Virus record (IMG/VR): IMGVR_UViG_3300033993_001894
Coordinates: 1-48,448 of that record
Strand: one strand, 5' to 3'
Length of the DNA stretch: 48,448 nt
DNA from: a virus
The notes beneath the pieces are model-generated. The model was not told the origin of the DNA, ran no database searches, and was given only the letters and a program-made list of their open reading frames with translations. Shown piece by piece: positions 1 to 48,448 of this stretch. The position numbers and the translations under genes were made by a program. The stretch's first letter is position 1. Each line of letters begins with the position of its first letter.

Positions 1-268
1 ATTTGGAAAGTTGGGCAAAGTATTCATTACCGGTCAAGTCATTTCGGAGTGTTCCGTGGTAACCAAAGTCCGATTTGTCCATCATAAATTCCCTAACCTC
101 ATCATATATTACATCAGCAAGGTATTTATCATCACCATATTTGGGTATTGAGGTCTTAATATTAGAGATCAATTCATCGATATCCTCTTCACTGTATCTT
201 CTTCTGATAAATGATGGGAGTTTGGTTTCTTCCCTTAATATTCTTCTTATAGATTCGTGTAGTCTCAT
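1..268 (-). CDS. Partial capsid-targeted protein candidate (C-terminus beyond window)
   Basis: The first 89 residues of a protein that runs off the window's left edge. The ATG at 268 follows the stop of the upstream gene by a few bases, so it closes the 2745-to-1 operon. The N-terminus MRLHESIRRILRE ends in L-R-E, matching the [L/I]xE cleavage consensus of T4-type prohead proteases, a leader shared with many proteins here. The remaining visible part is charged and has no motif I recognise. A role as a packaged internal protein is inference from the leader only. Confidence 0.6.
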   Translation of the reverse strand, partial: MRLHESIRRILREETKLPSFIRRRYSEEDIDELISNIKTSIPKYGDDKYLADVIYDEVREFMMDKSDFGYHGTLRNDLTGNEYFAQLSK

Positions 269-273
269 AATAT

Positions 274-1686
274 TTAAGCCATATTAGTCGTGTCATTTTT
301 ATTAATATCATCACTACCCTTTTCCTTAATTTCATTTTGTGCCAAATCATTAAGTTCTTTTAAAAACACAGTAAGTTTTGGTGTCATACCACCTATTACC
401 CAACAAGCAATCAAACGTTCAAAATCAAGTGATGGTTCATTATTGTTTATTGTTGCCTGTATATGAGTCGAAAGTATACTTAGTGGAATATCCTCACCAA
501 GTTTTATCATATTATTGTCAGTTAAATAACTTCTATATCCTGCTAAGTTTGATAGTTTTTCATTCCAATCACAATTGTATCCACTTTTCCAGTCATCACC
601 AGTAAAATGTTTTTTTAACTTTTCTACATCAATACCTTTAGACTGTAATTCTTTTTTGGTGTCAGCAGGAATTGATTCAGTTTGTGATAAATTTTTAATA
701 TTTACATCATCTTTTCCTTCTAGTTCACCATAATAATCATATGCTGAAGGTAACGCTTGTTGTATAGTTATTGTCGAATTAAGTTTTCGAACTTTTCTCC
801 ATAGTATGTGTTGTATTTCATGAACAAAAGTGTCTTCTGTTTTTTGAGCGACTTTACCTATACCACTTTTTTTATACATTCTAAAATATGATTCCATATT
901 AACACATACTGTGTATTCAGGACAATTACCATTAACATACATATTTGCATTTATTTCTTCCGCCTGTTTAGTATAATCAGTCCACCCTTTTTTTTCTATT
1001 TTATCTAATGCAGATAAATAATCATCAATTACATCACTACCAAGAGTAGTTAAATAATCCCACATTTCCATGTTAGATCTTATCTTTTTTTGTACTGCTG
1101 GAGTTTTCAAATACGATCTCCAATATTTTAGTGCATATTTAAAACTACCATCTAATGTTTTAGGTATTATTACTTTTTTTGCTTCAATATCTTCTTTAGG
1201 TAATAATTTAAATGACATATCAAATACCGTTTGAGCATCAACCTCACAAGTCTTAGCCAACTTAGTACATGTTATAACAATCATTGCCCCAACCGCCTTT
1301 AACATTTTTGGTCCATATCCAGTAGTTTCACCCACATCATACCCTTGTTTTTTTAGTTGTAACCACAATTTATTTACAGTATCTATACCTGATTTTGTGC
1401 CGTATCTCCAATAACCTAAAGCCTTCGCAGTTTGATTACCGAAATCCCAATCTTTAGAAATATTCCAACCAATTGCAATTAAAAAATCTTGTACACCACC
1501 AGCACCTTCATATGGGTTAGGAACTCTTTCATCACTAAAGAATTTTTTTTCTGCAATTTGTTTATAATACCAACATCTTTTACCTGCACTAACCCCTTCA
1601 ACAAGTAATTGACTTTCACTAATAACCCTCTTTACTATTCTATGTAAATCAGATTCAGTTAATTTAATTATTTTTTTCCCATTCAT
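274..1686 (-). CDS. HExxH metallopeptidase-like protein with capsid-targeting leader
   Basis: 470 aa. Residues 1-24 form a basic leader (IKLTESDLHRIVKRVISE) ending in I-S-E, a prohead-protease type site. HEIQH at 289-293 is a zincin HExxH signature and is followed by a helix-like segment, so a zinc metallopeptidase is likely. Residues about 60-135 contain two units resembling peptidoglycan-binding repeats (VQDFL..WDFGNQTAKAL and VNKLWLQLKKQGYDVG...GPKMLKAV); this is a weaker, eye-made match. The start overlaps the stop of the preceding gene by 4 nt (ATGA). If packaged, it could act on the envelope or on host proteins after injection. The substrate is unknown and the third zinc ligand was not identified. 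Confidence 0.7.
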   Translation of the reverse strand: MNGKKIIKLTESDLHRIVKRVISESQLLVEGVSAGKRCWYYKQIAEKKFFSDERVPNPYEGAGGVQDFLIAIGWNISKDWDFGNQTAKALGYWRYGTKSGIDTVNKLWLQLKKQGYDVGETTGYGPKMLKAVGAMIVITCTKLAKTCEVDAQTVFDMSFKLLPKEDIEAKKVIIPKTLDGSFKYALKYWRSYLKTPAVQKKIRSNMEMWDYLTTLGSDVIDDYLSALDKIEKKGWTDYTKQAEEINANMYVNGNCPEYTVCVNMESYFRMYKKSGIGKVAQKTEDTFVHEIQHILWRKVRKLNSTITIQQALPSAYDYYGELEGKDDVNIKNLSQTESIPADTKKELQSKGIDVEKLKKHFTGDDWKSGYNCDWNEKLSNLAGYRSYLTDNNMIKLGEDIPLSILSTHIQATINNNEPSLDFERLIACWVIGGMTPKLTVFLKELNDLAQNEIKEKGSDDINKNDTTNMA

Positions 1687-2072
1687 AATCTCACATTACT
1701 TAAATCTATTGGTTTAACTTCTTCATCATAATAATCGTCACCATCAAAACCATATTTTTTTATTGCACTATCTTGTTCATTTCTTTCTACAACTTCCCAA
1801 CCACGACCATCAAACTCCTCAAAATAAATCCATTGTCCACCCATTTTAGGGTGAACAAACACATCACCACCCGTGTCAATTCCATAGATTTTTAACTCCA
1901 TACCAAATATAACTTCAAGTACTTTTAAAATCTCCTTATTGGTTAAACCCATTGTATCCATATCTGTAACATATGGTGGTTTTACTATAGAAGCAATTTT
2001 TTTATAGAGTTTATCTTCCGCATCTTCTTTTAGTATTTTTTTAACTATATTTTTTATGAGTAATCTATTCAT
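1683..2072 (-). CDS. Leader-bearing protein with one 'PPY' repeat domain
   Basis: 129 aa. Residues 1-16 (MNRLLIKNIVKKILKE) end in L-K-E, a putative prohead-protease cut. The rest is a domain of the form KKIASIVKPPYVTDMDTMG...ILKVLEVIFGMELKIYG, which recurs twice at the C-terminus of the 802-aa protein at 16299-18707. It lies in an operon with other leader-bearing genes, with an ATGA overlap to the next. The domain is not one I recognise; the repeat relationship is visible directly in the residues. Confidence 0.7.
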   Translation of the reverse strand: MNRLLIKNIVKKILKEDAEDKLYKKIASIVKPPYVTDMDTMGLTNKEILKVLEVIFGMELKIYGIDTGGDVFVHPKMGGQWIYFEEFDGRGWEVVERNEQDSAIKKYGFDGDDYYDEEVKPIDLSNVRL

Positions 2073-2073
2073 A

Positions 2074-2745
2074 TTAACTACACTTTCCCCAAGAGAAACT
2101 TCTAACTCTACATCCCTTTTTTGAAGTGATGTTTATATTTAATGCACATAATATAGTTTTAAGTAACCATATACCAATCAGTGTAACTAACACTGCACTC
2201 GCAATAGTTAACACCAATGCAGGCATTGTAAAGGAACCAAATATTGTTACCAACGCCATACTGGTACCAAAGAATTCTTTAAGTACTTCTTCCCCTTCAG
2301 TTTCTTTCTCCGCCTCAGATTTTTTAGATTTAATATTTTTATAAAGTTTTTTAAGATCACCACTACTTAATGTATTAAGGAAATCTACGAACTTATCCAA
2401 ATATTCTTTGATAGTCTTAAGTGCTTCTTCCGCACCGTCTTTGAATTTCTCTCTAACAACCTGTCCGAATTTTTTATCTACATATGCGCCCATATCAGAA
2501 AATTGACATATCTCAGTATTGTCTATGGAATCAACCATACTTTGTTCATCTTGAACAGTTACACCAATCTCATTCATAATTTCCTCACCACCATCAGACT
2601 TTAGTTCATCCATAAATGATTTCATGTTATCATCATCGATATCATATTCTCTAAGTAAAGTTTTCTGTTCACTTTTAGTTACACCCATTTCATATTCGAA
2701 AAGGTATTTAATTTTGTCAATTTGTTGTTCTATATTACGTTTCAT
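2074..2745 (-). CDS. Leader-bearing protein with C-terminal membrane segment
   Basis: 223 aa from the ATG at 2745. Longer in-frame starts run into the upstream terminator at 2783-2805, and the leader motif begins here. MKRNIEQQIDKIKYLFE ends in L-F-E. The central part (about residues 30-140) is acidic and helical. Residues about 160-205 contain hydrophobic stretches (ALVTIFGSFTMPALVLTIASA and VLVTLIGIWLLKTIL) likely to form one or two membrane helices. First gene of the operon that continues to position 1, with an ATATTTATA element at 2758-2766. Function unknown. Confidence 0.65.
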   Translation of the reverse strand: MKRNIEQQIDKIKYLFEYEMGVTKSEQKTLLREYDIDDDNMKSFMDELKSDGGEEIMNEIGVTVQDEQSMVDSIDNTEICQFSDMGAYVDKKFGQVVREKFKDGAEEALKTIKEYLDKFVDFLNTLSSGDLKKLYKNIKSKKSEAEKETEGEEVLKEFFGTSMALVTIFGSFTMPALVLTIASAVLVTLIGIWLLKTILCALNINITSKKGCRVRSFSWGKCS

Positions 2746-2757
2746 ATTTATTTTATA

Positions 2758-2766
2758 TATAAATAT
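2758..2766 (-). promoter_or_regulatory. ATATTTATA element (candidate phage promoter)
   Basis: The coding strand reads ATATTTATA 13 nt before the ATG at 2745. The same element lies upstream of many leader-bearing genes. No Bacteroidota -7/-33 pair is present here. Confidence 0.35.
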
Positions 2767-2782
2767 ACTATTAAACATAAAA

Positions 2783-2805
2783 ATCCGTATGGTTCTCATA
2801 CGGAT
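2783..2805 (-). terminator. Intrinsic terminator of the 4761-2830 operon
   Basis: 9-bp perfect stem (ATCCGTATG with CATACGGAT, 5-nt loop) followed on the minus strand by TTTTTATG. It sits just after the 58-aa gene and before the next operon. Confidence 0.85.
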
Positions 2806-2829
2806 CATTTGTTTCGACATACCAATAAA

Positions 2830-3006
2830 TTAATATTCGGAATTTACATAAGAATCAATAATAATATGTTTATCCTTTAGAACCAATTTAGGGTTGTCCT
2901 TTTCTTTTTCATTCAACTTTTTAGTATATTTTATCATCTCATTTATAATATGAGTATCCCTTAACTTATATACCTCACACAATTTTTTATTGTCTGTTAC
3001 TTCCAT
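2830..3006 (-). CDS. Small hypothetical protein, 58 aa
   Basis: ATG at 3006, starting 6 nt after the stop of the preceding gene; TAA at 2830. The product is charged (MEVTDNKKLCEVYKLRD...), lysine- and glutamate-rich, with no signal peptide. It is the last gene before the terminator at 2783-2805, which supports it being real. No family recognised. Confidence 0.55.
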   Translation of the reverse strand: MEVTDNKKLCEVYKLRDTHIINEMIKYTKKLNEKEKDNPKLVLKDKHIIIDSYVNSEY

Positions 3007-3011
3007 ATCAT

Positions 3012-3263
3012 TTATTTTTCTATATGTTTAACCATTTTGATGTTTAGTGTTGGGGTATCTAACCATTCACCTCCACACATTTTTATAGTACTCATCCCAT
3101 TATTATAAGACGCCACTTGAGTTGCCTCTATTTGTGTACCATCATTCATAATGACTAATTCATCACAAACTTTATCTTCCTCACCTATTGTGTACGTTAA
3201 TAACCCGTATACCAATACTATTGATATCACTAATGTTGTAATAATACTAAATTTTCTTATCAT
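3012..3263 (-). CDS. Membrane-anchored small protein
   Basis: 83 aa. Residues 5-25 (FSIITTLVISIVLVYGLLTYT) form a single N-terminal membrane anchor or uncleaved signal. The exported part has two cysteines (C33, C63) that could pair outside the cytoplasm. It lies 2 nt after the P-loop gene in the 4761-2830 operon. Family unknown. Confidence 0.6.
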   Translation of the reverse strand: MIRKFSIITTLVISIVLVYGLLTYTIGEEDKVCDELVIMNDGTQIEATQVASYNNGMSTIKMCGGEWLDTPTLNIKMVKHIEK

Positions 3264-3265
3264 AA

Positions 3266-3703
3266 TTAATCAATCACATCGGTTAAATACTGACCAGGTC
3301 CTAATTTAACTTTATAAAGATTTTGCCCATCTTGTGATCCCATTGCATCCATCTCATCCATCCAGTCATCCCAATTTTTATCCAATAAAGATACAAATGC
3401 GTCATTATTACCTCTTTCTTTATATCGTTGGATGTACTCATCTTTTAATGATCTATCAGGGTAAACCAATACGAAAGGTATTTCCCTTTTAACTAAAGCA
3501 TCTCTTACATCTTTATGTGAAGATACTAAAATTTTATCCACATTTGGATCTTTAATATTTCTCTCAATATGTTCAATGTAGTTATCAGGAAAGTGTTTTT
3601 TATCAAACTTTGAACTATCACTGTCTAATACATTTTTTTCTGTGGTGTTAAAATAAGTTGTCTTCCCAACACCAGGGAACGCAGAATAAACTTTTGTTTT
3701 CAT
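3266..3703 (-). CDS. P-loop nucleotide kinase-like phage protein
   Basis: 145 aa. A Walker A motif AFPGVGKTT lies at residues 8-16, followed by a D-S-D-S-S-K-F segment and a basic arm (YIQRYKERGN), the pattern of a small family of phage P-loop kinases. It probably binds ATP and may phosphorylate a nucleotide or polynucleotide; the substrate cannot be read from sequence. It shares the operon with small proteins of unknown role. Confidence 0.65.
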   Translation of the reverse strand: MKTKVYSAFPGVGKTTYFNTTEKNVLDSDSSKFDKKHFPDNYIEHIERNIKDPNVDKILVSSHKDVRDALVKREIPFVLVYPDRSLKDEYIQRYKERGNNDAFVSLLDKNWDDWMDEMDAMGSQDGQNLYKVKLGPGQYLTDVID

Positions 3704-3741
3704 ATTTTTATATTATTTTAATCAGTTTGGGAAATATCATC

Positions 3742-4278
3742 TCAAGAATATGTACCTGTTGTGTTAGTAGTATAATTGATGTTACCCGTACCTTGTTTTT
3801 TAGGGTTAGGTACCATTTTATTACCCATAACACATCCACATATGCCACTACCTCCGTTTGATGGGTTACAAGAACAGATAGTCCCATACGGTACTTCGTC
3901 AGGTAACCTACCCAAATGATCCTCAATAGGTTTAGTGCCACAAGGTATTGTTAATATATCACCAAAAGGGTACTTTGGTGTTTGTGTCTCATTTACCTTT
4001 TCGTATGTTTGGTGGAACACGTCTTCTTTACAAGGATAGTATTCACCTTTCACACCTTTTATAATGTAATCCCCAATAGTTGCAACGTGTTCACCTTCCA
4101 TTGTTTTGATGATTAGTCCACCATCAATTCTACTATGATCAATGTAAAAATGATCACCATTTACTGACATAGTTTCATTAACAAATGTATCCGATGTTAG
4201 GAAATCAAACATTTCCCTATGATTCGTACCAGTCCATTGGACTGCATCTATTATTACAGGTTTTTTTCTATATTTCAT
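3742..4278 (-). CDS. Conserved phage protein with KYRKKPV...AVQWTG start
   Basis: 178 aa. The N-terminus (MKYRKKPVIIDAVQWTG) and the GDYIIKGVKGEYYPC segment match a protein common in many phages and prophages, of unknown function. Residues about 130-150 carry a cysteine cluster (C-S-C...C-G-C) in a Gly/Ser-rich stretch, so the C-terminus may bind metal or be disulfide-bonded. The gap to the next gene is 38 nt. An overlapping ORF in another frame at 3708-3941 is a shadow. Confidence 0.7.
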   Translation of the reverse strand: MKYRKKPVIIDAVQWTGTNHREMFDFLTSDTFVNETMSVNGDHFYIDHSRIDGGLIIKTMEGEHVATIGDYIIKGVKGEYYPCKEDVFHQTYEKVNETQTPKYPFGDILTIPCGTKPIEDHLGRLPDEVPYGTICSCNPSNGGSGICGCVMGNKMVPNPKKQGTGNINYTTNTTGTYS

Positions 4279-4280
4279 TA

Positions 4281-4544
4281 CTATATTTTTTTAAATTCTT
4301 TTTCTAACAAACTTAATTCCTCTTTAAGTTTAAGTTCTTCTTTATTTAACATACCGCTGATTGAGTCTTTATCGTAAATATATAATTCACCTGTCATTCC
4401 AGTAGACATCTTAGAGATATTATAGTTTACAGTTACCTTAATACCACAAGTTTGTTGTGACCTCTCTAACTGAGATATCCTATGTTGTAATTTCTCTATT
4501 TTAGAGTGTAAATCCTTCGCAATATTAAATTTCTCAATATTCAT
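4281..4544 (-). CDS. Coiled-coil hypothetical protein, 87 aa
   Basis: The N-terminal 30 residues (LHSKIEKLQHRISQLERS) and the C-terminal 25 (KEELKLKEELSLLEKEFKKI) are heptad-like, with a short beta-rich middle. The start overlaps the upstream stop by 11 nt. No family recognised; possibly a small scaffold or regulator. Confidence 0.55.
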   Translation of the reverse strand: MNIEKFNIAKDLHSKIEKLQHRISQLERSQQTCGIKVTVNYNISKMSTGMTGELYIYDKDSISGMLNKEELKLKEELSLLEKEFKKI

Positions 4545-4761
4545 TTATCTTATCATTTAATTCGTTTATTTTACTATCCACATAATTTTGGATTTCATCT
4601 AATGATGTTAAGAACTTATTCCTAAGTTCATGAAACTTTTCGTCTTTAATCTCTTCGAAACTAGAGTAATGTTTAAAACAATAATCAATACCTTCATTAT
4701 CCATTCGGTACCGAACCATTTGCCAGTCTTCTAATTCTTGATATAACTCATTGCTTTCCAT
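4534..4761 (-). CDS. Hypothetical protein, 75 aa
   Basis: First gene of the operon running to 2830. ATG at 4761 lies 5 nt from the -7 box of a strong host-type promoter (4766-4797), so the message may be nearly leaderless. The product is acidic and helical (MESNELYQELEDWQMVRYRM...) with no known domain. Confidence 0.55.
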   Translation of the reverse strand: MESNELYQELEDWQMVRYRMDNEGIDYCFKHYSSFEEIKDEKFHELRNKFLTSLDEIQNYVDSKINELNDKINEY

Positions 4762-4765
4762 ACGA

Positions 4766-4797
4766 CAAATATAGAGATTATATTTAACAATGTCAAA
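4766..4797 (-). promoter_or_regulatory. Bacteroidota-type promoter
   Basis: The minus strand reads TTTG, a 20-nt spacer, then TATATTTG (consensus TAnnTTTG). It drives the 4761-2830 operon. Confidence 0.8.
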
Positions 4798-4800
4798 TAA

Positions 4801-4825
4801 AAAAACCCACTTTTGGTGGGTTTTT
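4801..4825. terminator. Bidirectional intrinsic terminator
   Basis: AAAAACCCAC, 5-nt loop, GTGGGTTTTT. U-tracts follow on both strands. It ends the 6684-4831 operon on the minus strand. Confidence 0.9.
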
Positions 4826-4830
4826 CGTAT

Positions 4831-5649
4831 TTATTTTTTCTTTGATTTTTCATTCTCCTCAACAAATTCTTCAGGTATCTTAGTGTCCTTTAAAAATTTA
4901 TTATGTGATGCCTTATAAGATTTTTGTGTTTCATCATCAGCATTTTGTGTATATTGCCAATTCCAATATAAGTCTTCATTCACTTTAAAACCATAATAAT
5001 GGTGAACACCCTTTTGTGTTTCAATTACATTTGCACCATTCCAATTCTGTCCAACACATATATACCCAGACTCAATGTCTTTAATAAGATTTGATTCACC
5101 TAACGTAGTATGTCTATTTTGAATCCAAGTTAATCTTTCGATTAGATTTTGGTAGTACATATTTGTTTGTCCCCATCTAACAGATGAAAAGAATACAACT
5201 GCGTCAGACTCAAACAATTCCTTACTGATTTTCCAAAGTTCATCAGACGGTTCGTTAATATTGACCCAACATCTGTGATGTCCTGATGGGTTTTTTGTTT
5301 TATCTTTAAGTAATGCCTTTAATAATCCACAAGAGTTACCTTCTGATCTGGAAACATTACCTTCACAAGGTAATATTTTTAATTCCGTAACATCAATAAA
5401 AGTTGCCTTATCCCCTAATTCTTCCTGTATGTACATTGCCAACAATTTAGATTTAGGTATATCAATATTTTTAGGATCAAACTGATATCTATTAGAACAA
5501 GATAGTATTAAAACCTTATCTTTTTCTTTTAAAACCTCAATAGTCTTCTTTAATTTTTTAAAGGTGTCACTCATACCGAATTTTTCCGATTCAGTAATCA
5601 CACCCATGATAGATTTAATACGACTTATTTCTTCATTTAAGTTACCCAT
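4831..5649 (-). CDS. NAD(P)H-dependent FMN reductase / flavodoxin-fold protein with leader
   Basis: 272 aa. Residues 1-20 (MGNLNEEISRIKSIMGVITE) form a leader ending in I-T-E. The body has the flavodoxin-like pattern: a beta strand plus phosphate-loop segment (VLILSCSNRYQFDP), a strand ending in SDAVVFFSSVRWGQTN, and a long conserved block (LIERLTWIQNRHTTLGE...ICVGQNWNG). These match a flavodoxin/NADPH-FMN reductase family seen in marine T4-like phages. It would bind FMN and move electrons; the physiological partner is unknown. Together with the leader it may be packaged in the head. The C-terminus is lysine-rich. Confidence 0.75.
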   Translation of the reverse strand: MGNLNEEISRIKSIMGVITESEKFGMSDTFKKLKKTIEVLKEKDKVLILSCSNRYQFDPKNIDIPKSKLLAMYIQEELGDKATFIDVTELKILPCEGNVSRSEGNSCGLLKALLKDKTKNPSGHHRCWVNINEPSDELWKISKELFESDAVVFFSSVRWGQTNMYYQNLIERLTWIQNRHTTLGESNLIKDIESGYICVGQNWNGANVIETQKGVHHYYGFKVNEDLYWNWQYTQNADDETQKSYKASHNKFLKDTKIPEEFVEENEKSKKK

Positions 5650-5652
5650 ACA

Positions 5653-6183
5653 TTAACTATATATTATATCACTTAGTTTAGACTTAGACGCCTTTATTAT
5701 TTCACCTTGCCCATTCGGTCTCAATTGACTCATTTGTTTGGCGGTTGACATTGAGTATCTATTTTCATTTTCAAACCATTGCCCATCCTTAAATACAAAT
5801 ATTGGGTACCAATTATATGAATATACTACATACGTCTTACCAACGTATTCTGCATGTGTATTACTACCTTTAAACGGTATTTTACTAGAAACTAAATCTC
5901 TAGCACTACTATTTGCAGATTTAATTTTTTTAGTGGTATTAACGGTTCTATTCAAATCACCATATTCGATGTCACTTTTAAAATTGTTAAGGAATAGTTG
6001 GTACATCTCAAATGCTTCCATACCACTTAAGGTGAAATTACTATTTAAAAATTTTATAACTTTAACGTAATCCGTAGAAGGGACAAAACCTTCTTTTTTA
6101 AGGGTGCTGATAATATATCTATCAAACTTATCTTTCTTATTGTCAACAGTTTCCTTTAATATTTTTTTAATTGTATTTTTCAT
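5653..6183 (-). CDS. Leader-bearing hypothetical protein, 176 aa
   Basis: Leader MNKTIKK-type (MKNTIKKILKE) ending in L-K-E. Residues about 20-75 form a helical domain (YIISTLKKEGF...ALEMYQLFLNNF-like) resembling the N-terminal domain of other leader-bearing proteins here. The C-terminal half is aromatic-rich (TYVVYSYNWYPIFVF) and beta-like. The start is 15 nt after the upstream stop. Function unknown. Confidence 0.6.
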   Translation of the reverse strand: MKNTIKKILKETVDNKKDKFDRYIISTLKKEGFVPSTDYVKVIKFLNSNFTLSGMEAFEMYQLFLNNFKSDIEYGDLNRTVNTTKKIKSANSSARDLVSSKIPFKGSNTHAEYVGKTYVVYSYNWYPIFVFKDGQWFENENRYSMSTAKQMSQLRPNGQGEIIKASKSKLSDIIYS

Positions 6184-6198
6184 AACTTTTATGCTATA

Positions 6199-6684
6199 TT
6201 AACCACCCCATTCATTTTTACAGTAATTTTTTAATCCGTCTGTTCTACCTATTTTAATTACCGCACCTGACTGTTCTTTACTATAAACCTTATTAGATTC
6301 CCATTTTTTTACTAAATCATTTTTCTCATCTTTAGTCAATTTAATTTCATCATATAAACTAATAGCATTTACTGGTTCGGCAACCACATTACCTTTCACT
6401 CTTTGGACTAATTTTTTTATACCCTGAGCAAAATCTCCACCACCCATATAAAATGGTTTTTCAACCTTAACACACCCTAATCTATTTTTATTATCTTTTA
6501 ACCAACCACCAGAAACTTTTATTACGGTATCACCATAAACCATAAAATTTTTATCACCTTCATCTTCATTGTCAGTAACATTTTCAGTTTCTTCAGTATC
6601 TGTTTCAACATCAGATTTAACTTCAGAGGACTCAAATAACATTAACTTTTTGATTCTGTCTATTTCTTCATTTAAATTTTCCAT
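6199..6684 (-). CDS. Leader-bearing hypothetical protein, 161 aa
   Basis: MENLNEEIDRIKKLMLFE is nearly the same leader as the flavodoxin-like protein two genes downstream (MGNLNEEISRIKSIM...) and ends in L-F-E. An acidic linker (about residues 20-45, D/E/T-rich) precedes a small basic domain. It is the first gene of its operon, with an ATATTTATA-like element at 6704-6712. No known domain. Confidence 0.6.
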   Translation of the reverse strand: MENLNEEIDRIKKLMLFESSEVKSDVETDTEETENVTDNEDEGDKNFMVYGDTVIKVSGGWLKDNKNRLGCVKVEKPFYMGGGDFAQGIKKLVQRVKGNVVAEPVNAISLYDEIKLTKDEKNDLVKKWESNKVYSKEQSGAVIKIGRTDGLKNYCKNEWGG

Positions 6685-6703
6685 ATATAAAATATCTTAC
6701 TAC

Positions 6704-6712
6704 ATATAAATA
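6704..6712 (-). promoter_or_regulatory. TATTTATAT element (candidate phage promoter)
   Basis: The coding strand reads TATTTATAT about 20 nt before the ATG at 6684. No host-type -7 box is present. Confidence 0.3.
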
Positions 6713-6728
6713 CTACACAAAAATAAAA

Positions 6729-6750
6729 AATCCACACTTTCGTATGGATT
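6729..6750 (-). terminator. Intrinsic terminator after the SPFH gene
   Basis: A 9-bp stem (AATCCATAC with GTGTGGATT, one U-G pair on the minus strand) followed by TTTTTTATTTTT. The mismatch on the plus strand shows it acts on minus-strand transcripts. Confidence 0.8.
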
Positions 6751-6780
6751 TAATTAAGTTTATATGAGGTATTTTTTATT

Positions 6781-7710
6781 TTAATTCTTTATATTTAAGA
6801 AAGTTCCTGATCCACCAGCCATAGTAGTCGGTAGCGCACCATTCCAAGCAGATGCCTTAACAAACTCAACGTATAAAGGAGTCAATTCCTTTTGTTTAAT
6901 CTTCATTGCGAGTGCTGCTGCGTTTGCATTGATGATAGTTTTTGCGGAGTCACCTCTAGCAATTGCCATCTTTTCTTGTGCCTCTGCTTGTGCCACTAAT
7001 GTTCTTTGTTGTGCGGCTTGTGCCTCTTGTACTGCCTTAGTTTTACCCTCAATAGCCTGTTGTAAAGATGTTGGTGGAATAATATTAGTTCTTAATTGGG
7101 ACACTAAAAACCACTGCTCCACTCTCTTATTACACTCTGCCACAATTGCAGCTTCAAACTGTTCTCTCTGATTAAAAATGGCATCTACTTCCCATCTGTT
7201 TGCCACATCATTAACTGAAGATACAATTGCATTTTTCAACCAACCTTGTTCAATTGCTTTGGTTTCCAATCTTAGATTAACAAACATATCTCCAATAGCA
7301 TCCTCTCTCAAAGAATAGTTAAAGGATGGTTTAATCGTCGCAGCAAACCCACCTTTTGTGATAACAGTTTGTTCATCGTATTCGATGTGTTGTTGGTATA
7401 GGGGGAATTCTTTAACTTGCTCAGTCCAAGAGTTATACATTACCCATCCTGTTTTATACTGATAGTCTGATACACCTCTTTGTCCACCAGTTAGGTTTAT
7501 CTTTAAACCTTTATAACCTGTATCAACCCTTTCAATAGTGAAAGGTTGTACTAACGCAATGATAATGGATAGTAATAAAATACCTATTGGTTTAAGTAAC
7601 CATTTGAGTTGAAACTCATTCCATTTACCACCAGTCATTTGATTTTTTGTTTTGTATGCAGTAAACCCTGCAAATAATAATCCTAAAATAAAAATACTAA
7701 GTCCAATCAT
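6781..7710 (-). CDS. SPFH/prohibitin-family membrane protein
   Basis: 309 aa. Two hydrophobic segments at about residues 3-19 and 42-60, then a band-7/SPFH-like domain (TVITKGGFAATIKPSFNYSL) and a long alanine/glutamine-rich helix (about 220-275: KTKAVQEAQAAQQRTLVAQAEAQEKMAIARGDS) typical of prohibitins and HflK/C. SPFH proteins oligomerise on the inner membrane and regulate proteases or lipid domains. A phage copy could modulate host membrane protein turnover or protect the membrane from superinfection. The start overlaps the stop of the upstream small membrane gene (ATGA), so the two are co-translated. Confidence 0.8.
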   Translation of the reverse strand: MIGLSIFILGLLFAGFTAYKTKNQMTGGKWNEFQLKWLLKPIGILLLSIIIALVQPFTIERVDTGYKGLKINLTGGQRGVSDYQYKTGWVMYNSWTEQVKEFPLYQQHIEYDEQTVITKGGFAATIKPSFNYSLREDAIGDMFVNLRLETKAIEQGWLKNAIVSSVNDVANRWEVDAIFNQREQFEAAIVAECNKRVEQWFLVSQLRTNIIPPTSLQQAIEGKTKAVQEAQAAQQRTLVAQAEAQEKMAIARGDSAKTIINANAAALAMKIKQKELTPLYVEFVKASAWNGALPTTMAGGSGTFLNIKN

Positions 7711-7901
7711 TTTTCTTCTTTTTTGTTTTTAAATAATACATTAATTGTTTCGTCTCCTAAAAATATTAGGGTAATAACCAACAGTGCGAAACCTAAAAGT
7801 TGGATAAACCCATTTACCTCTCTACTTACGATGTACTCACCGTATAATGATGTCATTACCATAAACCCAAACCACATCAATAAAATTTTAAAATATTTCA
7901 T
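7707..7901 (-). CDS. Small two-helix membrane protein
   Basis: 64 aa with two hydrophobic segments (about residues 5-22 and 31-48) and a charged C-terminus ending in KKEEK. ATGA overlap with the SPFH gene suggests a functional pair. It is transcribed from the host-type promoter at 7920-7951. Confidence 0.6.
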   Translation of the reverse strand: MKYFKILLMWFGFMVMTSLYGEYIVSREVNGFIQLLGFALLVITLIFLGDETINVLFKNKKEEK

Positions 7902-7919
7902 ATAAACTTTTTAGTGGTA

Positions 7920-7951
7920 CAAATATAGTATTTTATTTTCATAAAAACAAA
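7920..7951 (-). promoter_or_regulatory. Bacteroidota-type promoter
   Basis: The minus strand reads TTTG, 20 nt, TATATTTG. It drives the SPFH operon (start at 7901). Confidence 0.8.
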
Positions 7952-7967
7952 TAATTAAGCAAAAAAA

Positions 7968-7993
7968 AATCCATATAGAATTCTATATGGATT
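7968..7993 (-). terminator. Intrinsic terminator after the holin gene
   Basis: 26-nt perfect palindrome (13 nt each side) followed on the minus strand by eight T. Only the minus strand has the U-run. Confidence 0.85.
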
Positions 7994-8015
7994 AAAAATA
8001 TTATTTTTTATTTTT

Positions 8016-8186
8016 TTAAGATGCCTTATACTTGTCTATGACTGACCATACGAAACCAACCGCAGTCATCAATCCACCAGTAACTTCAGTAACAATCGCC
8101 TCATCGAAATAACCCAACATAATTACTGCACCACCCACAGATGTCAATATGTGTCTGATAAGTCCTAAAATTTGTTCTTTACTCAT
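8016..8186 (-). CDS. Holin-like small membrane protein, 56 aa
   Basis: ATG at 8186, TAA at 8016. The product (MSKEQILGLIRHILTSVGGA...GFVWSVIDKYKAS) has two hydrophobic helices around a short turn (YFDEAIVTE). It matches the pattern of the Pam3-gp28-type putative phage holins: RH-L-T-GG, G-L-M-T near the second helix, W-S-x-x-D-K at the end. A holin would form inner-membrane holes at lysis. It stands as its own unit between an ATATTTATA element at 8218-8226 and a perfect terminator. No endolysin lies beside it, so the lysis role rests on family resemblance. Confidence 0.7.
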   Translation of the reverse strand: MSKEQILGLIRHILTSVGGAVIMLGYFDEAIVTEVTGGLMTAVGFVWSVIDKYKAS

Positions 8187-8217
8187 AATATAAAGTTTTT
8201 ATAGTTTGTTATTATAA

Positions 8218-8226
8218 TATAAATAT
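8218..8226 (-). promoter_or_regulatory. ATATTTATA element (candidate phage promoter)
   Basis: The coding strand reads ATATTTATA about 32 nt before the holin-like gene's ATG at 8186. Confidence 0.35.
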
Positions 8227-8232
8227 AACATA

Positions 8233-8493
8233 CTATTGTTTTTCGCTATAAAATTTACAACTATCAACCCAAACAGGATCAAAATCTAATGGCCAATTAG
8301 CCCAACCATTACTAATACCGTTTGGGTTAAGTTCTACTAAATCCTTTTCATCCGCAGTTAATCTAACTTGATGTGTAGATAGTAACAACTCCAACATAGA
8401 CGAATTTTCAGTGTTGGTTTGGGATATCACTTTACAAGAAGAATGTGCACTACCAATTACACCACCTCTGAATTTACAATTATAACAATCCAT
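8233..8493 (-). CDS. Conserved phage protein with Cys motif (CYNCKFRG...AHSSC)
   Basis: 86 aa. MDCYNCKFRGGVIGSAHSSC at the N-terminus and a single cysteine near the C-terminus (DSCKFYSEK) give four cysteines that could bind zinc. The pattern recurs in many phages; function unknown. Downstream member of the sigma-factor operon, separated by 6 nt from the next gene. Confidence 0.6.
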   Translation of the reverse strand: MDCYNCKFRGGVIGSAHSSCKVISQTNTENSSMLELLLSTHQVRLTADEKDLVELNPNGISNGWANWPLDFDPVWVDSCKFYSEKQ

Positions 8494-8499
8494 ATATAT

Positions 8500-8739
8500 T
8501 TAAAGATCATCAACACACCATATAGGTGTTTTATCACCCACATAACTACCCCTAACATTAAAGTCAAAAAATTCTACCGCCTCTTCTTCGTTCATATCTC
8601 TACATAGTATTTGTATACACTTACTGACTGAGTAAATTAACCTCATTTCATTAGTTTCAATACCTATGATTGCCTCATCGAAACCATCCGCCTTAAGAAT
8701 ATCTTCTTCAGGAAACCATTCTAAAATTTTATCTAACAT
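8500..8739 (-). CDS. Conserved phage protein (DGFDEAIIG family)
   Basis: 79 aa. The motifs DGFDEAIIGIE, RLIYSVSKCIQIL and AVEFFDFNVRGSYVGDKTPIW belong to a small protein widely seen in phages, of unknown function. It follows the lipoprotein gene by 3 nt in the sigma-factor operon. Confidence 0.65.
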   Translation of the reverse strand: MLDKILEWFPEEDILKADGFDEAIIGIETNEMRLIYSVSKCIQILCRDMNEEEAVEFFDFNVRGSYVGDKTPIWCVDDL

Positions 8740-8742
8740 ATT

Positions 8743-8868
8743 TTACTTTGTTTTATTAGACTTTAACTCTGTTACATTACTCTTACCATATGCATCACAT
8801 TCAGTTTTTTTTGTAGACGCGCAAGAACACAATAAAAGTATCCCTACAATGATTAACATTTTATTCAT
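8743..8868 (-). CDS. Small lipoprotein, 41 aa
   Basis: ATG at 8868 lies inside the end of the sigma-factor gene (8-nt overlap). The product starts MNKMLIIVGILLLCSC: a short signal peptide with a lipobox, lipidation expected at C16, leaving a polar mature tail of 26 residues (CASTKKTECDAYG...). The mature part is too small for an enzyme. An outer-membrane spanin subunit or a superinfection-exclusion lipoprotein are possible; neither is proven. Confidence 0.6.
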   Translation of the reverse strand: MNKMLIIVGILLLCSCASTKKTECDAYGKSNVTELKSNKTK

Positions 8869-9373
8869 ATATTTTAGTTTTTAATTTGTTTTGTATTCTC
8901 TTAGTTGCCTTATGTAAATTAGATTTAGATGTACCTTCACAAATACCCAATTTTTTTGAGATGTCTTTATGTGACATATTTTCTATGTGATAACATTTAA
9001 AAACTAAATTATACATAGGACTCAATTTTTCAATTTCTTCATCAATATCTGTCAACATATCTTGTTTACAATCTACCTCATCAATAGTATCAAAGTGTAA
9101 ATTGTCATCATACTCATAAGTATATTTTTTCTTTCTTAAATGATCTAAGGCACAATTTCTAAAAATCTTATATAGATAACCGTTTAAATTTTTTACATCT
9201 ATTGGTGTATCAATTAATTTAAATATTTTTATAAATCCTTGTTGGACAACTTCATCCCTATCAAATTCATCTTTAATATATCTTTTAACAGTATCGTACC
9301 CTAAAATTTTATATGATTCATAGAATTTAGATTGGGATAGAGTATTACTGTTAATGAGATTTAAATTATCCAT
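8861..9373 (-). CDS. ECF-like sigma factor
   Basis: 170 aa, the size of group 4 sigma factors. Region 2 is visible at about residues 40-82 (DEVVQQGFIKIFK... YLYKIFRNCALDHLRKKK) and region 4 at about 115-165 (LSPMYNLVFKCYHIENMSHKDISKKLGICEGTSKSNLHKATKRIQNKL) with its helix-turn-helix. It would redirect host RNA polymerase to phage promoters, with the ATATTTAT elements upstream of many genes here as candidate targets. It is expressed from a strong host-type promoter (9385-9416), as expected for a switch gene made by host polymerase. No anti-sigma factor is adjacent. Confidence 0.85.
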   Translation of the reverse strand: MDNLNLINSNTLSQSKFYESYKILGYDTVKRYIKDEFDRDEVVQQGFIKIFKLIDTPIDVKNLNGYLYKIFRNCALDHLRKKKYTYEYDDNLHFDTIDEVDCKQDMLTDIDEEIEKLSPMYNLVFKCYHIENMSHKDISKKLGICEGTSKSNLHKATKRIQNKLKTKIYE

Positions 9374-9384
9374 ATTTTTTTTAA

Positions 9385-9416
9385 CAAATATACAACATTA
9401 TATTCTAAAAAACAAA
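9385..9416 (-). promoter_or_regulatory. Bacteroidota-type promoter of the sigma-factor operon
   Basis: The minus strand reads TTTG, 20 nt, TATATTTG; start codon at 9373. Confidence 0.8.
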
Positions 9417-9432
9417 TGAGTTTTTAAAAATA

Positions 9433-9840
9433 TTACTTAATTGGGGTTTCTATCATACTATCGATTCTTCTTCTAGCCTTTTCACCTAATGGTATAGGGT
9501 TACCACCTTCATCTATTTGAACAAATGTTATGTTAGTTTTAAGAACTAAATCTTGTTTACCTGTGTAAACGTTATGTGCTCTAGCCTCCATATATAGTGT
9601 CATAGATGTGGTACCAACCTTCATAGGTTTAGCGTATATTTTTAGTAGTTGACTTTCCTTTGCAGGCCTCTCAAAATTACATTGATCAATACTTACTGTA
9701 ACCATTCTGGGTGTATCACATAACTGCATCGAGTAACCTGCAGCAGAAGCATCAATCCAAGCAAGTAATTTACCACCAAACAGATTACCGTGAAACCCTA
9801 AATCTGATTTTTTAATTGGGTGAGTGTTAAGAATTTCCAT
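9433..9840 (-). CDS. Acyl-CoA thioesterase-like hotdog protein
   Basis: 135 aa, the usual length of a single hotdog domain. H-G-N-L-F-G-G-K-L-L-A-W-I-D (residues 17-30) is the HxxxFGG...D catalytic region of YciA/acyl-CoA hydrolase-type thioesterases, followed by the strand VTVSIDQCNFERPA. It should hydrolyse fatty acyl-CoA in the cytoplasm. It overlaps the thymidine kinase gene by 14 nt. An acyl-CoA thioesterase is an unusual phage auxiliary gene; it might alter host membrane lipid supply. Confidence 0.8.
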   Translation of the reverse strand: MEILNTHPIKKSDLGFHGNLFGGKLLAWIDASAAGYSMQLCDTPRMVTVSIDQCNFERPAKESQLLKIYAKPMKVGTTSMTLYMEARAHNVYTGKQDLVLKTNITFVQIDEGGNPIPLGEKARRRIDSMIETPIK

Positions 9841-10408
9841 ATTTTTCTTTCATTTTTTTATAATGTGTTCTACAAACTGGTAAGTAAGAATCATTACCAC
9901 CTATCATAACTTTATTACCATCAAAAACAGGTATGTCATTATTAAGTCTCATATTCATAGAGGCTTTACTACCATATTTGCATACTGTTTTTAATTCCTC
10001 AATTTCATCTGCCCAAGTCATAAGATAAATTGATCCTTCGAATGGCTCCGCTTTAAAATCTGACCTCAAACCGTATGTGATAACATCACACTCCAACTCA
10101 TCCACAATTTTAGTTAATTGCCACACCTGATCTTTAGTTAAGAACTGTGATTCGTCAATCAACACACAATCACAACCATAACAGTTTTCTGTTACAAATT
10201 GGAATATGTTAGTAGTCTCATCAAAAACGTGTGCCTCTCTACTTATTCCTACACGAGACGCAACTTTTTTAGTTCCATGTCTATTATCTAAACAAGACGT
10301 GAAAAGAATTACATTTTTTTCTCTCTCATCATAGTTATATGCAGTTTTCAATAAGTCTAATGATTTACCAGCACCCATTGTTGAGTACCTAAAATATAAT
10401 TTTGCCAT
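9827..10408 (-). CDS. tdk: Thymidine kinase, type II
   Basis: 193 aa. Walker A GAGKS at residues 12-16, Walker B-like DCVLIDESQFLTKDQV with the catalytic acidic pair, and the lasso segment (GSKASMNMRL) before the substrate-binding loop match bacterial and phage TK1-like kinases. It phosphorylates thymidine to dTMP for phage DNA synthesis. The zinc-site cysteines are reduced: C-K-Y-G appears where CxxC is usual, and one further Cys lies near the C-terminus. Forms a two-gene unit with the thioesterase; the start is ATG at 10408, with no host-type promoter seen. Confidence 0.9.
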   Translation of the reverse strand: MAKLYFRYSTMGAGKSLDLLKTAYNYDEREKNVILFTSCLDNRHGTKKVASRVGISREAHVFDETTNIFQFVTENCYGCDCVLIDESQFLTKDQVWQLTKIVDELECDVITYGLRSDFKAEPFEGSIYLMTWADEIEELKTVCKYGSKASMNMRLNNDIPVFDGNKVMIGGNDSYLPVCRTHYKKMKEKYGNS

Positions 10409-10431
10409 CTACAATTTTATTACAATTATAG

Positions 10432-10440
10432 ATATTTATT
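10432..10440 (+). promoter_or_regulatory. ATATTTATT element (candidate phage promoter)
   Basis: ATATTTATT on the plus strand, 19 nt before the TTG start at 10459. Confidence 0.3.
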
Positions 10441-10458
10441 TTTATAAAATAAAGTATT

Positions 10459-11286
10459 TTGGGAATAGATTATATAGATATAGTAAAAAAAAGTGGGTTC
10501 GAAAGACTGTTTGAAAAATTATCTGATTTATTGGTAGATAGGTATACTTCTTTAGATGGTGAAGATTTTATAAATTTTTGTTTTCGTGATGGTAGTTGTC
10601 ACAGAACATCTATAAACGTTAGTCAGAATTATTTACAAAATATATTAAGGTACGATTCGAAGAGGTTGATAACCGCATCTCATAAATTACCCTCATTGGT
10701 GTTTGATAGTTTAAGAAAAGAATATAATGTACCTAACGATAATAATGGGGAATTGTTAACTATTTTTATGATATACTATTTTTTCCCTAAATTATATAAA
10801 AAATATTATGAACCTTTTATTAGTGATAGCCCAATAAATGAAACTATGGAATCTAATGTTAGTAAATATAAATTATCTAAAAATGATATTAGTAAACTAA
10901 TGAAAGATTATGACTATATGGGTTATGATGTAGATTACGCTATTGATGAATTAATAGAATTAGTTTCTTATCTAAATAATTTAAAATCCCCTTTAATCTT
11001 ATATAGGATAATTTGTTCCGATTCTGAAGAAGAAATAAATTTGTCAAAGGTGGGTTCACACTATTCTTTAAATAAAAACAATCTTAAGAATAATCATTAT
11101 AGAAAAGGTAGTATCGCAGGTGACTGTAGAGGGGAAAAGGTTTTCTTATTAACTGTATCTGCAGAAAAATTAATGGTAAATGTTATGGAAACATTATCAA
11201 ACAATATATTGTACCCACATGAAGAAGAGATTACCCTTAAAAATAAAGGTATGGGTGTGAAAATAATTAAGGTAGAGGAGTTATAA
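10459..11286 (+). CDS. Putative mono-ADP-ribosyltransferase-like protein
   Basis: 275 aa from a TTG start (an in-frame TAA lies just upstream at 10450, and no ATG precedes the conserved part). The C-terminal third has the layout of R-S-E ADP-ribosyltransferases: L-Y-R at 181-183, a V-G-S-H-Y-S segment as the STS-like strand, a strand (KVFLLTVSAEKLM), then H-E-E-E-I-T (254-259) as the ExE-like motif. T4-like phages inject or express such enzymes (Alt, ModA/B) to modify host RNA polymerase. The match is by eye and the N-terminal 150 residues are unfamiliar; a catalytically inactive relative is possible. Convergent with, and overlapping by 6 nt, the DUF2452-like gene. Confidence 0.5.
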   Translation: MGIDYIDIVKKSGFERLFEKLSDLLVDRYTSLDGEDFINFCFRDGSCHRTSINVSQNYLQNILRYDSKRLITASHKLPSLVFDSLRKEYNVPNDNNGELLTIFMIYYFFPKLYKKYYEPFISDSPINETMESNVSKYKLSKNDISKLMKDYDYMGYDVDYAIDELIELVSYLNNLKSPLILYRIICSDSEEEINLSKVGSHYSLNKNNLKNNHYRKGSIAGDCRGEKVFLLTVSAEKLMVNVMETLSNNILYPHEEEITLKNKGMGVKIIKVEEL

Positions 11287-11670
11287 TTTTTCCCAAGTAC
11301 CGTTATTTAATAATAAATAGGAACCGACATAACTTTGTTTCCATTCACTAGGTGGTATAATACTTAAAAATTTACTCCCATTTTTTCTTTCGTATAGATG
11401 ATAAGTTTCCCCAACTATTGGTTGGAAGTTGTAATCTGATTCATAGACTAATTTTGTATCAACATATTTACTGACTAATGTTTCGTATTCTTTTTTTAAT
11501 TCGTTTAGTCTACTATTAAAATATTTATCAGCCTTTACCCCTTCACTTTTATCGACAATAATGGGATCAAACTTTTGTGATCCCACTGTTGTCGGATAGT
11601 TCTTTAAATTGGCGTCGAATTTACCAGTCTCTTCATTATAAACTATATTGTCAGGATATTTTTTTATCAC
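11281..11670 (-). CDS. DUF2452-like protein
   Basis: 129 aa. NPDN-type start (KYPDNIVYNEETGKFDANL), a central coiled coil, and a C-terminal G-E-T-Y-H-L-Y-E-R-K-x-G-x-x-F-L-S segment with SEWKQSYVGSYLL match a family common in Bacteroidota genomes and their phages, annotated as DUF2452. Function unknown. ATGA overlap with the IMPDH homologue. It supports a Bacteroidota host. Confidence 0.7.
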   Translation of the reverse strand: MIKKYPDNIVYNEETGKFDANLKNYPTTVGSQKFDPIIVDKSEGVKADKYFNSRLNELKKEYETLVSKYVDTKLVYESDYNFQPIVGETYHLYERKNGSKFLSIIPPSEWKQSYVGSYLLLNNGTWEKL

Positions 11671-12743
11671 AATAAATGTGCTTTAGATTCAGCCATACCC
11701 GAAGGTGTGATTTCCACAGTTTCCGATTTTAAATGGAAATTCTTTATGTTGTTAGAACCACTATAGGACAACGCTGATTTAATACCATCAGTTAATTTCT
11801 CTATTATGATATCGACACTACCTTTATAAGGTATTAATGTTGACTCACCCTCTACGTGTTTTGTTGATTGACCGTGAGATGATTTAGTTTCTAAACTAGC
11901 AGAACCTCTATATTTTTTACATAAAAGTCCATCACCCTTTGTAATAATTTTACCTGGCGATTCTTTGGTACCAGCCAATAGTGAACCTAACATTACACAA
12001 TCTGCACCGATTGATAATGCCTTTGCAATATCACCACTACTTCTAATACCACCATCCGCCATAACAGGAACTTTAGAACCTTTTACACAATCAATGATAG
12101 ACGTTACATTTGGTACTCCGTGTCCTGTTTGAATTCTGGTGGTACACAAACTACCACCACCAATACCAACTCTTAATCCATCCGCACCCCATTCACATAA
12201 ATCAATTGCGGACTCCTCCGTTGATATGTTTCCAGCAATAATGTCTATTCTTTCAGGTAAAACCTCCCTAAGTTTTTGAATCATATTTTTAACATTTTTG
12301 TGGTGTCCGTGTGCAACATCAATTAAAATTATATTTGCACCACACTTAACCAAACTCTCCGCCCTACTAACATCTGATTCACTAACACCTACGGCAGCCA
12401 TAACAGGTATGTCCTGTATCTCTGCGTGCCAATTATCGTACATAACACCCCAATTTTCATGCATATGGTTTGTAGTTATGTATTCCATAACCTTCCCTAC
12501 TTGTTCACATTGCTCCTCAACAGTCATAAAACGGTGTATACATCCAACACCACCAAACTCAACCATTTTGATTGCCATCCTATATTCACATACAGTGTCC
12601 ATACAAGATGCAACATAAGGTTTTAAGATACCATATCTTCTACTGACTAATGTTGATAAATCAATACTGTTTCTTGTTTCTATTTCCGAGTACTTAGGTA
12701 CTAACAGAATATCATCGTAAGTTAATGCTCTCTTCATTTTCAT
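11667..12743 (-). CDS. IMP dehydrogenase / GMP reductase family protein
   Basis: 358 aa, a TIM barrel without CBS domains. LTYDDILLVPKYSEI at the N-terminus, G-G-G-S-L-C-T-T-R with the catalytic cysteine, the ADGGIRSSGDIAKAL phosphate-binding loop and YRGSASLE...VEG...PYKG flap are all present. IMPDH makes XMP from IMP; GMP reductase makes IMP from GMP. The short flap and lack of CBS domains lean to a GMPR-like or minimal IMPDH form, but sequence alone does not settle the direction. It would shift the guanine nucleotide pool during replication. Last but one in the 13464-11281 operon. Confidence 0.85.
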   Translation of the reverse strand: MKMKRALTYDDILLVPKYSEIETRNSIDLSTLVSRRYGILKPYVASCMDTVCEYRMAIKMVEFGGVGCIHRFMTVEEQCEQVGKVMEYITTNHMHENWGVMYDNWHAEIQDIPVMAAVGVSESDVSRAESLVKCGANIILIDVAHGHHKNVKNMIQKLREVLPERIDIIAGNISTEESAIDLCEWGADGLRVGIGGGSLCTTRIQTGHGVPNVTSIIDCVKGSKVPVMADGGIRSSGDIAKALSIGADCVMLGSLLAGTKESPGKIITKGDGLLCKKYRGSASLETKSSHGQSTKHVEGESTLIPYKGSVDIIIEKLTDGIKSALSYSGSNNIKNFHLKSETVEITPSGMAESKAHLL

Positions 12744-12903
12744 TTATTTTTCTATTTAACATATTATAACCCAAAAAGTCTTCATACTTTTTATTATATA
12801 GTTCTATGAACCTCTTAGCAACTTTCAGTTGTTCTAAGGTTTTACAACTTTCAATAACTGCAACACATTTACTTTTTGCCATCATTTGATTTACTATTTC
12901 CAT
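12712..12903 (-). CDS. Small hypothetical protein, up to 63 aa
   Basis: Helical (IESCKTLEQLKVAKRFIELYNKKYEDFL), overlapping the IMPDH start by 32 nt and the upstream gene by 35 nt. A start at an internal Met (12885 or 12882) would shorten the latter overlap and still keep the helical core. No known domain. Confidence 0.5.
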   Translation of the reverse strand: MEIVNQMMAKSKCVAVIESCKTLEQLKVAKRFIELYNKKYEDFLGYNMLNRKINENEESINLR

Positions 12904-13192
12904 TTTTTATTTTTTTTAATAGTTTTTTAACATCAGAACATATCTCATACTCCTCAACAGACTCAAAATATTCTAAACTTTTACTCAGACTAGAAAACCA
13001 ATCTTCCTTTCTTAATTCCGAAATCATTATAAAATTACTTAATGGGTTTATGATCCTGAACAATACAATTTCATCTAACCCATCTTTCATCGACTTTTTA
13101 ACTCCTTCTATAATCAAACTATGTATCAACCACTTTTGATTTTTTAAAAAATCTTTTTCCTCCTCTTCATTTGAAAAATAGAAATCTTTCAT
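12869..13192 (-). CDS. Hypothetical protein, 107 aa
   Basis: Acidic N-terminus (YFSNEEEEKDFL), helical body, lysine-rich C-terminal tail. ATGA overlap with the upstream gene. Part of the operon leading into the IMPDH homologue. No family recognised. Confidence 0.5.
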   Translation of the reverse strand: MKDFYFSNEEEEKDFLKNQKWLIHSLIIEGVKKSMKDGLDEIVLFRIINPLSNFIMISELRKEDWFSSLSKSLEYFESVEEYEICSDVKKLLKKIKNGNSKSNDGKK

Positions 13193-13464
13193 ATCGATAG
13201 TATTATTTTTTTATAGACACCGTATTTTTCATTACAATAAAATTCTGCAATAGTTTTAGATTGATCGTTGTCGTAACCAAAATTTGATTTTAGTTCATTA
13301 AGTATAACCTTAACCAAATGAACTCTGTCGATAGAACAAGTCAATGAATGATCCTTATCATTAACAGTAATTAATGAAGGTAACCCTAATCTATCTACTT
13401 TAGTAGGATAAAACTTCTCTAAGAACTTCATCACTCTTTCACTTTTCAAAGGGTTGTTTTCCAT
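13189..13464 (-). CDS. Hypothetical protein, 91 aa
   Basis: First gene of the 13464-11281 operon, transcribed from 13482-13513. The segment KSERVMKFLEKFYP and a strand-rich middle (LPSLITVNDKDHSLTCSIDRVH) suggest a small alpha/beta fold. Unknown. Confidence 0.55.
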   Translation of the reverse strand: MENNPLKSERVMKFLEKFYPTKVDRLGLPSLITVNDKDHSLTCSIDRVHLVKVILNELKSNFGYDNDQSKTIAEFYCNEKYGVYKKIILSI

Positions 13465-13481
13465 AGTTGTCTTATTTGAAA

Positions 13482-13513
13482 CAAATATAGAAATAATATT
13501 TTACTTATCCAAA
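13482..13513 (-). promoter_or_regulatory. Bacteroidota-type promoter
   Basis: The minus strand reads TTTG, 20 nt, TATATTTG. It overlaps the 3' end of the upstream gene and drives 13464-11281. Confidence 0.75.
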
Positions 13514-13920
13514 TTTATGTCATTAATAATTTTGAATAATTTATAATCATTCAACCCCAAATTATCTTTAATGTCTTTAATATCTGAATATTCATTCTCA
13601 TACTTTTGTAGATACTGTTCATTCAATACTATTAACTCATCAAATATTGTGATGAAATCATAGAAAACTGATCTGTCTCTAGTGTTCTCCAAAATCTTCA
13701 AACTAGTTTCGTTATCACCCCTATGAACTTTATCAATTAATAAGTGTGTACTACTTTTTATTATGTTAATTTTTAATCTATCTAGTGTACTATCAATCCT
13801 TTCTCTTAAATCCCACAACACAGATATTTTTTCTTTCATATCAGATAAGTATTGTGGTGTTAGTTCACCATTTTTATTGATGAATCTAATCACTGAATTA
13901 GTTACTCCTTCATTTTCCAT
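13501..13920 (-). CDS. Hypothetical helical protein, 139 aa
   Basis: Mostly helical, charged (YLSDMKEKISVLWDLRERIDSTLDRLKINI...). Transcribed away from the plus-strand unit at 14018; no clear promoter seen. No known domain. Confidence 0.5.
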   Translation of the reverse strand: MENEGVTNSVIRFINKNGELTPQYLSDMKEKISVLWDLRERIDSTLDRLKINIIKSSTHLLIDKVHRGDNETSLKILENTRDRSVFYDFITIFDELIVLNEQYLQKYENEYSDIKDIKDNLGLNDYKLFKIINDINLDK

Positions 13921-13961
13921 AAAACAATTATATGGATTTTTAATAAAAAAATCAACAATCG

Positions 13962-13992
13962 TTTGTATTAATAAAAAAATTTAGTATATTTG
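13962..13992 (+). promoter_or_regulatory. Bacteroidota-type promoter, plus strand
   Basis: TTTG, 19 nt, TATATTTG on the plus strand, with an ATATTTATA element directly after it (13996-14004). It drives 14018-14748, which therefore has both promoter classes. Confidence 0.8.
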
Positions 13993-14017
13993 GCGATATT
14001 TATAAGATAAATGTTTT

Positions 14018-14227
14018 ATGGAAAAGACAATAAGTGAATTAATTTTAGAATTAAAGACTGTTTTAGAAAAAACGCACGGTGAACAATTTACTAAATTTTA
14101 TCTCTGTAAATTTCCTGATGGAAAATGGGAAGCCCTAATTGGTATTAAAGAAGGTGCCAGTAGAAAAACTGGAAATTACTACAGAATTAATGATGGTGTA
14201 GTAGAAGAAGAACACGTAAATTTTTAA
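14018..14227 (+). CDS. Hypothetical protein, 69 aa
   Basis: MEKTISELILELKTVLEK helix followed by a strand-rich part (FYLCKFPDGKWEALIGIKEG) and an acidic end. Two nucleotides separate it from the next gene. No known family. Confidence 0.55.
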   Translation: MEKTISELILELKTVLEKTHGEQFTKFYLCKFPDGKWEALIGIKEGASRKTGNYYRINDGVVEEEHVNF

Positions 14228-14229
14228 CT

Positions 14230-14748
14230 ATGAATATTTTTGTTTTGGATTACGATCCTAAGTCGTGTGCACAAATGCATTGTGATAAACACGTAGTAAA
14301 AATGATTTTGGAGACGGCACAACTTCTTTGTGGTGTTCATCATATGACAAATCAAGAAACCGAACATGTACCGTATAAGTTATCACATAAAAATCACCCA
14401 TGTTCCATTTGGACTAGAGAGTGTATTGAAAACTATGTTTGGTTATGTGATTTAGGTTTAGAGTTATGTGAGGAATATACATACCGTTATGGTAAGAGAC
14501 ATAAGTCACAGGAAATAATTGAATGGTGTCTTTTAAACCTACCAAAAATTAAAGAGAATGGTACTGTTACAGATTTTAAGTTGGCGATGCCTGATGAATG
14601 TAAAATAGATAATAACCCTATACTTTCATATAGGAAGTACTACATTGATTTTAAAAAGGATTTTGCTAAATGGAAAAATAGGGATGTCCCAAACTGGTTT
14701 AGACTTTCAGATGATTCATTAAAACACCACCAATTGATGTTGCTTTAA
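14230..14748 (+). CDS. Conserved phage protein (NIFVLDxDPxxCAxxHCDKHVxKM family)
   Basis: 172 aa. MNIFVLDYDPKSCAQMHCDKHVVKM, the NHPCSIWTRECIENYVWL block, YRYGKRHKS and the AMPDECK...YRKYYIDFKKDFAKWKNR end belong to a protein found in many large phages. Conserved H, C, D, K and R residues suggest an enzyme, possibly acting on nucleic acid or nucleotides, but I know of no established activity. Its last 50 nt overlap the convergent minus-strand gene. Confidence 0.65.
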   Translation: MNIFVLDYDPKSCAQMHCDKHVVKMILETAQLLCGVHHMTNQETEHVPYKLSHKNHPCSIWTRECIENYVWLCDLGLELCEEYTYRYGKRHKSQEIIEWCLLNLPKIKENGTVTDFKLAMPDECKIDNNPILSYRKYYIDFKKDFAKWKNRDVPNWFRLSDDSLKHHQLMLL

Positions 14749-15298
14749 TTGACAACCTATTGATGGTGTCATCATTAAGTTTTGTTTTCTTTCCCGTATA
14801 GTCTACACCTAATATACCTATAAACTTATCATCAATACTTTTTATTGAGAATAAATAACCTGATTTACAACCAGATTCTTCTGCTATATACTTTAACCCA
14901 AAAGTTGCAATTGTTTCGTCTTTGAAATCAATTATCTCTATTACATCATTCTTTAATAATTCATTTATTGATTTTGAGAATAGACTAACAGGTATATTTT
15001 GAAAATTATTTTGTATAGAATTTACTTTGATGTTAACTGTTTCATATATCATTGAGAATTTTGCCATCGATTTACCTGTTGGATAAAAATGTCCTCCGTT
15101 GTGGAACTGTATCAACCAAACTCTATCTGCACTTATTTCTTCTCTAATTTCCTCTATTTTATGTGTTACAACCTCACCTAATTCTAATGTATCCGCCACC
15201 ATATCAGGTTTCTTTTTCTTCTCTAACCAATTCTTAAACAGTAGTATTGTAATCGGACTTATAACACCTGTTATGAAAGCAATAATTAACTCCATCAT
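14699..15298 (-). CDS. Membrane-anchored GAF-like sensor protein
   Basis: 199 aa. One N-terminal membrane helix (residues 2-22, IIAFITGVISPITILLF), a basic junction, a helical linker, then a GAF-like alpha/beta domain (ADRVWLIQFHNGGHFYPTGKS...FGLKYIAEESGCKSGYLFSIKS). GAF domains bind small ligands; the ligand here is unknown and no output domain is attached. Expressed as a single gene after an ATATTTATA element (15317-15325). Its 3' end overlaps the convergent gene by 50 nt. Confidence 0.55.
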   Translation of the reverse strand: MMELIIAFITGVISPITILLFKNWLEKKKKPDMVADTLELGEVVTHKIEEIREEISADRVWLIQFHNGGHFYPTGKSMAKFSMIYETVNIKVNSIQNNFQNIPVSLFSKSINELLKNDVIEIIDFKDETIATFGLKYIAEESGCKSGYLFSIKSIDDKFIGILGVDYTGKKTKLNDDTINRLSIKATSIGGVLMNHLKV

Positions 15299-15316
15299 AA
15301 TTTTAAACTTTTATAT

Positions 15317-15325
15317 TATAAATAT
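15317..15325 (-). promoter_or_regulatory. ATATTTATA element (candidate phage promoter)
   Basis: The coding strand reads ATATTTATA about 19 nt before the ATG at 15298. Confidence 0.35.
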
Positions 15326-15363
15326 AAGTTCAATCATAAAAGTGAAAAAAATATAAAAAAAAA

Positions 15364-15381
15364 TGGGGGATAAATCCCCCA
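15364..15381 (-). terminator. Intrinsic terminator after the DUF932 gene
   Basis: TGGGGGA, 4-nt loop, TCCCCCA, then nine T on the minus strand. Confidence 0.9.
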
Positions 15382-15406
15382 CCTTTCACAAACAAACAAC
15401 TATGAA

Positions 15407-16201
15407 TTACAAAACTAATTCCGACATTTCCCACAACATTTTGTTAACCTCAATGTTCTGATCGATTGATCGAATCGCTCTACTACGAGATCTACGAAGA
15501 TTACCATTATCTTTCGGTGTAATGGTTATGATACCACCTTGAAGTACATTCTCTTGTACTCTATTGAATACACTCCATAAATCGGTACCAGCGTCCTCTT
15601 CTCTACGAATCTTAAGCATCTGATTCACATCAATCATTTTATCTTCACCCCAATAGTTGTCCGCAACCATCTTAGCGAAATCATACTGTTGTGCCATAGA
15701 CAGTTCTTTAGACATCATATCCTGAACTCTACCAACAACCATAGGGATTTTTTCCGTTGTCATATTAACAACTTTAAGGATATCTTCTTTCTGAAACCCT
15801 TTATGCATTACACGGAACTCATCGAAAGTCTTATCCGCAATCACCAATCCATTAGAACACACCAAACGGAATAAACCAACGTGAAACTTAAACGATGATG
15901 AACCATCGTGTGAATTCGTCAAAAGGATTTCTGGGTGTGTGTCCCCAATCTCTCTGGCGATGTTAATGTTATTTTCATTTCTGAAACGTAACATATGTTT
16001 CTTAAACGGCATCTTTGACTCATGTCCCTTACGAGAACGAGTTTGCATCGCCTGTGTAGGTAACCAACCTTGTTCCCCCAATAAATCAATCACTTCCGTA
16101 GTCGGAATGAATCGATAAATGTTCGACAAATGGTTTGACGGTTCTTGTGTCAAAGCCGAAGGACAACGTTGTCCAATCTCATTAAAATTTAAGTAACTCA
16201 T
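15407..16201 (-). CDS. DUF932 phage/plasmid protein
   Basis: 264 aa. The order of motifs (a helical start, RFRNENN, PEILLTNSHDGSSSFKFHVGLFRLVCSNGLV, KIPMVVGRVQDM, basic C-terminal RRSRSRAIRSIDQN) matches DUF932 proteins (TIGR03299-like), widespread on phages and plasmids with no settled function. It is a single-gene unit with its own host-type promoter (16222-16253) and a very strong terminator, and its codon usage is visibly more GC-rich than that of neighbours, which suggests either high expression or recent transfer. Confidence 0.8.
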   Translation of the reverse strand: MSYLNFNEIGQRCPSALTQEPSNHLSNIYRFIPTTEVIDLLGEQGWLPTQAMQTRSRKGHESKMPFKKHMLRFRNENNINIAREIGDTHPEILLTNSHDGSSSFKFHVGLFRLVCSNGLVIADKTFDEFRVMHKGFQKEDILKVVNMTTEKIPMVVGRVQDMMSKELSMAQQYDFAKMVADNYWGEDKMIDVNQMLKIRREEDAGTDLWSVFNRVQENVLQGGIITITPKDNGNLRRSRSRAIRSIDQNIEVNKMLWEMSELVL

Positions 16202-16221
16202 ATCTTTTAGTTTTATATCTA

Positions 16222-16253
16222 CAAATGTAAGGACCTTTTTTCATTCTGCCAAA
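16222..16253 (-). promoter_or_regulatory. Bacteroidota-type promoter of DUF932
   Basis: The minus strand reads TTTG, 20 nt, TACATTTG; start codon at 16201. Confidence 0.75.
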
Positions 16254-16272
16254 CATTTTATACTTTTTTTTT

Positions 16273-16281
16273 AATATTTAT
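16273..16281 (+). promoter_or_regulatory. ATATTTATT element (candidate phage promoter)
   Basis: AATATTTAT about 17 nt before the ATG at 16299; a second ATATTTATT follows at 16286-16294. Confidence 0.3.
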
Positions 16282-16298
16282 TTCATATATTTATTAAT

Positions 16299-18707
16299 AT
16301 GGACAAACTTACGAAATTTGAGATAAAAATACTATCCTATTTAGATAAAAAGATTGATAACACCTCCAATAAGGATCAAGTGTTTAAAATACTTAAAGAT
16401 GAATTTGGGTTGGATAAATCTGAGGTACTAGATTTATATAGACTTTGGTACTATAATAAGGGTACTGGTGATTACGATACAATAGAAGTAGATAGAGAAG
16501 GACCTCTTCTCAATTTTTTGAATAATATATCTTTATTAAATTCAAACGTAAATGAATATATAGATGAGTTATATGATAACAATCGTGAAAAATTAGACTC
16601 TTTAATCGGTGACTGGTTTGTTTTATGTAATAACTACAATACACCCTGTTTAGACTTTGGAAATGAGTCAGTGACAATAACTTTAGATAGAGATGAATGG
16701 GAAAAATATTTTTCTGGGTTAGGTGATGATGATTTATGGAAATATTATGAGGCATTTAGTTCTTATGGTGATTACTATGAAGAAATAGAAACATCAGAGT
16801 TTGATTATGTATATACTAATGATGAGACAGTAGAACACTTAGAAACTTTGGCGATACTGTCAGGGTTATCTGAATGGCCTGGTAAAGATGGTAAAAAGAT
16901 TGGGGAACAAGAAGTTAACGATTTTTTAGGTGAAGTATTACCTAAAGAATATTACGAAAGGATAGTTGATGATTATATAGGTGAGATGAGTATTGTCATA
17001 ACTAGGGCTAGACAAGATAGTGTAAGAAAAACTTATACAAATGAAATTAAATACGATACTAATAAAACTAGATGTAGATTCGGTGATTATTGTATAGAAA
17101 TACCGTATGTTGAATTAATAGAAATAGTAAAAGAAAGGAATCTACTTAATCTTTCTGAATTAAAAGATGCGGAAATACAACCTGATGTTGATTTGGAGGA
17201 TGCTTACTACGGTGAGTGGATTGATAGTGATGGTGTAGATGAGGTGGTTACCGAACTAAACAGATCATTAAAATCCACAATAGAAAAAATTACTGAATCA
17301 GAAGATATTGACTTAGAGGAGTTAATATTAAATAGAAAGTATGTTTTAGATTTATTAAATAAATTAGGTTTTAAAAAAATAACAGACACTTCGCAGGGTG
17401 AATATTATATGGCTAGAAATGGTATATTAACACTATATAGTAACGATATCGACTTTAAAAATAATAAAGTTAAATTCACATACGATGATCAAACACATAT
17501 AACACCCATAGAAGAATTAACTAATTGGGTTTCAGGTAGTGTTTTAGATTTAAACGAAAGTGTTAGATACAATAAGAAAGTAAAATTACTAGTAGAAAGT
17601 TATAATCTAATCAACAAAATTTCAATATTTGATTTCGATGGTACATTAATGAAGACACCACACCCTGAAGAAGGTAAGAAACAGTGGGAGGAATTTACTG
17701 GTAAAGAATATCCACATATAGGATGGTGGAGTAAACCAGAGTCTTTAGATGATGCAGTATTCGACATACAACCTATAGAAAATACTGTTGCAGATTACCT
17801 AAGAGAGAAATCTAATCCTAGTACTTTAGTAATAATGTTAACAGGTAGAATACCACATCAGTCAGAACAAATAGAAGAATTATTACTATTACATAACATA
17901 TCTTTTGATGAATATCACTATAAAGGTAATGGCGATACTTTGACTAGTAAATTTAATACCATTAAAAGTCTACTGAATAGATTCCCTAATGTTAATCAGA
18001 TAGAAATGTGGGAAGATAGAGAACCACACGCCATTGAGTTTAAACAGTGGGGAAAAGAAAATGGAGTAAACTTAAAAGTTAATTTAGTCACTAGTGATGG
18101 GCAAATTATAAAAGGTGGTGTAAATGATTTAGTCAACGAGTCTATCGATAAAAAAAAAATTTTATTCGATAAAATTTCAAAATTAATCAATCCACCTTAT
18201 TTTTCTGATTTAGAATCTTTAGGTATACCACAATCTGAATGGGATACAATACTTAGTGTTGTTTTTAGTAAAGAAGTACATTTGGATTTTTACCAACAAT
18301 TCATTGAAGTTAGGGATAGAAATAATGGTAGACTAACCTATAGGGAATGGCCTAACGGTGATTGGGCAGATTTCGATAAAGGTGTTGAGAATTTACAGAT
18401 TCATACGATGGGTGATATAAACGAATCAGTTACCAATGACTTAATAGATAAAGTAGTACCCAAATTAGAACCACCTTACATATACAATTTATATTCTATG
18501 GGGTTTGACTCAACAGATTCTGAAAAAATACTGTCTAAACTATTTGGTAAAATGGTTCATATATATGATGACAGTGTATATAATTCTTCCACAAATTCTG
18601 TTAGTAAACCAACAGAATCTAGAGTTCAGGATATTGAGACTGACGATGTACTATATGTAGAATACTATAAAGGTGACTCTATAGATTGGATAGATTGGAG
18701 ATACTAA
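16299..18707 (+). CDS. Multidomain protein with HAD_SAK phosphatase domain and two PPY repeats
   Basis: 802 aa. Residues 1-about 400: acidic region whose first 60 residues resemble the helical domain of leader-bearing proteins at 19652-25871. Residues about 436-610: HAD domain with FDFDGTL (444-450), T-G-R and W-E-D-R motifs and GWWSKP, matching the HAD_SAK_1 domain of 'Swiss army knife' RNA repair proteins, a likely 3'-phosphatase. Residues 615-706 and 710-802: two copies of the PPY domain found alone at 1683-2072. Sites resembling prohead-protease cuts lie at borders: LNE|S (418-421), LVE|S (431-434), VNE|S (612-615), INE|S (707-710). So it may be cleaved into domains during head maturation (inference). 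Ends 4 nt inside a convergent gene. Confidence 0.75.
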   Translation: MDKLTKFEIKILSYLDKKIDNTSNKDQVFKILKDEFGLDKSEVLDLYRLWYYNKGTGDYDTIEVDREGPLLNFLNNISLLNSNVNEYIDELYDNNREKLDSLIGDWFVLCNNYNTPCLDFGNESVTITLDRDEWEKYFSGLGDDDLWKYYEAFSSYGDYYEEIETSEFDYVYTNDETVEHLETLAILSGLSEWPGKDGKKIGEQEVNDFLGEVLPKEYYERIVDDYIGEMSIVITRARQDSVRKTYTNEIKYDTNKTRCRFGDYCIEIPYVELIEIVKERNLLNLSELKDAEIQPDVDLEDAYYGEWIDSDGVDEVVTELNRSLKSTIEKITESEDIDLEELILNRKYVLDLLNKLGFKKITDTSQGEYYMARNGILTLYSNDIDFKNNKVKFTYDDQTHITPIEELTNWVSGSVLDLNESVRYNKKVKLLVESYNLINKISIFDFDGTLMKTPHPEEGKKQWEEFTGKEYPHIGWWSKPESLDDAVFDIQPIENTVADYLREKSNPSTLVIMLTGRIPHQSEQIEELLLLHNISFDEYHYKGNGDTLTSKFNTIKSLLNRFPNVNQIEMWEDREPHAIEFKQWGKENGVNLKVNLVTSDGQIIKGGVNDLVNESIDKKKILFDKISKLINPPYFSDLESLGIPQSEWDTILSVVFSKEVHLDFYQQFIEVRDRNNGRLTYREWPNGDWADFDKGVENLQIHTMGDINESVTNDLIDKVVPKLEPPYIYNLYSMGFDSTDSEKILSKLFGKMVHIYDDSVYNSSTNSVSKPTESRVQDIETDDVLYVEYYKGDSIDWIDWRY

Positions 18708-19030
18708 TCTACCTTTGGTGAAGGTAAGGTTCTCAAATCTGAATAGTTCTCATATAAGTATTCAATAATCATATCCTCATTGGAGTAATACATATTCCAT
18801 TTGTCGTGATTAAAGAAGTCTGACATATATTCATCTTCATCATCGTAACGATCATAGTCTACTAAGTTTTCACCTTCGGTAATGTAATGTTCGTTACACC
18901 AATTATAATATTCACTGTCAATTAATTCCCTATAAGAATCTTCAATGTCACCCTCAACCTTAAAGGTTACTGTAAGTAGTTTGTCTGTATCACAAAAAAT
19001 TTCATAAATTTCATCTATAATATAATCCAT
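18704..19030 (-). CDS. Acidic hypothetical protein, 108 aa
   Basis: Very rich in D, E and Y (LVDYDRYDDEDEYMSDFFNHD). The net charge recalls DNA-mimic or internal proteins but has no leader motif and no recognised domain. Convergent 4-nt overlap with the 802-aa gene. Confidence 0.5.
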   Translation of the reverse strand: MDYIIDEIYEIFCDTDKLLTVTFKVEGDIEDSYRELIDSEYYNWCNEHYITEGENLVDYDRYDDEDEYMSDFFNHDKWNMYYSNEDMIIEYLYENYSDLRTLPSPKVD

Positions 19031-19054
19031 AACATATTTTTGAAAATAAATATG

Positions 19055-19402
19055 CTAAAACATCACAATGCGCAATTTTAAATTATATTTTTTTGAGATA
19101 TCTATCATATGTTTGGACCCTTTACTCTTACCGTCCCAAAATATTATAGCCGCATCTGCGACTTTAGCCATCTCTTCGTTTCTCATATACCCAGCCTTCT
19201 TACCGAATAAATCCCACATCGCAGGATACTGTTCTAACTTAAGGTGATTTTCATTTGCATACCATTCACCCATCTTATCTGCACCATTTGCAGTACCAGA
19301 TATTATAGTAACATCTTTTTGATTTTCGAGAATTGCATTTAATTTTTTCTTTAGTTTTTCGTAGTCATTAAAGTCCCTACTACCTGCAATTATTACTCTC
19401 AT
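19055..19402 (-). CDS. SLOG-like (YspA/DUF2493-type) nucleotide-binding protein
   Basis: 115 aa. M-R-V-I-I-A-G-S-R-D-F at the N-terminus, S-G-T-A-N-G-A-D at the second strand and the Y-P-A-x-W segment match the YspA-type SLOG family (Rossmann-like, related to lysine decarboxylase-like and DprA folds). The family is thought to bind nucleotide-derived ligands; some SLOG members act in defence signalling. Overlaps the DUF3310 gene by 23 nt, so the two are co-translated. Confidence 0.75.
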   Translation of the reverse strand: MRVIIAGSRDFNDYEKLKKKLNAILENQKDVTIISGTANGADKMGEWYANENHLKLEQYPAMWDLFGKKAGYMRNEEMAKVADAAIIFWDGKSKGSKHMIDISKKYNLKLRIVMF

Positions 19403-19607
19403 TTAATTCGATAAGTTTATCTAAATATTGTTTTGCCTTTTTTAAATCTTCGATACCGTTTTTCTGTTTCCATCTAGTAACATATTTAACAATGTTGCCC
19501 TCAAAAAAATCTAAATTATGTGAATGTGCATAATCCCACATTTCAATACCTCTGTTATAATGAGTCGGGTGAACTACCCTTTCGTTTGGGTTAATTGGTT
19601 TATCCAT
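19380..19607 (-). CDS. DUF3310-like phage protein
   Basis: 75 aa. H-P-T-H-Y-N-R-G-I-E, F-F-E-G-N-I-V-K-Y-V-T-R and G-I-E-D-L-K-K-A-K-Q-Y-L-D-K-L-I form the standard DUF3310 (SaV-like) signature found in very many phages; often annotated as a nucleotide kinase without proof. First gene of a two-gene unit from the weak promoter at 19619-19650. Confidence 0.8.
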   Translation of the reverse strand: MDKPINPNERVVHPTHYNRGIEMWDYAHSHNLDFFEGNIVKYVTRWKQKNGIEDLKKAKQYLDKLIELNESNNCR

Positions 19608-19618
19608 ATCTTTTTATA

Positions 19619-19650
19619 CAAAAATAAGGATTTTTTCTTAAAATGTCAAT
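19619..19650 (-). promoter_or_regulatory. Bacteroidota-type promoter (imperfect)
   Basis: The minus strand reads ATTG, 20 nt, TATTTTTG: perfect -7, 3 of 4 at -33. Start codon at 19607. Confidence 0.5.
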
Positions 19651-19651
19651 A

Positions 19652-20866
19652 TTACCAAAGAACGTAATATTCCTCACCGTTATAAATAAAAACATCTTTT
19701 GTTAAGTCACCAATGAAATATTCAGGACCATCTTTTTCTATTGCCTCACTTATTATGTACTCTTCATCTACAATTAAAATGTTATCGGATATTGCCTCAC
19801 CTAAAGTTAAACCTAATTCATCTACATACCCTTCAATATCATAACTATAATCTTCTTTTAATTTTTCTTTCCTAATAGTCATATATAACTTTTCGAAATT
19901 ATCTCCCTCATATTTGGATAAATCTTCGGTTACATCTTCTAATTCATCTACTAATGAATCATAATCTTTATAATGTTGGTTATATTCATACTCAGCCTCT
20001 TCTAATCTGTTTTCAATTTTATTTAGTTTATTTTCTAAATCCTCTATTTCTCCCTCAAATTCTGTTGAGTAACTATCTTCATCATCACCATAATCTGTAA
20101 TATCAGATAACCTTTCTATTTCTATCTCAATAATTCTTTTTTCTTTCTCTAATTTATTGATGTTATTATCTAACCCTAAAAAAGTTTTATCTATTTCTTT
20201 TTTAGTTTCAGTCAATTCATCAAACGTATACTTTAAATCTTCGTATTCATCATATTTATCAATATTTTTTAAAAGATTTTCTTTTGATTCCACATTAAAT
20301 TTAGAACTACCTATTTCACGTTCATATTCTTCTTTAGCAATTTCAGTTACGTTATAATCTAAATATTGACGATTAATTTCGACATAATCAATTAAAAAAC
20401 TATGACTAAAAAAATCCCATCCTTCCTCATCTAATTTTTCACGAATTTTCATTTCCGATTCTCTATATACCGCATAAAAGTCACCTATATAATAAACATA
20501 TCTAGTACTATAACTAATCGAAGGTATTAATACTTTAAAAGAAGAAAGATTAGAAAGATATGTTGCGAATGGTTTTACAAAAACAGGATCAACGTTAATA
20601 AATTCCGCAAACGCCAATCTTTTTTCATCATAGGATGAGTAATCGATGTTTGGTGTGTGTATATCGTTAACGTTCTTAAAATCTATATTTTCATTTTTTA
20701 CATCACTATAAATTAGGATAATTTTTTGTGTGTCCTCAGGATCAGTATTAAAATTATTGATCAAATAGTTATAAAGTGGTTCCCACTCATCTGTTACCGA
20801 ATTCTTTCTTAAATGATTTAATATCCTTAAATCTAATGGTGTTATGTTACTGAAATCTATTTCCAT
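19652..20866 (-). CDS. Acidic coiled-coil protein of the packaged-protein paralogue family
   Basis: 404 aa from the ATG at 20866 (a TTG 12 nt upstream is the only alternative and overlaps the upstream gene). The N-terminal 60 residues (DLRILNHLRK...LYNYLINNF...IILIYSDV) resemble those of the proteins at 16299, 23973 and 25056. Residues about 195-325 are a long coiled coil (LTETKKEIDKTFLGLDNNINKLEKEK...). The tail GEEYYVLW matches the aromatic tails of its paralogues. It has no clear [L/I]xE leader. Last gene of the 25871-19652 operon. Confidence 0.6.
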   Translation of the reverse strand: MEIDFSNITPLDLRILNHLRKNSVTDEWEPLYNYLINNFNTDPEDTQKIILIYSDVKNENIDFKNVNDIHTPNIDYSSYDEKRLAFAEFINVDPVFVKPFATYLSNLSSFKVLIPSISYSTRYVYYIGDFYAVYRESEMKIREKLDEEGWDFFSHSFLIDYVEINRQYLDYNVTEIAKEEYEREIGSSKFNVESKENLLKNIDKYDEYEDLKYTFDELTETKKEIDKTFLGLDNNINKLEKEKRIIEIEIERLSDITDYGDDEDSYSTEFEGEIEDLENKLNKIENRLEEAEYEYNQHYKDYDSLVDELEDVTEDLSKYEGDNFEKLYMTIRKEKLKEDYSYDIEGYVDELGLTLGEAISDNILIVDEEYIISEAIEKDGPEYFIGDLTKDVFIYNGEEYYVLW

Positions 20867-20867
20867 A

Positions 20868-21680
20868 TCACAATACAATATATCTTATTCCAAACCTATT
20901 TGCCTCACTGACATCATAATCTAAAATTTCTGAATCTTCTGGTAGTTGGGATTCATAATTTTCAGTCTTAGTATCCCAGAAAGAATTCATTTCAGTCATC
21001 ATATATACTTTGTCTTTATAATTTTCAATAAAATAAGTACCATAATCTATTTGACTAAGATTAGGTTTTTCAGTCATAATCATATTCCACTTTTCTATAT
21101 GTTTAGTGTATCTTTCTTCTTCCTCATCATACTCACCATCACCCCCACAATATGAACATTCTTCCTCATTTTCTCCCGAACCATTGCAGTCATCACAGGC
21201 AAATGTTTCATCTTCTTCATTACTAATTTCACCAGTACCTTCACAATAAGGACATTCATATGTTTCACTACCTCTTCCATTACATTCATCACAGGTTACA
21301 CGATTTGTTTCTGTTTCATATTCACTACCTTCTTGCGCAACTTCTAAAGTAACAAAATACAACCCATCCCCAACATTTAATTTTTCAGTTAAAAAATCAT
21401 TAACATTTAAATTAATGATAAAAAGAAATATTAAATCACTTTTTTCTTCAACATCCAAATTAAAAAAGTCTGCACCAAAGAAATCAAACATTTTTTTATA
21501 TGGTTTACTATCATTAAATTCTACACCCCACTCATTATTAGGGTAAACATATTTCTTAACTTCGTTTTGTATTTCTGGATATTTTTTATTAAGGACATTT
21601 AAGTATTTCCTATAAACTTTATTATCTAAATAAGATAAATTACTCTCAGATTCTTTTAATATGTTAGTTAACTTAATCAT
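20868..21680 (-). CDS. DnaJ-type zinc-finger protein with capsid-targeting leader
   Basis: 270 aa. Residues 1-10 (MIKLTNILKE) end in L-K-E. Residues 130-182 hold four CxxCxGxG units (CDECNGRG, CPYCEGTG, CDDCNGSG, CSYCGGDG), the two-zinc cysteine-rich domain of DnaJ co-chaperones, but no J domain is present. The tail EANRFGIRYIVL resembles those of the paralogue family. Such domains bind unfolded protein or act in thiol chemistry. A packaged, injected chaperone-like or nucleic-acid-binding role is inference. Overlaps the cupin-like gene by 8 nt. Confidence 0.75.
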   Translation of the reverse strand: MIKLTNILKESESNLSYLDNKVYRKYLNVLNKKYPEIQNEVKKYVYPNNEWGVEFNDSKPYKKMFDFFGADFFNLDVEEKSDLIFLFIINLNVNDFLTEKLNVGDGLYFVTLEVAQEGSEYETETNRVTCDECNGRGSETYECPYCEGTGEISNEEDETFACDDCNGSGENEEECSYCGGDGEYDEEEERYTKHIEKWNMIMTEKPNLSQIDYGTYFIENYKDKVYMMTEMNSFWDTKTENYESQLPEDSEILDYDVSEANRFGIRYIVL

Positions 21681-21939
21681 TTAATTTTTTTATTCTAACT
21701 GTTAATTCACCAGTACCTTTAATTACTCTGTGATATACTTCTTTTGGTATAAGTACTGTTTCTGTTAATGGGATAGGTAGTTGGTTATCTAATTGAACCA
21801 TCCAATCCGTATGTCCAACACTCTCAACAATCCTATCTTCTTTATCTCTATGCCAAACCAATTCACTATTCTCTACATTATCAGAAAATTTACGAACATA
21901 AAAACCATTTATTTTATTTTCTTCAAACGGAAAATCCAT
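21673..21939 (-). CDS. Cupin-like conserved phage protein
   Basis: 88 aa, mostly beta. The block ELVWHRDKEDRIVESVG..TDWMVQLDNQLP...VLIPKEVYHRVIKGTG is a small protein common in T4-like marine phages; the H-R-D, W-M and H-R-V-I-K-G pattern fits a cupin barrel. Function unknown. Lies among leader-bearing genes but has no leader itself. Confidence 0.7.
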   Translation of the reverse strand: MDFPFEENKINGFYVRKFSDNVENSELVWHRDKEDRIVESVGHTDWMVQLDNQLPIPLTETVLIPKEVYHRVIKGTGELTVRIKKLND

Positions 21940-21940
21940 A

Positions 21941-22372
21941 CTATCTTTTCTTACGACCTTGACAATGTGCTCTCTGAGAGAACCCTTTTGGGTTATTACA
22001 ATCTATGGAATTTTTATATTCTTTACTCCACTTTTCATTCATCATATCACTATCATCTATATTCATAGATAACTCCATACCATACTTTTTACTTTCATTC
22101 ATTAAGAAATCAAATACTTGATCCATATTGTTTTTTGCTTCCGCAATGTGATCTTGAGCCCAATCGTGTCCATTTTCTAAAACACCCTCAACCATTTCTG
22201 GATCCATATCTAATAATATATCACATTGTCTTCTCATTTGTTGTAAGTTTGAGAAGAACATATATCTATTTCCTCTATCGTGATGTTCATTACCTTGTAC
22301 ATTAATTTGGTCCATAGTTTTTCTAACCATGTTTTTAATGTCTTCTTCCGTTAATTTAACTATTCTTTTCAT
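21941..22372 (-). CDS. Leader-like protein with DCNNPKGFSQRAHCQG tail
   Basis: 143 aa. The N-terminus MKRIVKLTEEDIKNMVRK resembles the other leaders (KLTE followed by an amphipathic helix), though the later [L/I]xE site is missing; KLTE|E is the only match. The C-terminus SIDCNNPKGFSQRAHCQGRK is a motif I associate with virion-region proteins of marine T4-like phages. The middle is methionine-rich and helical. A packaged or head-associated role is likely but unproven. Confidence 0.6.
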   Translation of the reverse strand: MKRIVKLTEEDIKNMVRKTMDQINVQGNEHHDRGNRYMFFSNLQQMRRQCDILLDMDPEMVEGVLENGHDWAQDHIAEAKNNMDQVFDFLMNESKKYGMELSMNIDDSDMMNEKWSKEYKNSIDCNNPKGFSQRAHCQGRKKR

Positions 22373-22394
22373 ATCATTAATTTTTTATTTTTAT

Positions 22395-23960
22395 TTACCA
22401 CCAAGTACCTCCACCTGATAATCCTAATTGTTTTGCATATCTCGGTAATCTACAACTCCAATAACCAGCACTACATTTATCATTTTTCTGTGGACAATTG
22501 TGTCTATCTGAAAACGCCTTTTTAGCCTTAGGGTCTCTAAGTTTTACTGACAAATTTGATCCACCAGATTTTGCCCCAAAGGAAACTTTTCTAACCTTAC
22601 CATTACACATCACATAAACATAAAACTTTTTACTACCACCTCTTTTAGGTTTACTCAACTCAACTGTCTTACCTTTATATTCTGCCTCATTTATTTCCAT
22701 ATACTCATTTGGTATGTCCAACCAAACCTTTCTACCCTCATAGATACCTTGTTTACCAATATCGGTTCTTATAATCTCCTCATCATTAAATGATAAATCA
22801 ATTTTACCGTTTGTATATAATTCTCTAACTTCGTTTATTAAGTTAAAGAAAGATTCACTACCATATCTATAAACTGATTCAGTTAATGGTATTTCATTAT
22901 CTATATGATATCTTAAACCTTCACTAATGATAGTCCTGTTTTCAGTAATTAACATTCTATCGTAGTTTAATGATTCATTCTTTTTAGGTTTATAGTTTTT
23001 AACTTTAATAGGACTTGGTGATTGTCCTTTTCCTGATTTACCATCATTTTTTTCTTTTTCTCTCTTACGTCTACACGCAGAATCTTTAGCCTCCTGACTC
23101 ATATTCGCAGCAACACTCTTTGCCCTACAAACTGGATATCCACCTTTATCGGAATCACTTCTACCACACTCAGGATGTCCACCACCTTCTTTTTTTCTAC
23201 ATATGTTAACCCAAGGTCCTTGTGGTTGTTTAGTACCTTTACCCTTTTTTTTAGTACCAAACCAAACTGCCAAATCTTCATCTAATCTTTCCGCAACTTC
23301 TATATCGTCAAAATTATATGATTCATTTCTTTTACCACTGCAGTAACTTCCACTACATCTTTTTTGACCATCCAATCCTTTAATCTTACCTTTACATACC
23401 TGAACTGCATAACCATTAGCGTATGCAGAAGGATAAACATCGTATTTAGATTTTGCAGCACTTACACCTCTAGCACACAATGTATTTTTCTTTTTCTTTT
23501 TACCTTCATTAATTTCTTCAGTACTTTCTTCACTACCCAATTCTTTATGACTACTAGGCATTATAGATATACCGTATTTATTTAAAACCTTTTCCAACAA
23601 TAGTGGTATTGCCATTGATACTGCTCCCATACCCATAACCGCAACTATCTTTACAATATCTTTAGACTGTGCCTTCAATAGTTTTATTTCATTTTCAGTT
23701 ACTTCTTTACCACTTACAAGTTTTTGTAATACTTTAAGTAACTCAATTGTTTCACCCTTTTCTCTTTTCGCCACACTAACAAAAGTTTTCCAAGAATTTT
23801 TTAATTCATCACTTTTATCATTAACATACGATTTCATTTTTTTACCGAATTCATTAACCACTTTAGGTTCTTCATCCGCAAATAAACCAGTGGACTTACC
23901 ATCATGTCTCATTTCTGATAGTAATCTTTTATATTGACTTACGTTTAATTTTATCTTCAT
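22395..23960 (-). CDS. Polyprotein-like internal protein with DUF5872-type modules
   Basis: 521 aa. Leader MKIKLNVSQYKRLLSE ends in L-S-E. Residues about 150-210: cysteine-rich block (LCARGVSAAKSKYDVYPSAYANGYAVQVC... CSGSYCSGK). About 225-325: a DUF5872-like block (LAVWFGTKKK... VNICRKK...GYPVCRAK). About 430-521: KKFYVYVMCNGKVRKVSFG...RHNC...YWSCRLPR module known beside T4-like head genes. Further cut-like sites occur between blocks: EINE|G, LITE|N, IISE|G, PLTE|S, EINE|A. It looks like a precursor of several small basic Cys-rich peptides released in the prohead. A helical hydrophobic stretch (VAVMGMGAVSMAIPLLL) lies near residue 115. Confidence 0.75.
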   Translation of the reverse strand: MKIKLNVSQYKRLLSEMRHDGKSTGLFADEEPKVVNEFGKKMKSYVNDKSDELKNSWKTFVSVAKREKGETIELLKVLQKLVSGKEVTENEIKLLKAQSKDIVKIVAVMGMGAVSMAIPLLLEKVLNKYGISIMPSSHKELGSEESTEEINEGKKKKKNTLCARGVSAAKSKYDVYPSAYANGYAVQVCKGKIKGLDGQKRCSGSYCSGKRNESYNFDDIEVAERLDEDLAVWFGTKKKGKGTKQPQGPWVNICRKKEGGGHPECGRSDSDKGGYPVCRAKSVAANMSQEAKDSACRRKREKEKNDGKSGKGQSPSPIKVKNYKPKKNESLNYDRMLITENRTIISEGLRYHIDNEIPLTESVYRYGSESFFNLINEVRELYTNGKIDLSFNDEEIIRTDIGKQGIYEGRKVWLDIPNEYMEINEAEYKGKTVELSKPKRGGSKKFYVYVMCNGKVRKVSFGAKSGGSNLSVKLRDPKAKKAFSDRHNCPQKNDKCSAGYWSCRLPRYAKQLGLSGGGTWW

Positions 23961-23972
23961 TTTTTTATATAT

Positions 23973-25055
23973 TTAATCTGTTCTATAAATATAATAAGTT
24001 ACCCCATTATAATATTCTTCATTTTCACTACCATCATAACCAGATAAAGTATTACCTCTGTCTTCATTTTCTGCGAGATATCTCTCTAAACCAGACTCAT
24101 CGAATGTACAATAATATTCTACTGCCTCCTTAAAACTTAACCCTAAATTATTTACAAAATAATCTACACCATCATTATCAATTTCACTAATTATCTCACT
24201 CACCATTGTGTCACGTAACTCTTCTCTCGCAGTGTCAAATAGTTCTCTTAACTCATCTCCCAATCCTTCATATGTAGTTTGTTTATCCGAAAGTTCTATT
24301 TCTAAGTCATTAATCTCTTCTTTCAATTCTTCATATTCTTCAGTACCAAAAAAATCTTCATCGTCATCTAACCTCTCTTCTAATTCACTTTCTTTTTCTT
24401 CTAAAAGGTTATTTAACTCATCAATTCTTTCCTCTAATATTACCATCCTTTCTTCATACTCTTCTCTACTGTCATATCCTGCCTCTGATATTACATCTTC
24501 TTCAGTCATATCATCGAGCCTATAATCTGCAGTTTCTTCTGCGTATTGATCAACACTATATTGGTCTAACTCTATAAAGTCATCAACGGTATATCTATCT
24601 ATATTATCTACCCCACCAACTTCATCAACATACCCATCAAAATAGTCTTCCATCGCACTACTAACCTCATCGTCATCACCTACCGCATAAACCTCATCTG
24701 AAGTTAAATCCCTATAAGTATCTAAACCATGATGACTACCTTCGTGTTCTATTAAAATCGGTGGTATATCTAAAAACATTGACAAAGCAACTAATTCATT
24801 ATTATATGAAGAAGTATCGTTCACACCTTCTAAATCTGCATCAGTTAAATTATCGTAATTACCTAATTCATCATAATGATTAGTATAAAGATGTAATATT
24901 TCTATTTTAGTATCTGTATCATCTATCGATAATTCATTAGATAGTATATCCCAAACTACGCTGGCATCCTCACCTTCACCCAACTTTTTATTAAGTAACT
25001 TTAAAACCCTTTTATAAAAGGGAGTTATTTCATTTTCTAATATTAATCTTCTCAT
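23973..25055 (-). CDS. Leader-bearing acidic coiled-coil protein
   Basis: 360 aa. The very short leader MRRLILE ends in I-L-E. Helical domain at about 10-70 (FYKRVLKLLNKKL...WDILSNEL...EILHLYTNHYDELGNYDNL), shared with paralogues at 25056, 19652 and 16299. The segment AVGDDDEVSSAMEDYFDGYVDE is followed by a coiled coil (about 200-295) and a tail YYNGVTYYIYRTD. Extremely acidic. Starts directly after the stop of the preceding gene. Function unknown; packaged internal protein by inference. Confidence 0.65.
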   Translation of the reverse strand: MRRLILENEITPFYKRVLKLLNKKLGEGEDASVVWDILSNELSIDDTDTKIEILHLYTNHYDELGNYDNLTDADLEGVNDTSSYNNELVALSMFLDIPPILIEHEGSHHGLDTYRDLTSDEVYAVGDDDEVSSAMEDYFDGYVDEVGGVDNIDRYTVDDFIELDQYSVDQYAEETADYRLDDMTEEDVISEAGYDSREEYEERMVILEERIDELNNLLEEKESELEERLDDDEDFFGTEEYEELKEEINDLEIELSDKQTTYEGLGDELRELFDTAREELRDTMVSEIISEIDNDGVDYFVNNLGLSFKEAVEYYCTFDESGLERYLAENEDRGNTLSGYDGSENEEYYNGVTYYIYRTD

Positions 25056-25871
25056 CTAATAATCTATTTTAATCATATAATATGTACCATCATTGTCATA
25101 ACCACCACCATACTTATAAACTTGCCCATAATCACTAAGTTGATCGAAATGAACGTGTTTTGATTCGTCATCAATAAATTCATCCCAATCGAATTTAAAA
25201 TAAGGTGGTATTTCATTTATAACAATTCTACCCTTTTCATTAACTTCTATAAACTCATTTTCTAATAAATATTCGAAAATATCCATTTCTTTAGGTATTA
25301 TATCTTTATCTTCAACATAAAGGTAACCTATGTAATTTTCTATACCAATACTTTGTATAATTTCATTTCTATCCCAATAACGATCTTTAAGAAATTCCTT
25401 TGTTGCGTCAACCATTTGATGGAAATCCCCAAAACAAAAGAAATTTTCTTCTTCATAAACATAATATATAGGCAAACCATAATATAATGAAGATTCTTTA
25501 CTAATTAAAAATGGTGATGTTCTAAAATATTTAGATAAGATAATAACTTCATCGGAAAACATAGACTCCAATTCACTTTCACTTATTTTTACTAATGAAT
25601 CAACATTTTCATAGTTACCTTCAGTATTGTACTCTACTATGAAAGTGTAAAATATATTCATCATATCAGAATATTCTGTCGTTATGAATTCTTTGATGAA
25701 ATCAAATAATGGTATATATACAGAATCTACCTTTACCATAGACCCATCAAACGGGTACAATGAATTAGGTTTTTTTTCTAATTTATCTATAAAACGTCTC
25801 TGAATTGTATTGAGTACTCTCCTAATTCCGTTTCTATCTAACTCCTCACTTAATATTTCACTAAATTTCAT
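25056..25871 (-). CDS. Leader-bearing paralogue, 271 aa
   Basis: First gene of the 25871-19652 operon. The leader MKFSEILSE ends in L-S-E. It shares with the 360-aa neighbour the helical domain ending in EYNTEGNYENV, the ILSKYFRTSPFLI segment, the CFGDFHQMVDATKEFL stretch and the aromatic tail DGTYYMIKIDY. Tandem duplication followed by divergence is the simple reading. The ATATTTATT element at 25893-25901 lies about 22 nt upstream. Confidence 0.65.
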   Translation of the reverse strand: MKFSEILSEELDRNGIRRVLNTIQRRFIDKLEKKPNSLYPFDGSMVKVDSVYIPLFDFIKEFITTEYSDMMNIFYTFIVEYNTEGNYENVDSLVKISESELESMFSDEVIILSKYFRTSPFLISKESSLYYGLPIYYVYEEENFFCFGDFHQMVDATKEFLKDRYWDRNEIIQSIGIENYIGYLYVEDKDIIPKEMDIFEYLLENEFIEVNEKGRIVINEIPPYFKFDWDEFIDDESKHVHFDQLSDYGQVYKYGGGYDNDGTYYMIKIDY

Positions 25872-25892
25872 TATTAACCTTTACATTTTACT

Positions 25893-25901
25893 AATAAATA
25901 T
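25893..25901 (-). promoter_or_regulatory. ATATTTATT element (candidate phage promoter)
   Basis: The coding strand reads ATATTTATT about 22 nt before the ATG at 25871, head of the longest packaged-protein operon. Confidence 0.35.
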
Positions 25902-25945
25902 TAATTTTTGAGTAAATAACCATATTTAATAATAAAAATAAATAA

Positions 25946-26134
25946 ATGTTAATAGTACAAATTAAAAACGGTAACATCGAAAGAGGTTTAAAGGAGTTGA
26001 AAGGTAAATTCGTAAAAACCAAAATTGTGAAAGAATGTAAAGACAGAGAGGAATATTTAAAAGAATCTGTCAGAAAAAGAGAAGAGAAAATTAAGGCAAT
26101 ATATAATCAGAAAAAAAAAGAACAAAACAATTAA
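25946..26134 (+). CDS. rpsU: Ribosomal protein bS21 homologue
   Basis: 62 aa, close to the usual 64-71. MLIVQIKNGNIERGLKELKGKF and the basic helix REEYLKESVRKREEKIKAIYNQKKK are the bS21 pattern (strand, helix, conserved S-V-R-K-R-E-E). bS21 sits at the 30S platform near the anti-Shine-Dalgarno. In Flavobacterium ribosomes bS21 helps sequester the anti-SD, consistent with SD-less translation. A phage copy could replace the host protein and bias initiation towards phage messages. One nucleotide separates it from the ferritin gene. Confidence 0.85.
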   Translation: MLIVQIKNGNIERGLKELKGKFVKTKIVKECKDREEYLKESVRKREEKIKAIYNQKKKEQNN

Positions 26135-26135
26135 C

Positions 26136-26633
26136 ATGAATGAAGAAGTTTTATCGTTATTAAACGAACAAATATGGTTAGAGAATACGGCATCGTATTT
26201 TTACCTAAACCTATCTAAAAAATTTAGTGAAAATCATTATTACGGTATATCTAAATTTTTCCTAAATCAATCAAATGAAGAAAGAGAACATATGGTTAAA
26301 TTGTTTGAGTATGTTTTAGAACAAGAAGGAAATCCAATAGTACCAAATTATAACTATATGGATGACGAAGAATTAGAATTTAATATCCTCTATCTTTTTC
26401 AGATGTCATTATCCAACGAAAGAAAGGTTACTAATTCAATTAATAAGATTATTAGTAAATGTAAAGAAGTTGGTGATTACACAACAGAAAACTTCTTACA
26501 GTGGTTTGTTACTGAACAAAGAGAAGAAGAAAATAAATTTAAAGAGATTATTGACAACTTAAAGATTGTCGGTAACGATAAGGTTGGATTGTATGAGATA
26601 AACAAATCATTAAACGTTTCTAAAACAATCTAA
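26136..26633 (+). CDS. ftnA: Ferritin-like iron storage protein
   Basis: 165 aa, the length of bacterial non-haem ferritin. Ferroxidase ligands are in place: E16 (EQIWLENTASYFYL), E49 and H52 (EEREHMVKLFEYV), a central glutamate (SNERKVTNSI) and FLQWFVTEQREEENKF. It should oxidise Fe(II) and store Fe(III) in a 24-mer. In a phage it may protect against iron-driven damage or hoard iron. It is co-transcribed with bS21, an unusual pairing. Ends 4 nt inside the convergent gene. Confidence 0.85.
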   Translation: MNEEVLSLLNEQIWLENTASYFYLNLSKKFSENHYYGISKFFLNQSNEEREHMVKLFEYVLEQEGNPIVPNYNYMDDEELEFNILYLFQMSLSNERKVTNSINKIISKCKEVGDYTTENFLQWFVTEQREEENKFKEIIDNLKIVGNDKVGLYEINKSLNVSKTI

Positions 26634-26818
26634 GAAATTTTAACATATATATAGATAGTTTCAAGGGATTCTACGAATTTAATTTCACCTAAGAATCCCT
26701 TTTTTATTGCTAAAAATTTGTAGATGTCATATATTCGATCAAAATTTGACATAAGTTCTTCTTCTTTGGTTTTACCAAGATAGAATAGGACACACCCCTT
26801 ATTTTCCTTTGTTCCCAT
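26630..26818 (-). CDS. Hypothetical protein, 62 aa
   Basis: Small alpha/beta protein (CVLFYLGKTKEEELMSNFDRI...). Single gene with an ATATTTATT element at 26835-26843. The convergent overlap with ferritin is 4 nt. Unknown. Confidence 0.5.
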   Translation of the reverse strand: MGTKENKGCVLFYLGKTKEEELMSNFDRIYDIYKFLAIKKGFLGEIKFVESLETIYIYVKIS

Positions 26819-26834
26819 CTCCCCATATTTTAAT

Positions 26835-26843
26835 AATAAATAT
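26835..26843 (-). promoter_or_regulatory. ATATTTATT element (candidate phage promoter)
   Basis: The coding strand reads ATATTTATT about 17 nt before the ATG at 26818. Confidence 0.3.
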
Positions 26844-26884
26844 CTGGGAGAATGGGAATATTGTTATATTTTATACATAAATTT

Positions 26885-28951
26885 CTAAGCCCTGTGATCA
26901 GGATATTCGTACCCATACCCATCTACCTCATTATCACGTACTTCATTATCAGGACCTATATTTGGTAAAAGTGCCTCCAGTTCCATTCTAATATTTCTAT
27001 TGTGTGGGTAATACTCTTCATTTTGATTATGTGCCCTTCTAAGAAATCCATTGTCATCTCGTACCATATGTACTACTGGCACTTGTTCCTGTTCCATTAT
27101 AGGTTCATCCATTGGTACTGGTTCTTCAAACCCCTCAAATTCATCTATCATCCCCAAACCAAACGACTGTCTATTTTTTGAGGTGTCTTCATCTTTTACA
27201 TTAACGAGAATACCTCTATTCAACATATCAATAGTTATGAAATTATTAATCTTACTTTCATAAGTTTTTCTCAAATGTATCATATTGACATAGTTTGTAA
27301 AAATAGTAGAAATAATTCTGTGATACTCACTACTCACTCTATTACAATATGATAATAATTGTACTTCTTTATAAACTGAGTCTTCGACTAACCTTAGTTC
27401 TAAACCTGACATATTGTTCGGTGTTATAATTACAAATAGTTTAGTATCACCCTTTATAATTTTATCTTTATAATTTTGTCCAGGATTGTTCATACAATTT
27501 TTTAGTTTTTTACCCGCCCATTGTAAATCTAACTCAGTACTCAACTCTTTTATTTTTACACCTTCAGGTAAAGTTAAATCACTAAAATCTAATGGTTCAT
27601 AAAGGTTGACGCAGAATTTCTCTTTATCTTTCCTAATACCCTCAACAATACTTTCATATGTAACTTTATAAAATTTATTAACGGTAGTTAAGTATCCTGA
27701 TACTAATTCTGAAACCCACTCACCTTCGTTGTTATAAACCCGTTTAATCTCTCTACTTAAATTTAATGATTCTTGTAGGTTTAATCTATTCTTTGCGATA
27801 TATGGTACTACCCATCTATCCTTATCCATAAAAGATTCTAATTCTTTAACGTGTGAAGAATCGAAATCACAGTTGTAGAAATTATTATCCACCAAAGAGA
27901 TAACCTTACATAGGTAGTAATCACCCATAACAACTTTCTCCGCCTTAGACTTTAACTTTTTATTAGTTTTACCCTTAACTATGTTATATGCGTTCATGAA
28001 TGTTAAAGGGTTGAAACTGATACCGAATAAAACTTTTCTGATCTCAGGATCTACATCAACATATTTTTTGGGTGTAAGTGTCCACATTATATCATTGTTT
28101 TTAGCCCAATTACTTAATACCTCTGTTGGTATATTCGCATTTGGGTTCAACCAATTTGCCACATGATTAGAGTTATCAACCTGACTAACACCATTTCTTA
28201 AATTCCACATACTCTTCTTATGATCGAAGAATTTAGTTAATTTAAAATATTCTCTTATTTTATTGTAATATGTGAAATACATTTCTTTATACTTTGTACT
28301 AAAATATAAACCAAAATGTCTAGGACTTAAATTGATTATGTTTTCCATTAATAACGGTTGAGATAACAGATTCATTGACTCCTCAACATTACAATAACAT
28401 TTAAGTTCATCTAATTTTTTAAACAATCTAATGGCAGTGTGTGCTGGCGTATAAATTGCAGTAACCTCTAACTGTTTGTTATTAAGGAAATTCTCAAAAG
28501 ATTCTGTATAACACATAGTGTTATTATCTAAATCAATCCCAACTTGACAACAATTAAAATCGAATCCGTTAAGGATATATGAATAACCAACATTTTGTCG
28601 AGCCGAATGTATAAATATCGTATTCAAAAACCCTTCTCTTTCCACAGACGCTATTTGATAGTTACTTCCGTGATCGTAGGATAATTTAGTAACCATATAA
28701 CCATCACCCTCAATGATTAATTTATTTGATCTCAATGGTGTAGTTACGGTACGGAATAACATATTATCAGTATCGTCAATAAAAATATCTAAGTCATTAA
28801 TAGGGTATTCTCCGTCCCACACATAACCCATTAGTGTATTCGCAACTGCCCCACCAGATAAAAATCCTTTATTGGGTATCTCACCGTACTTAGATAAATC
28901 ATTAAGGATTCTATCTACAATGTTTTTTTCTTTTAAGATGTCACTATTCAT
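26885..28951 (-). CDS. Nucleotidyltransferase-like / PcfJ-like fusion protein
   Basis: 688 aa. Residues about 28-65 (GFLSGGAVANTLMGY...INDLDIFID) form a minimal nucleotidyltransferase signature: GG, then D-x-D on the next strand. The middle is helical and unfamiliar. Residues about 500-590 (ELDLQWAGKKLKNCMNNPGQNYKDKIIKGDTKLFVI) resemble the PcfJ-like pattern: a conserved N-C after a helix, Y..K-I-x-x-G, then a beta strand. The C-terminal 80 residues are Pro/Glu-rich and probably disordered. It may transfer a nucleotide to RNA or protein; no substrate can be named. Operon with the small membrane protein and the peptidase. Confidence 0.55.
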   Translation of the reverse strand: MNSDILKEKNIVDRILNDLSKYGEIPNKGFLSGGAVANTLMGYVWDGEYPINDLDIFIDDTDNMLFRTVTTPLRSNKLIIEGDGYMVTKLSYDHGSNYQIASVEREGFLNTIFIHSARQNVGYSYILNGFDFNCCQVGIDLDNNTMCYTESFENFLNNKQLEVTAIYTPAHTAIRLFKKLDELKCYCNVEESMNLLSQPLLMENIINLSPRHFGLYFSTKYKEMYFTYYNKIREYFKLTKFFDHKKSMWNLRNGVSQVDNSNHVANWLNPNANIPTEVLSNWAKNNDIMWTLTPKKYVDVDPEIRKVLFGISFNPLTFMNAYNIVKGKTNKKLKSKAEKVVMGDYYLCKVISLVDNNFYNCDFDSSHVKELESFMDKDRWVVPYIAKNRLNLQESLNLSREIKRVYNNEGEWVSELVSGYLTTVNKFYKVTYESIVEGIRKDKEKFCVNLYEPLDFSDLTLPEGVKIKELSTELDLQWAGKKLKNCMNNPGQNYKDKIIKGDTKLFVIITPNNMSGLELRLVEDSVYKEVQLLSYCNRVSSEYHRIISTIFTNYVNMIHLRKTYESKINNFITIDMLNRGILVNVKDEDTSKNRQSFGLGMIDEFEGFEEPVPMDEPIMEQEQVPVVHMVRDDNGFLRRAHNQNEEYYPHNRNIRMELEALLPNIGPDNEVRDNEVDGYGYEYPDHRA

Positions 28952-28952
28952 A

Positions 28953-29138
28953 TTATTTATTTTTATAGTTTTTATAAAGGAAATAAGATGGTATTACTAT
29001 ACCTAAGAATACAATTATATAAAAAATTATTGGGAAAATCAAAAGTATTGCAACAATACTAAAAAAAACTAAAACTGCAATTAAAACAAATGTTCTAATT
29101 TGACTTCTATCCAATTCGTCAAAATCAAAATTAAACAT
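28953..29138 (-). CDS. Small membrane protein, 61 aa
   Basis: Two adjacent hydrophobic helices (about residues 15-34 and 37-55) and a lysine/asparagine C-terminus (YKNYKNK). It lies between the peptidase and nucleotidyltransferase-like genes with 1-4 nt gaps, so one message. Unknown. Confidence 0.55.
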   Translation of the reverse strand: MFNFDFDELDRSQIRTFVLIAVLVFFSIVAILLIFPIIFYIIVFLGIVIPSYFLYKNYKNK

Positions 29139-29142
29139 AATA

Positions 29143-30153
29143 TTAATAATTAGTATAATAGTCTCTTAGGTACTTTGAAACTTCTTCGTAAATATCTTTC
29201 TCACCAATACCACCAATAAACATAGTTATAACCATTTCACTGACTTCTGCACCCATCTCATCAAACTCATCTTTAAAAACATCGTCATCGAAGTCACCAA
29301 ATTTATCGTAATCTACATTACTGTAATACCCATTACCATAACTTTCATTTAATATAGGTTTAACCTCAACTTTTTTATGGATATATTTTTTGCTACTTAA
29401 TTTAGAAATAAGGTTTACACCTGCAACCAAAGAATCCTCAACCTCACTAATCACTACAAATTCCAAATCACTGTGTTGTCTGTAATAACCACAACCTAAA
29501 TTCAAACAGTTAAAGTCATATTTCTTAGCCAATTGATTAACATCGGTAAATGGGTCAATACTAAATTTATGGTAACCCGATTCATTTAAGACACCTTTAA
29601 TCTCAGTTTTAAAGTCTTCATCGAATAATTTAACACCACTACATACTTCCGTTATCCAGTTTGATGATGGTGCGTCGAATTGGATTGCATATCCCACATT
29701 CTCAAAGAATCTATCATCAGATTCCTTAGAACCTAACATCCCTATTTCTTCCTCAACAAAAAAGGCACCCTTTAATTTATCAAAGTTGTTGAATAACTCT
29801 AAACAAACATAGACACCACATTTATCATCACCACCAATACCAGTTTGTTTATCCGTTTCTGGGTGATGTGCAGTTAACACACCTAGATTATCTTCTTTAA
29901 TGGTTAACCTAACTTTATTTTCAATTAGATTTCTATGTGTTCTATGTACGGTGTCCATATGGGAAACGACACAAGGAAAATATTCGTCCGTAGAATCTAA
30001 CATACCCTTAGTGAGATAGAGATTACCTTTTTTATCGGTGTAATACTCTATGCCGTTAGTTTTTGCAAACTCTATAATGTAATCTCTAACCATACTTTCA
30101 TCACCAGATATTGATGGTAGGGACAAAACTTCTTTCAAAAAATCTAAATTCAT
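29143..30153 (-). CDS. M20/M42-type zinc peptidase homologue
   Basis: 336 aa. SHMDTVH (first metal motif), T-G-I-G-G-D-D-K-C-G-V (second), V-E-E-E-I-G-M-L-G-S (catalytic glutamates), Q-F-D-A-P-S-S-N-W and a later Y-Y-R-Q-H-S-D segment follow the order of co-catalytic dinuclear zinc aminopeptidases (peptidase T / M42). It would trim peptides in the cytoplasm, possibly recycling amino acids for phage protein synthesis. The last 60 residues are acidic and not part of the core fold. Driven by the host-type promoter at 30169-30200. Confidence 0.8.
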   Translation of the reverse strand: MNLDFLKEVLSLPSISGDESMVRDYIIEFAKTNGIEYYTDKKGNLYLTKGMLDSTDEYFPCVVSHMDTVHRTHRNLIENKVRLTIKEDNLGVLTAHHPETDKQTGIGGDDKCGVYVCLELFNNFDKLKGAFFVEEEIGMLGSKESDDRFFENVGYAIQFDAPSSNWITEVCSGVKLFDEDFKTEIKGVLNESGYHKFSIDPFTDVNQLAKKYDFNCLNLGCGYYRQHSDLEFVVISEVEDSLVAGVNLISKLSSKKYIHKKVEVKPILNESYGNGYYSNVDYDKFGDFDDDVFKDEFDEMGAEVSEMVITMFIGGIGEKDIYEEVSKYLRDYYTNY

Positions 30154-30168
30154 ATGTTATATTTTCTA

Positions 30169-30200
30169 CAAATATAGGCAATGTTTCGCAAACTACCAAA
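30169..30200 (-). promoter_or_regulatory. Bacteroidota-type promoter
   Basis: The minus strand reads TTTG, 20 nt, TATATTTG; start codon at 30153. It drives the peptidase operon. Confidence 0.8.
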
Positions 30201-30239
30201 TTTTTAGTGTGAAATATTTACAATTAAAAAAAATAGATG

Positions 30240-30248
30240 ATATTTATA
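30240..30248 (+). promoter_or_regulatory. ATATTTATA element (candidate phage promoter)
   Basis: ATATTTATA on the plus strand 32 nt before the ATG at 30281. Confidence 0.35.
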
Positions 30249-30280
30249 TTAAAATAATACTATAAAAAACATTAGAAATT

Positions 30281-30385
30281 ATGGGATGCGGATGTAAAAA
30301 CAAAAAACCAGTTGCTAAACCAGCAGCACAAAGTAGTAATCAAACCACTACACAACAAACCACACAAAACAATAACGGTAAATAA
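30281..30385 (+). CDS. Tiny Cys-motif protein MGCGCK..., 34 aa
   Basis: ATG at 30281, TAA at 30385. It begins MGCGCKNKK and continues as a Thr/Gln/Asn-rich tail. The CGC pair near the start could bind metal. It has an upstream ATATTTATA element and ends 7 nt before the convergent gene's stop. Similar MGCGCK proteins recur near structural genes of marine phages, from memory; the role is unknown. Confidence 0.55.
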   Translation: MGCGCKNKKPVAKPAAQSSNQTTTQQTTQNNNGK

Positions 30386-30392
30386 CGTTTAA

Positions 30393-30815
30393 TTACGTTA
30401 ATTGATTTGCGGGCCCTCTAGTCGGACTTACACCCCACGGTGTACTATCTATAGGGTTCGCAGGTCCTCTACCAACATCGGTAAGTGGCCAAACTGTAGA
30501 AGATCCACCTGCAGGTGCATCTCCACCAGCCGCATCTTCTTCGTCTAATATCTCTTCAGTATAATCATCTACACCGATACCATATTCGGTAACAACGAAA
30601 CCATACCCACCTTCTTTATCGTAATAACCTAAGTATATACCTTTATCATCGTAGGCAATAGTTTCATATTCCTTACTATCAAAACTTAACCTTTTAGGAT
30701 CATTACCTACCCACTTAAGTATCATTCTATACCATTTCTTAGGATCACTTACGGTTTCACCAAATTCTCTTAGTAAAACTTTTTTATATTGACTTTCAGT
30801 TATTATTATTTTCAT
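30393..30815 (-). CDS. Leader-bearing protein with GPAN repeats
   Basis: 140 aa from the ATG at 30815, which overlaps the upstream stop as ATGA and begins the leader MKIIITESQYKKVLLRE (L-R-E). The middle is a small beta-rich domain (YDDKGIYLGYYDKEGGYGFVV). The C-terminus is Gly/Pro/Ala-rich with a near repeat of R-G-P-A-N (GRGPANPIDSTPWGV and TRGPANQL). End of the three-gene leader operon 32001-30393. Confidence 0.6.
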   Translation of the reverse strand: MKIIITESQYKKVLLREFGETVSDPKKWYRMILKWVGNDPKRLSFDSKEYETIAYDDKGIYLGYYDKEGGYGFVVTEYGIGVDDYTEEILDEEDAAGGDAPAGGSSTVWPLTDVGRGPANPIDSTPWGVSPTRGPANQLT

Positions 30816-31384
30816 ATTTTTAAATTTACTCTCCAATCAACCTCATCTTCATCACTCCAATCCACATCTCTAAAATTATCTAATGTCATCTCCTCCATTA
30901 TTTCTCCATCATCAGGTAAATCAAAATCTAATTCAGGATTCATAAAATCTAAAGAATTCGTATCTAAATACATTCTTTCATAAGTACCATTTTCTACCTT
31001 ATTTATTGCATCTTCTTTTGAATTGGCAGTAACTTCAACAAATCCATCTATATATGTCCTACAAGATACTACTGTTGGCATATTAACTGCAATTTTATAT
31101 GTACCTACAAATTCTATTGGTTCCCCAATTAGACTATCATATTCTGTGATAGGTAATGGTCGGAATTTATTTTTATAGTTATATAAAAGGATATTAGTTT
31201 CATGATCAGACAAACCTAAATCCCCTTTAATTATTTTTTTCATTCCCTCGTCAGATAAGTTTTTCTTACCTAATAATTTAAATACCCTAACCATATATTG
31301 TTGGAAGGTGTCCCCTAACCTACCGTAGTTTTTATCTTCAGTAAGTAATCTGTTGTATTGTGTTTCGGTTAATTTTATTTTCAT
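30812..31384 (-). CDS. Leader-bearing protein, paralogue A
   Basis: 190 aa. The leader MKIKLTETQYNRLLTE ends in L-T-E. Helical domain (YMVRVFKLLGKKNL...ILLYNYKNKF) then LIGEPIEFVGTYKI...TVVSCRTYIDGFVEVTA, which aligns with LVGIPLEYYGKMNL...HSVSWTGYLTGYG in the next gene. Acidic C-terminus. Tandem duplicate pair of unknown function. Confidence 0.65.
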   Translation of the reverse strand: MKIKLTETQYNRLLTEDKNYGRLGDTFQQYMVRVFKLLGKKNLSDEGMKKIIKGDLGLSDHETNILLYNYKNKFRPLPITEYDSLIGEPIEFVGTYKIAVNMPTVVSCRTYIDGFVEVTANSKEDAINKVENGTYERMYLDTNSLDFMNPELDFDLPDDGEIMEEMTLDNFRDVDWSDEDEVDWRVNLKI

Positions 31385-31386
31385 AA

Positions 31387-32001
31387 TTACCCATTAAAGT
31401 ATATACTATCTAAATCAAAATCTATTTCACTTAGATTCTCATAGTCCCAATCATAATTTCTCTCCCAATGTATGTCTCGATCATCATAATCGATTTCACC
31501 ATTTTCATAATCTATCTCAACATCCCCACCATCTATCTTTTCTTGAAAATTTTCATAACTAGATGCGTATGCAGATATACTACCACTACCGTAACCAGTT
31601 AAATATCCTGTCCAACTTACTGAATGTGGGAGATTCATTTTACCGTAATATTCTAAAGGTATTCCCACCAAAGATTTCCAATCATCAGTATTATTAATAT
31701 TTTCCCATATAACAGTACTATAATTATGTGTTAGTAATATAACTTCATCGTTTTCATATCCAGTCAAAGTTCTTAACTCTTCCGCAATCTTTCTGAATGA
31801 TTGGGACTCTATAGGATTTTTCATTCTGAGGTAATCACCACTAGGTTCAAAGTTTTTATTTTTTAATACTATGAATATTTTTGCAATAACAGGTGTAACT
31901 TTATTATCAATATTGGTAAAATCAACGTCACCACTCAAAAATTCTTTATCATTTTCTTTAAGTAGTCTTTTATATTGATTCTCTGTTAACCTAATTTTCA
32001 T
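31387..32001 (-). CDS. Leader-bearing protein, paralogue B
   Basis: 204 aa from the ATG at 32001, where the leader MKIRLTENQYKRLLKE begins; longer in-frame starts read through the upstream gene's end. Same domain order as its downstream neighbour, with a longer insert and a very acidic tail (YENGEIDYDDRDIHWERNYDWDYE). The leader differs from paralogue A's at only a few positions. Confidence 0.65.
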   Translation of the reverse strand: MKIRLTENQYKRLLKENDKEFLSGDVDFTNIDNKVTPVIAKIFIVLKNKNFEPSGDYLRMKNPIESQSFRKIAEELRTLTGYENDEVILLTHNYSTVIWENINNTDDWKSLVGIPLEYYGKMNLPHSVSWTGYLTGYGSGSISAYASSYENFQEKIDGGDVEIDYENGEIDYDDRDIHWERNYDWDYENLSEIDFDLDSIYFNG

Positions 32002-32002
32002 T

Positions 32003-32293
32003 TTAATTACCTTCTTCTTCTTCTTTTTTATTGTCTTTTCTATGAGTACCAATAGTTTTAATAACCCCTAAGAATTTACCACCGAAGGTATATCCTGCAA
32101 AAAGAACCATTGCATATTCAAGTGCATCAATAATAATTTTAAATTTTTCAATATCTAACTGAGTAGTTTTATTCATACCAGCAACCAATAATACACCTAA
32201 TGTAACATAGTAAGCAATAATCGCCCATAACAGATATATTCTACTTTGAGAATATATTCCTTTTTCTGTTAGAATATCTTTAAAGATTTTCAT
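32003..32293 (-). CDS. Two-helix membrane protein, possible leader
   Basis: 96 aa from the ATG at 32293 (an upstream GTG would add 8 residues). MKIFKDILTE ends in L-T-E, so it may carry the same leader. Two hydrophobic segments (about residues 18-38 and 55-75) and a charged tail ending in KKEEEEGN. It precedes the leader-bearing trio. Might be a holin-like or virion membrane-contact protein; undecided. Confidence 0.55.
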   Translation of the reverse strand: MKIFKDILTEKGIYSQSRIYLLWAIIAYYVTLGVLLVAGMNKTTQLDIEKFKIIIDALEYAMVLFAGYTFGGKFLGVIKTIGTHRKDNKKEEEEGN

Positions 32294-32343
32294 AATTTTT
32301 TGTATTAATTTTCTCACACAAAAAAACTTTATTATTGTTATTA

Positions 32344-32352
32344 TCTATAAAT
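32344..32352 (-). promoter_or_regulatory. ATATTTATA element (candidate phage promoter)
   Basis: The coding strand reads ATATTTATA about 50 nt before the ATG at 32293; heads the 32293-30393 operon. Confidence 0.3.
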
Positions 32353-32365
32353 ATTCTATAAAATA

Positions 32366-32387
32366 AAAAAACCCACATCAGTGGGTT
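32366..32387. terminator. Intrinsic terminator after thioredoxin
   Basis: AAAACCCAC, 4-nt loop, GTGGGTTTT. T-runs follow on both strands. Confidence 0.85.
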
Positions 32388-32392
32388 TTATT

Positions 32393-32683
32393 TTAAAGTA
32401 CTTCTTTTATTCTATCTGTTAACATTTGTTCATTAAGTACACCACTATTTCTCCATATTGGTTTACCTTCTTTAAATAATACTAATGTTGGTATACTTCT
32501 TATTTGGTATTTAACTGCCAATTCCCTTTCCTCGTCAACATTAACTTTAACAACCTCTAAGTTTTCATTTTTACTTTTCACTTGTTCTATCACTGGGTTC
32601 ATCATTTTACATGGACCACACCAAGCCGCCCAAAAATCAACCAAAACTGGTTTATCGGATTTTAAAATTTCATCTAAATTCAT
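32393..32683 (-). CDS. trxA: Thioredoxin
   Basis: 96 aa, compact thioredoxin fold. W-C-G-P-C active site at 21-25, DFWA before it, the cis-proline S-I-P-T-L and the G-x-x-x-x-x-x-G-V end. It reduces protein disulfides, and may support ribonucleotide reduction or act with the phage polymerase as in T7 (inference only). A single-gene unit between two terminators, with an ATATTTATA element at 32713-32721. Confidence 0.9.
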   Translation of the reverse strand: MNLDEILKSDKPVLVDFWAAWCGPCKMMNPVIEQVKSKNENLEVVKVNVDEERELAVKYQIRSIPTLVLFKEGKPIWRNSGVLNEQMLTDRIKEVL

Positions 32684-32712
32684 TTTTTTTATTTTTTATC
32701 TTTTTATTATTA

Positions 32713-32721
32713 TATAAATAT
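32713..32721 (-). promoter_or_regulatory. ATATTTATA element (candidate phage promoter)
   Basis: The coding strand reads ATATTTATA about 30 nt before the thioredoxin ATG, directly after the upstream terminator. Confidence 0.35.
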
Positions 32722-32725
32722 AAAA

Positions 32726-32748
32726 GGGGGGTACAAAATGTACCCCCC
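32726..32748 (-). terminator. Strong intrinsic terminator
   Basis: 10-bp stem (GGGGGGTACA paired with TGTACCCCCC on the plus strand; the complement folds equally), then TTTTATA on the minus strand. It ends the 32972-32772 gene. Confidence 0.85.
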
Positions 32749-32771
32749 CTTCAAACAAAAACTTTAGAGAA

Positions 32772-32972
32772 TTAGGCTTTCTCACCTACCCACTTAACTA
32801 CAGAATTAAGTCCATAAATTTGAGTTATCTTTTGAACAAATCTTTTAGGATTTTTTCTAATGTAACTTAATGATTCTGTAGGGACATTTGTTTTAGAGGG
32901 TCCGAATAGAGAAAGTAATTCCTCTTCTCTGTTTTTAACTGCCTTTTGAGACACTTTTTTGACGTTTTTCAT
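32772..32972 (-). CDS. Small basic protein, 66 aa
   Basis: Lysine-rich start (MKNVKKVSQKAVKNREEELLSLFG) and C-terminal helix. The high positive charge could mean nucleic acid binding. It sits between the FKBP gene and a strong terminator; unknown family. Confidence 0.55.
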   Translation of the reverse strand: MKNVKKVSQKAVKNREEELLSLFGPSKTNVPTESLSYIRKNPKRFVQKITQIYGLNSVVKWVGEKA

Positions 32973-33038
32973 AATGTGATTATTAATTTTTTATAATGTT
33001 AATGAAAAAAATCTACAATGTCAATACCCCTAATAAAA

Positions 33039-33464
33039 TTATTCTACCTCTAGAATTTCAATATCAAAAATTAGTTTTTTACCAGCCATAGGGTGATTAG
33101 CGTCTATTGTAACACCATCATCAGTAATTTCTGTAACAGTTACCACCATAGTACCTCTTTCACTCTCAGATTGTAAAACGTCACCAACACTGACACCCAT
33201 AGGGAATCTACCTTTCTCTAACGTAGTCACTAAACCATCTAAGTATTCTCCATACGCATCTGAAGGTTCAATTTCTACGGTGACTTTATCACCAACACTT
33301 TTATCTAAAATACCTTTTTCAAAACCAGGAATTAAATTACCTTGACCTAAAATAGTTCTTAATGGTTCTCTTCCTTCACTTAGTGATGAATCGAATACTG
33401 TTCCGTCCTCTAATCTTCCTGTGTAATGGACTGTTACACTCTTATTTAGTTCAACTTTACTCAT
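33039..33464 (-). CDS. FKBP-type peptidyl-prolyl isomerase (SlyD-like)
   Basis: 141 aa. VTVHYTGRLEDGTVFDSS and LIPGFEKGI...GDKVTVEIEPSDAYGEY form the FKBP core interrupted by an insert-in-flap region (about residues 75-125), ending ANHPMAGKKLIFDIEI. This is the SlyD architecture without its His-rich metal tail. It catalyses prolyl isomerisation and chaperones folding in the cytoplasm, plausibly of abundant virion proteins. Confidence 0.9.
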   Translation of the reverse strand: MSKVELNKSVTVHYTGRLEDGTVFDSSLSEGREPLRTILGQGNLIPGFEKGILDKSVGDKVTVEIEPSDAYGEYLDGLVTTLEKGRFPMGVSVGDVLQSESERGTMVVTVTEITDDGVTIDANHPMAGKKLIFDIEILEVE

Positions 33465-33513
33465 AATATTTTTTTATTTAATTATATAATACTCCACCAC
33501 ATAGTAAAGTATT

Positions 33514-33936
33514 TTATAGACTTATTTCAAATCTGTCTTTCATTATCTGAATTTTGTCTTCAGGTACACCGTGTTCATTTATACCATTATGTCTGTTCTC
33601 TACGATTATTGAAAACACTTTATATTCATATTGTTTCGCCAACTCATAATAACGATCCATTTCCCATTCTTGTGTGAAGGTATTCGAAACGGCAATCTCT
33701 CTGTAGAAGTTATCATTAACCAACGAATCCTTCATATATGTTTCGACAGTATCCTGACAAAATTTATGGGCATCTTTGATTTTGGTAAAATCAAAATTAT
33801 ACTCCCCAGTTTCTTTATCGACAAAATATTTGTCTGCCTCACAAACTAAGAAATCGTCTCCCACTAATCTTTTAGCGAATGTAGATTTACCTGAACCAGG
33901 TACACCTCTTACAATATATAAAATTTTTTCACTCAT
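33514..33936 (-). CDS. AAA_33-type P-loop kinase (polynucleotide-kinase-like)
   Basis: 140 aa from the ATG at 33936, where the conserved core starts; longer starts overlap the upstream membrane gene. R-G-V-P-G-S-G-K-S-T Walker A at about residues 10-19, C-E-A-D substrate strand, SNTFTQEWEM and the basic lid segment (ENRHNGINEHGVP) match the NEDD4BP2-like/T4 Pnkp-type kinase group. Probably phosphorylates 5'-OH nucleic acid ends or nucleotides. Two kilobases from the RNA ligase and the CCA-adding enzyme, so RNA repair is a plausible job. Confidence 0.7.
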   Translation of the reverse strand: MSEKILYIVRGVPGSGKSTFAKRLVGDDFLVCEADKYFVDKETGEYNFDFTKIKDAHKFCQDTVETYMKDSLVNDNFYREIAVSNTFTQEWEMDRYYELAKQYEYKVFSIIVENRHNGINEHGVPEDKIQIMKDRFEISL

Positions 33937-34115
33937 CGTTTTAAAATTAAATAACCTATCACCAAAAAGATAATGAATAATAAGAATGGTATCCACAAAG
34001 GACTTGTGATCCACCACCAACTCCAATCAATATGGTTTGTCAATTTTAAAACCATAAAAATAAGGAAAAGAACCATCCCGATTCCAATTCCACTAGAACT
34101 ACTTTCTCTACTCAT
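33933..34115 (-). CDS. Small membrane protein, 60 aa
   Basis: Ser/Gly-rich start then two hydrophobic helices (GMVLFLIFMVLKL and WIPFLLFIIFLVIGYLIL). ATGA overlap with the kinase gene. Unknown. Confidence 0.55.
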   Translation of the reverse strand: MSRESSSSGIGIGMVLFLIFMVLKLTNHIDWSWWWITSPLWIPFLLFIIFLVIGYLILKR

Positions 34116-34130
34116 ATATATTAATTTAAT

Positions 34131-34787
34131 TTAAATTCTTTTTTCGTGATGATCCTTTGGTAAGGATAATTTTCTAATAGGTTGGTTTTTAACGATAGAT
34201 AAAACCTCGTCCAAAGATATTGGGTGTAAGTTGTTACCGTCTACTCCAACATCTAATGATTTACCCTCACCCAATCGTAAATTAGGTGGTAAATGTACGT
34301 GACCGTGTAAATGAATTACACCGTCATTCATACTATCCCAAGACGCAATTGGATAGTGCATACACACAAAAGAGTATTTATCCATTTGTCCTTTACCAAC
34401 AATAGATGGGCGACGAATATCTAAAAACAAATAATCGTGTGTAGAACTGAAGATATCCTTTATGTCTTCTTTATTATTACGAATATGGTGATCGTGATTA
34501 CCATACGTTAAATGAATGTTCTTACAGACAATACGATTACGGAATTCAGAAATTTTTTCAAACCCACCAAAACTCCAATCGCCTAAATGGACTAACACAT
34601 CATTTTCACCAACAACTTCATTAATATTATTCACCAATGCATCATTCATCTGACTAAGAGACTTAAACTTACGAGTTAGATTCTCCGCACCAACCCAAGT
34701 TGTAGTCGCAGAACAAATATTAGCGTGATTGTAATGTGTGTCACTTGTAAAAAATATACGTTGACCTTTTTCTAAAACTAATTTCAT
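34131..34787 (-). CDS. Calcineurin-like metallophosphoesterase
   Basis: 218 aa. All five motifs are present: D-T-H-Y-N-H, G-D-W-S-F-G-G, G-N-H-D-H-H, C-M-H-Y-P and H-G-H-V-H. It should hydrolyse phosphomono- or diesters using two metals. The target may be a nucleic acid end, cyclic nucleotide or dinucleotide. Its place upstream of the kinase and downstream of the RNA ligase suggests RNA end repair, but this is inference. Confidence 0.85.
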   Translation of the reverse strand: MKLVLEKGQRIFFTSDTHYNHANICSATTTWVGAENLTRKFKSLSQMNDALVNNINEVVGENDVLVHLGDWSFGGFEKISEFRNRIVCKNIHLTYGNHDHHIRNNKEDIKDIFSSTHDYLFLDIRRPSIVGKGQMDKYSFVCMHYPIASWDSMNDGVIHLHGHVHLPPNLRLGEGKSLDVGVDGNNLHPISLDEVLSIVKNQPIRKLSLPKDHHEKRI

Positions 34788-34810
34788 ATTGTAAAAGTAA
34801 TGATTAATTT

Positions 34811-35461
34811 TTAATTATCCAAACAATCAGGTAAAAAAAGTAATGTTGGGTTCTTTTTTTGTATGTCTACGTCAGGATACTTATCTTTGAACTTCTTTAC
34901 ATCGAACTTTTTTGTGATTAAATGGTGTCCATTTTTAGTTGGTATAATTGCCTCTATTTTGGGTCCAACTTCATGTCCAATTGGCATTCCTACCTCGTCA
35001 AATTTAACTTTGGTAATTGGATCACATTTATATTCAATAAATGCTATCATCACAGGACTATAAAGGTGTTCACCATCTACATCTACAATCCATCTCTTCT
35101 CCTGTGTTTTAATTTGTCCAACAACAGAATCAAACAAACCTTTCTGATTTGTCACACCGTCTCTAATACGTTCCGCAAGTAATGACAACATATTCAAAGA
35201 AACATCATTATGATTTTGTTTCTGAACGTGAATGTATGCCCTAGCCTTAAACATCTCACATAATTGTTTTACCTCATCGTATCTTCTTTCTAAATGTTCT
35301 ACCGAATCAATACAATAAGTTTTGATAGTACGAACTGATTGGTGGTTATCTCTTTCACCTTCTGGTTGATCCTTCTTTCTTTTAAAGACATACAACATAT
35401 AAAAGTCACCTTTTTCTGTGAAATTTAATAACGGTTTAATTAATTCTATATTATCTATCAT
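34811..35461 (-). CDS. Conserved phage protein near RNA ligase
   Basis: 216 aa. YMLYVFKRKKDQPEGERD, SVRTIKTYCIDS, ARAYIHVQKQNHNDV and KRWIVDVDGE are motifs of a protein I recall from other large phages with no known function. The D-x-D after W-I-V and the later IPTKNGHHLITKKFD recall primase-polymerase-like folds, but the catalytic set is not complete by eye. ATGA overlap with the RNA ligase gene supports a joint role. Confidence 0.55.
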   Translation of the reverse strand: MIDNIELIKPLLNFTEKGDFYMLYVFKRKKDQPEGERDNHQSVRTIKTYCIDSVEHLERRYDEVKQLCEMFKARAYIHVQKQNHNDVSLNMLSLLAERIRDGVTNQKGLFDSVVGQIKTQEKRWIVDVDGEHLYSPVMIAFIEYKCDPITKVKFDEVGMPIGHEVGPKIEAIIPTKNGHHLITKKFDVKKFKDKYPDVDIQKKNPTLLFLPDCLDN

Positions 35462-36513
35462 AACTTTTTAAATTCTGGTTTAAGTGCCTTCCAAATAATC
35501 TTATCATAATCTTTTCCATCCCACATCGCAAACATTATTGCCTTAACGATTGGGTGTTTATCTTTAATAAATTCCGCAAACTCTTTCTTAGTCGGTTCCA
35601 CTTCTATGTCACCATATTTACCAAACCTAAAGTAATCATATGTTTTACCTAATTGATTCCAGTATTGGTAATACCCATAGTTTAAAGAACTAACATATAA
35701 TTTAATTTTATTGTAGAATTCATCTGGTACATCTTTTAATAACTCCAACACATCTTTACCCTCACTTAACATTTCCCATATTGCAGTGGTAGATACGTTA
35801 GTCATTATCTTATGTAGACGAAGATACTCCTCACCCTTAACTTTCATCCTATCACCGTTAGAGAACTGAACAACGAAACCTTCTTCATCGTCTCCTATCA
35901 TTCCCTTCAATAATGAATAGTCTTTTATACCATCGTATTGTTTTACTACCTTAAAACCAATATTAGTTATTAAATTTTTTAATCTGATATCATTCTCTTC
36001 ATTACATAAATCAACTTCATAACCAGTTTTAGTTTCTATCATACCCAATAAAACCAAATCCTCAAATGAGTATTTTACCACAATACGATTCTCATCATAT
36101 ATTATCTCAAACAGATATGTATAATCTTTATGAAGTTTCTCATAGCCATAGTTCTTCAACATCTCAAACCCTTTAACTGCCTGATCAGAAGTAAAGGAAC
36201 CTCTAGTCGCCAAAACCCAAACATCATTATAAGAAAATAGAATACCCAAAGAACCATCCATCTTTTCGTAGACACTAAATTGTTCTGTAGGTGTATGTCT
36301 ACCCTCTTCTATGTTAAAGAATTTACGGAATGGTCTTGCCACAATATCCCCATTAGAGTTTGTAACTAATCCACGACACATTAATGTGATGTCATCCCAT
36401 AGTCCTTCGTACTGAACCTTTTCAGAATAATTCCAAATATCTAAATCCAATGTCTGATGGGATTGTCTGTATAACAATCCATCCTCTTCATATTTTTTAA
36501 GTATCTCTTTCAT
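35458..36513 (-). CDS. rnlA: T4 Rnl1-like RNA ligase
   Basis: 351 aa from the ATG at 36513 (a TTG 15 nt upstream would overlap the CCA-adding gene). CRGLVTNSNGDIVARPFRKFFN leads to the nucleotidyl motif Y-E-K-M-D-G-S-L with K84; later F-E-I-I-Y-D, E-E-G-F-V-V and K-V-K-G-E-E-Y complete the ligase motifs. It joins 3'-OH and 5'-phosphate RNA ends after adenylylation. In T4 the homologue repairs host tRNA cut by the PrrC anticodon nuclease. Here it directly follows the CCA-adding gene and precedes a 25-tRNA array, a strong link to tRNA repair. Confidence 0.9.
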   Translation of the reverse strand: MKEILKKYEEDGLLYRQSHQTLDLDIWNYSEKVQYEGLWDDITLMCRGLVTNSNGDIVARPFRKFFNIEEGRHTPTEQFSVYEKMDGSLGILFSYNDVWVLATRGSFTSDQAVKGFEMLKNYGYEKLHKDYTYLFEIIYDENRIVVKYSFEDLVLLGMIETKTGYEVDLCNEENDIRLKNLITNIGFKVVKQYDGIKDYSLLKGMIGDDEEGFVVQFSNGDRMKVKGEEYLRLHKIMTNVSTTAIWEMLSEGKDVLELLKDVPDEFYNKIKLYVSSLNYGYYQYWNQLGKTYDYFRFGKYGDIEVEPTKKEFAEFIKDKHPIVKAIMFAMWDGKDYDKIIWKALKPEFKKL

Positions 36514-36517
36514 ATCC

Positions 36518-37252
36518 TTATTTTTCAAATGTTGGTTTTAACCACATATCCCCACCAAACATAATGTCCAAAATTTTAGGGTTAACTGTTTTTATTCTAG
36601 AAAACAATTCCAAAGACTTTAACGTATCGTGTTTTAACATCTTTAAAAGTTCTTCTCTGATTCTTTCCTTTGATACTACCAGCTCTAATTTATCTACAAC
36701 ACTATCCATTAAACAAGTCTCCCAAATCGTAGGTGATATCTCAAAACCTTTGGTGATTGAGAATCTAAATGCCCTAATCAATCTTAATGGATCATCTAAC
36801 ATAGTTACTCTTGCATCTAATGGAGTTAACAGTAGTTTATTTTCTAATGCCCAAATACCATCGAACAAATCTATAATTGCACCGTTCTCATCTTTCGCCA
36901 ATGCGTTCAACGTAAAGTCTCTACGAACCAAATCATCTTCCAACCTACCCAATTCTAAAATAGGTTTTCTTGTACCTTCAACATATCCCACCTCTTTTCT
37001 TGCGAGAACAAAATCTGCAACCAAACCATAATGGAAGTGATCTTTAGGGAACTTTGCCCTAATAGTAAAACAGTCGGGTGTACTTAAGAAAATAGTAAAT
37101 TCCTTATGTAATAGCCAATCAGTCATTATTTGGAATCCCTCCTCTACGGTTCGATTCAAATTGTCTAAGACAAATGTAAAATCGATGTCGTTTGTTTCCA
37201 CACCCATCAATTCATCTCTAACACAACCACCTACTTCATATATTTTTGGCAT
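36518..37252 (-). CDS. cca: CCA-adding enzyme / tRNA nucleotidyltransferase head and neck
   Basis: 244 aa from the ATG at 37252 (MPKIYEVGGCVRDELMG). Class II pattern: G-G-C-V-R-D, D-I-D-F-T-F catalytic aspartates, R-R-D-F-T-L-N-A-L-A and D-P-L-R-L-I-R-A-F-R-F. It lacks the long C-terminal body/tail of bacterial enzymes. It adds CCA (or part of it) to tRNA 3' ends. None of the 25 tRNAs in the array encodes CCA, so an added CCA is required. Stop is 5 nt from the RNA ligase start. Confidence 0.9.
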   Translation of the reverse strand: MPKIYEVGGCVRDELMGVETNDIDFTFVLDNLNRTVEEGFQIMTDWLLHKEFTIFLSTPDCFTIRAKFPKDHFHYGLVADFVLARKEVGYVEGTRKPILELGRLEDDLVRRDFTLNALAKDENGAIIDLFDGIWALENKLLLTPLDARVTMLDDPLRLIRAFRFSITKGFEISPTIWETCLMDSVVDKLELVVSKERIREELLKMLKHDTLKSLELFSRIKTVNPKILDIMFGGDMWLKPTFEK

Positions 37253-37254
37253 AA

Positions 37255-37491
37255 TTAAAAATTTACATTTACACATTCCTCACCATTCCAATCGGCAGTA
37301 ACTCTATCCCATATACCCTCAGTATCTCTATAAATTATATCCATTCCAACAATACTTTCACCAATTACTTCCCTTATCTCAGTTAGGACATTTTCAAAGT
37401 TATTCGTCACCGACATAAAATTACCATACCACTCATCAACAATCTTTAATTCATTACCATCAATGGTGAAACTATAGTTTGACTTTCTCAT
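37255..37491 (-). CDS. Hypothetical protein, 78 aa
   Basis: First gene of the CCA/RNA-ligase operon (37491 to about 33500), transcribed from 37509-37540. Beta-rich start (YSFTIDGNELKIVDEWYGNF) and two tryptophans near the end. Two nucleotides from the CCA-adding gene. Unknown. Confidence 0.55.
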   Translation of the reverse strand: MRKSNYSFTIDGNELKIVDEWYGNFMSVTNNFENVLTEIREVIGESIVGMDIIYRDTEGIWDRVTADWNGEECVNVNF

Positions 37492-37508
37492 ATGTTATTA
37501 TTGAAGAA

Positions 37509-37540
37509 CAAATATAGTAAAAATGTTTTATATAAACAAA
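37509..37540 (-). promoter_or_regulatory. Bacteroidota-type promoter of the CCA/RNA-ligase operon
   Basis: The minus strand reads TTTG, 20 nt, TATATTTG, directly after the terminator at 37544-37564. Confidence 0.8.
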
Positions 37541-37543
37541 AAA

Positions 37544-37564
37544 AAGGTGATTAAAAATCACCTT
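37544..37564 (-). terminator. Intrinsic terminator of tRNA block 1
   Basis: AAGGTGATT, 3-nt loop, AATCACCTT, then TTTTTTG on the minus strand. It ends the block-1 transcript after the 51-aa gene. Confidence 0.85.
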
Positions 37565-37573
37565 ATATCGAAA

Positions 37574-37729
37574 TTATTTAGTTTCTTCTTTCTTTTTGGT
37601 TTTCCTCACCTTTTTTTCCTTAACTTCCTCTATCTCATCATTAGGTATTTCTATTAATGCGTATTCAGGAAAAAACTGATTCATACCGATACCCACACAA
37701 ACTTCTACAAATTTTTTGTTATTACTCAT
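37574..37729 (-). CDS. Small protein with basic tail, 51 aa
   Basis: ATG at 37729, TAA at 37574. MSNNKKFVEVCVGIGMNQFFPEY then an acidic stretch and a lysine-rich end (KKVRKTKKKEE). It lies between the tRNA-like element and the block terminator, so it is probably made from the tRNA precursor transcript. Unknown. Confidence 0.5.
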   Translation of the reverse strand: MSNNKKFVEVCVGIGMNQFFPEYALIEIPNDEIEEVKEKKVRKTKKKEETK

Positions 37730-37775
37730 TTTTTTATTTTTATTTTTTGTTATCAGGTTAATACTTTATTTTTAG

Positions 37776-37853
37776 TAGTCAGGGTAGGATTCGAACCTAC
37801 AATGAGCAACCTTTTTACGGGATTCGGCACCGCGCCTCATTACACTCCTGACT
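37776..37853 (-). ncRNA. tRNA-like element with non-canonical D/anticodon region
   Basis: 78 nt. The acceptor stem is perfect (AGTCAGG with CCTGACT) and the T-arm is perfect (GTAGG TTCGAAT CCTAC), but the middle does not fold as D and anticodon arms. Instead AATGAG pairs with CTCATT around a 29-nt loop that holds a CGG-CCG mini-hairpin. It is therefore recognisable to CCA-adding and T-arm-binding factors but not as a decoding tRNA. It could be a degenerate tRNA or a functional mimic; too short for tmRNA. Confidence 0.55.
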
Positions 37854-37861
37854 AAATTATG

Positions 37862-37998
37862 ATGATAGTGTTGGGATACCCATCTCGTCCCAATCTTAAC
37901 TGCTTAACCCTAGTTTTACGATGCATCGGCAGGGGGTGCTGAATTCCGAATCCATTCTGAATTGTCGACATCCGTTGAATGGGGAAAACCACTATCAT
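37862..37998 (-). ncRNA. Structured RNA segment a between tRNAs
   Basis: 137 nt closed by a 9-bp terminal stem (ATGATAGTG with CACTATCAT). Internal hairpins are visible: TTGGGA...TCCCAA, CCATTC...GAATGG and CGG...CCG. More GC-rich than the surrounding coding DNA, with no credible ORF. Comparable in place and size to the stable RNAs C and D in the T4 tRNA cluster. Confidence 0.45.
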
Positions 37999-38010
37999 TA
38001 TCTTACTATG

Positions 38011-38084
38011 TGGTCCCTGTTGGGATCGAACCAACCACCTACTGATTATGAGTCAGTTGCTCTAACCGAATGAGCTAAGGGACC
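38011..38084 (-). tRNA. tRNA-Met (CAT)
   Basis: Canonical cloverleaf: acceptor GGTCCCT/AGGGACC, D-arm GCTC..AGC, anticodon loop CTCATAA, T-arm GTTGG/CCAAC. Anticodon CAT with a G1-C72 pair, so elongator Met or an Ile2 that would need lysidine. CCA not encoded. Confidence 0.9.
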
Positions 38085-38163
38085 TAATGGGTAGAATCAG
38101 ACGCGTTCTGTCTACCGAGACCTTGTCGTTAACTTTCGTCAGAGCGGAACAAGACACTATTAG
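38084..38163 (-). ncRNA. Structured RNA segment b between tRNAs
   Basis: About 80 nt between tRNA-Met and tRNA-Arg. Outer stem CTAAT/ATTAG; inner hairpins CTTGT...ACAAG and a long GGTAGA-CAGA hairpin pairing with TCTG-TCTACC. No ORF. It may be a spacer element guiding tRNA processing. Confidence 0.35.
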
Positions 38164-38237
38164 TGATCCCGAATGGATTCGAACCATTGACCTACTGCTT
38201 AGAAGGCAGTTGCTCTATCCAGCTGAGCTACGGGACC
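38164..38237 (-). tRNA. tRNA-Arg (TCT)
   Basis: Acceptor GGTCCCG/CGGGATC (one G-U), anticodon stem ACTGC/GCAGT, loop CTTCTAA, T-arm AATGG/CCATT. Reads AGA and AGG, the main Arg codons in this AT-rich DNA. CCA not encoded. Confidence 0.93.
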
Positions 38238-38243
38238 AATTTT

Positions 38244-38407
38244 AAAAGATGATGAATGACTTTATCAGGAATCTCGCCTTCGACTTCACACACCATTAGA
38301 GAGTCGGGAATTACGACAATACAATTAAGAATGTCAACCTATCCTTAGTGTGTACCCTTGCGTCACGTCTCTCCACGCTTATCATTCTACGCTTTGTATC
38401 ACCTTTT
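38244..38407 (-). ncRNA. Structured RNA segment c between tRNAs
   Basis: 164 nt closed by a 10-bp stem (AAAAGGTGAT with ATCATCTTTT, one G-U). Inside, GCGT...ACGC, GTCG...CGAC and CACAC...GTGTG pairings are possible. No ORF with start and coding character on the transcribed strand. Confidence 0.4.
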
Positions 38408-38408
38408 G

Positions 38409-38493
38409 TAGTCGGGGCGGGAATCGAACCCGCACGGACGCAATGTCCATTGGATTTTAAGTCCAACGTGTCTACCTATTCCACCACCCGACC
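38409..38493 (-). tRNA. tRNA-Leu (TAA)
   Basis: Class II, 85 nt. Acceptor GGTCGGG/CCCGACT, anticodon stem TTGGA/TCCAA, loop CTTAAAA, variable arm of about 16 nt, T-arm GCGGG/CCCGC. Reads UUA and UUG. Confidence 0.93.
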
Positions 38494-38528
38494 AAAAGTA
38501 TTAACCAATAAATTAAAGAACATTCTAG

Positions 38529-38600
38529 TACTGCCACGGGGAATCGAACCCCGCTTTTATGGATGAAAACCATAGGTCCTAACCGATAGACGATGGCAGC
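38529..38600 (-). tRNA. tRNA-Glu (TTC)
   Basis: Acceptor GCTGCCA/TGGCAGT, anticodon stem TATGG/CCATA, loop TTTTCAT, T-arm CGGGG/CCCCG. CCA not encoded. Confidence 0.93.
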
Positions 38601-38606
38601 GGTTTG

Positions 38607-38681
38607 CGGTGCGTATGGGATTCGAACCCATGACCTCTGCCGTGACAGGGCAGCATTCTAACCAGGCTAAACTAACGCACC
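38607..38681 (-). tRNA. tRNA-Asp (GTC)
   Basis: Acceptor GGTGCGT/ACGCACC, discriminator G as expected for Asp, anticodon stem CTGCC/GGCAG, loop CTGTCAC, T-arm ATGGG/CCCAT. First tRNA of block 1 in transcription order. Confidence 0.93.
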
Positions 38682-38684
38682 ATA

Positions 38685-38818
38685 CCCCCTTTATTAACCC
38701 CATTCTGATTATCTTTATACTACAATCAGACGTTACTAATGTAGTCCTTATCGTATTGTCTGACACCACTATCATATTACCCTAGTGACTTAGGCATCCA
38801 CAGTGAGGAGTTAGGGGG
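38685..38818 (-). ncRNA. Structured RNA segment d
   Basis: 134 nt upstream of tRNA-Asp. Terminal pairing CCCCC/GGGGG extended by TAAC/GTTA; inside, TCAGAC...GTCTGA and CTGATT...AATCAG hairpins. No ORF. With segment e it fills the 450-bp gene-free stretch 38682-39132. Confidence 0.4.
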
Positions 38819-38833
38819 ACTAGTATTATAAAA

Positions 38834-39049
38834 CCAACAGGACTATCAAACACCTTTACTCCGTAGTCTTAGTATTTTATCGACTTTAAGAGATCTGTAC
38901 TCGATTCTTTTCGATTAGACTTTTAATCCTTATCGATTATACCTTTCCTCCCAGACTTCGTATTCTTTGCGCAAACCTATCCGAAGTTCAAAGGGTCAGG
39001 TCCTTTAGTGATGAAAAATTAGTCATCTTATTTGATAGAACACTGTTGG
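38834..39049 (-). ncRNA. Structured RNA segment e (largest)
   Basis: 216 nt closed by a two-part long-range stem: CCAACAG/CTGTTGG and CTATCAAA/TTTGATAG. Between them: GATGA...TCATC, AAAGG...CCTTT, ACTTCG...CGAAGT with a TTTGCGCAAA palindrome in its loop, and AATCGA repeats. A GGGAGGAAAGG string recalls the RNase P RNA core, but the other conserved parts are absent. No ORF. Transcribed after the 138-aa gene. Confidence 0.5.
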
Positions 39050-39132
39050 TTTAAATATGTTTCAAAGAACGCTTTCTTTTTTTCTTTTACAATTATAACT
39101 ACTATTTTTTAAAAAAACAATAGATATGACAA

Positions 39133-39549
39133 TTATTTTTCAGATATTTTATCTAAGATTTTAGACAAAGAATGGACTATCTGAGATTTAATCTCATTCT
39201 CATAACCCATTCTAAGATCTTCAGTCTTTTCGTTATAACTACGAATAAGTTTATTCCAATCTCTGTCAGATAATTTGACATCATAATGGTAAACATGATT
39301 AGTGATACTAACCTGACGATCCTCTAAAACGACAAACAAATTAAGTGTTGCGTTTTTGATGTACCTTTTTTCAGATAGAGGTGCAATCATAAATTTAGAA
39401 TCTTTGTGAGATATCATCTTTCTACAGATGGCATTACAAATAGCCTCATTCTGAGTTTTTTCCTCTTTAGGTTTTAGGGCTCTGTAATGTATCCATAAAG
39501 TATACTTCACATACATTCTTTTCCAAAGTCTTTTAAAAAAATTTTTCAT
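39133..39549 (-). CDS. Hypothetical basic protein heading tRNA block 1
   Basis: 138 aa. A basic, aromatic N-terminus (MKNFFKRLWKRMYVKYTLWIHYR) could form an amphipathic or membrane-binding helix. The rest is mixed alpha/beta and ends in a helix (IVHSLSKILDKISEK). It is transcribed from a host-type promoter (39570-39600) whose sequence is almost copied before the gene at 46641. It leads directly into the structured RNAs and tRNAs, so it may be co-regulated with them. Unknown. Confidence 0.55.
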   Translation of the reverse strand: MKNFFKRLWKRMYVKYTLWIHYRALKPKEEKTQNEAICNAICRKMISHKDSKFMIAPLSEKRYIKNATLNLFVVLEDRQVSITNHVYHYDVKLSDRDWNKLIRSYNEKTEDLRMGYENEIKSQIVHSLSKILDKISEK

Positions 39550-39569
39550 AGTTATTTGTTTTATTTAGA

Positions 39570-39600
39570 CAAAGATACAAATAATTTTCAATCTACCAAA
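39570..39600 (-). promoter_or_regulatory. Bacteroidota-type promoter of tRNA block 1
   Basis: The minus strand reads TTTG, 19 nt, TATCTTTG, an exact consensus match. The surrounding 45 bp are nearly identical to 47035-47065 and its flanks. Confidence 0.85.
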
Positions 39601-39629
39601 TTTTTTTTTATTTTTTTTAGTTTAGTACG

Positions 39630-40298
39630 TTATCCCCTATTATCAATAAAAATTAATATCTCACTATAATAGTTAATAAAATCATCACTCCAACAATAAT
39701 TGGTGATGTCTATATCATCTAAACTATATATTTTAAAGTCTGTAAACACTCTTAGGTATACGTCTCTAAACACTTTAAACTTATCTTTTAAGTCTTGTGT
39801 ATTTAAGTGCCACTCACCAGATATTTTTCTTACATTTTCTTTAATCCAAAATAAATTCTCTACAGTAAATATATCATATTCACCACCTTCACAGTCTGTC
39901 TTAAGAAAATCTATTTGTTTAATATTATGATCCTTAATGACTTTAGAGAATGTTGTGGAATATGATTTATTATTAGTGGTGTCCTCAAACAGATATTCAA
40001 ATTCCATCTTACCAACTTTGTCCGTTATACCTTTATTGATGTAGGTTACAGGACCGTGATTAGTATTTAAAACTAAATAAGGGAATTCGGATAAACTAGG
40101 TTCAAAACAAAAAATATGTGATGGGTTCTTTTCAATTATATTAAATGTGAACGGTCCGATACTGGCACCAATGTCAAACACGACATCTCCTTCTTCAACA
40201 TCAAATACTCTAGTGTAGATACTTCTATCAAACAATTCATTAGTGATGTGTTCTTTAAACACTTCATTCGTTTTACCCCAATTAAAAATTTTATCCAT
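39630..40298 (-). CDS. FkbM-family methyltransferase
   Basis: 222 aa. V-V-F-D-I-G-A-S-I-G-P-F-T (SAM motif I), I-F-C-F-E-P-S-L (motif II), the central I-D-F-L-K-T-D-C-E-G-G-E-Y-D-I and a late E-I-L-I-F-I strand match FkbM methyltransferases. It O-methylates sugars or small molecules; in phages possibly virion or host-surface glycans. Start overlaps the previous stop by one base. Confidence 0.85.
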   Translation of the reverse strand: MDKIFNWGKTNEVFKEHITNELFDRSIYTRVFDVEEGDVVFDIGASIGPFTFNIIEKNPSHIFCFEPSLSEFPYLVLNTNHGPVTYINKGITDKVGKMEFEYLFEDTTNNKSYSTTFSKVIKDHNIKQIDFLKTDCEGGEYDIFTVENLFWIKENVRKISGEWHLNTQDLKDKFKVFRDVYLRVFTDFKIYSLDDIDITNYCWSDDFINYYSEILIFIDNRG

Positions 40299-40909
40299 TA
40301 TATTTTTTCTTCTTTAAACATTTTTTTTATTTCATCAGATAGTTTGTCATAATCCATATCAAATTTATCTGACATAGAGTTAAGTATTCTTTTATTACCG
40401 TATGGTGAATTTCCAGGAACTGACCAATTCCTACTAGTCTTTAAATGGTTATAAAATAATACATATGCATTTGCCTTTTTAGTATATGTGGGTACATCAA
40501 TGGGTAGATTCCATTTTTTAATCATCTCCACACTCCTCTTCTCATTATCCAATTCCAAATCTCTGGCAATATCAATGTGTGATCTAATACCCACAATTTT
40601 TTTATCTTTGTTACCTAACCATTCCCACATTTTTTCTAAGGAAACACTTGCCCTATCCCACAACTCTATTTTATCTAACCACTGTGTCATATGACAGAAC
40701 TCGTGAACTAAAAGTTCTAAATAATCTTCCCTACCTTTGGCATACGCCAGTGTTGGCGGTTTGGTATTATCATCAAAAAAACCTGCACATTTAATATTGT
40801 CAGTTAACTTGATATATCTCCTTTTGTATTCTTTTACTTTCACACCATGTTTCTTACATTCACTCTCTACATACTTAATGAAATTTTCCACATTAGTGTT
40901 TTTACTCAT
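40298..40909 (-). CDS. HExxH metallopeptidase-like protein
   Basis: 203 aa from the ATG at 40909 (a longer in-frame start lies inside the upstream 52-aa gene). L-L-V-H-E-F-C-H-M-T-Q is a zincin motif; upstream G-F-F-D-D-N-T-K-P-P-T-L-A-Y-A. The C-terminal half is helical. A SprT- or putative phage peptidase-like protein; no leader, so probably acts in the cytoplasm. Followed directly by the FkbM gene. Confidence 0.6.
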   Translation of the reverse strand: MSKNTNVENFIKYVESECKKHGVKVKEYKRRYIKLTDNIKCAGFFDDNTKPPTLAYAKGREDYLELLVHEFCHMTQWLDKIELWDRASVSLEKMWEWLGNKDKKIVGIRSHIDIARDLELDNEKRSVEMIKKWNLPIDVPTYTKKANAYVLFYNHLKTSRNWSVPGNSPYGNKRILNSMSDKFDMDYDKLSDEIKKMFKEEKI

Positions 40910-41060
40910 CTTTGTCTTTGTTTTTATGTTTACTCTTTCTATTATATAAATTTTTAGGGGTTTCTGATCTAGCCACAAAACGACCATCAAAGAAACCATC
41001 CTCTATTTGTTGGTGTCTTTCTTGAGTTCTTTTCATTTTATGTTGATCATACTTTTTCAT
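40902..41060 (-). CDS. Small basic protein, 52 aa
   Basis: ATG at 41060; its TAA lies within the next gene (8-nt overlap). Very basic and hydrophilic (MKKYDQHKMKRTQERHQQIE... RKSKHKNKDKD). The overlap at both the 3' end and short gap at the 5' end support a real gene. Possibly nucleic acid binding. Confidence 0.5.
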   Translation of the reverse strand: MKKYDQHKMKRTQERHQQIEDGFFDGRFVARSETPKNLYNRKSKHKNKDKDE

Positions 41061-41064
41061 AACC

Positions 41065-41691
41065 TTAAAATTCTTTGTCTAACTTTTCAATCTTTTCAAC
41101 TTCTGGTTTATCCATCACACATTTAATTTTTGTGGATGAGTCATCTTTTCTATGTGAAAAATGAATATGAGAATCAACAGTCATATCTGATCTATGCGGA
41201 TTTCTTTTCCACCTTTCATTTCGTATTACTTGTACAATATCAAATGACATTCTACAACTATCATCCACATTTTCATTATAGATACCCCAAGAACCATTTC
41301 TAGTCATTAATGGATCATTAATCAACATGTTACGAGGTTGCACTAACATCTCATCAACATTATCTCTAATATTATGATACCTACCATAATCAGTACTCAA
41401 TTTCACATCTTTTAGTTTCTTCCATTCCTTTTCCTTACACCAATGTCCAGTTTCTTTACTAACAGAACCATTTATTAACGCCTTACCATCTTTAATCTCT
41501 AATATTTCACCTTGTGGAGTTCTATCCCCAACCTCTGGTTGTCTTTTAGGTCTACAAACTTCCTCTAAATATACTTCAAAGGTTGGGTGATCTTTGATAA
41601 CCTCAAATTGCCCAATACCTACTCTAGAGTAAAAGTCTAATGCCTTTTCTACTAACCAAAGTTGTTCGTCAGTTAATTCTAAATTATTCAT
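41065..41691 (-). CDS. Conserved phage protein, 208 aa
   Basis: LTDEQLWLVEKALDFYSRVGIGQ...DHPTF at the N-terminus is a helical domain found in many phage proteins; the rest (DDSCRMSFDIVQVIRNE) is also recurrent. No catalytic motif. Overlaps the next gene by 8 nt in the operon 45284-39630. Confidence 0.6.
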   Translation of the reverse strand: MNNLELTDEQLWLVEKALDFYSRVGIGQFEVIKDHPTFEVYLEEVCRPKRQPEVGDRTPQGEILEIKDGKALINGSVSKETGHWCKEKEWKKLKDVKLSTDYGRYHNIRDNVDEMLVQPRNMLINDPLMTRNGSWGIYNENVDDSCRMSFDIVQVIRNERWKRNPHRSDMTVDSHIHFSHRKDDSSTKIKCVMDKPEVEKIEKLDKEF

Positions 41692-42070
41692 TTGTTTTGT
41701 CTTTTAAATATTGTTTTACATATTCATACGTTGATTCAAATGAGAAACAAATAGGGTTACCATTTTCATCGTGTGCACCATAAGATTTCACAGGATCACT
41801 TTCGATTACTTTACCAGACACACTATCTATTGTTGGGTATTTAGACCAATCTTTTTGTCCCCAATCATTTTCAAAAATAAACCAATTTATCCAATCAATC
41901 CCTTCTTCAGTATAATGTGATTCTAAACAGGACTCAAACATAATATATACGTTATCCGACATACGGTACTTACCCTCTAAAAGATCGAAACCAATATCAT
42001 ATAATTCACTAATGTCCTCACTAATTTTTTTATATGACATTAATATTTTTAAAAATTCTTCGTAAGTCAT
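41684..42070 (-). CDS. Hypothetical protein, 128 aa
   Basis: Helical N-terminus (FLKILMSYKKISEDISELYDIG), then IDWINWFIFENDWG and a C-terminal ICFSFESTYEYVKQYL pattern recurring in phage hypothetical proteins. ATGA overlap with the next gene. Confidence 0.55.
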   Translation of the reverse strand: MTYEEFLKILMSYKKISEDISELYDIGFDLLEGKYRMSDNVYIMFESCLESHYTEEGIDWINWFIFENDWGQKDWSKYPTIDSVSGKVIESDPVKSYGAHDENGNPICFSFESTYEYVKQYLKDKTNE

Positions 42071-42339
42071 AATCTTTTAGTATTTAAAATTATTTTATCG
42101 TCTATTTTTTCAATAGACTCTACAATTAAACCTTTTAAGTCATCATGTATATAACCCATATCCATACCTAGTCCAATATATGGTCCACCCATAGGATCAA
42201 CTGCAGTATATTTTGGATTACCATTTTCATCTAAATTAAATAGAGATCTGTAAAAATCCCCACCTTTCATTTCAAATGATTCACCTTCACCAATGAAACT
42301 AATAGTTTCATCATGTCTATTTTTAAAATTATATTCCAT
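42067..42339 (-). CDS. Hypothetical protein, 90 aa
   Basis: Beta-rich start (YNFKNRHDETISFIGEG) and DPMGGPYIGLGMDMGYIHDDLKG, a short pattern I recall from phage proteins without known function. Overlaps the upstream gene by 11 nt. Confidence 0.5.
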   Translation of the reverse strand: MEYNFKNRHDETISFIGEGESFEMKGGDFYRSLFNLDENGNPKYTAVDPMGGPYIGLGMDMGYIHDDLKGLIVESIEKIDDKIILNTKRL

Positions 42340-42718
42340 CTTTCTTATTTTTTATTTTCATATATTCCCCATCACAAAGAGTTCTATACCAACCTATGTC
42401 AGTTCTTAAAGTTCCTGGTTCGCCAGTTACTTCACAAATTTCATAACTCTTATTTTCTGCCTCTGTTATTCTTTTGAATATTTCATCACTACCACCATTA
42501 ATATAGAACCTTAGTCCTCCGAACTTTTCTTTAACTTGAGTTACTTGTTTATCCCAACCCAATTTAATTAAATCTTCTATAAGTTCTTTGATGAGTTTTA
42601 ACCACCCATTGTCCACTTCAAAATAACCACAATCTTTAATTGGTGGTTTTTCAGTTCTCCAACCGTTTTCTAATCCACCTATAGAAATTAGAAAATCATT
42701 CATTTCTTCTTCTGTCAT
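42329..42718 (-). CDS. Conserved phage protein (QVKEKFGGLRFY family)
   Basis: 129 aa. The central block VTQVKEKFGGLRFYING, followed by AENKSYEICEVTGEPG and YRTLCDGEY, belongs to a family widespread in phages; two cysteines with G-x-P-G between them may bind zinc. Function unknown. Confidence 0.65.
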   Translation of the reverse strand: MTEEEMNDFLISIGGLENGWRTEKPPIKDCGYFEVDNGWLKLIKELIEDLIKLGWDKQVTQVKEKFGGLRFYINGGSDEIFKRITEAENKSYEICEVTGEPGTLRTDIGWYRTLCDGEYMKIKNKKDGI

Positions 42719-42728
42719 ATATTTTATT

Positions 42729-42989
42729 TTAAACTATAAGTCTATCGATATCAATACCTCTTTCAGATAATTGTTCATTCAATTTTTCAAAAACTGAATC
42801 TATTCCATCATATACTGTAAGTTCCTCACCTTTTTCTTCTCTCCCTTCGAATTCATAATATAATCTTTTTTTAATATTATAAACCATTTCAAATAGGACC
42901 AAAGACATATCAGTAGACTTAGTACATCTTTCGAATTCCATTTTATCGTCAAAATCTGTTAAATCAAATTCCAATTTTGCTTTACTCAT
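42729..42989 (-). CDS. Hypothetical protein, 86 aa
   Basis: Helical and acidic (DLTDFDDKMEFERCTKSTDMSLVLFEMVYNIKKRL), ending in LSERGIDIDRLIV. Resembles small phage proteins of unknown function. Confidence 0.5.
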   Translation of the reverse strand: MSKAKLEFDLTDFDDKMEFERCTKSTDMSLVLFEMVYNIKKRLYYEFEGREEKGEELTVYDGIDSVFEKLNEQLSERGIDIDRLIV

Positions 42990-43002
42990 AATAATTTAAT
43001 TT

Positions 43003-43353
43003 TTATTTCCAAAATAATTGTATCATTAATATTAAAAATGATAAAAATAAACAGACATATGTTTTTGTTGTCAAAGGCTCATCAAATACTTTCCAACTTA
43101 ATAATGTAAATACCATTGCCCCAATACTGAACCCTATCAATCTGGACGGCCACATTTCACCATTAAATGCGGTTATCATATTTTTTACTGAATACATAAA
43201 TAACATTGAAATTGGGATACCTGCCAATACTGTTAACCAGTAATTATCTCTAATCCAATTATATTTAAGTTGTCCTTGTAGTTGGAAGAAAGTTAATATT
43301 TGCGCAAAAAACCCAACCAACATACCAACTAAAAGATTATTTTTATTTATCAT
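43003..43353 (-). CDS. Four-helix membrane protein, 116 aa
   Basis: Four hydrophobic segments at about 7-24, 36-56, 65-86 and 96-115 with short polar loops. No signal peptide or catalytic motif. A phage inner-membrane protein; could be a small transporter-like or superinfection-related protein, unproven. Confidence 0.6.
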   Translation of the reverse strand: MINKNNLLVGMLVGFFAQILTFFQLQGQLKYNWIRDNYWLTVLAGIPISMLFMYSVKNMITAFNGEMWPSRLIGFSIGAMVFTLLSWKVFDEPLTTKTYVCLFLSFLILMIQLFWK

Positions 43354-43364
43354 TTATTTTTTTA

Positions 43365-43517
43365 TTATTTAAAAATATTATGTTTTTCAAATTCATCGTC
43401 TAATTCTTTTTGTATCTTTTTATCGTTAATGAATTTAGAATCTTCCCACGCCTCTTTAATATCACCCCATTTTATCCACAACCTAAAAAAGTCATATATT
43501 AGTTTAATTTTATTCAC
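43365..43517 (-). CDS. Small hypothetical protein, 50 aa (GTG start)
   Basis: GTG at 43517 overlaps the upstream stop by 8 nt; TAA at 43365. VNKIKLIYDFFRLWIKWGDIKEAWEDSKF then charged end. No in-frame ATG is available. Placement between overlapping genes supports it. Confidence 0.45.
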   Translation of the reverse strand: MNKIKLIYDFFRLWIKWGDIKEAWEDSKFINDKKIQKELDDEFEKHNIFK

Positions 43518-43716
43518 CCTTTAATAATTTTTCTTTACAATAATTATAAATTTCTTTAGCCCTATCATACTTATCCACTCTTTCATTCCAAATCACAGTA
43601 ACAATATAATAAGCCTCCCAATAACTACAATTTTCAATTACATTTATATACTCCTCAACAGGAACACCCAACTCTTGTGCAATTCCCTGATCCACCATAT
43701 TAAATACACCTATCAT
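43510..43716 (-). CDS. Hypothetical protein, 68 aa
   Basis: Helical (MVDQGIAQELGVPVEEYINVIENCSYWEAYYIVTVIWN), with an HTH-like appearance around residues 10-35. ATG at 43716 begins 1 nt after the upstream stop; an internal Met at 43698 is also possible. Unknown. Confidence 0.5.
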   Translation of the reverse strand: MIGVFNMVDQGIAQELGVPVEEYINVIENCSYWEAYYIVTVIWNERVDKYDRAKEIYNYCKEKLLKGE

Positions 43717-43717
43717 A

Positions 43718-44290
43718 TTATTTTAAAAATTTAAGTATTTTATCTTTAATCCCTGATTGTTTAATACCTTCATGTCCTCTTGGCGTTAAAACAAAATTAT
43801 CCAATCCCCAATCTTTCCAATCTTCACCATTCTTACCCATATCTAGATCATCAACCGCAACCCAATGTGTAATCTCAGGATGATCGTGTAGATATTGTTT
43901 TATCTCAATAACTCTAGTCATTTCTAAATCCCATCTCGGTGACCATATCCAAACCATATCATTGTACCAATTACACTGTCCTAAGTTTGGTGTTAAATCT
44001 ATTGGCTTTTTAATAATACCCTGAGATTCGTAATACTCACCCATCTCTTCTAAGTTTGCCCATCGTTTCCAATCGGATGAGGTGACAATCTCAGTACCAG
44101 TTTCTTCTATAATTTTATTAAGAATCTTAATTGCTTTTTGATTGAAGTTATCAAATCGGTACTCCAAAGGGAAATCCCCCATAGACATAGATAACTTACG
44201 ACCATCCCATTTTTCTTGTTTCTTACGTCTCCCACCCCATTCTGAAGATAAACAAATTACCCCATCATGATCTAAAAATATAACTTTCAT
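43718..44290 (-). CDS. HAD_SAK_2-like RNA-repair-type phosphatase
   Basis: 190 aa. V-I-F-L-D-H-D-G-V-I (catalytic aspartates), T-S-S-D-W-K-R-W, and a late W-V-A-V-D-D-L-D follow the HAD domain seen in 'Swiss army knife' RNA repair proteins. Probably removes phosphate from nucleic acid ends. It is the second HAD_SAK-type protein in the window (the other is within 16299-18707) and lies within the tRNA region. ATGA overlap with the upstream gene. Confidence 0.75.
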   Translation of the reverse strand: MKVIFLDHDGVICLSSEWGGRRKKQEKWDGRKLSMSMGDFPLEYRFDNFNQKAIKILNKIIEETGTEIVTSSDWKRWANLEEMGEYYESQGIIKKPIDLTPNLGQCNWYNDMVWIWSPRWDLEMTRVIEIKQYLHDHPEITHWVAVDDLDMGKNGEDWKDWGLDNFVLTPRGHEGIKQSGIKDKILKFLK

Positions 44291-44595
44291 ATATAAATTT
44301 TATTATCTAAACAATATTTTACAATATAGTTTTTTAAATTGATTATTGTTTCTTTAAAATCCACTCTTTTGAATTCATTCTCCCATCTTTCACCTTCATT
44401 ATCCTCTTGTAATAAATCGGAACAACTTTTACTAATCTCAGAAATAAGTTGTTTAAGTGCTACAGTCTGATCAACTACTTGATTATTCTCAATAACCAAA
44501 TCTTCCAATTCTCTACAATACTCAACTAACTCCATAACTTCAGGTTCATCCATTAGTGTGGTGTTATTTTTGAATATTTGGTTGATTGACTTCAT
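44287..44595 (-). CDS. Coiled-coil hypothetical protein, 102 aa
   Basis: Helical throughout (VMELVEYCRELEDLVIENNQVVDQTVALKQLISEISK). ATGA overlaps on both sides bind it to the phosphoesterase and HAD genes. Unknown. Confidence 0.5.
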   Translation of the reverse strand: MKSINQIFKNNTTLMDEPEVMELVEYCRELEDLVIENNQVVDQTVALKQLISEISKSCSDLLQEDNEGERWENEFKRVDFKETIINLKNYIVKYCLDNKIYI

Positions 44596-45284
44596 ACGAA
44601 TTCCATTTCATTTGTTTCAGTATCCCAAATCACATTAACAGGTTTGTTTCGATATTCGTATCTATCATTTAACACTGACGCATTAATATAATGCGTATTA
44701 CCATCAAACACATACCCATAACCCTCATGTATGTGCCCAAATACGTGAATTTTTGGTTTTATTTCTTCAACACGTTTCATAAGTTCTTCACACCCAACGT
44801 TCTCATTTCCATAACGGACATAATCTAACTTCCCAAAAGGTGGACCGTGAGTGATAAGAATATCCGTATCCACAGGAATCATATCCCATTTCTCTTTTAA
44901 CTTTTCACCTCTAGGTAAATTAAATGCCCAATTAAAAAACTCTGGTTGCCAAGGTGTACCATAAATTACTAACTGTTGATCTTCATCGTCCCAAAGATCC
45001 ATTCTTTCGTCCTGAAGATATTCAACGTTCTTATATCCTGTTAATAAACCTATTAGTTTTTCATAATCGTTCTCAAACCCAAAATCGTGATTCCCCGCAA
45101 TAAAAACTTTAAAGTCGTAATTGTCTATACTATCAAACCACTTTAAAAAGTTTTCAATCTCAGTAATATACCCTCGACTAGATATGTCACCCGCACAAAT
45201 AAGAATATCTCCACCAGTTAAAAAACTGTTTAGTTTTTCGTGTTTGGTGTGTGTATCACTTATAAATGTTATTTTCTTTTTCAT
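44592..45284 (-). CDS. Calcineurin-like metallophosphoesterase (MPPED-like)
   Basis: 230 aa. D-T-H-T-K-H, G-D-I-S-S-R-G, G-N-H-D-F-G-F, T-H-G-P-P and G-H-I-H-E-G are all present; the layout is that of MPPED2-type phosphodiesterases. Directly upstream of a HAD_SAK-like phosphatase by overlapping genes, so the two may act on the same RNA ends. Distinct from the phosphoesterase at 34131. Confidence 0.85.
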   Translation of the reverse strand: MKKKITFISDTHTKHEKLNSFLTGGDILICAGDISSRGYITEIENFLKWFDSIDNYDFKVFIAGNHDFGFENDYEKLIGLLTGYKNVEYLQDERMDLWDDEDQQLVIYGTPWQPEFFNWAFNLPRGEKLKEKWDMIPVDTDILITHGPPFGKLDYVRYGNENVGCEELMKRVEEIKPKIHVFGHIHEGYGYVFDGNTHYINASVLNDRYEYRNKPVNVIWDTETNEMEFV

Positions 45285-45286
45285 AA

Positions 45287-45451
45287 TTAATCAAAAAAAC
45301 CACCAAAATATAATAATGTTAGATGTATTGTTACACCTATCATAGTAACAAAGACACTGTGATTCCCTTCTTTTGGTTTACCGTGTAAATAAGAAGAAAT
45401 CATTAAGTTAAGTCCAATAAGACTTAGTAAGATAATTTGTGGAACCCCCAT
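45287..45451 (-). CDS. Small two-helix membrane protein, 54 aa
   Basis: ATG at 45451 is preferred because the next in-frame ATG upstream (45472) lies inside the -7 box of the promoter at 45470-45501. Two hydrophobic helices (IILLSLIGLNLMISSYL and VFVTMIGVTIHLTLLYFGGFF). First gene of the 45451-39630 operon. Confidence 0.6.
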   Translation of the reverse strand: MGVPQIILLSLIGLNLMISSYLHGKPKEGNHSVFVTMIGVTIHLTLLYFGGFFD

Positions 45452-45469
45452 AATATATAATTTAGTAAA

Positions 45470-45501
45470 CAAATATAGTTATTATTTCCCATAAAAACAA
45501 A
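45470..45501 (-). promoter_or_regulatory. Bacteroidota-type promoter
   Basis: The minus strand reads TTTG, 20 nt, TATATTTG, between tRNA-Leu(TAG) and the 45451 operon. Confidence 0.8.
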
Positions 45502-45520
45502 TGTTTTAACATTTTTATAG

Positions 45521-45595
45521 TACCAAAGGTGAGATTCGAACTCACAAACCTTTGTTTCTAAGACAAAGAGGTATACCTATTCCCGTCACTTTGGT
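45521..45595 (-). tRNA. tRNA-Leu (TAG)
   Basis: Acceptor ACCAAAG/CTTTGGT, anticodon stem TTTGT/ACAAA, loop CTTAGAA, T-arm GTGAG/CTCAC. It has only a 5-nt variable loop, unlike normal class II Leu tRNAs. Reads CUN. Confidence 0.88.
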
Positions 45596-45601
45596 ATTTT
45601 G

Positions 45602-45674
45602 AGCAGGTGGAGAGAATCGAACTCTCGTCCTCTGATTGGAAGTCAGACATAATAAGCCACTATACGACACCTGC
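45602..45674 (-). tRNA. tRNA-Gly (TCC)
   Basis: Acceptor GCAGGTG/CACCTGC, anticodon stem TCTGA/TCAGA, loop CTTCCAA, T-arm GAGAG/CTCTC, discriminator T. Only Gly tRNA in the array. Confidence 0.92.
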
Positions 45675-45683
45675 ATAATTAGT

Positions 45684-45809
45684 TTACCTAATTTTTAATT
45701 TTTTAAAGATATTGATTATCTTTTTGAGATTGAGATTACTTCTCCTACTCAAAAGAAAGTTCACATTTTCTTTTGATGATTTAAACGTTCCTTTTACTAC
45801 TACTTTCAT
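45684..45809 (-). CDS. Small basic protein between tRNAs, 41 aa
   Basis: ATG at 45809, TAA at 45684, filling the gap between tRNA-Ala and tRNA-Gly. MKVVVKGTFKSSKENVNFLL followed by a lysine/arginine-rich helix (RRSNLNLKKIINIFKKLKIR). It would be translated from the tRNA precursor. Could be chance, but start, stop and composition are gene-like. Confidence 0.4.
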   Translation of the reverse strand: MKVVVKGTFKSSKENVNFLLSRRSNLNLKKIINIFKKLKIR

Positions 45810-45824
45810 ATTATTTATTTTTTG

Positions 45825-45898
45825 TGGATACATCTCGGCTTCGAACCGAGGACTCCTGAGTGCAAATCAGGTATGATAGCCAGCTTCATCAATGACCC
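45825..45898 (-). tRNA. tRNA-Ala (TGC), acceptor stem with bulged U
   Basis: Anticodon stem CCTGA/TCAGG, loop TTTGCAC, T-arm CTCGG/CCGAG, D-stem ATGA/TCAT. The acceptor GGGTCAT pairs with the 3' strand only if one T is bulged (ATG-T-ATCC). No G3-U70 at the standard place; a G-U pair appears at position 3 when the bulge is allowed. Only Ala tRNA in the array. Confidence 0.8.
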
Positions 45899-45903
45899 AT
45901 TAG

Positions 45904-45978
45904 TTGCGGGGGAGGGACTCGAACCCACGTAGTTCGGCTTATGAGACCGAGCTGGAACCACCTCCAGTCTACCCCGCA
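45904..45978 (-). tRNA. tRNA-Met (CAT), possible initiator
   Basis: Acceptor TGCGGGG/CCCCGCA, D-arm with AGGTGG loop, anticodon stem TCGGT/GCCGA, loop CTCATAA, T-arm GTGGG/CCCTC (one T-T mismatch). The weak first pair (T1-A72) and strong G-rich acceptor recall initiator tRNAs, but the GGG/CCC anticodon stem is incomplete. Confidence 0.88.
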
Positions 45979-46010
45979 ATTTTTAATTACACCGAATTCG
46001 GTATATTTAG

Positions 46011-46085
46011 TTCTCCCGACAGGATTCGAACCTGTGACTCCCTCATTAAAAGTGAGGTGCTCTAAACCAACTGAGCTACGAGAGA
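46011..46085 (-). tRNA. tRNA-Lys (TTT)
   Basis: Acceptor TCTCTCG/CGGGAGA, anticodon stem CCTCA/TGAGG, loop CTTTTAA, T-arm ACAGG/CCTGT. Lys-UUU is the classic target of anticodon nucleases such as PrrC. Confidence 0.93.
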
Positions 46086-46091
46086 TTGTTG

Positions 46092-46163
46092 AGGTTCCGC
46101 TCAGATTCGAACTGAGGACACATGATTACAAATCAAGCGTTTTACCAACTAAACTACAGAACC
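46092..46163 (-). tRNA. tRNA-Thr (TGT)
   Basis: Acceptor GGTTCTG/CGGAACC, anticodon loop TTTGTAA in a CTTGA/TCATG stem with one T-T mismatch, T-arm CTCAG/CTGAG, discriminator T. Confidence 0.9.
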
Positions 46164-46210
46164 TTATTATCACCCGTATGGTAACCGCTTGATTAACGGG
46201 CGAAAAATAG

Positions 46211-46283
46211 TAGTCTCTGTAGGGTTCGAACCTACGACATCTTGCATGTAAAACAAGCACTCTACCAACTGAGTTAAGAGACT
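46211..46283 (-). tRNA. tRNA-Val (TAC)
   Basis: Acceptor AGTCTCT/AGAGACT, anticodon stem CTTGT/GCAAG, loop TTTACAT, T-arm GTAGG/CCTAC. Confidence 0.92.
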
Positions 46284-46287
46284 GTTG

Positions 46288-46371
46288 CGGAAGAGTGAGG
46301 TATCGATCCCCATACCCGAAGGTACCACTAGTTTTCAAGACTAGGTCCAGCGCCAGCTGAATTACTCTTCC
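46288..46371 (-). tRNA. tRNA-Ser (TGA)
   Basis: Class II, 84 nt. Acceptor GGAAGAG/CTCTTCC, discriminator G, anticodon stem CTAGT/ACTAG, loop CTTGAAA, variable arm with a TTCG tetraloop. The T-loop reads ATCGATA instead of TTCGATA. First tRNA of block 2. Confidence 0.88.
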
Positions 46372-46407
46372 AGTTTTTTTCAATACGTCAAAGAACTAAA
46401 AACAAAA

Positions 46408-46431
46408 AACCCTAAGTTTTCACTTAGGGTT
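46408..46431 (-). terminator. Intrinsic terminator / attenuator before tRNA block 2
   Basis: 10-bp stem (AACCCTAAGT with ACTTAGGGTT, 4-nt loop) followed on the minus strand by TTTTTTG. It lies 27 nt after the stop of the 32-codon ORF and 36 nt before tRNA-Ser(TGA). Confidence 0.9.
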
Positions 46432-46458
46432 CCCATTTATAGTATTAAAATTTTACGA

Positions 46459-46557
46459 TTAACTAATGTGACATACCCTAAGTATTGGATGAAGCGAATC
46501 CGCCCCTTCCATTTTCGTCTTAACGACCTCTAGTCTGTATGTGAATGTAGTTAACAT
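46459..46557 (-). CDS. 32-codon ORF (leader peptide 1) before tRNA block 2
   Basis: ATG at 46557, TAA at 46459. The peptide MLTTFTYRLEVVKTKMEGAD... uses 17 different amino acids in 32 residues, including every amino acid served by the eight tRNAs downstream (S, V, T, K, M, A, G, L), and codons rare in this AT-rich DNA (GGG, GCG, TCG, ACG, CTA). The order promoter, short ORF, terminator, tRNAs is that of a translation-coupled attenuator. It could instead be a small RNA with a chance ORF. The ATG is 33 nt from the start of the -7 box. Confidence 0.4.
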   Translation of the reverse strand: MLTTFTYRLEVVKTKMEGADSLHPILRVCHIS

Positions 46558-46569
46558 TGAATTTTTATT

Positions 46570-46605
46570 TGTTTTTAATTAAATATACACAAATATACAA
46601 AAGTT
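46570..46605 (-). repeat. 36-bp promoter repeat, copy 1
   Basis: Identical over 36 bp to 48413-48448 (TGTTTTTAATTAAATATACA... on the plus strand). Contains the -7 box TATATTTG of the leader-1 promoter. The matching -33 TTTG is at 46618-46621. Confidence 0.9.
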
Positions 46606-46621
46606 TAAACAAAAAGTCAAA
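46590..46621 (-). promoter_or_regulatory. Bacteroidota-type promoter of leader 1 / tRNA block 2
   Basis: The minus strand reads TTTG, 20 nt, TATATTTG. Within and next to the duplicated 36-bp block. Confidence 0.85.
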
Positions 46622-46640
46622 TATTTTTAAAAAAATATTT

Positions 46641-47015
46641 TTATTTCATATTATCCATAGTAAGTTTATCTGCAATATAAACGTGTTTTAATTCCATTTT
46701 GAATTTATTTTCGAACCACTCCTTAAAAAAATAAAGGAATGATTTGTTAGATTCAAATTCTGGTGATTCTTTAATAAAGTTTTTATAAACTTCATATCTT
46801 ATTTCAAGAAAACCCCCAAACGCAAAATATGTCATAATAACATTAGGTAGTGTTAATTCAATTGAATTAGGTTTTGTCCAAATTCTTTTTCTAATCGATT
46901 TACCGTTAAAAACATGTATCACATTTTTTTCCTTTTTAAACCTAACTTCTTTAAATAAAGAATTAAATGTATCCTCACCAATTTTTTTTTCTGTAATTAC
47001 CATATCTTTTCCCAT
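46641..47015 (-). CDS. Hypothetical protein, 124 aa, between tRNA blocks
   Basis: ATG at 47015 (a second Met at residue 5 is possible). Basic N-terminal half with ITEKKIGEDTFNSLFKEV and strand-rich middle, helical end. Its promoter region (47035-47065) is almost a copy of that of the 138-aa gene at 39133, yet the proteins are not obviously similar. It lies between tRNA-Cys and leader 1. Unknown. Confidence 0.55.
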   Translation of the reverse strand: MGKDMVITEKKIGEDTFNSLFKEVRFKKEKNVIHVFNGKSIRKRIWTKPNSIELTLPNVIMTYFAFGGFLEIRYEVYKNFIKESPEFESNKSFLYFFKEWFENKFKMELKHVYIADKLTMDNMK

Positions 47016-47034
47016 AGTTTTTGATTTATTTAGA

Positions 47035-47065
47035 CAAAGATATGAATAATTTTCATTCTACCAAA
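47035..47065 (-). promoter_or_regulatory. Bacteroidota-type promoter, copy of 39570-39600
   Basis: The minus strand reads TTTG, 19 nt, TATCTTTG; start codon at 47015. Differs from 39570-39600 and its flanks at only a few positions. Confidence 0.85.
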
Positions 47066-47088
47066 TTTTTTAACGTTATTTTTATTTG

Positions 47089-47162
47089 AGGTCAGAGTGA
47101 GATTCGAACTCACGAAAAGTAGTTTTGCAGACTACCCCTTTAAACCACTCAGGCATCTGACC
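47089..47162 (-). tRNA. tRNA-Cys (GCA)
   Basis: Acceptor GGTCAGA/TCTGACC, anticodon stem GTAGT/ACTAC, loop CTGCAAA, T-arm GTGAG/CTCAC, discriminator T. Last tRNA of block 3. Confidence 0.93.
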
Positions 47163-47231
47163 GTTAGTTCACTAAACTATATTTTGCTTAATAAATTACA
47201 TTTGTTTATTGTTGCAAAAATAAGTTTATCG

Positions 47232-47304
47232 TACACTCTGAGAGATTCGAACTCCCATCTTATGATCCGTAGTCATAGGTTCTGATCCATTGAACTAAGA
47301 GTGT
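47232..47304 (-). tRNA. tRNA-Arg (ACG)
   Basis: Acceptor ACACTCT/AGAGTGT, anticodon stem TATGA/TCATA, loop CTACGGA, T-arm GGGAG/CTCTC. A34 would need TadA deamination to inosine to read CGU, CGC and CGA. Confidence 0.92.
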
Positions 47305-47309
47305 ATTGG

Positions 47310-47381
47310 TAGGGATGGGTGGAGTCGAACCACCGAGACTACTGTATAAGAGTAGCATGTTCACCGTTACATCACATCCCC
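47310..47381 (-). tRNA. tRNA-Ile (TAT)
   Basis: Acceptor GGGGATG/CATCCCT, anticodon stem CTACT/AGTAG, loop CTTATAC, T-arm GGTGG/CCACC. Anticodon UAU reads AUA directly, bypassing the usual bacterial lysidine-modified CAU tRNA. Confidence 0.9.
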
Positions 47382-47389
47382 ATATTTTG

Positions 47390-47476
47390 CGGAAAGAATA
47401 GGATTCGAACCTACGGTACCCTTTCAAGTACAACACCTTAGCAGGGTGCCACAATAAACCGCTCTGTCATCTTTCC
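47390..47476 (-). tRNA. tRNA-Ser (GCT)
   Basis: Class II, 87 nt. Acceptor GGAAAGA/TCTTTCC, discriminator G, anticodon stem GCACC/GGTGT, loop CTGCTAA, long variable arm, T-arm GTAGG/CCTAT. Confidence 0.93.
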
Positions 47477-47480
47477 ATTA

Positions 47481-47554
47481 GGTGTACGATGGGACTCGAA
47501 CCCACTATTGACGGAATCACAACCCGACGCCTCGACCACTTTGGCTTCATACAC
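47481..47554 (-). tRNA. tRNA-His (GTG)
   Basis: Acceptor GTGTATG/CGTACAC, discriminator C as in His tRNAs, anticodon loop TTGTGAT in a TCGGG/TCCGT stem with a bottom mismatch, T-arm GTGGG/CCCAT. The base before G1 is T, not the encoded G-1 usual in bacteria. Confidence 0.88.
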
Positions 47555-47556
47555 AG

Positions 47557-47627
47557 TTGTCTCCCAAGGATTCGAACCTCGATTAAGTGGACCAAAACCA
47601 CTTGTCCTGCCATTAGACGAGGAGACA
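47557..47627 (-). tRNA. tRNA-Gln (TTG)
   Basis: Acceptor TGTCTCC/GGAGACA, anticodon stem AGTGG/CCACT, loop TTTTGGT, T-arm CGAGG/CCTTG. Weak U1-A72 first pair, as is typical for Gln tRNA. Confidence 0.93.
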
Positions 47628-47634
47628 TTATTTG

Positions 47635-47723
47635 TCTAAGTGATGGGACTCGAACCCACATAGAACTGTTACATTCATTCCTGATCCCAAATCAGGTCGG
47701 CGACCAATTGCCTACACACCTAG
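47635..47723 (-). tRNA. tRNA-Pro (TGG) with long variable arm
   Basis: 89 nt. Acceptor CTAGGTG/CACTTAG, anticodon stem CCTGA/TCAGG, loop TTTGGGA, T-arm GTGGG/CCCAT. The variable region is about 20 nt, class II-like, which normal Pro tRNAs lack. Confidence 0.88.
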
Positions 47724-47729
47724 TTATTG

Positions 47730-47802
47730 TGGAACAGGTAGGAATCGAACCTACATTGTCGGATTTTCAGTCCGATGCCTTGACCAACTTGGCAACTATT
47801 CC
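47730..47802 (-). tRNA. tRNA-Phe (GAA)
   Basis: Acceptor GGAATAG/CTGTTCC, anticodon stem TCGGA/TCCGA, loop CTGAAAA, T-arm GTAGG/CCTAC. Confidence 0.93.
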
Positions 47803-47807
47803 ATTTG

Positions 47808-47880
47808 CACACCCCCAAAGATTCGAACTCTGACCAAACGGGTTGGAGCCGTTTATGCTACCGTTACACTAGAGATGTGT
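47808..47880 (-). tRNA. tRNA-Trp (CCA)
   Basis: Acceptor ACACATC/GGGGTGT (one A-G mismatch), discriminator G, anticodon stem AACGG/CCGTT, loop CTCCAAC, T-arm CAGAG/CTTTG. Reads UGG only, so no sign of UGA recoding. Confidence 0.9.
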
Positions 47881-47958
47881 ATAAATGTTCAGGAAGACTT
47901 TTTTTACATTTCCAAATTAGTAGTTTTTTATTTGCTGAAATCTTCCTTTTAACATTTG
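47881..47958 (-). ncRNA. Stem-closed spacer RNA between tRNA-Tyr and tRNA-Trp
   Basis: 78-nt spacer. AAATGTT pairs with AACATTT and GGAAGA with TCTTCC, closing an A/T-rich loop. tRNA-sized with a 7-bp outer stem, but without T-loop or anticodon features. A processing spacer or decayed tRNA. Confidence 0.3.
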
Positions 47959-48041
47959 TGAGGGTAGTAGGATTCGAACCTACTCAGTCATAGACAACAG
48001 ATTTACAGTCTGCCCCAACTCTCCAACTTTGGCGTACCCCC
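47959..48041 (-). tRNA. tRNA-Tyr (GTA)
   Basis: Class II, 83 nt. Acceptor GGGGGTA/TACCCTC, anticodon stem GCAGA/TCTGT, loop CTGTAAA, variable arm of about 13 nt, T-arm GTAGG/CCTAC. Confidence 0.93.
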
Positions 48042-48053
48042 ATTAATTATTTG

Positions 48054-48127
48054 CGATTCAGGCAGGACTCGAACCTGCGACAACTTGATTAACAGTCAAG
48101 GGCTCTAACCAACTGAGCTACTGAATC
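48054..48127 (-). tRNA. tRNA-Asn (GTT)
   Basis: Acceptor GATTCAG/CTGAATC, discriminator G, anticodon stem CTTGA/TCAAG, loop CTGTTAA, T-arm GCAGG/CCTGC. Confidence 0.93.
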
Positions 48128-48164
48128 ATTTAATTTTACATTATATCAAAGAACTTATGTTCTG

Positions 48165-48240
48165 TCGGTATGGTAGGGATCGAACCTACGAATCTTCTCG
48201 ATATCAGCGAGATGCCTTAAACCTACTTGGCCACATACCG
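48165..48240 (-). tRNA. tRNA-Ile (GAT)
   Basis: Acceptor CGGTATG/CATACCG, anticodon stem TCTCG/CGAGA, loop CTGATAT, T-arm GTAGG/CCTAC. First tRNA of block 3 in transcription order. Confidence 0.93.
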
Positions 48241-48254
48241 TAATAAATTAAAAA

Positions 48255-48280
48255 ACCCCAACTCATTTCTGAATTGGGGT
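48255..48280 (-). terminator. Intrinsic terminator / attenuator before tRNA block 3
   Basis: ACCCCAA pairs with TTGGGGT around a partly paired loop, then TTTTTTAATTT on the minus strand. It lies 26 nt after the stop of the 32-codon ORF and 14 nt before tRNA-Ile(GAT). Confidence 0.85.
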
Positions 48281-48306
48281 ACTTTAATCCTTTATTTATT
48301 TATCTA

Positions 48307-48405
48307 TCAAAATTTAAATAACGACATAACATACCCCATCCTTCCGTAAATATAAAACGGTTGACACCACTGTATCGGATTACTATGTATGTTATTCATT
48401 ATCAT
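48307..48405 (-). CDS. 32-codon ORF (leader peptide 2) before tRNA block 3
   Basis: ATG at 48405 (or 48399, 30 codons), TGA at 48307. The peptide MIMNNIHSNPIQWCQPFYIY... contains all eleven amino acids decoded by the tRNAs of block 3 (I, N, Y, W, F, P, Q, H, S, R, C), and both Ile codon types (AUA and AUU), matching the two Ile tRNAs. It lacks A, D, E and T, which are decoded elsewhere. It carries rare codons CCG, AGG and TCG. Same architecture and spacing as leader 1. The peptide itself is not related in sequence to leader 1. Confidence 0.4.
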   Translation of the reverse strand: MIMNNIHSNPIQWCQPFYIYGRMGYVMSLFKF

Positions 48406-48412
48406 TTTTTAC

Positions 48413-48448
48413 TGTTTTTAATTAAATATACACAAATATACAAAAGTT
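48413..48448 (-). repeat. 36-bp promoter repeat, copy 2 (at window edge)
   Basis: Exact copy of 46570-46605. Contains the -7 box TATATTTG (48433-48440); the expected -33 TTTG lies beyond the window end. Confidence 0.9.

Follow-up and report, generated by a model that had tools for sequence, protein, structure and literature searches.

Judged from sequence and from RNA folding models, the leader modules described here are very probably ribosome-mediated transcription attenuators, each governing a phage tRNA operon. The best reading is attenuation of the trp type, acting on tRNA genes themselves. What the sequences show is the layout of the modules, the match between leader composition and operon, the match in codon class, the pairing potential of the RNA and the sharp boundary of the match at one RNA segment, segment 2. 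Two modules, leader 1 and leader 2, lie in the window, by which we mean all 48,448 nt of IMGVR_UViG_3300033993_001894. In both, on the minus strand, a promoter leads into an ORF of 32 codons, which is followed by an intrinsic terminator and then by the tRNAs. The first-pass annotation had described an identical 36-bp segment ahead of the leaders, with ORFs of exactly 32 codons and peptides of unrelated sequence. All of this holds. The copies of the segment are at 46570-46605 and 48413-48448, the ORFs occupy 46459-46557 and 48307-48405, and the two peptides have no sequence relationship.

The promoter of leader 1 (46590-46621) consists of TTTG at 46618-46621, 20 nt and the -7 box TATATTTG, which is carried by the 36-bp segment. 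The ORF encodes MLTTFTYRLEVVKTKMEGADSLHPILRVCHIS, and its sampling core LEVVKTKMEGADSL, placed by composition match and folding, covers 46492-46533. Segment 1 (CACATAC, 46537-46543) could pair with the GTATGT of segment 2. Segment 2 itself (ACTTAGGGTATGTC, 46470-46483) is the predicted antiterminator strand and includes a repeat of the terminator's 3' arm. Segments 3 and 4 make up the intrinsic terminator (46404-46434), which is followed by a boxA-like AGTTCTTTGACGTATTG (46381-46397) and then by tRNA block 1 (45520-46371): Ser(TGA), Val, Thr, Lys, Met, Ala, Gly and Leu(TAG). The first of these, at 46289-46371, is missed by ARAGORN and scores 47.9 bits in Rfam as tRNA-Sec. Leader 1 contains all eight amino acids of block 1, as had been claimed. 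The E and D of its core find their match in two relatives (L040 and L043), because the block-1 operon carries Asp and Glu tRNAs there.

Leader 2 is built in the same order. Its promoter segment (48413-48448) has the -7 box at 48433-48440; the -33 element falls outside the window and is present in L005. The ORF encodes MIMNNIHSNPIQWCQPFYIYGRMGYVMSLFKF, with the sampling core NNIHSNPIQWCQPFYIY at 48346-48396, segment 1 (ATGAATAACATACAT) at 48385-48399, segment 2 (AGGATGGGGTATG) at 48330-48342 and the terminator at 48250-48282. Block 2 (47088-48240) comprises Ile(GAT), Asn, Tyr, Trp, Phe, Pro, Gln, His, Ser(GCT), Ile(TAT), Arg(ACG) and Cys, and it serves every residue of the core. As first noted, all eleven of its amino acids are present in the peptide and A, D, E and T are missing from it. 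The AGG codon of leader 2, flagged earlier as a mismatch, can be accounted for. It sits in segment 2 and is presumably kept by RNA pairing, not by decoding. Counted on the sequence, the -7 box is 32 nt from the ATG in leader 1 and 27 nt in leader 2; the gap from stop codon to terminator, by our own terminator rule, is 24 and 26 nt. The contrast case is block 3 (38010-38681, minus strand; Asp, Glu, Leu, Arg and Met), at which a leader and a terminator were looked for and neither was found. tRNA blocks with no leader exist, block 3 among them, and they count against the attenuator reading.

The leader layout is found in 26 phage records, three of them huge phages (635-735 kb). No cultured phage examined carries such leaders. 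A scan for ORFs of 12-42 codons with a stop 10-60 nt from a required intrinsic terminator gives 109 raw leaders at tRNA blocks, which become 77 distinct peptides when identical ones are removed. This rule ignores composition and was drawn up after the first examples had revealed the layout. The start is that of the longest ATG ORF of up to 42 codons, and it is ambiguous in some leaders (L033, L042, L043, L134). The 77 leaders are 16-42 codons long, with 17-47 nt between stop and terminator. Their terminators, whose presence is set by the scan rule, have U-runs and precede the first tRNA by a median of 30 nt. Applied to stretches from seven further phages with tRNA genes (24, 3, 15, 18, 28, 23 and 3 tRNAs by ARAGORN), the rule finds no leader, nor does it find one in those stretches of relatives that have few or no tRNAs (L120, L123, L124, L125, L126, L133, L135, L141, L145, L146, L153, L155). 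A third promoter scan, of 25 stretches, yielded tRNA leaders in nine (L004, L005, L006, L013, L018, L019, L020, L022, L023), and 15 of the 25 have no tRNA within the stretch examined. In the same scan, the promoter of L007 is placed on a tmRNA. A genome-contig scan gave five matches, and two of these, L136 and L139, were scanned for leaders with none found. Two candidate relatives were rejected, since they matched in short pieces only: Chryseobacterium phage MA9V-2, with no tRNA match, and Tenacibaculum phage pT24, with four tRNA matches and no leader.

The promoter of leader 1 (TTTG, 20 nt, TATATTTG) is of the Bacteroidota -33/-7 type, and both copies of the 36-bp segment carry the -7 box. 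The pattern TTG-17..23-TAnnTTTG stands upstream of 39 of the 77 leaders (0.2 expected), and a box of the -7 type is found at 56 (3.6 expected). Between terminator and first tRNA, 19 of the 77 have TTCTTTGA (0.39 expected). This element, like AGTTCTTTGACGTATTG, resembles the boxA that stands ahead of stable RNA genes in rRNA-type antitermination; it is a putative accessory, not the switch.

What ties the leaders to their operons is composition. When the 77 leaders are grouped into 37 families, the best 12-residue window matches the operon's own tRNA set at 0.759 and permuted sets at 0.380, and the highest of 20,000 permutations reaches 0.507. With 17 families the values are 0.777, 0.357 and 0.559. 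The match score corrected for set size is above zero in every one of the 77, and 67 contain every amino acid called for their operon. In an out-of-sample test with 10 leaders found later, none of 50,000 permutations reached the observed match. In related phages, where both the sequence of the ORF and the tRNA set differ, composition tracks the operon far above the permuted level, as the first-pass annotation had suggested it might. The enrichment of rare codons proposed there is also borne out, with 76 of 77 leaders scoring under windows of long ORFs. The operon sets are ARAGORN calls and may have gaps, as in L113, where the program misses a gene resembling tRNA-Met (30.3 bits) and a second, weaker one.

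Individual cases make the same point. Poly-Gln leaders lie upstream of tRNA-Gln genes and GlnRS, one of them with QQQQQQQ ahead of four tRNA-Gln genes and a glutaminyl-tRNA synthetase gene. SSRSRSS precedes an Arg-Ser-Arg tRNA operon. The leader of L121 reads ENCCYE, and its operon has no tRNA-Trp even at E 1; the homologue L122, with tRNA-Trp, reads EKCWYE. L149 has a single operon (Glu, Tyr, Gly, Ile, Ala) with a single leader, GYIAEGGYEAG; its relatives have two of each. In L088 and L113 the homologue of block 1 has no tRNA-Glu in the operon and no E in the leader, and the leader of their second operon (Leu-Glu-Arg-Met) carries LLERLERFSLMEM. A claim that this homologue also lacks tRNA-Met was dropped: because a covariance scan gives a match with a CAT anticodon (30.3 bits), besides a weaker partial one, the absence of Glu stands alone. 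Some fits are poor, namely L093 and L151, a Ser-rich leader with only a tRNA-Arg called downstream. Within families, an amino acid is more frequent where its tRNA is present in 77 comparisons, less frequent in 43 and equal in 48, and these comparisons are not independent. They were used with a 14-family clustering that lumped unrelated leaders, so the 17- and 37-family tests are preferred.

The match is also one of frame, codon and position. In 17 of 17 families the true frame outscores both +1 and +2. Codons of split boxes follow the operon's isoacceptor (0.83 against 0.53 expected; 22 of 27 family cells), as measured across 77 leaders from the fifth codon to the point of antiterminator loss. 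A first isoacceptor test, which covered 41 leaders and in each just the best 12-residue window, gave no significant result (20.8 of 32.5 against 19.7 expected). Homologues show 44 synonymous differences in the core where 19.8 are expected, and this, with the isoacceptor match at family level, bears out a codon-level constraint. The matched fraction is 0.67 between the fifth codon and antiterminator loss, 0.25 beyond it and 0.26 in codons 2-4, and it is higher before the loss than after in 75 of 77 leaders. In other words, the composition match stops at the start of the RNA segment able to pair with the 5' arm of the terminator.

Folding models predict the switch itself. Averaged over 17 families, antiterminator pairing reaches 0.73 when the ribosome is held among the matching codons and falls to 0.12 when it stands at the stop. 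Of the 77 leaders, 74 have a value at the stop (mean 0.10) that is less than half of the maximum along the ORF (mean 0.79). Mutually exclusive hairpins are thus predicted for those 74 by the half-of-maximum criterion, and for both leaders of the window. Shuffling the codon order lowers the pairing from 0.751 to 0.405, and the top of 60 shuffled means is 0.495. That shuffled codons still give moderate pairing counts against the reading, and some families, for example L057 (14 of 60 shuffles as good) and Glu-Tyr (10 of 60), do not reach significance on their own. In a swap test, exchanging segment 3 for that of a homologue weakens its pairing with segment 2 in 10 of 13 families. Segment 2 lies mostly within the ORF. 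A protector 1:2 hairpin appears in the full fold of leader 1 and of leader 2. Nonetheless, antiterminator pairing in untranslated RNA averages 0.65 over the 17 families, about as strong as in the stalled state, so a protector of the trp type is predicted not to be effective on average; this too counts against the reading. The tRNA-sensing attenuator proposed in the first-pass annotation is supported by the sequence-level tests of folding, composition in relatives and codon constraint. It needs correction on one point: since the average prediction is that the antiterminator forms even in RNA that is not being translated, the off-state seems to depend on a ribosome that translates as far as the stop codon.

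How might such a module work? What we infer is that, inside cells, the module is transcribed and its ORF translated, ribosomes stall, and the polymerase terminates or reads through. RNA polymerase would start at the promoter, and a ribosome would follow it along the leader ORF, where the codons immediately ahead of segment 2 would probe for the amino acids, and for the most part the codon classes, served by the downstream tRNAs. With all sampled tRNAs available, the ribosome would reach the stop codon and cover segment 2, segments 3 and 4 would form the terminator and the tRNAs would remain untranscribed. With any one of them scarce or uncharged, the ribosome would stall upstream of segment 2, which would then pair with segment 3. 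The terminator would fail and the entire tRNA operon would be transcribed. In some huge phages the same run includes the cognate aminoacyl-tRNA synthetase gene. Because the tRNA product would relieve the stall that turned the operon on, this would be a feedback loop on tRNA supply. The phage, it appears from the sequences, may make tRNAs when those same tRNAs run short.

What if the same attenuator is built to answer a shortage of amino acids or poor charging of tRNA in the infected host, and not tRNA loss? This is possible but rather unlikely. Both conditions would cause stalling, for which lack of charged tRNA suffices, and the operons with GlnRS and with a class II synthetase suggest that charging matters too. 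However, codon class tracks the operon's isoacceptor, something a sensor of amino acids could do without, and tRNA genes would be a poor answer to a missing amino acid. It is very improbable that the promoter-terminator unit yields a trans-acting stable small RNA or a small protein, with the tRNAs made by leaky read-through. A short RNA ending at the strong terminator would arise by default, and, with the terminator counted in, the RNAs of leaders 1 and 2 are better folded than shuffled sequences (z -5.2 and -6.0). Yet the peptides differ wholly between operons and each fits its own operon's tRNAs, the match is frame-specific and segment 2 matches a terminator arm. Direct binding of tRNA to the leader RNA, as in a T-box and with no translation, is harder still to credit. 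T-boxes control synthetase genes, and the downstream genes here are tRNA-related, but Rfam finds no T-box family in the window at the gathering score, nor at E<=10 in 45300-48448, and the match runs in one frame over ~10-17 consecutive codons, synonymous changes included. Chance, in the form of short ORFs of ordinary composition such as AT-rich DNA commonly has, here beside tRNA genes, can be dismissed: the observed match is attained by no permutation, and the scan rule found no leader in the stretches scanned from the seven other tRNA-bearing phages.

The proposed ribosome-mediated attenuation of tRNA operons has likenesses among known systems. The trp- and his-type attenuators of enteric bacteria combine a short leader ORF with regulatory codons, an intrinsic terminator and a competing antiterminator, and the position of the ribosome decides between the two structures. 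The phage modules share the leader ORF with regulatory codons, the terminator and a predicted competing antiterminator, and the position of the ribosome would decide in them too. However, they control tRNAs and not enzymes, the leader samples many amino acids (eleven in leader 2) where the trp/his type repeats one, segment 2 is usually inside the ORF and no effective protector hairpin is predicted on average. In E. coli pheST, aminoacyl-tRNA synthetase genes are under leader-peptide attenuation. Such attenuators are alike in that a component of decoding is controlled by stalling at its own codons, and a phage poly-Gln leader also precedes GlnRS; the phage modules differ in having tRNAs first after the terminator, in sampling several amino acids and in their phage location. 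T-box riboswitches respond to uncharged tRNA and control terminators with no leader peptide, whereas the phage modules have one and the window has no T-box match in Rfam. PMC1262725 treats trp leaders and gives candidate trpS and leuS attenuators in Streptomyces. Huge-phage tRNA arrays are the subject of PMC7162821, whose set our three huge phage records fit by size; the portion of its text examined contains neither 'leader peptide' nor words in 'attenuat-'. Among the matches listed in a literature search there is no account of leader peptides before tRNA operons. We know of no tRNA operon under leader-peptide attenuation.

According to PMC10264068, the reason for which phages have tRNAs has lacked a clear answer for over 50 years. 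A regulator that senses shortage of its own tRNAs would, if true, tell their purpose: delivery as needed, for instance following host tRNA cleavage. On balance we favour the view that large and huge phages, of Bacteroidota by promoter type, possess codon-resolved tRNA thermostats. A translated sampler would head each regulated operon and check its own tRNAs, and an attack by the host on a single one of them, or its exhaustion, would turn on the whole set, in some phages with the cognate synthetase. The sampler would be rewritten as operons split, fuse and gain or lose tRNA genes. The leaders would then be a testable, sequence-readable record of the codons each phage expects to run short, and the modules would serve as natural multi-codon stall reporters.

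The window, a virus record of 48,448 bases with a G+C content of 31%, carries the same module ahead of two minus-strand tRNA blocks. An identical 36-bp promoter segment is followed by a 32-codon ORF (leader 1, 46459-46557; leader 2, 48307-48405) and, after a gap of 24 or 26 nt, by an intrinsic terminator and then the tRNAs. This is the duplicated layout that the first-pass annotation had described, and its claim about composition also stands: all 8 amino acids of block 1 are present in leader 1 and all 11 of block 2 in leader 2, where every residue of the run NNIHSNPIQWCQPFYIY is served by block 2. Block 1 has 8 tRNAs, including a tRNA-Ser (46289-46371) that is not called by ARAGORN and matches Rfam at 47.9 bits; block 2 has 12. 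At the gathering score the leaders match no Rfam family.

Relatives were gathered from a virus collection via exact promoter patterns. The first distant one, the stretch L004, has a different leader, MRTINNIFEFDFFAAEADFSLGRSTYVCS, ahead of Phe, Glu, Asp and Ala tRNAs. Two similarity matches of the window tRNA-Ser led to the huge phages LR756502 and LR745206, and a weak match at its start led to LR756501; the tRNA regions of all three and of eight contigs were scanned. Further rounds were seeded by the metallophosphoesterase-like gene adjoining block 1 (second) and by phage glutaminyl-tRNA synthetase, GlnRS (third). Moving outward from the terminator nearest a tRNA, the scan took the longest ATG ORF of 12-42 codons with its stop 10-60 nt before the terminator, a rule that is blind to composition but was devised once the layout was already known. 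It covered 357 tRNA genes with >130 nt upstream at 108 partly overlapping loci. The 109 raw leaders reduce to 77 distinct peptides from 45 loci, by our count in 26 phage records, two of which (G014 and G023) have one leader in common. Applied to stretches from seven further tRNA-bearing phages, of which five carry 15-28 tRNAs, the same scan found no module, so the module is not general to phage tRNA arrays.

Do the peptides match the tRNAs of their own operons? As a test, leaders were sorted into families, and the families' tRNA sets were permuted among them. For the first 41 leaders collected, which form 17 families, residues of the own set make up a fraction of 0.493 versus 0.240 under permutation; for the best 12-residue window the values are 0.777 versus 0.357 (maxima of 20,000 permutations, 0.356 and 0.559). 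When this DNA is read in its other frames, window values are 0.28-0.41; +1 and +2 score below the true frame in 17 of 17 families, and each reverse frame does so in 16 of 17. Across all 77 leaders, which cluster into 37 families at 50% identity, the best window reaches 0.759 versus 0.380 permuted (maximum 0.507), bearing out the idea that composition tracks the downstream tRNAs in related phages. A set-size-corrected score is >0 in 77 of 77 leaders and >2 in 64, and 67 of the 77 cover every amino acid called in their operon. Ten leaders found once the idea was formed reach 0.792 versus 0.558, a value attained in 0 of 50,000 permutations; L093 and one L116 leader fit poorly among them.

The match extends to codons. 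Where an operon holds just one of the two isoacceptor classes (Ser, Arg, Leu, Ile), 88 leader codons belong to the class present versus 27 to the other (61.1 expected). Averaging over relatives gives a fraction of 0.83 versus 0.53 expected, reached in 2 of 20,000 simulations; of 27 family-by-amino-acid cells, 22 exceed background. An earlier test on 41 leaders with a narrower window was not significant. Across 23 equal-length homologous leader pairs, codon differences in the core (the sampling codons before the antiterminator strand) number 44 synonymous, against 19.8 expected, and 48 nonsynonymous, which is codon-level conservation of the kind proposed. The suggested rare-codon enrichment is general too, since 76 of 77 leaders score below windows of long ORFs.

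Related phages also offer natural experiments. Homologous leaders read ENCCYE in L121, whose operon is without tRNA-Trp, and EKCWYE in L122, whose operon has it. A covariance scan at a lax threshold finds eight tRNAs in L121 6500-10800 and none further; for L122 it yields an additional, interrupted match (13682-13802) at the position of L121's tRNA-His. In the block-1 homologue of L088 and L113/L114, tRNA-Glu is absent even by lax scan and the leader is without E. ARAGORN finds no tRNA-Met there; Met is unusable as a test case because the lax scan gave a CAT-anticodon match. At L113 17549-17688, ARAGORN misses two tRNA-like sequences that match weakly (30.3 and 23.5 bits) and have anticodon CAT by our reading. 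The second operon of these phages, Leu-Glu-Arg-Met, has a separate leader, MKNTNIISLLERLERFSLMEMV. In L149 the Glu, Tyr, Gly, Ile and Ala tRNAs form one operon behind a single leader (MNTLIYIGYIAEGGYEAG...), whereas in its relatives Glu-Tyr and Ile-Gly-Ala operons lie apart, each with a separate leader.

The fit is not universal. Relatives carry tRNA-Asp and tRNA-Glu in their counterparts of block 1. The window's block 1 has neither, and leader 1 nonetheless retains E and D; in the window these tRNAs sit in block 3 (38010-38681, minus strand), for which a leader was sought and none found. The L093 leader has few called tRNAs downstream, and in L151 a Ser-rich leader precedes one called tRNA-Arg. 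Within families, pairwise tracking is positive yet mixed: where the tRNA is present, its amino acid is more abundant in the leader in 77 comparisons, less abundant in 43 and equally so in 48.

A segment able to pair with the terminator 5' arm (segment 3) sits near the end of the ORF; its sequence is ACTTAGGGT for leader 1, TGGGGT for leader 2 and GTCAACCT for L004. With a ribosome modelled as covering RNA up to 14 nt beyond the first base of the A-site codon, predicted pairing of that arm with the leader averages 0.73 when the ribosome is in matching codons versus 0.12 at the stop, and is higher in matching codons in 17 of 17 families. Over 77 leaders the modelled means are 0.79 for the best position along the ORF and 0.10 at the stop, so folding predicts the mutually exclusive antiterminator and terminator hairpins that had been postulated. 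Shuffling codon order lowers pairing from 0.751 to 0.405. The antiterminator strand (segment 2) pairs better with its own segment 3 than with a homologue's (-13.05 versus -11.51 kcal/mol; own better in 10 of 13 families). By codon, the peptide-tRNA match is 0.79-0.84 in the four codons before the point of antiterminator loss, 0.53 at that point, then 0.43, 0.30 and 0.17. In the model, the match stops where ribosome stalling would cease to free segment 2. Codons within segment 2 cannot match tRNAs freely because they are constrained by pairing; beyond it the match is mostly near 0.2-0.3. Untranslated RNA has a predicted antiterminator pairing of 0.65, nearly equal to the stalled-ribosome value, which disfavours a strict copy of the trp attenuator.

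In some phages a synthetase gene follows the tRNAs. Leaders like MTTSFQQQQQQQINRTD precede tRNA-Gln genes and then GlnRS (PF00749, E 9.6e-93), and in LR756502 a class II D/K/N synthetase comes next. Six of nine GlnRS contigs have a Gln-rich leader; L128 begins too near the gene to show one, and the L133 and L135 stretches are without tRNA. L046 8399-12641 holds a poly-Gln leader, tRNA-Gln genes, GlnRS and a class II synthetase. GlnRS also occurs in Escherichia phage D6. Between tRNA operons of LR756502 lies a PP-loop ATPase (PF01171; L045 11290-11886), TilS-like by our reading.

Other RNA features were noted. Interrupted-looking tRNA genes with inserts of ~40-110 nt (L004 2741-2880 and 3870-4260; L114 10418-10523 and 15045-15153; the L122 match), which in L004 share a repeated stretch TTTCAGCAA..TTAAAC, possibly contain small introns. 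Upstream of block 3, after a boxA-like GTTCTTTGAAA, ~370 nt without an evident gene (38690-39060) have no convincing Rfam match and could be a structured spacer RNA. GOLLD RNA is found in phages with the proposed tRNA attenuators (L116 587-991; L118 18653-19060), and in L007 a tmRNA gene (3681-4089) begins directly behind a promoter of the tRNA-leader type. CTA-anticodon tRNAs of L058, L146, L153 and L069, Pyl according to ARAGORN, are possibly suppressors.

Among the papers listed by literature searches, none describes leader-peptide attenuation of tRNA operons, and term searches inside related papers gave no mention. To our knowledge, both attenuation of tRNA genes and many-codon sampling are new. 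The phage modules would share their mechanism class with classical ribosome-mediated attenuators, but would control tRNA genes and sample many codons at once. The best explanation, in which we infer every step in living cells, is a ribosome-mediated transcription attenuator: the leader would test tRNAs, and the outcome would control those same tRNAs.
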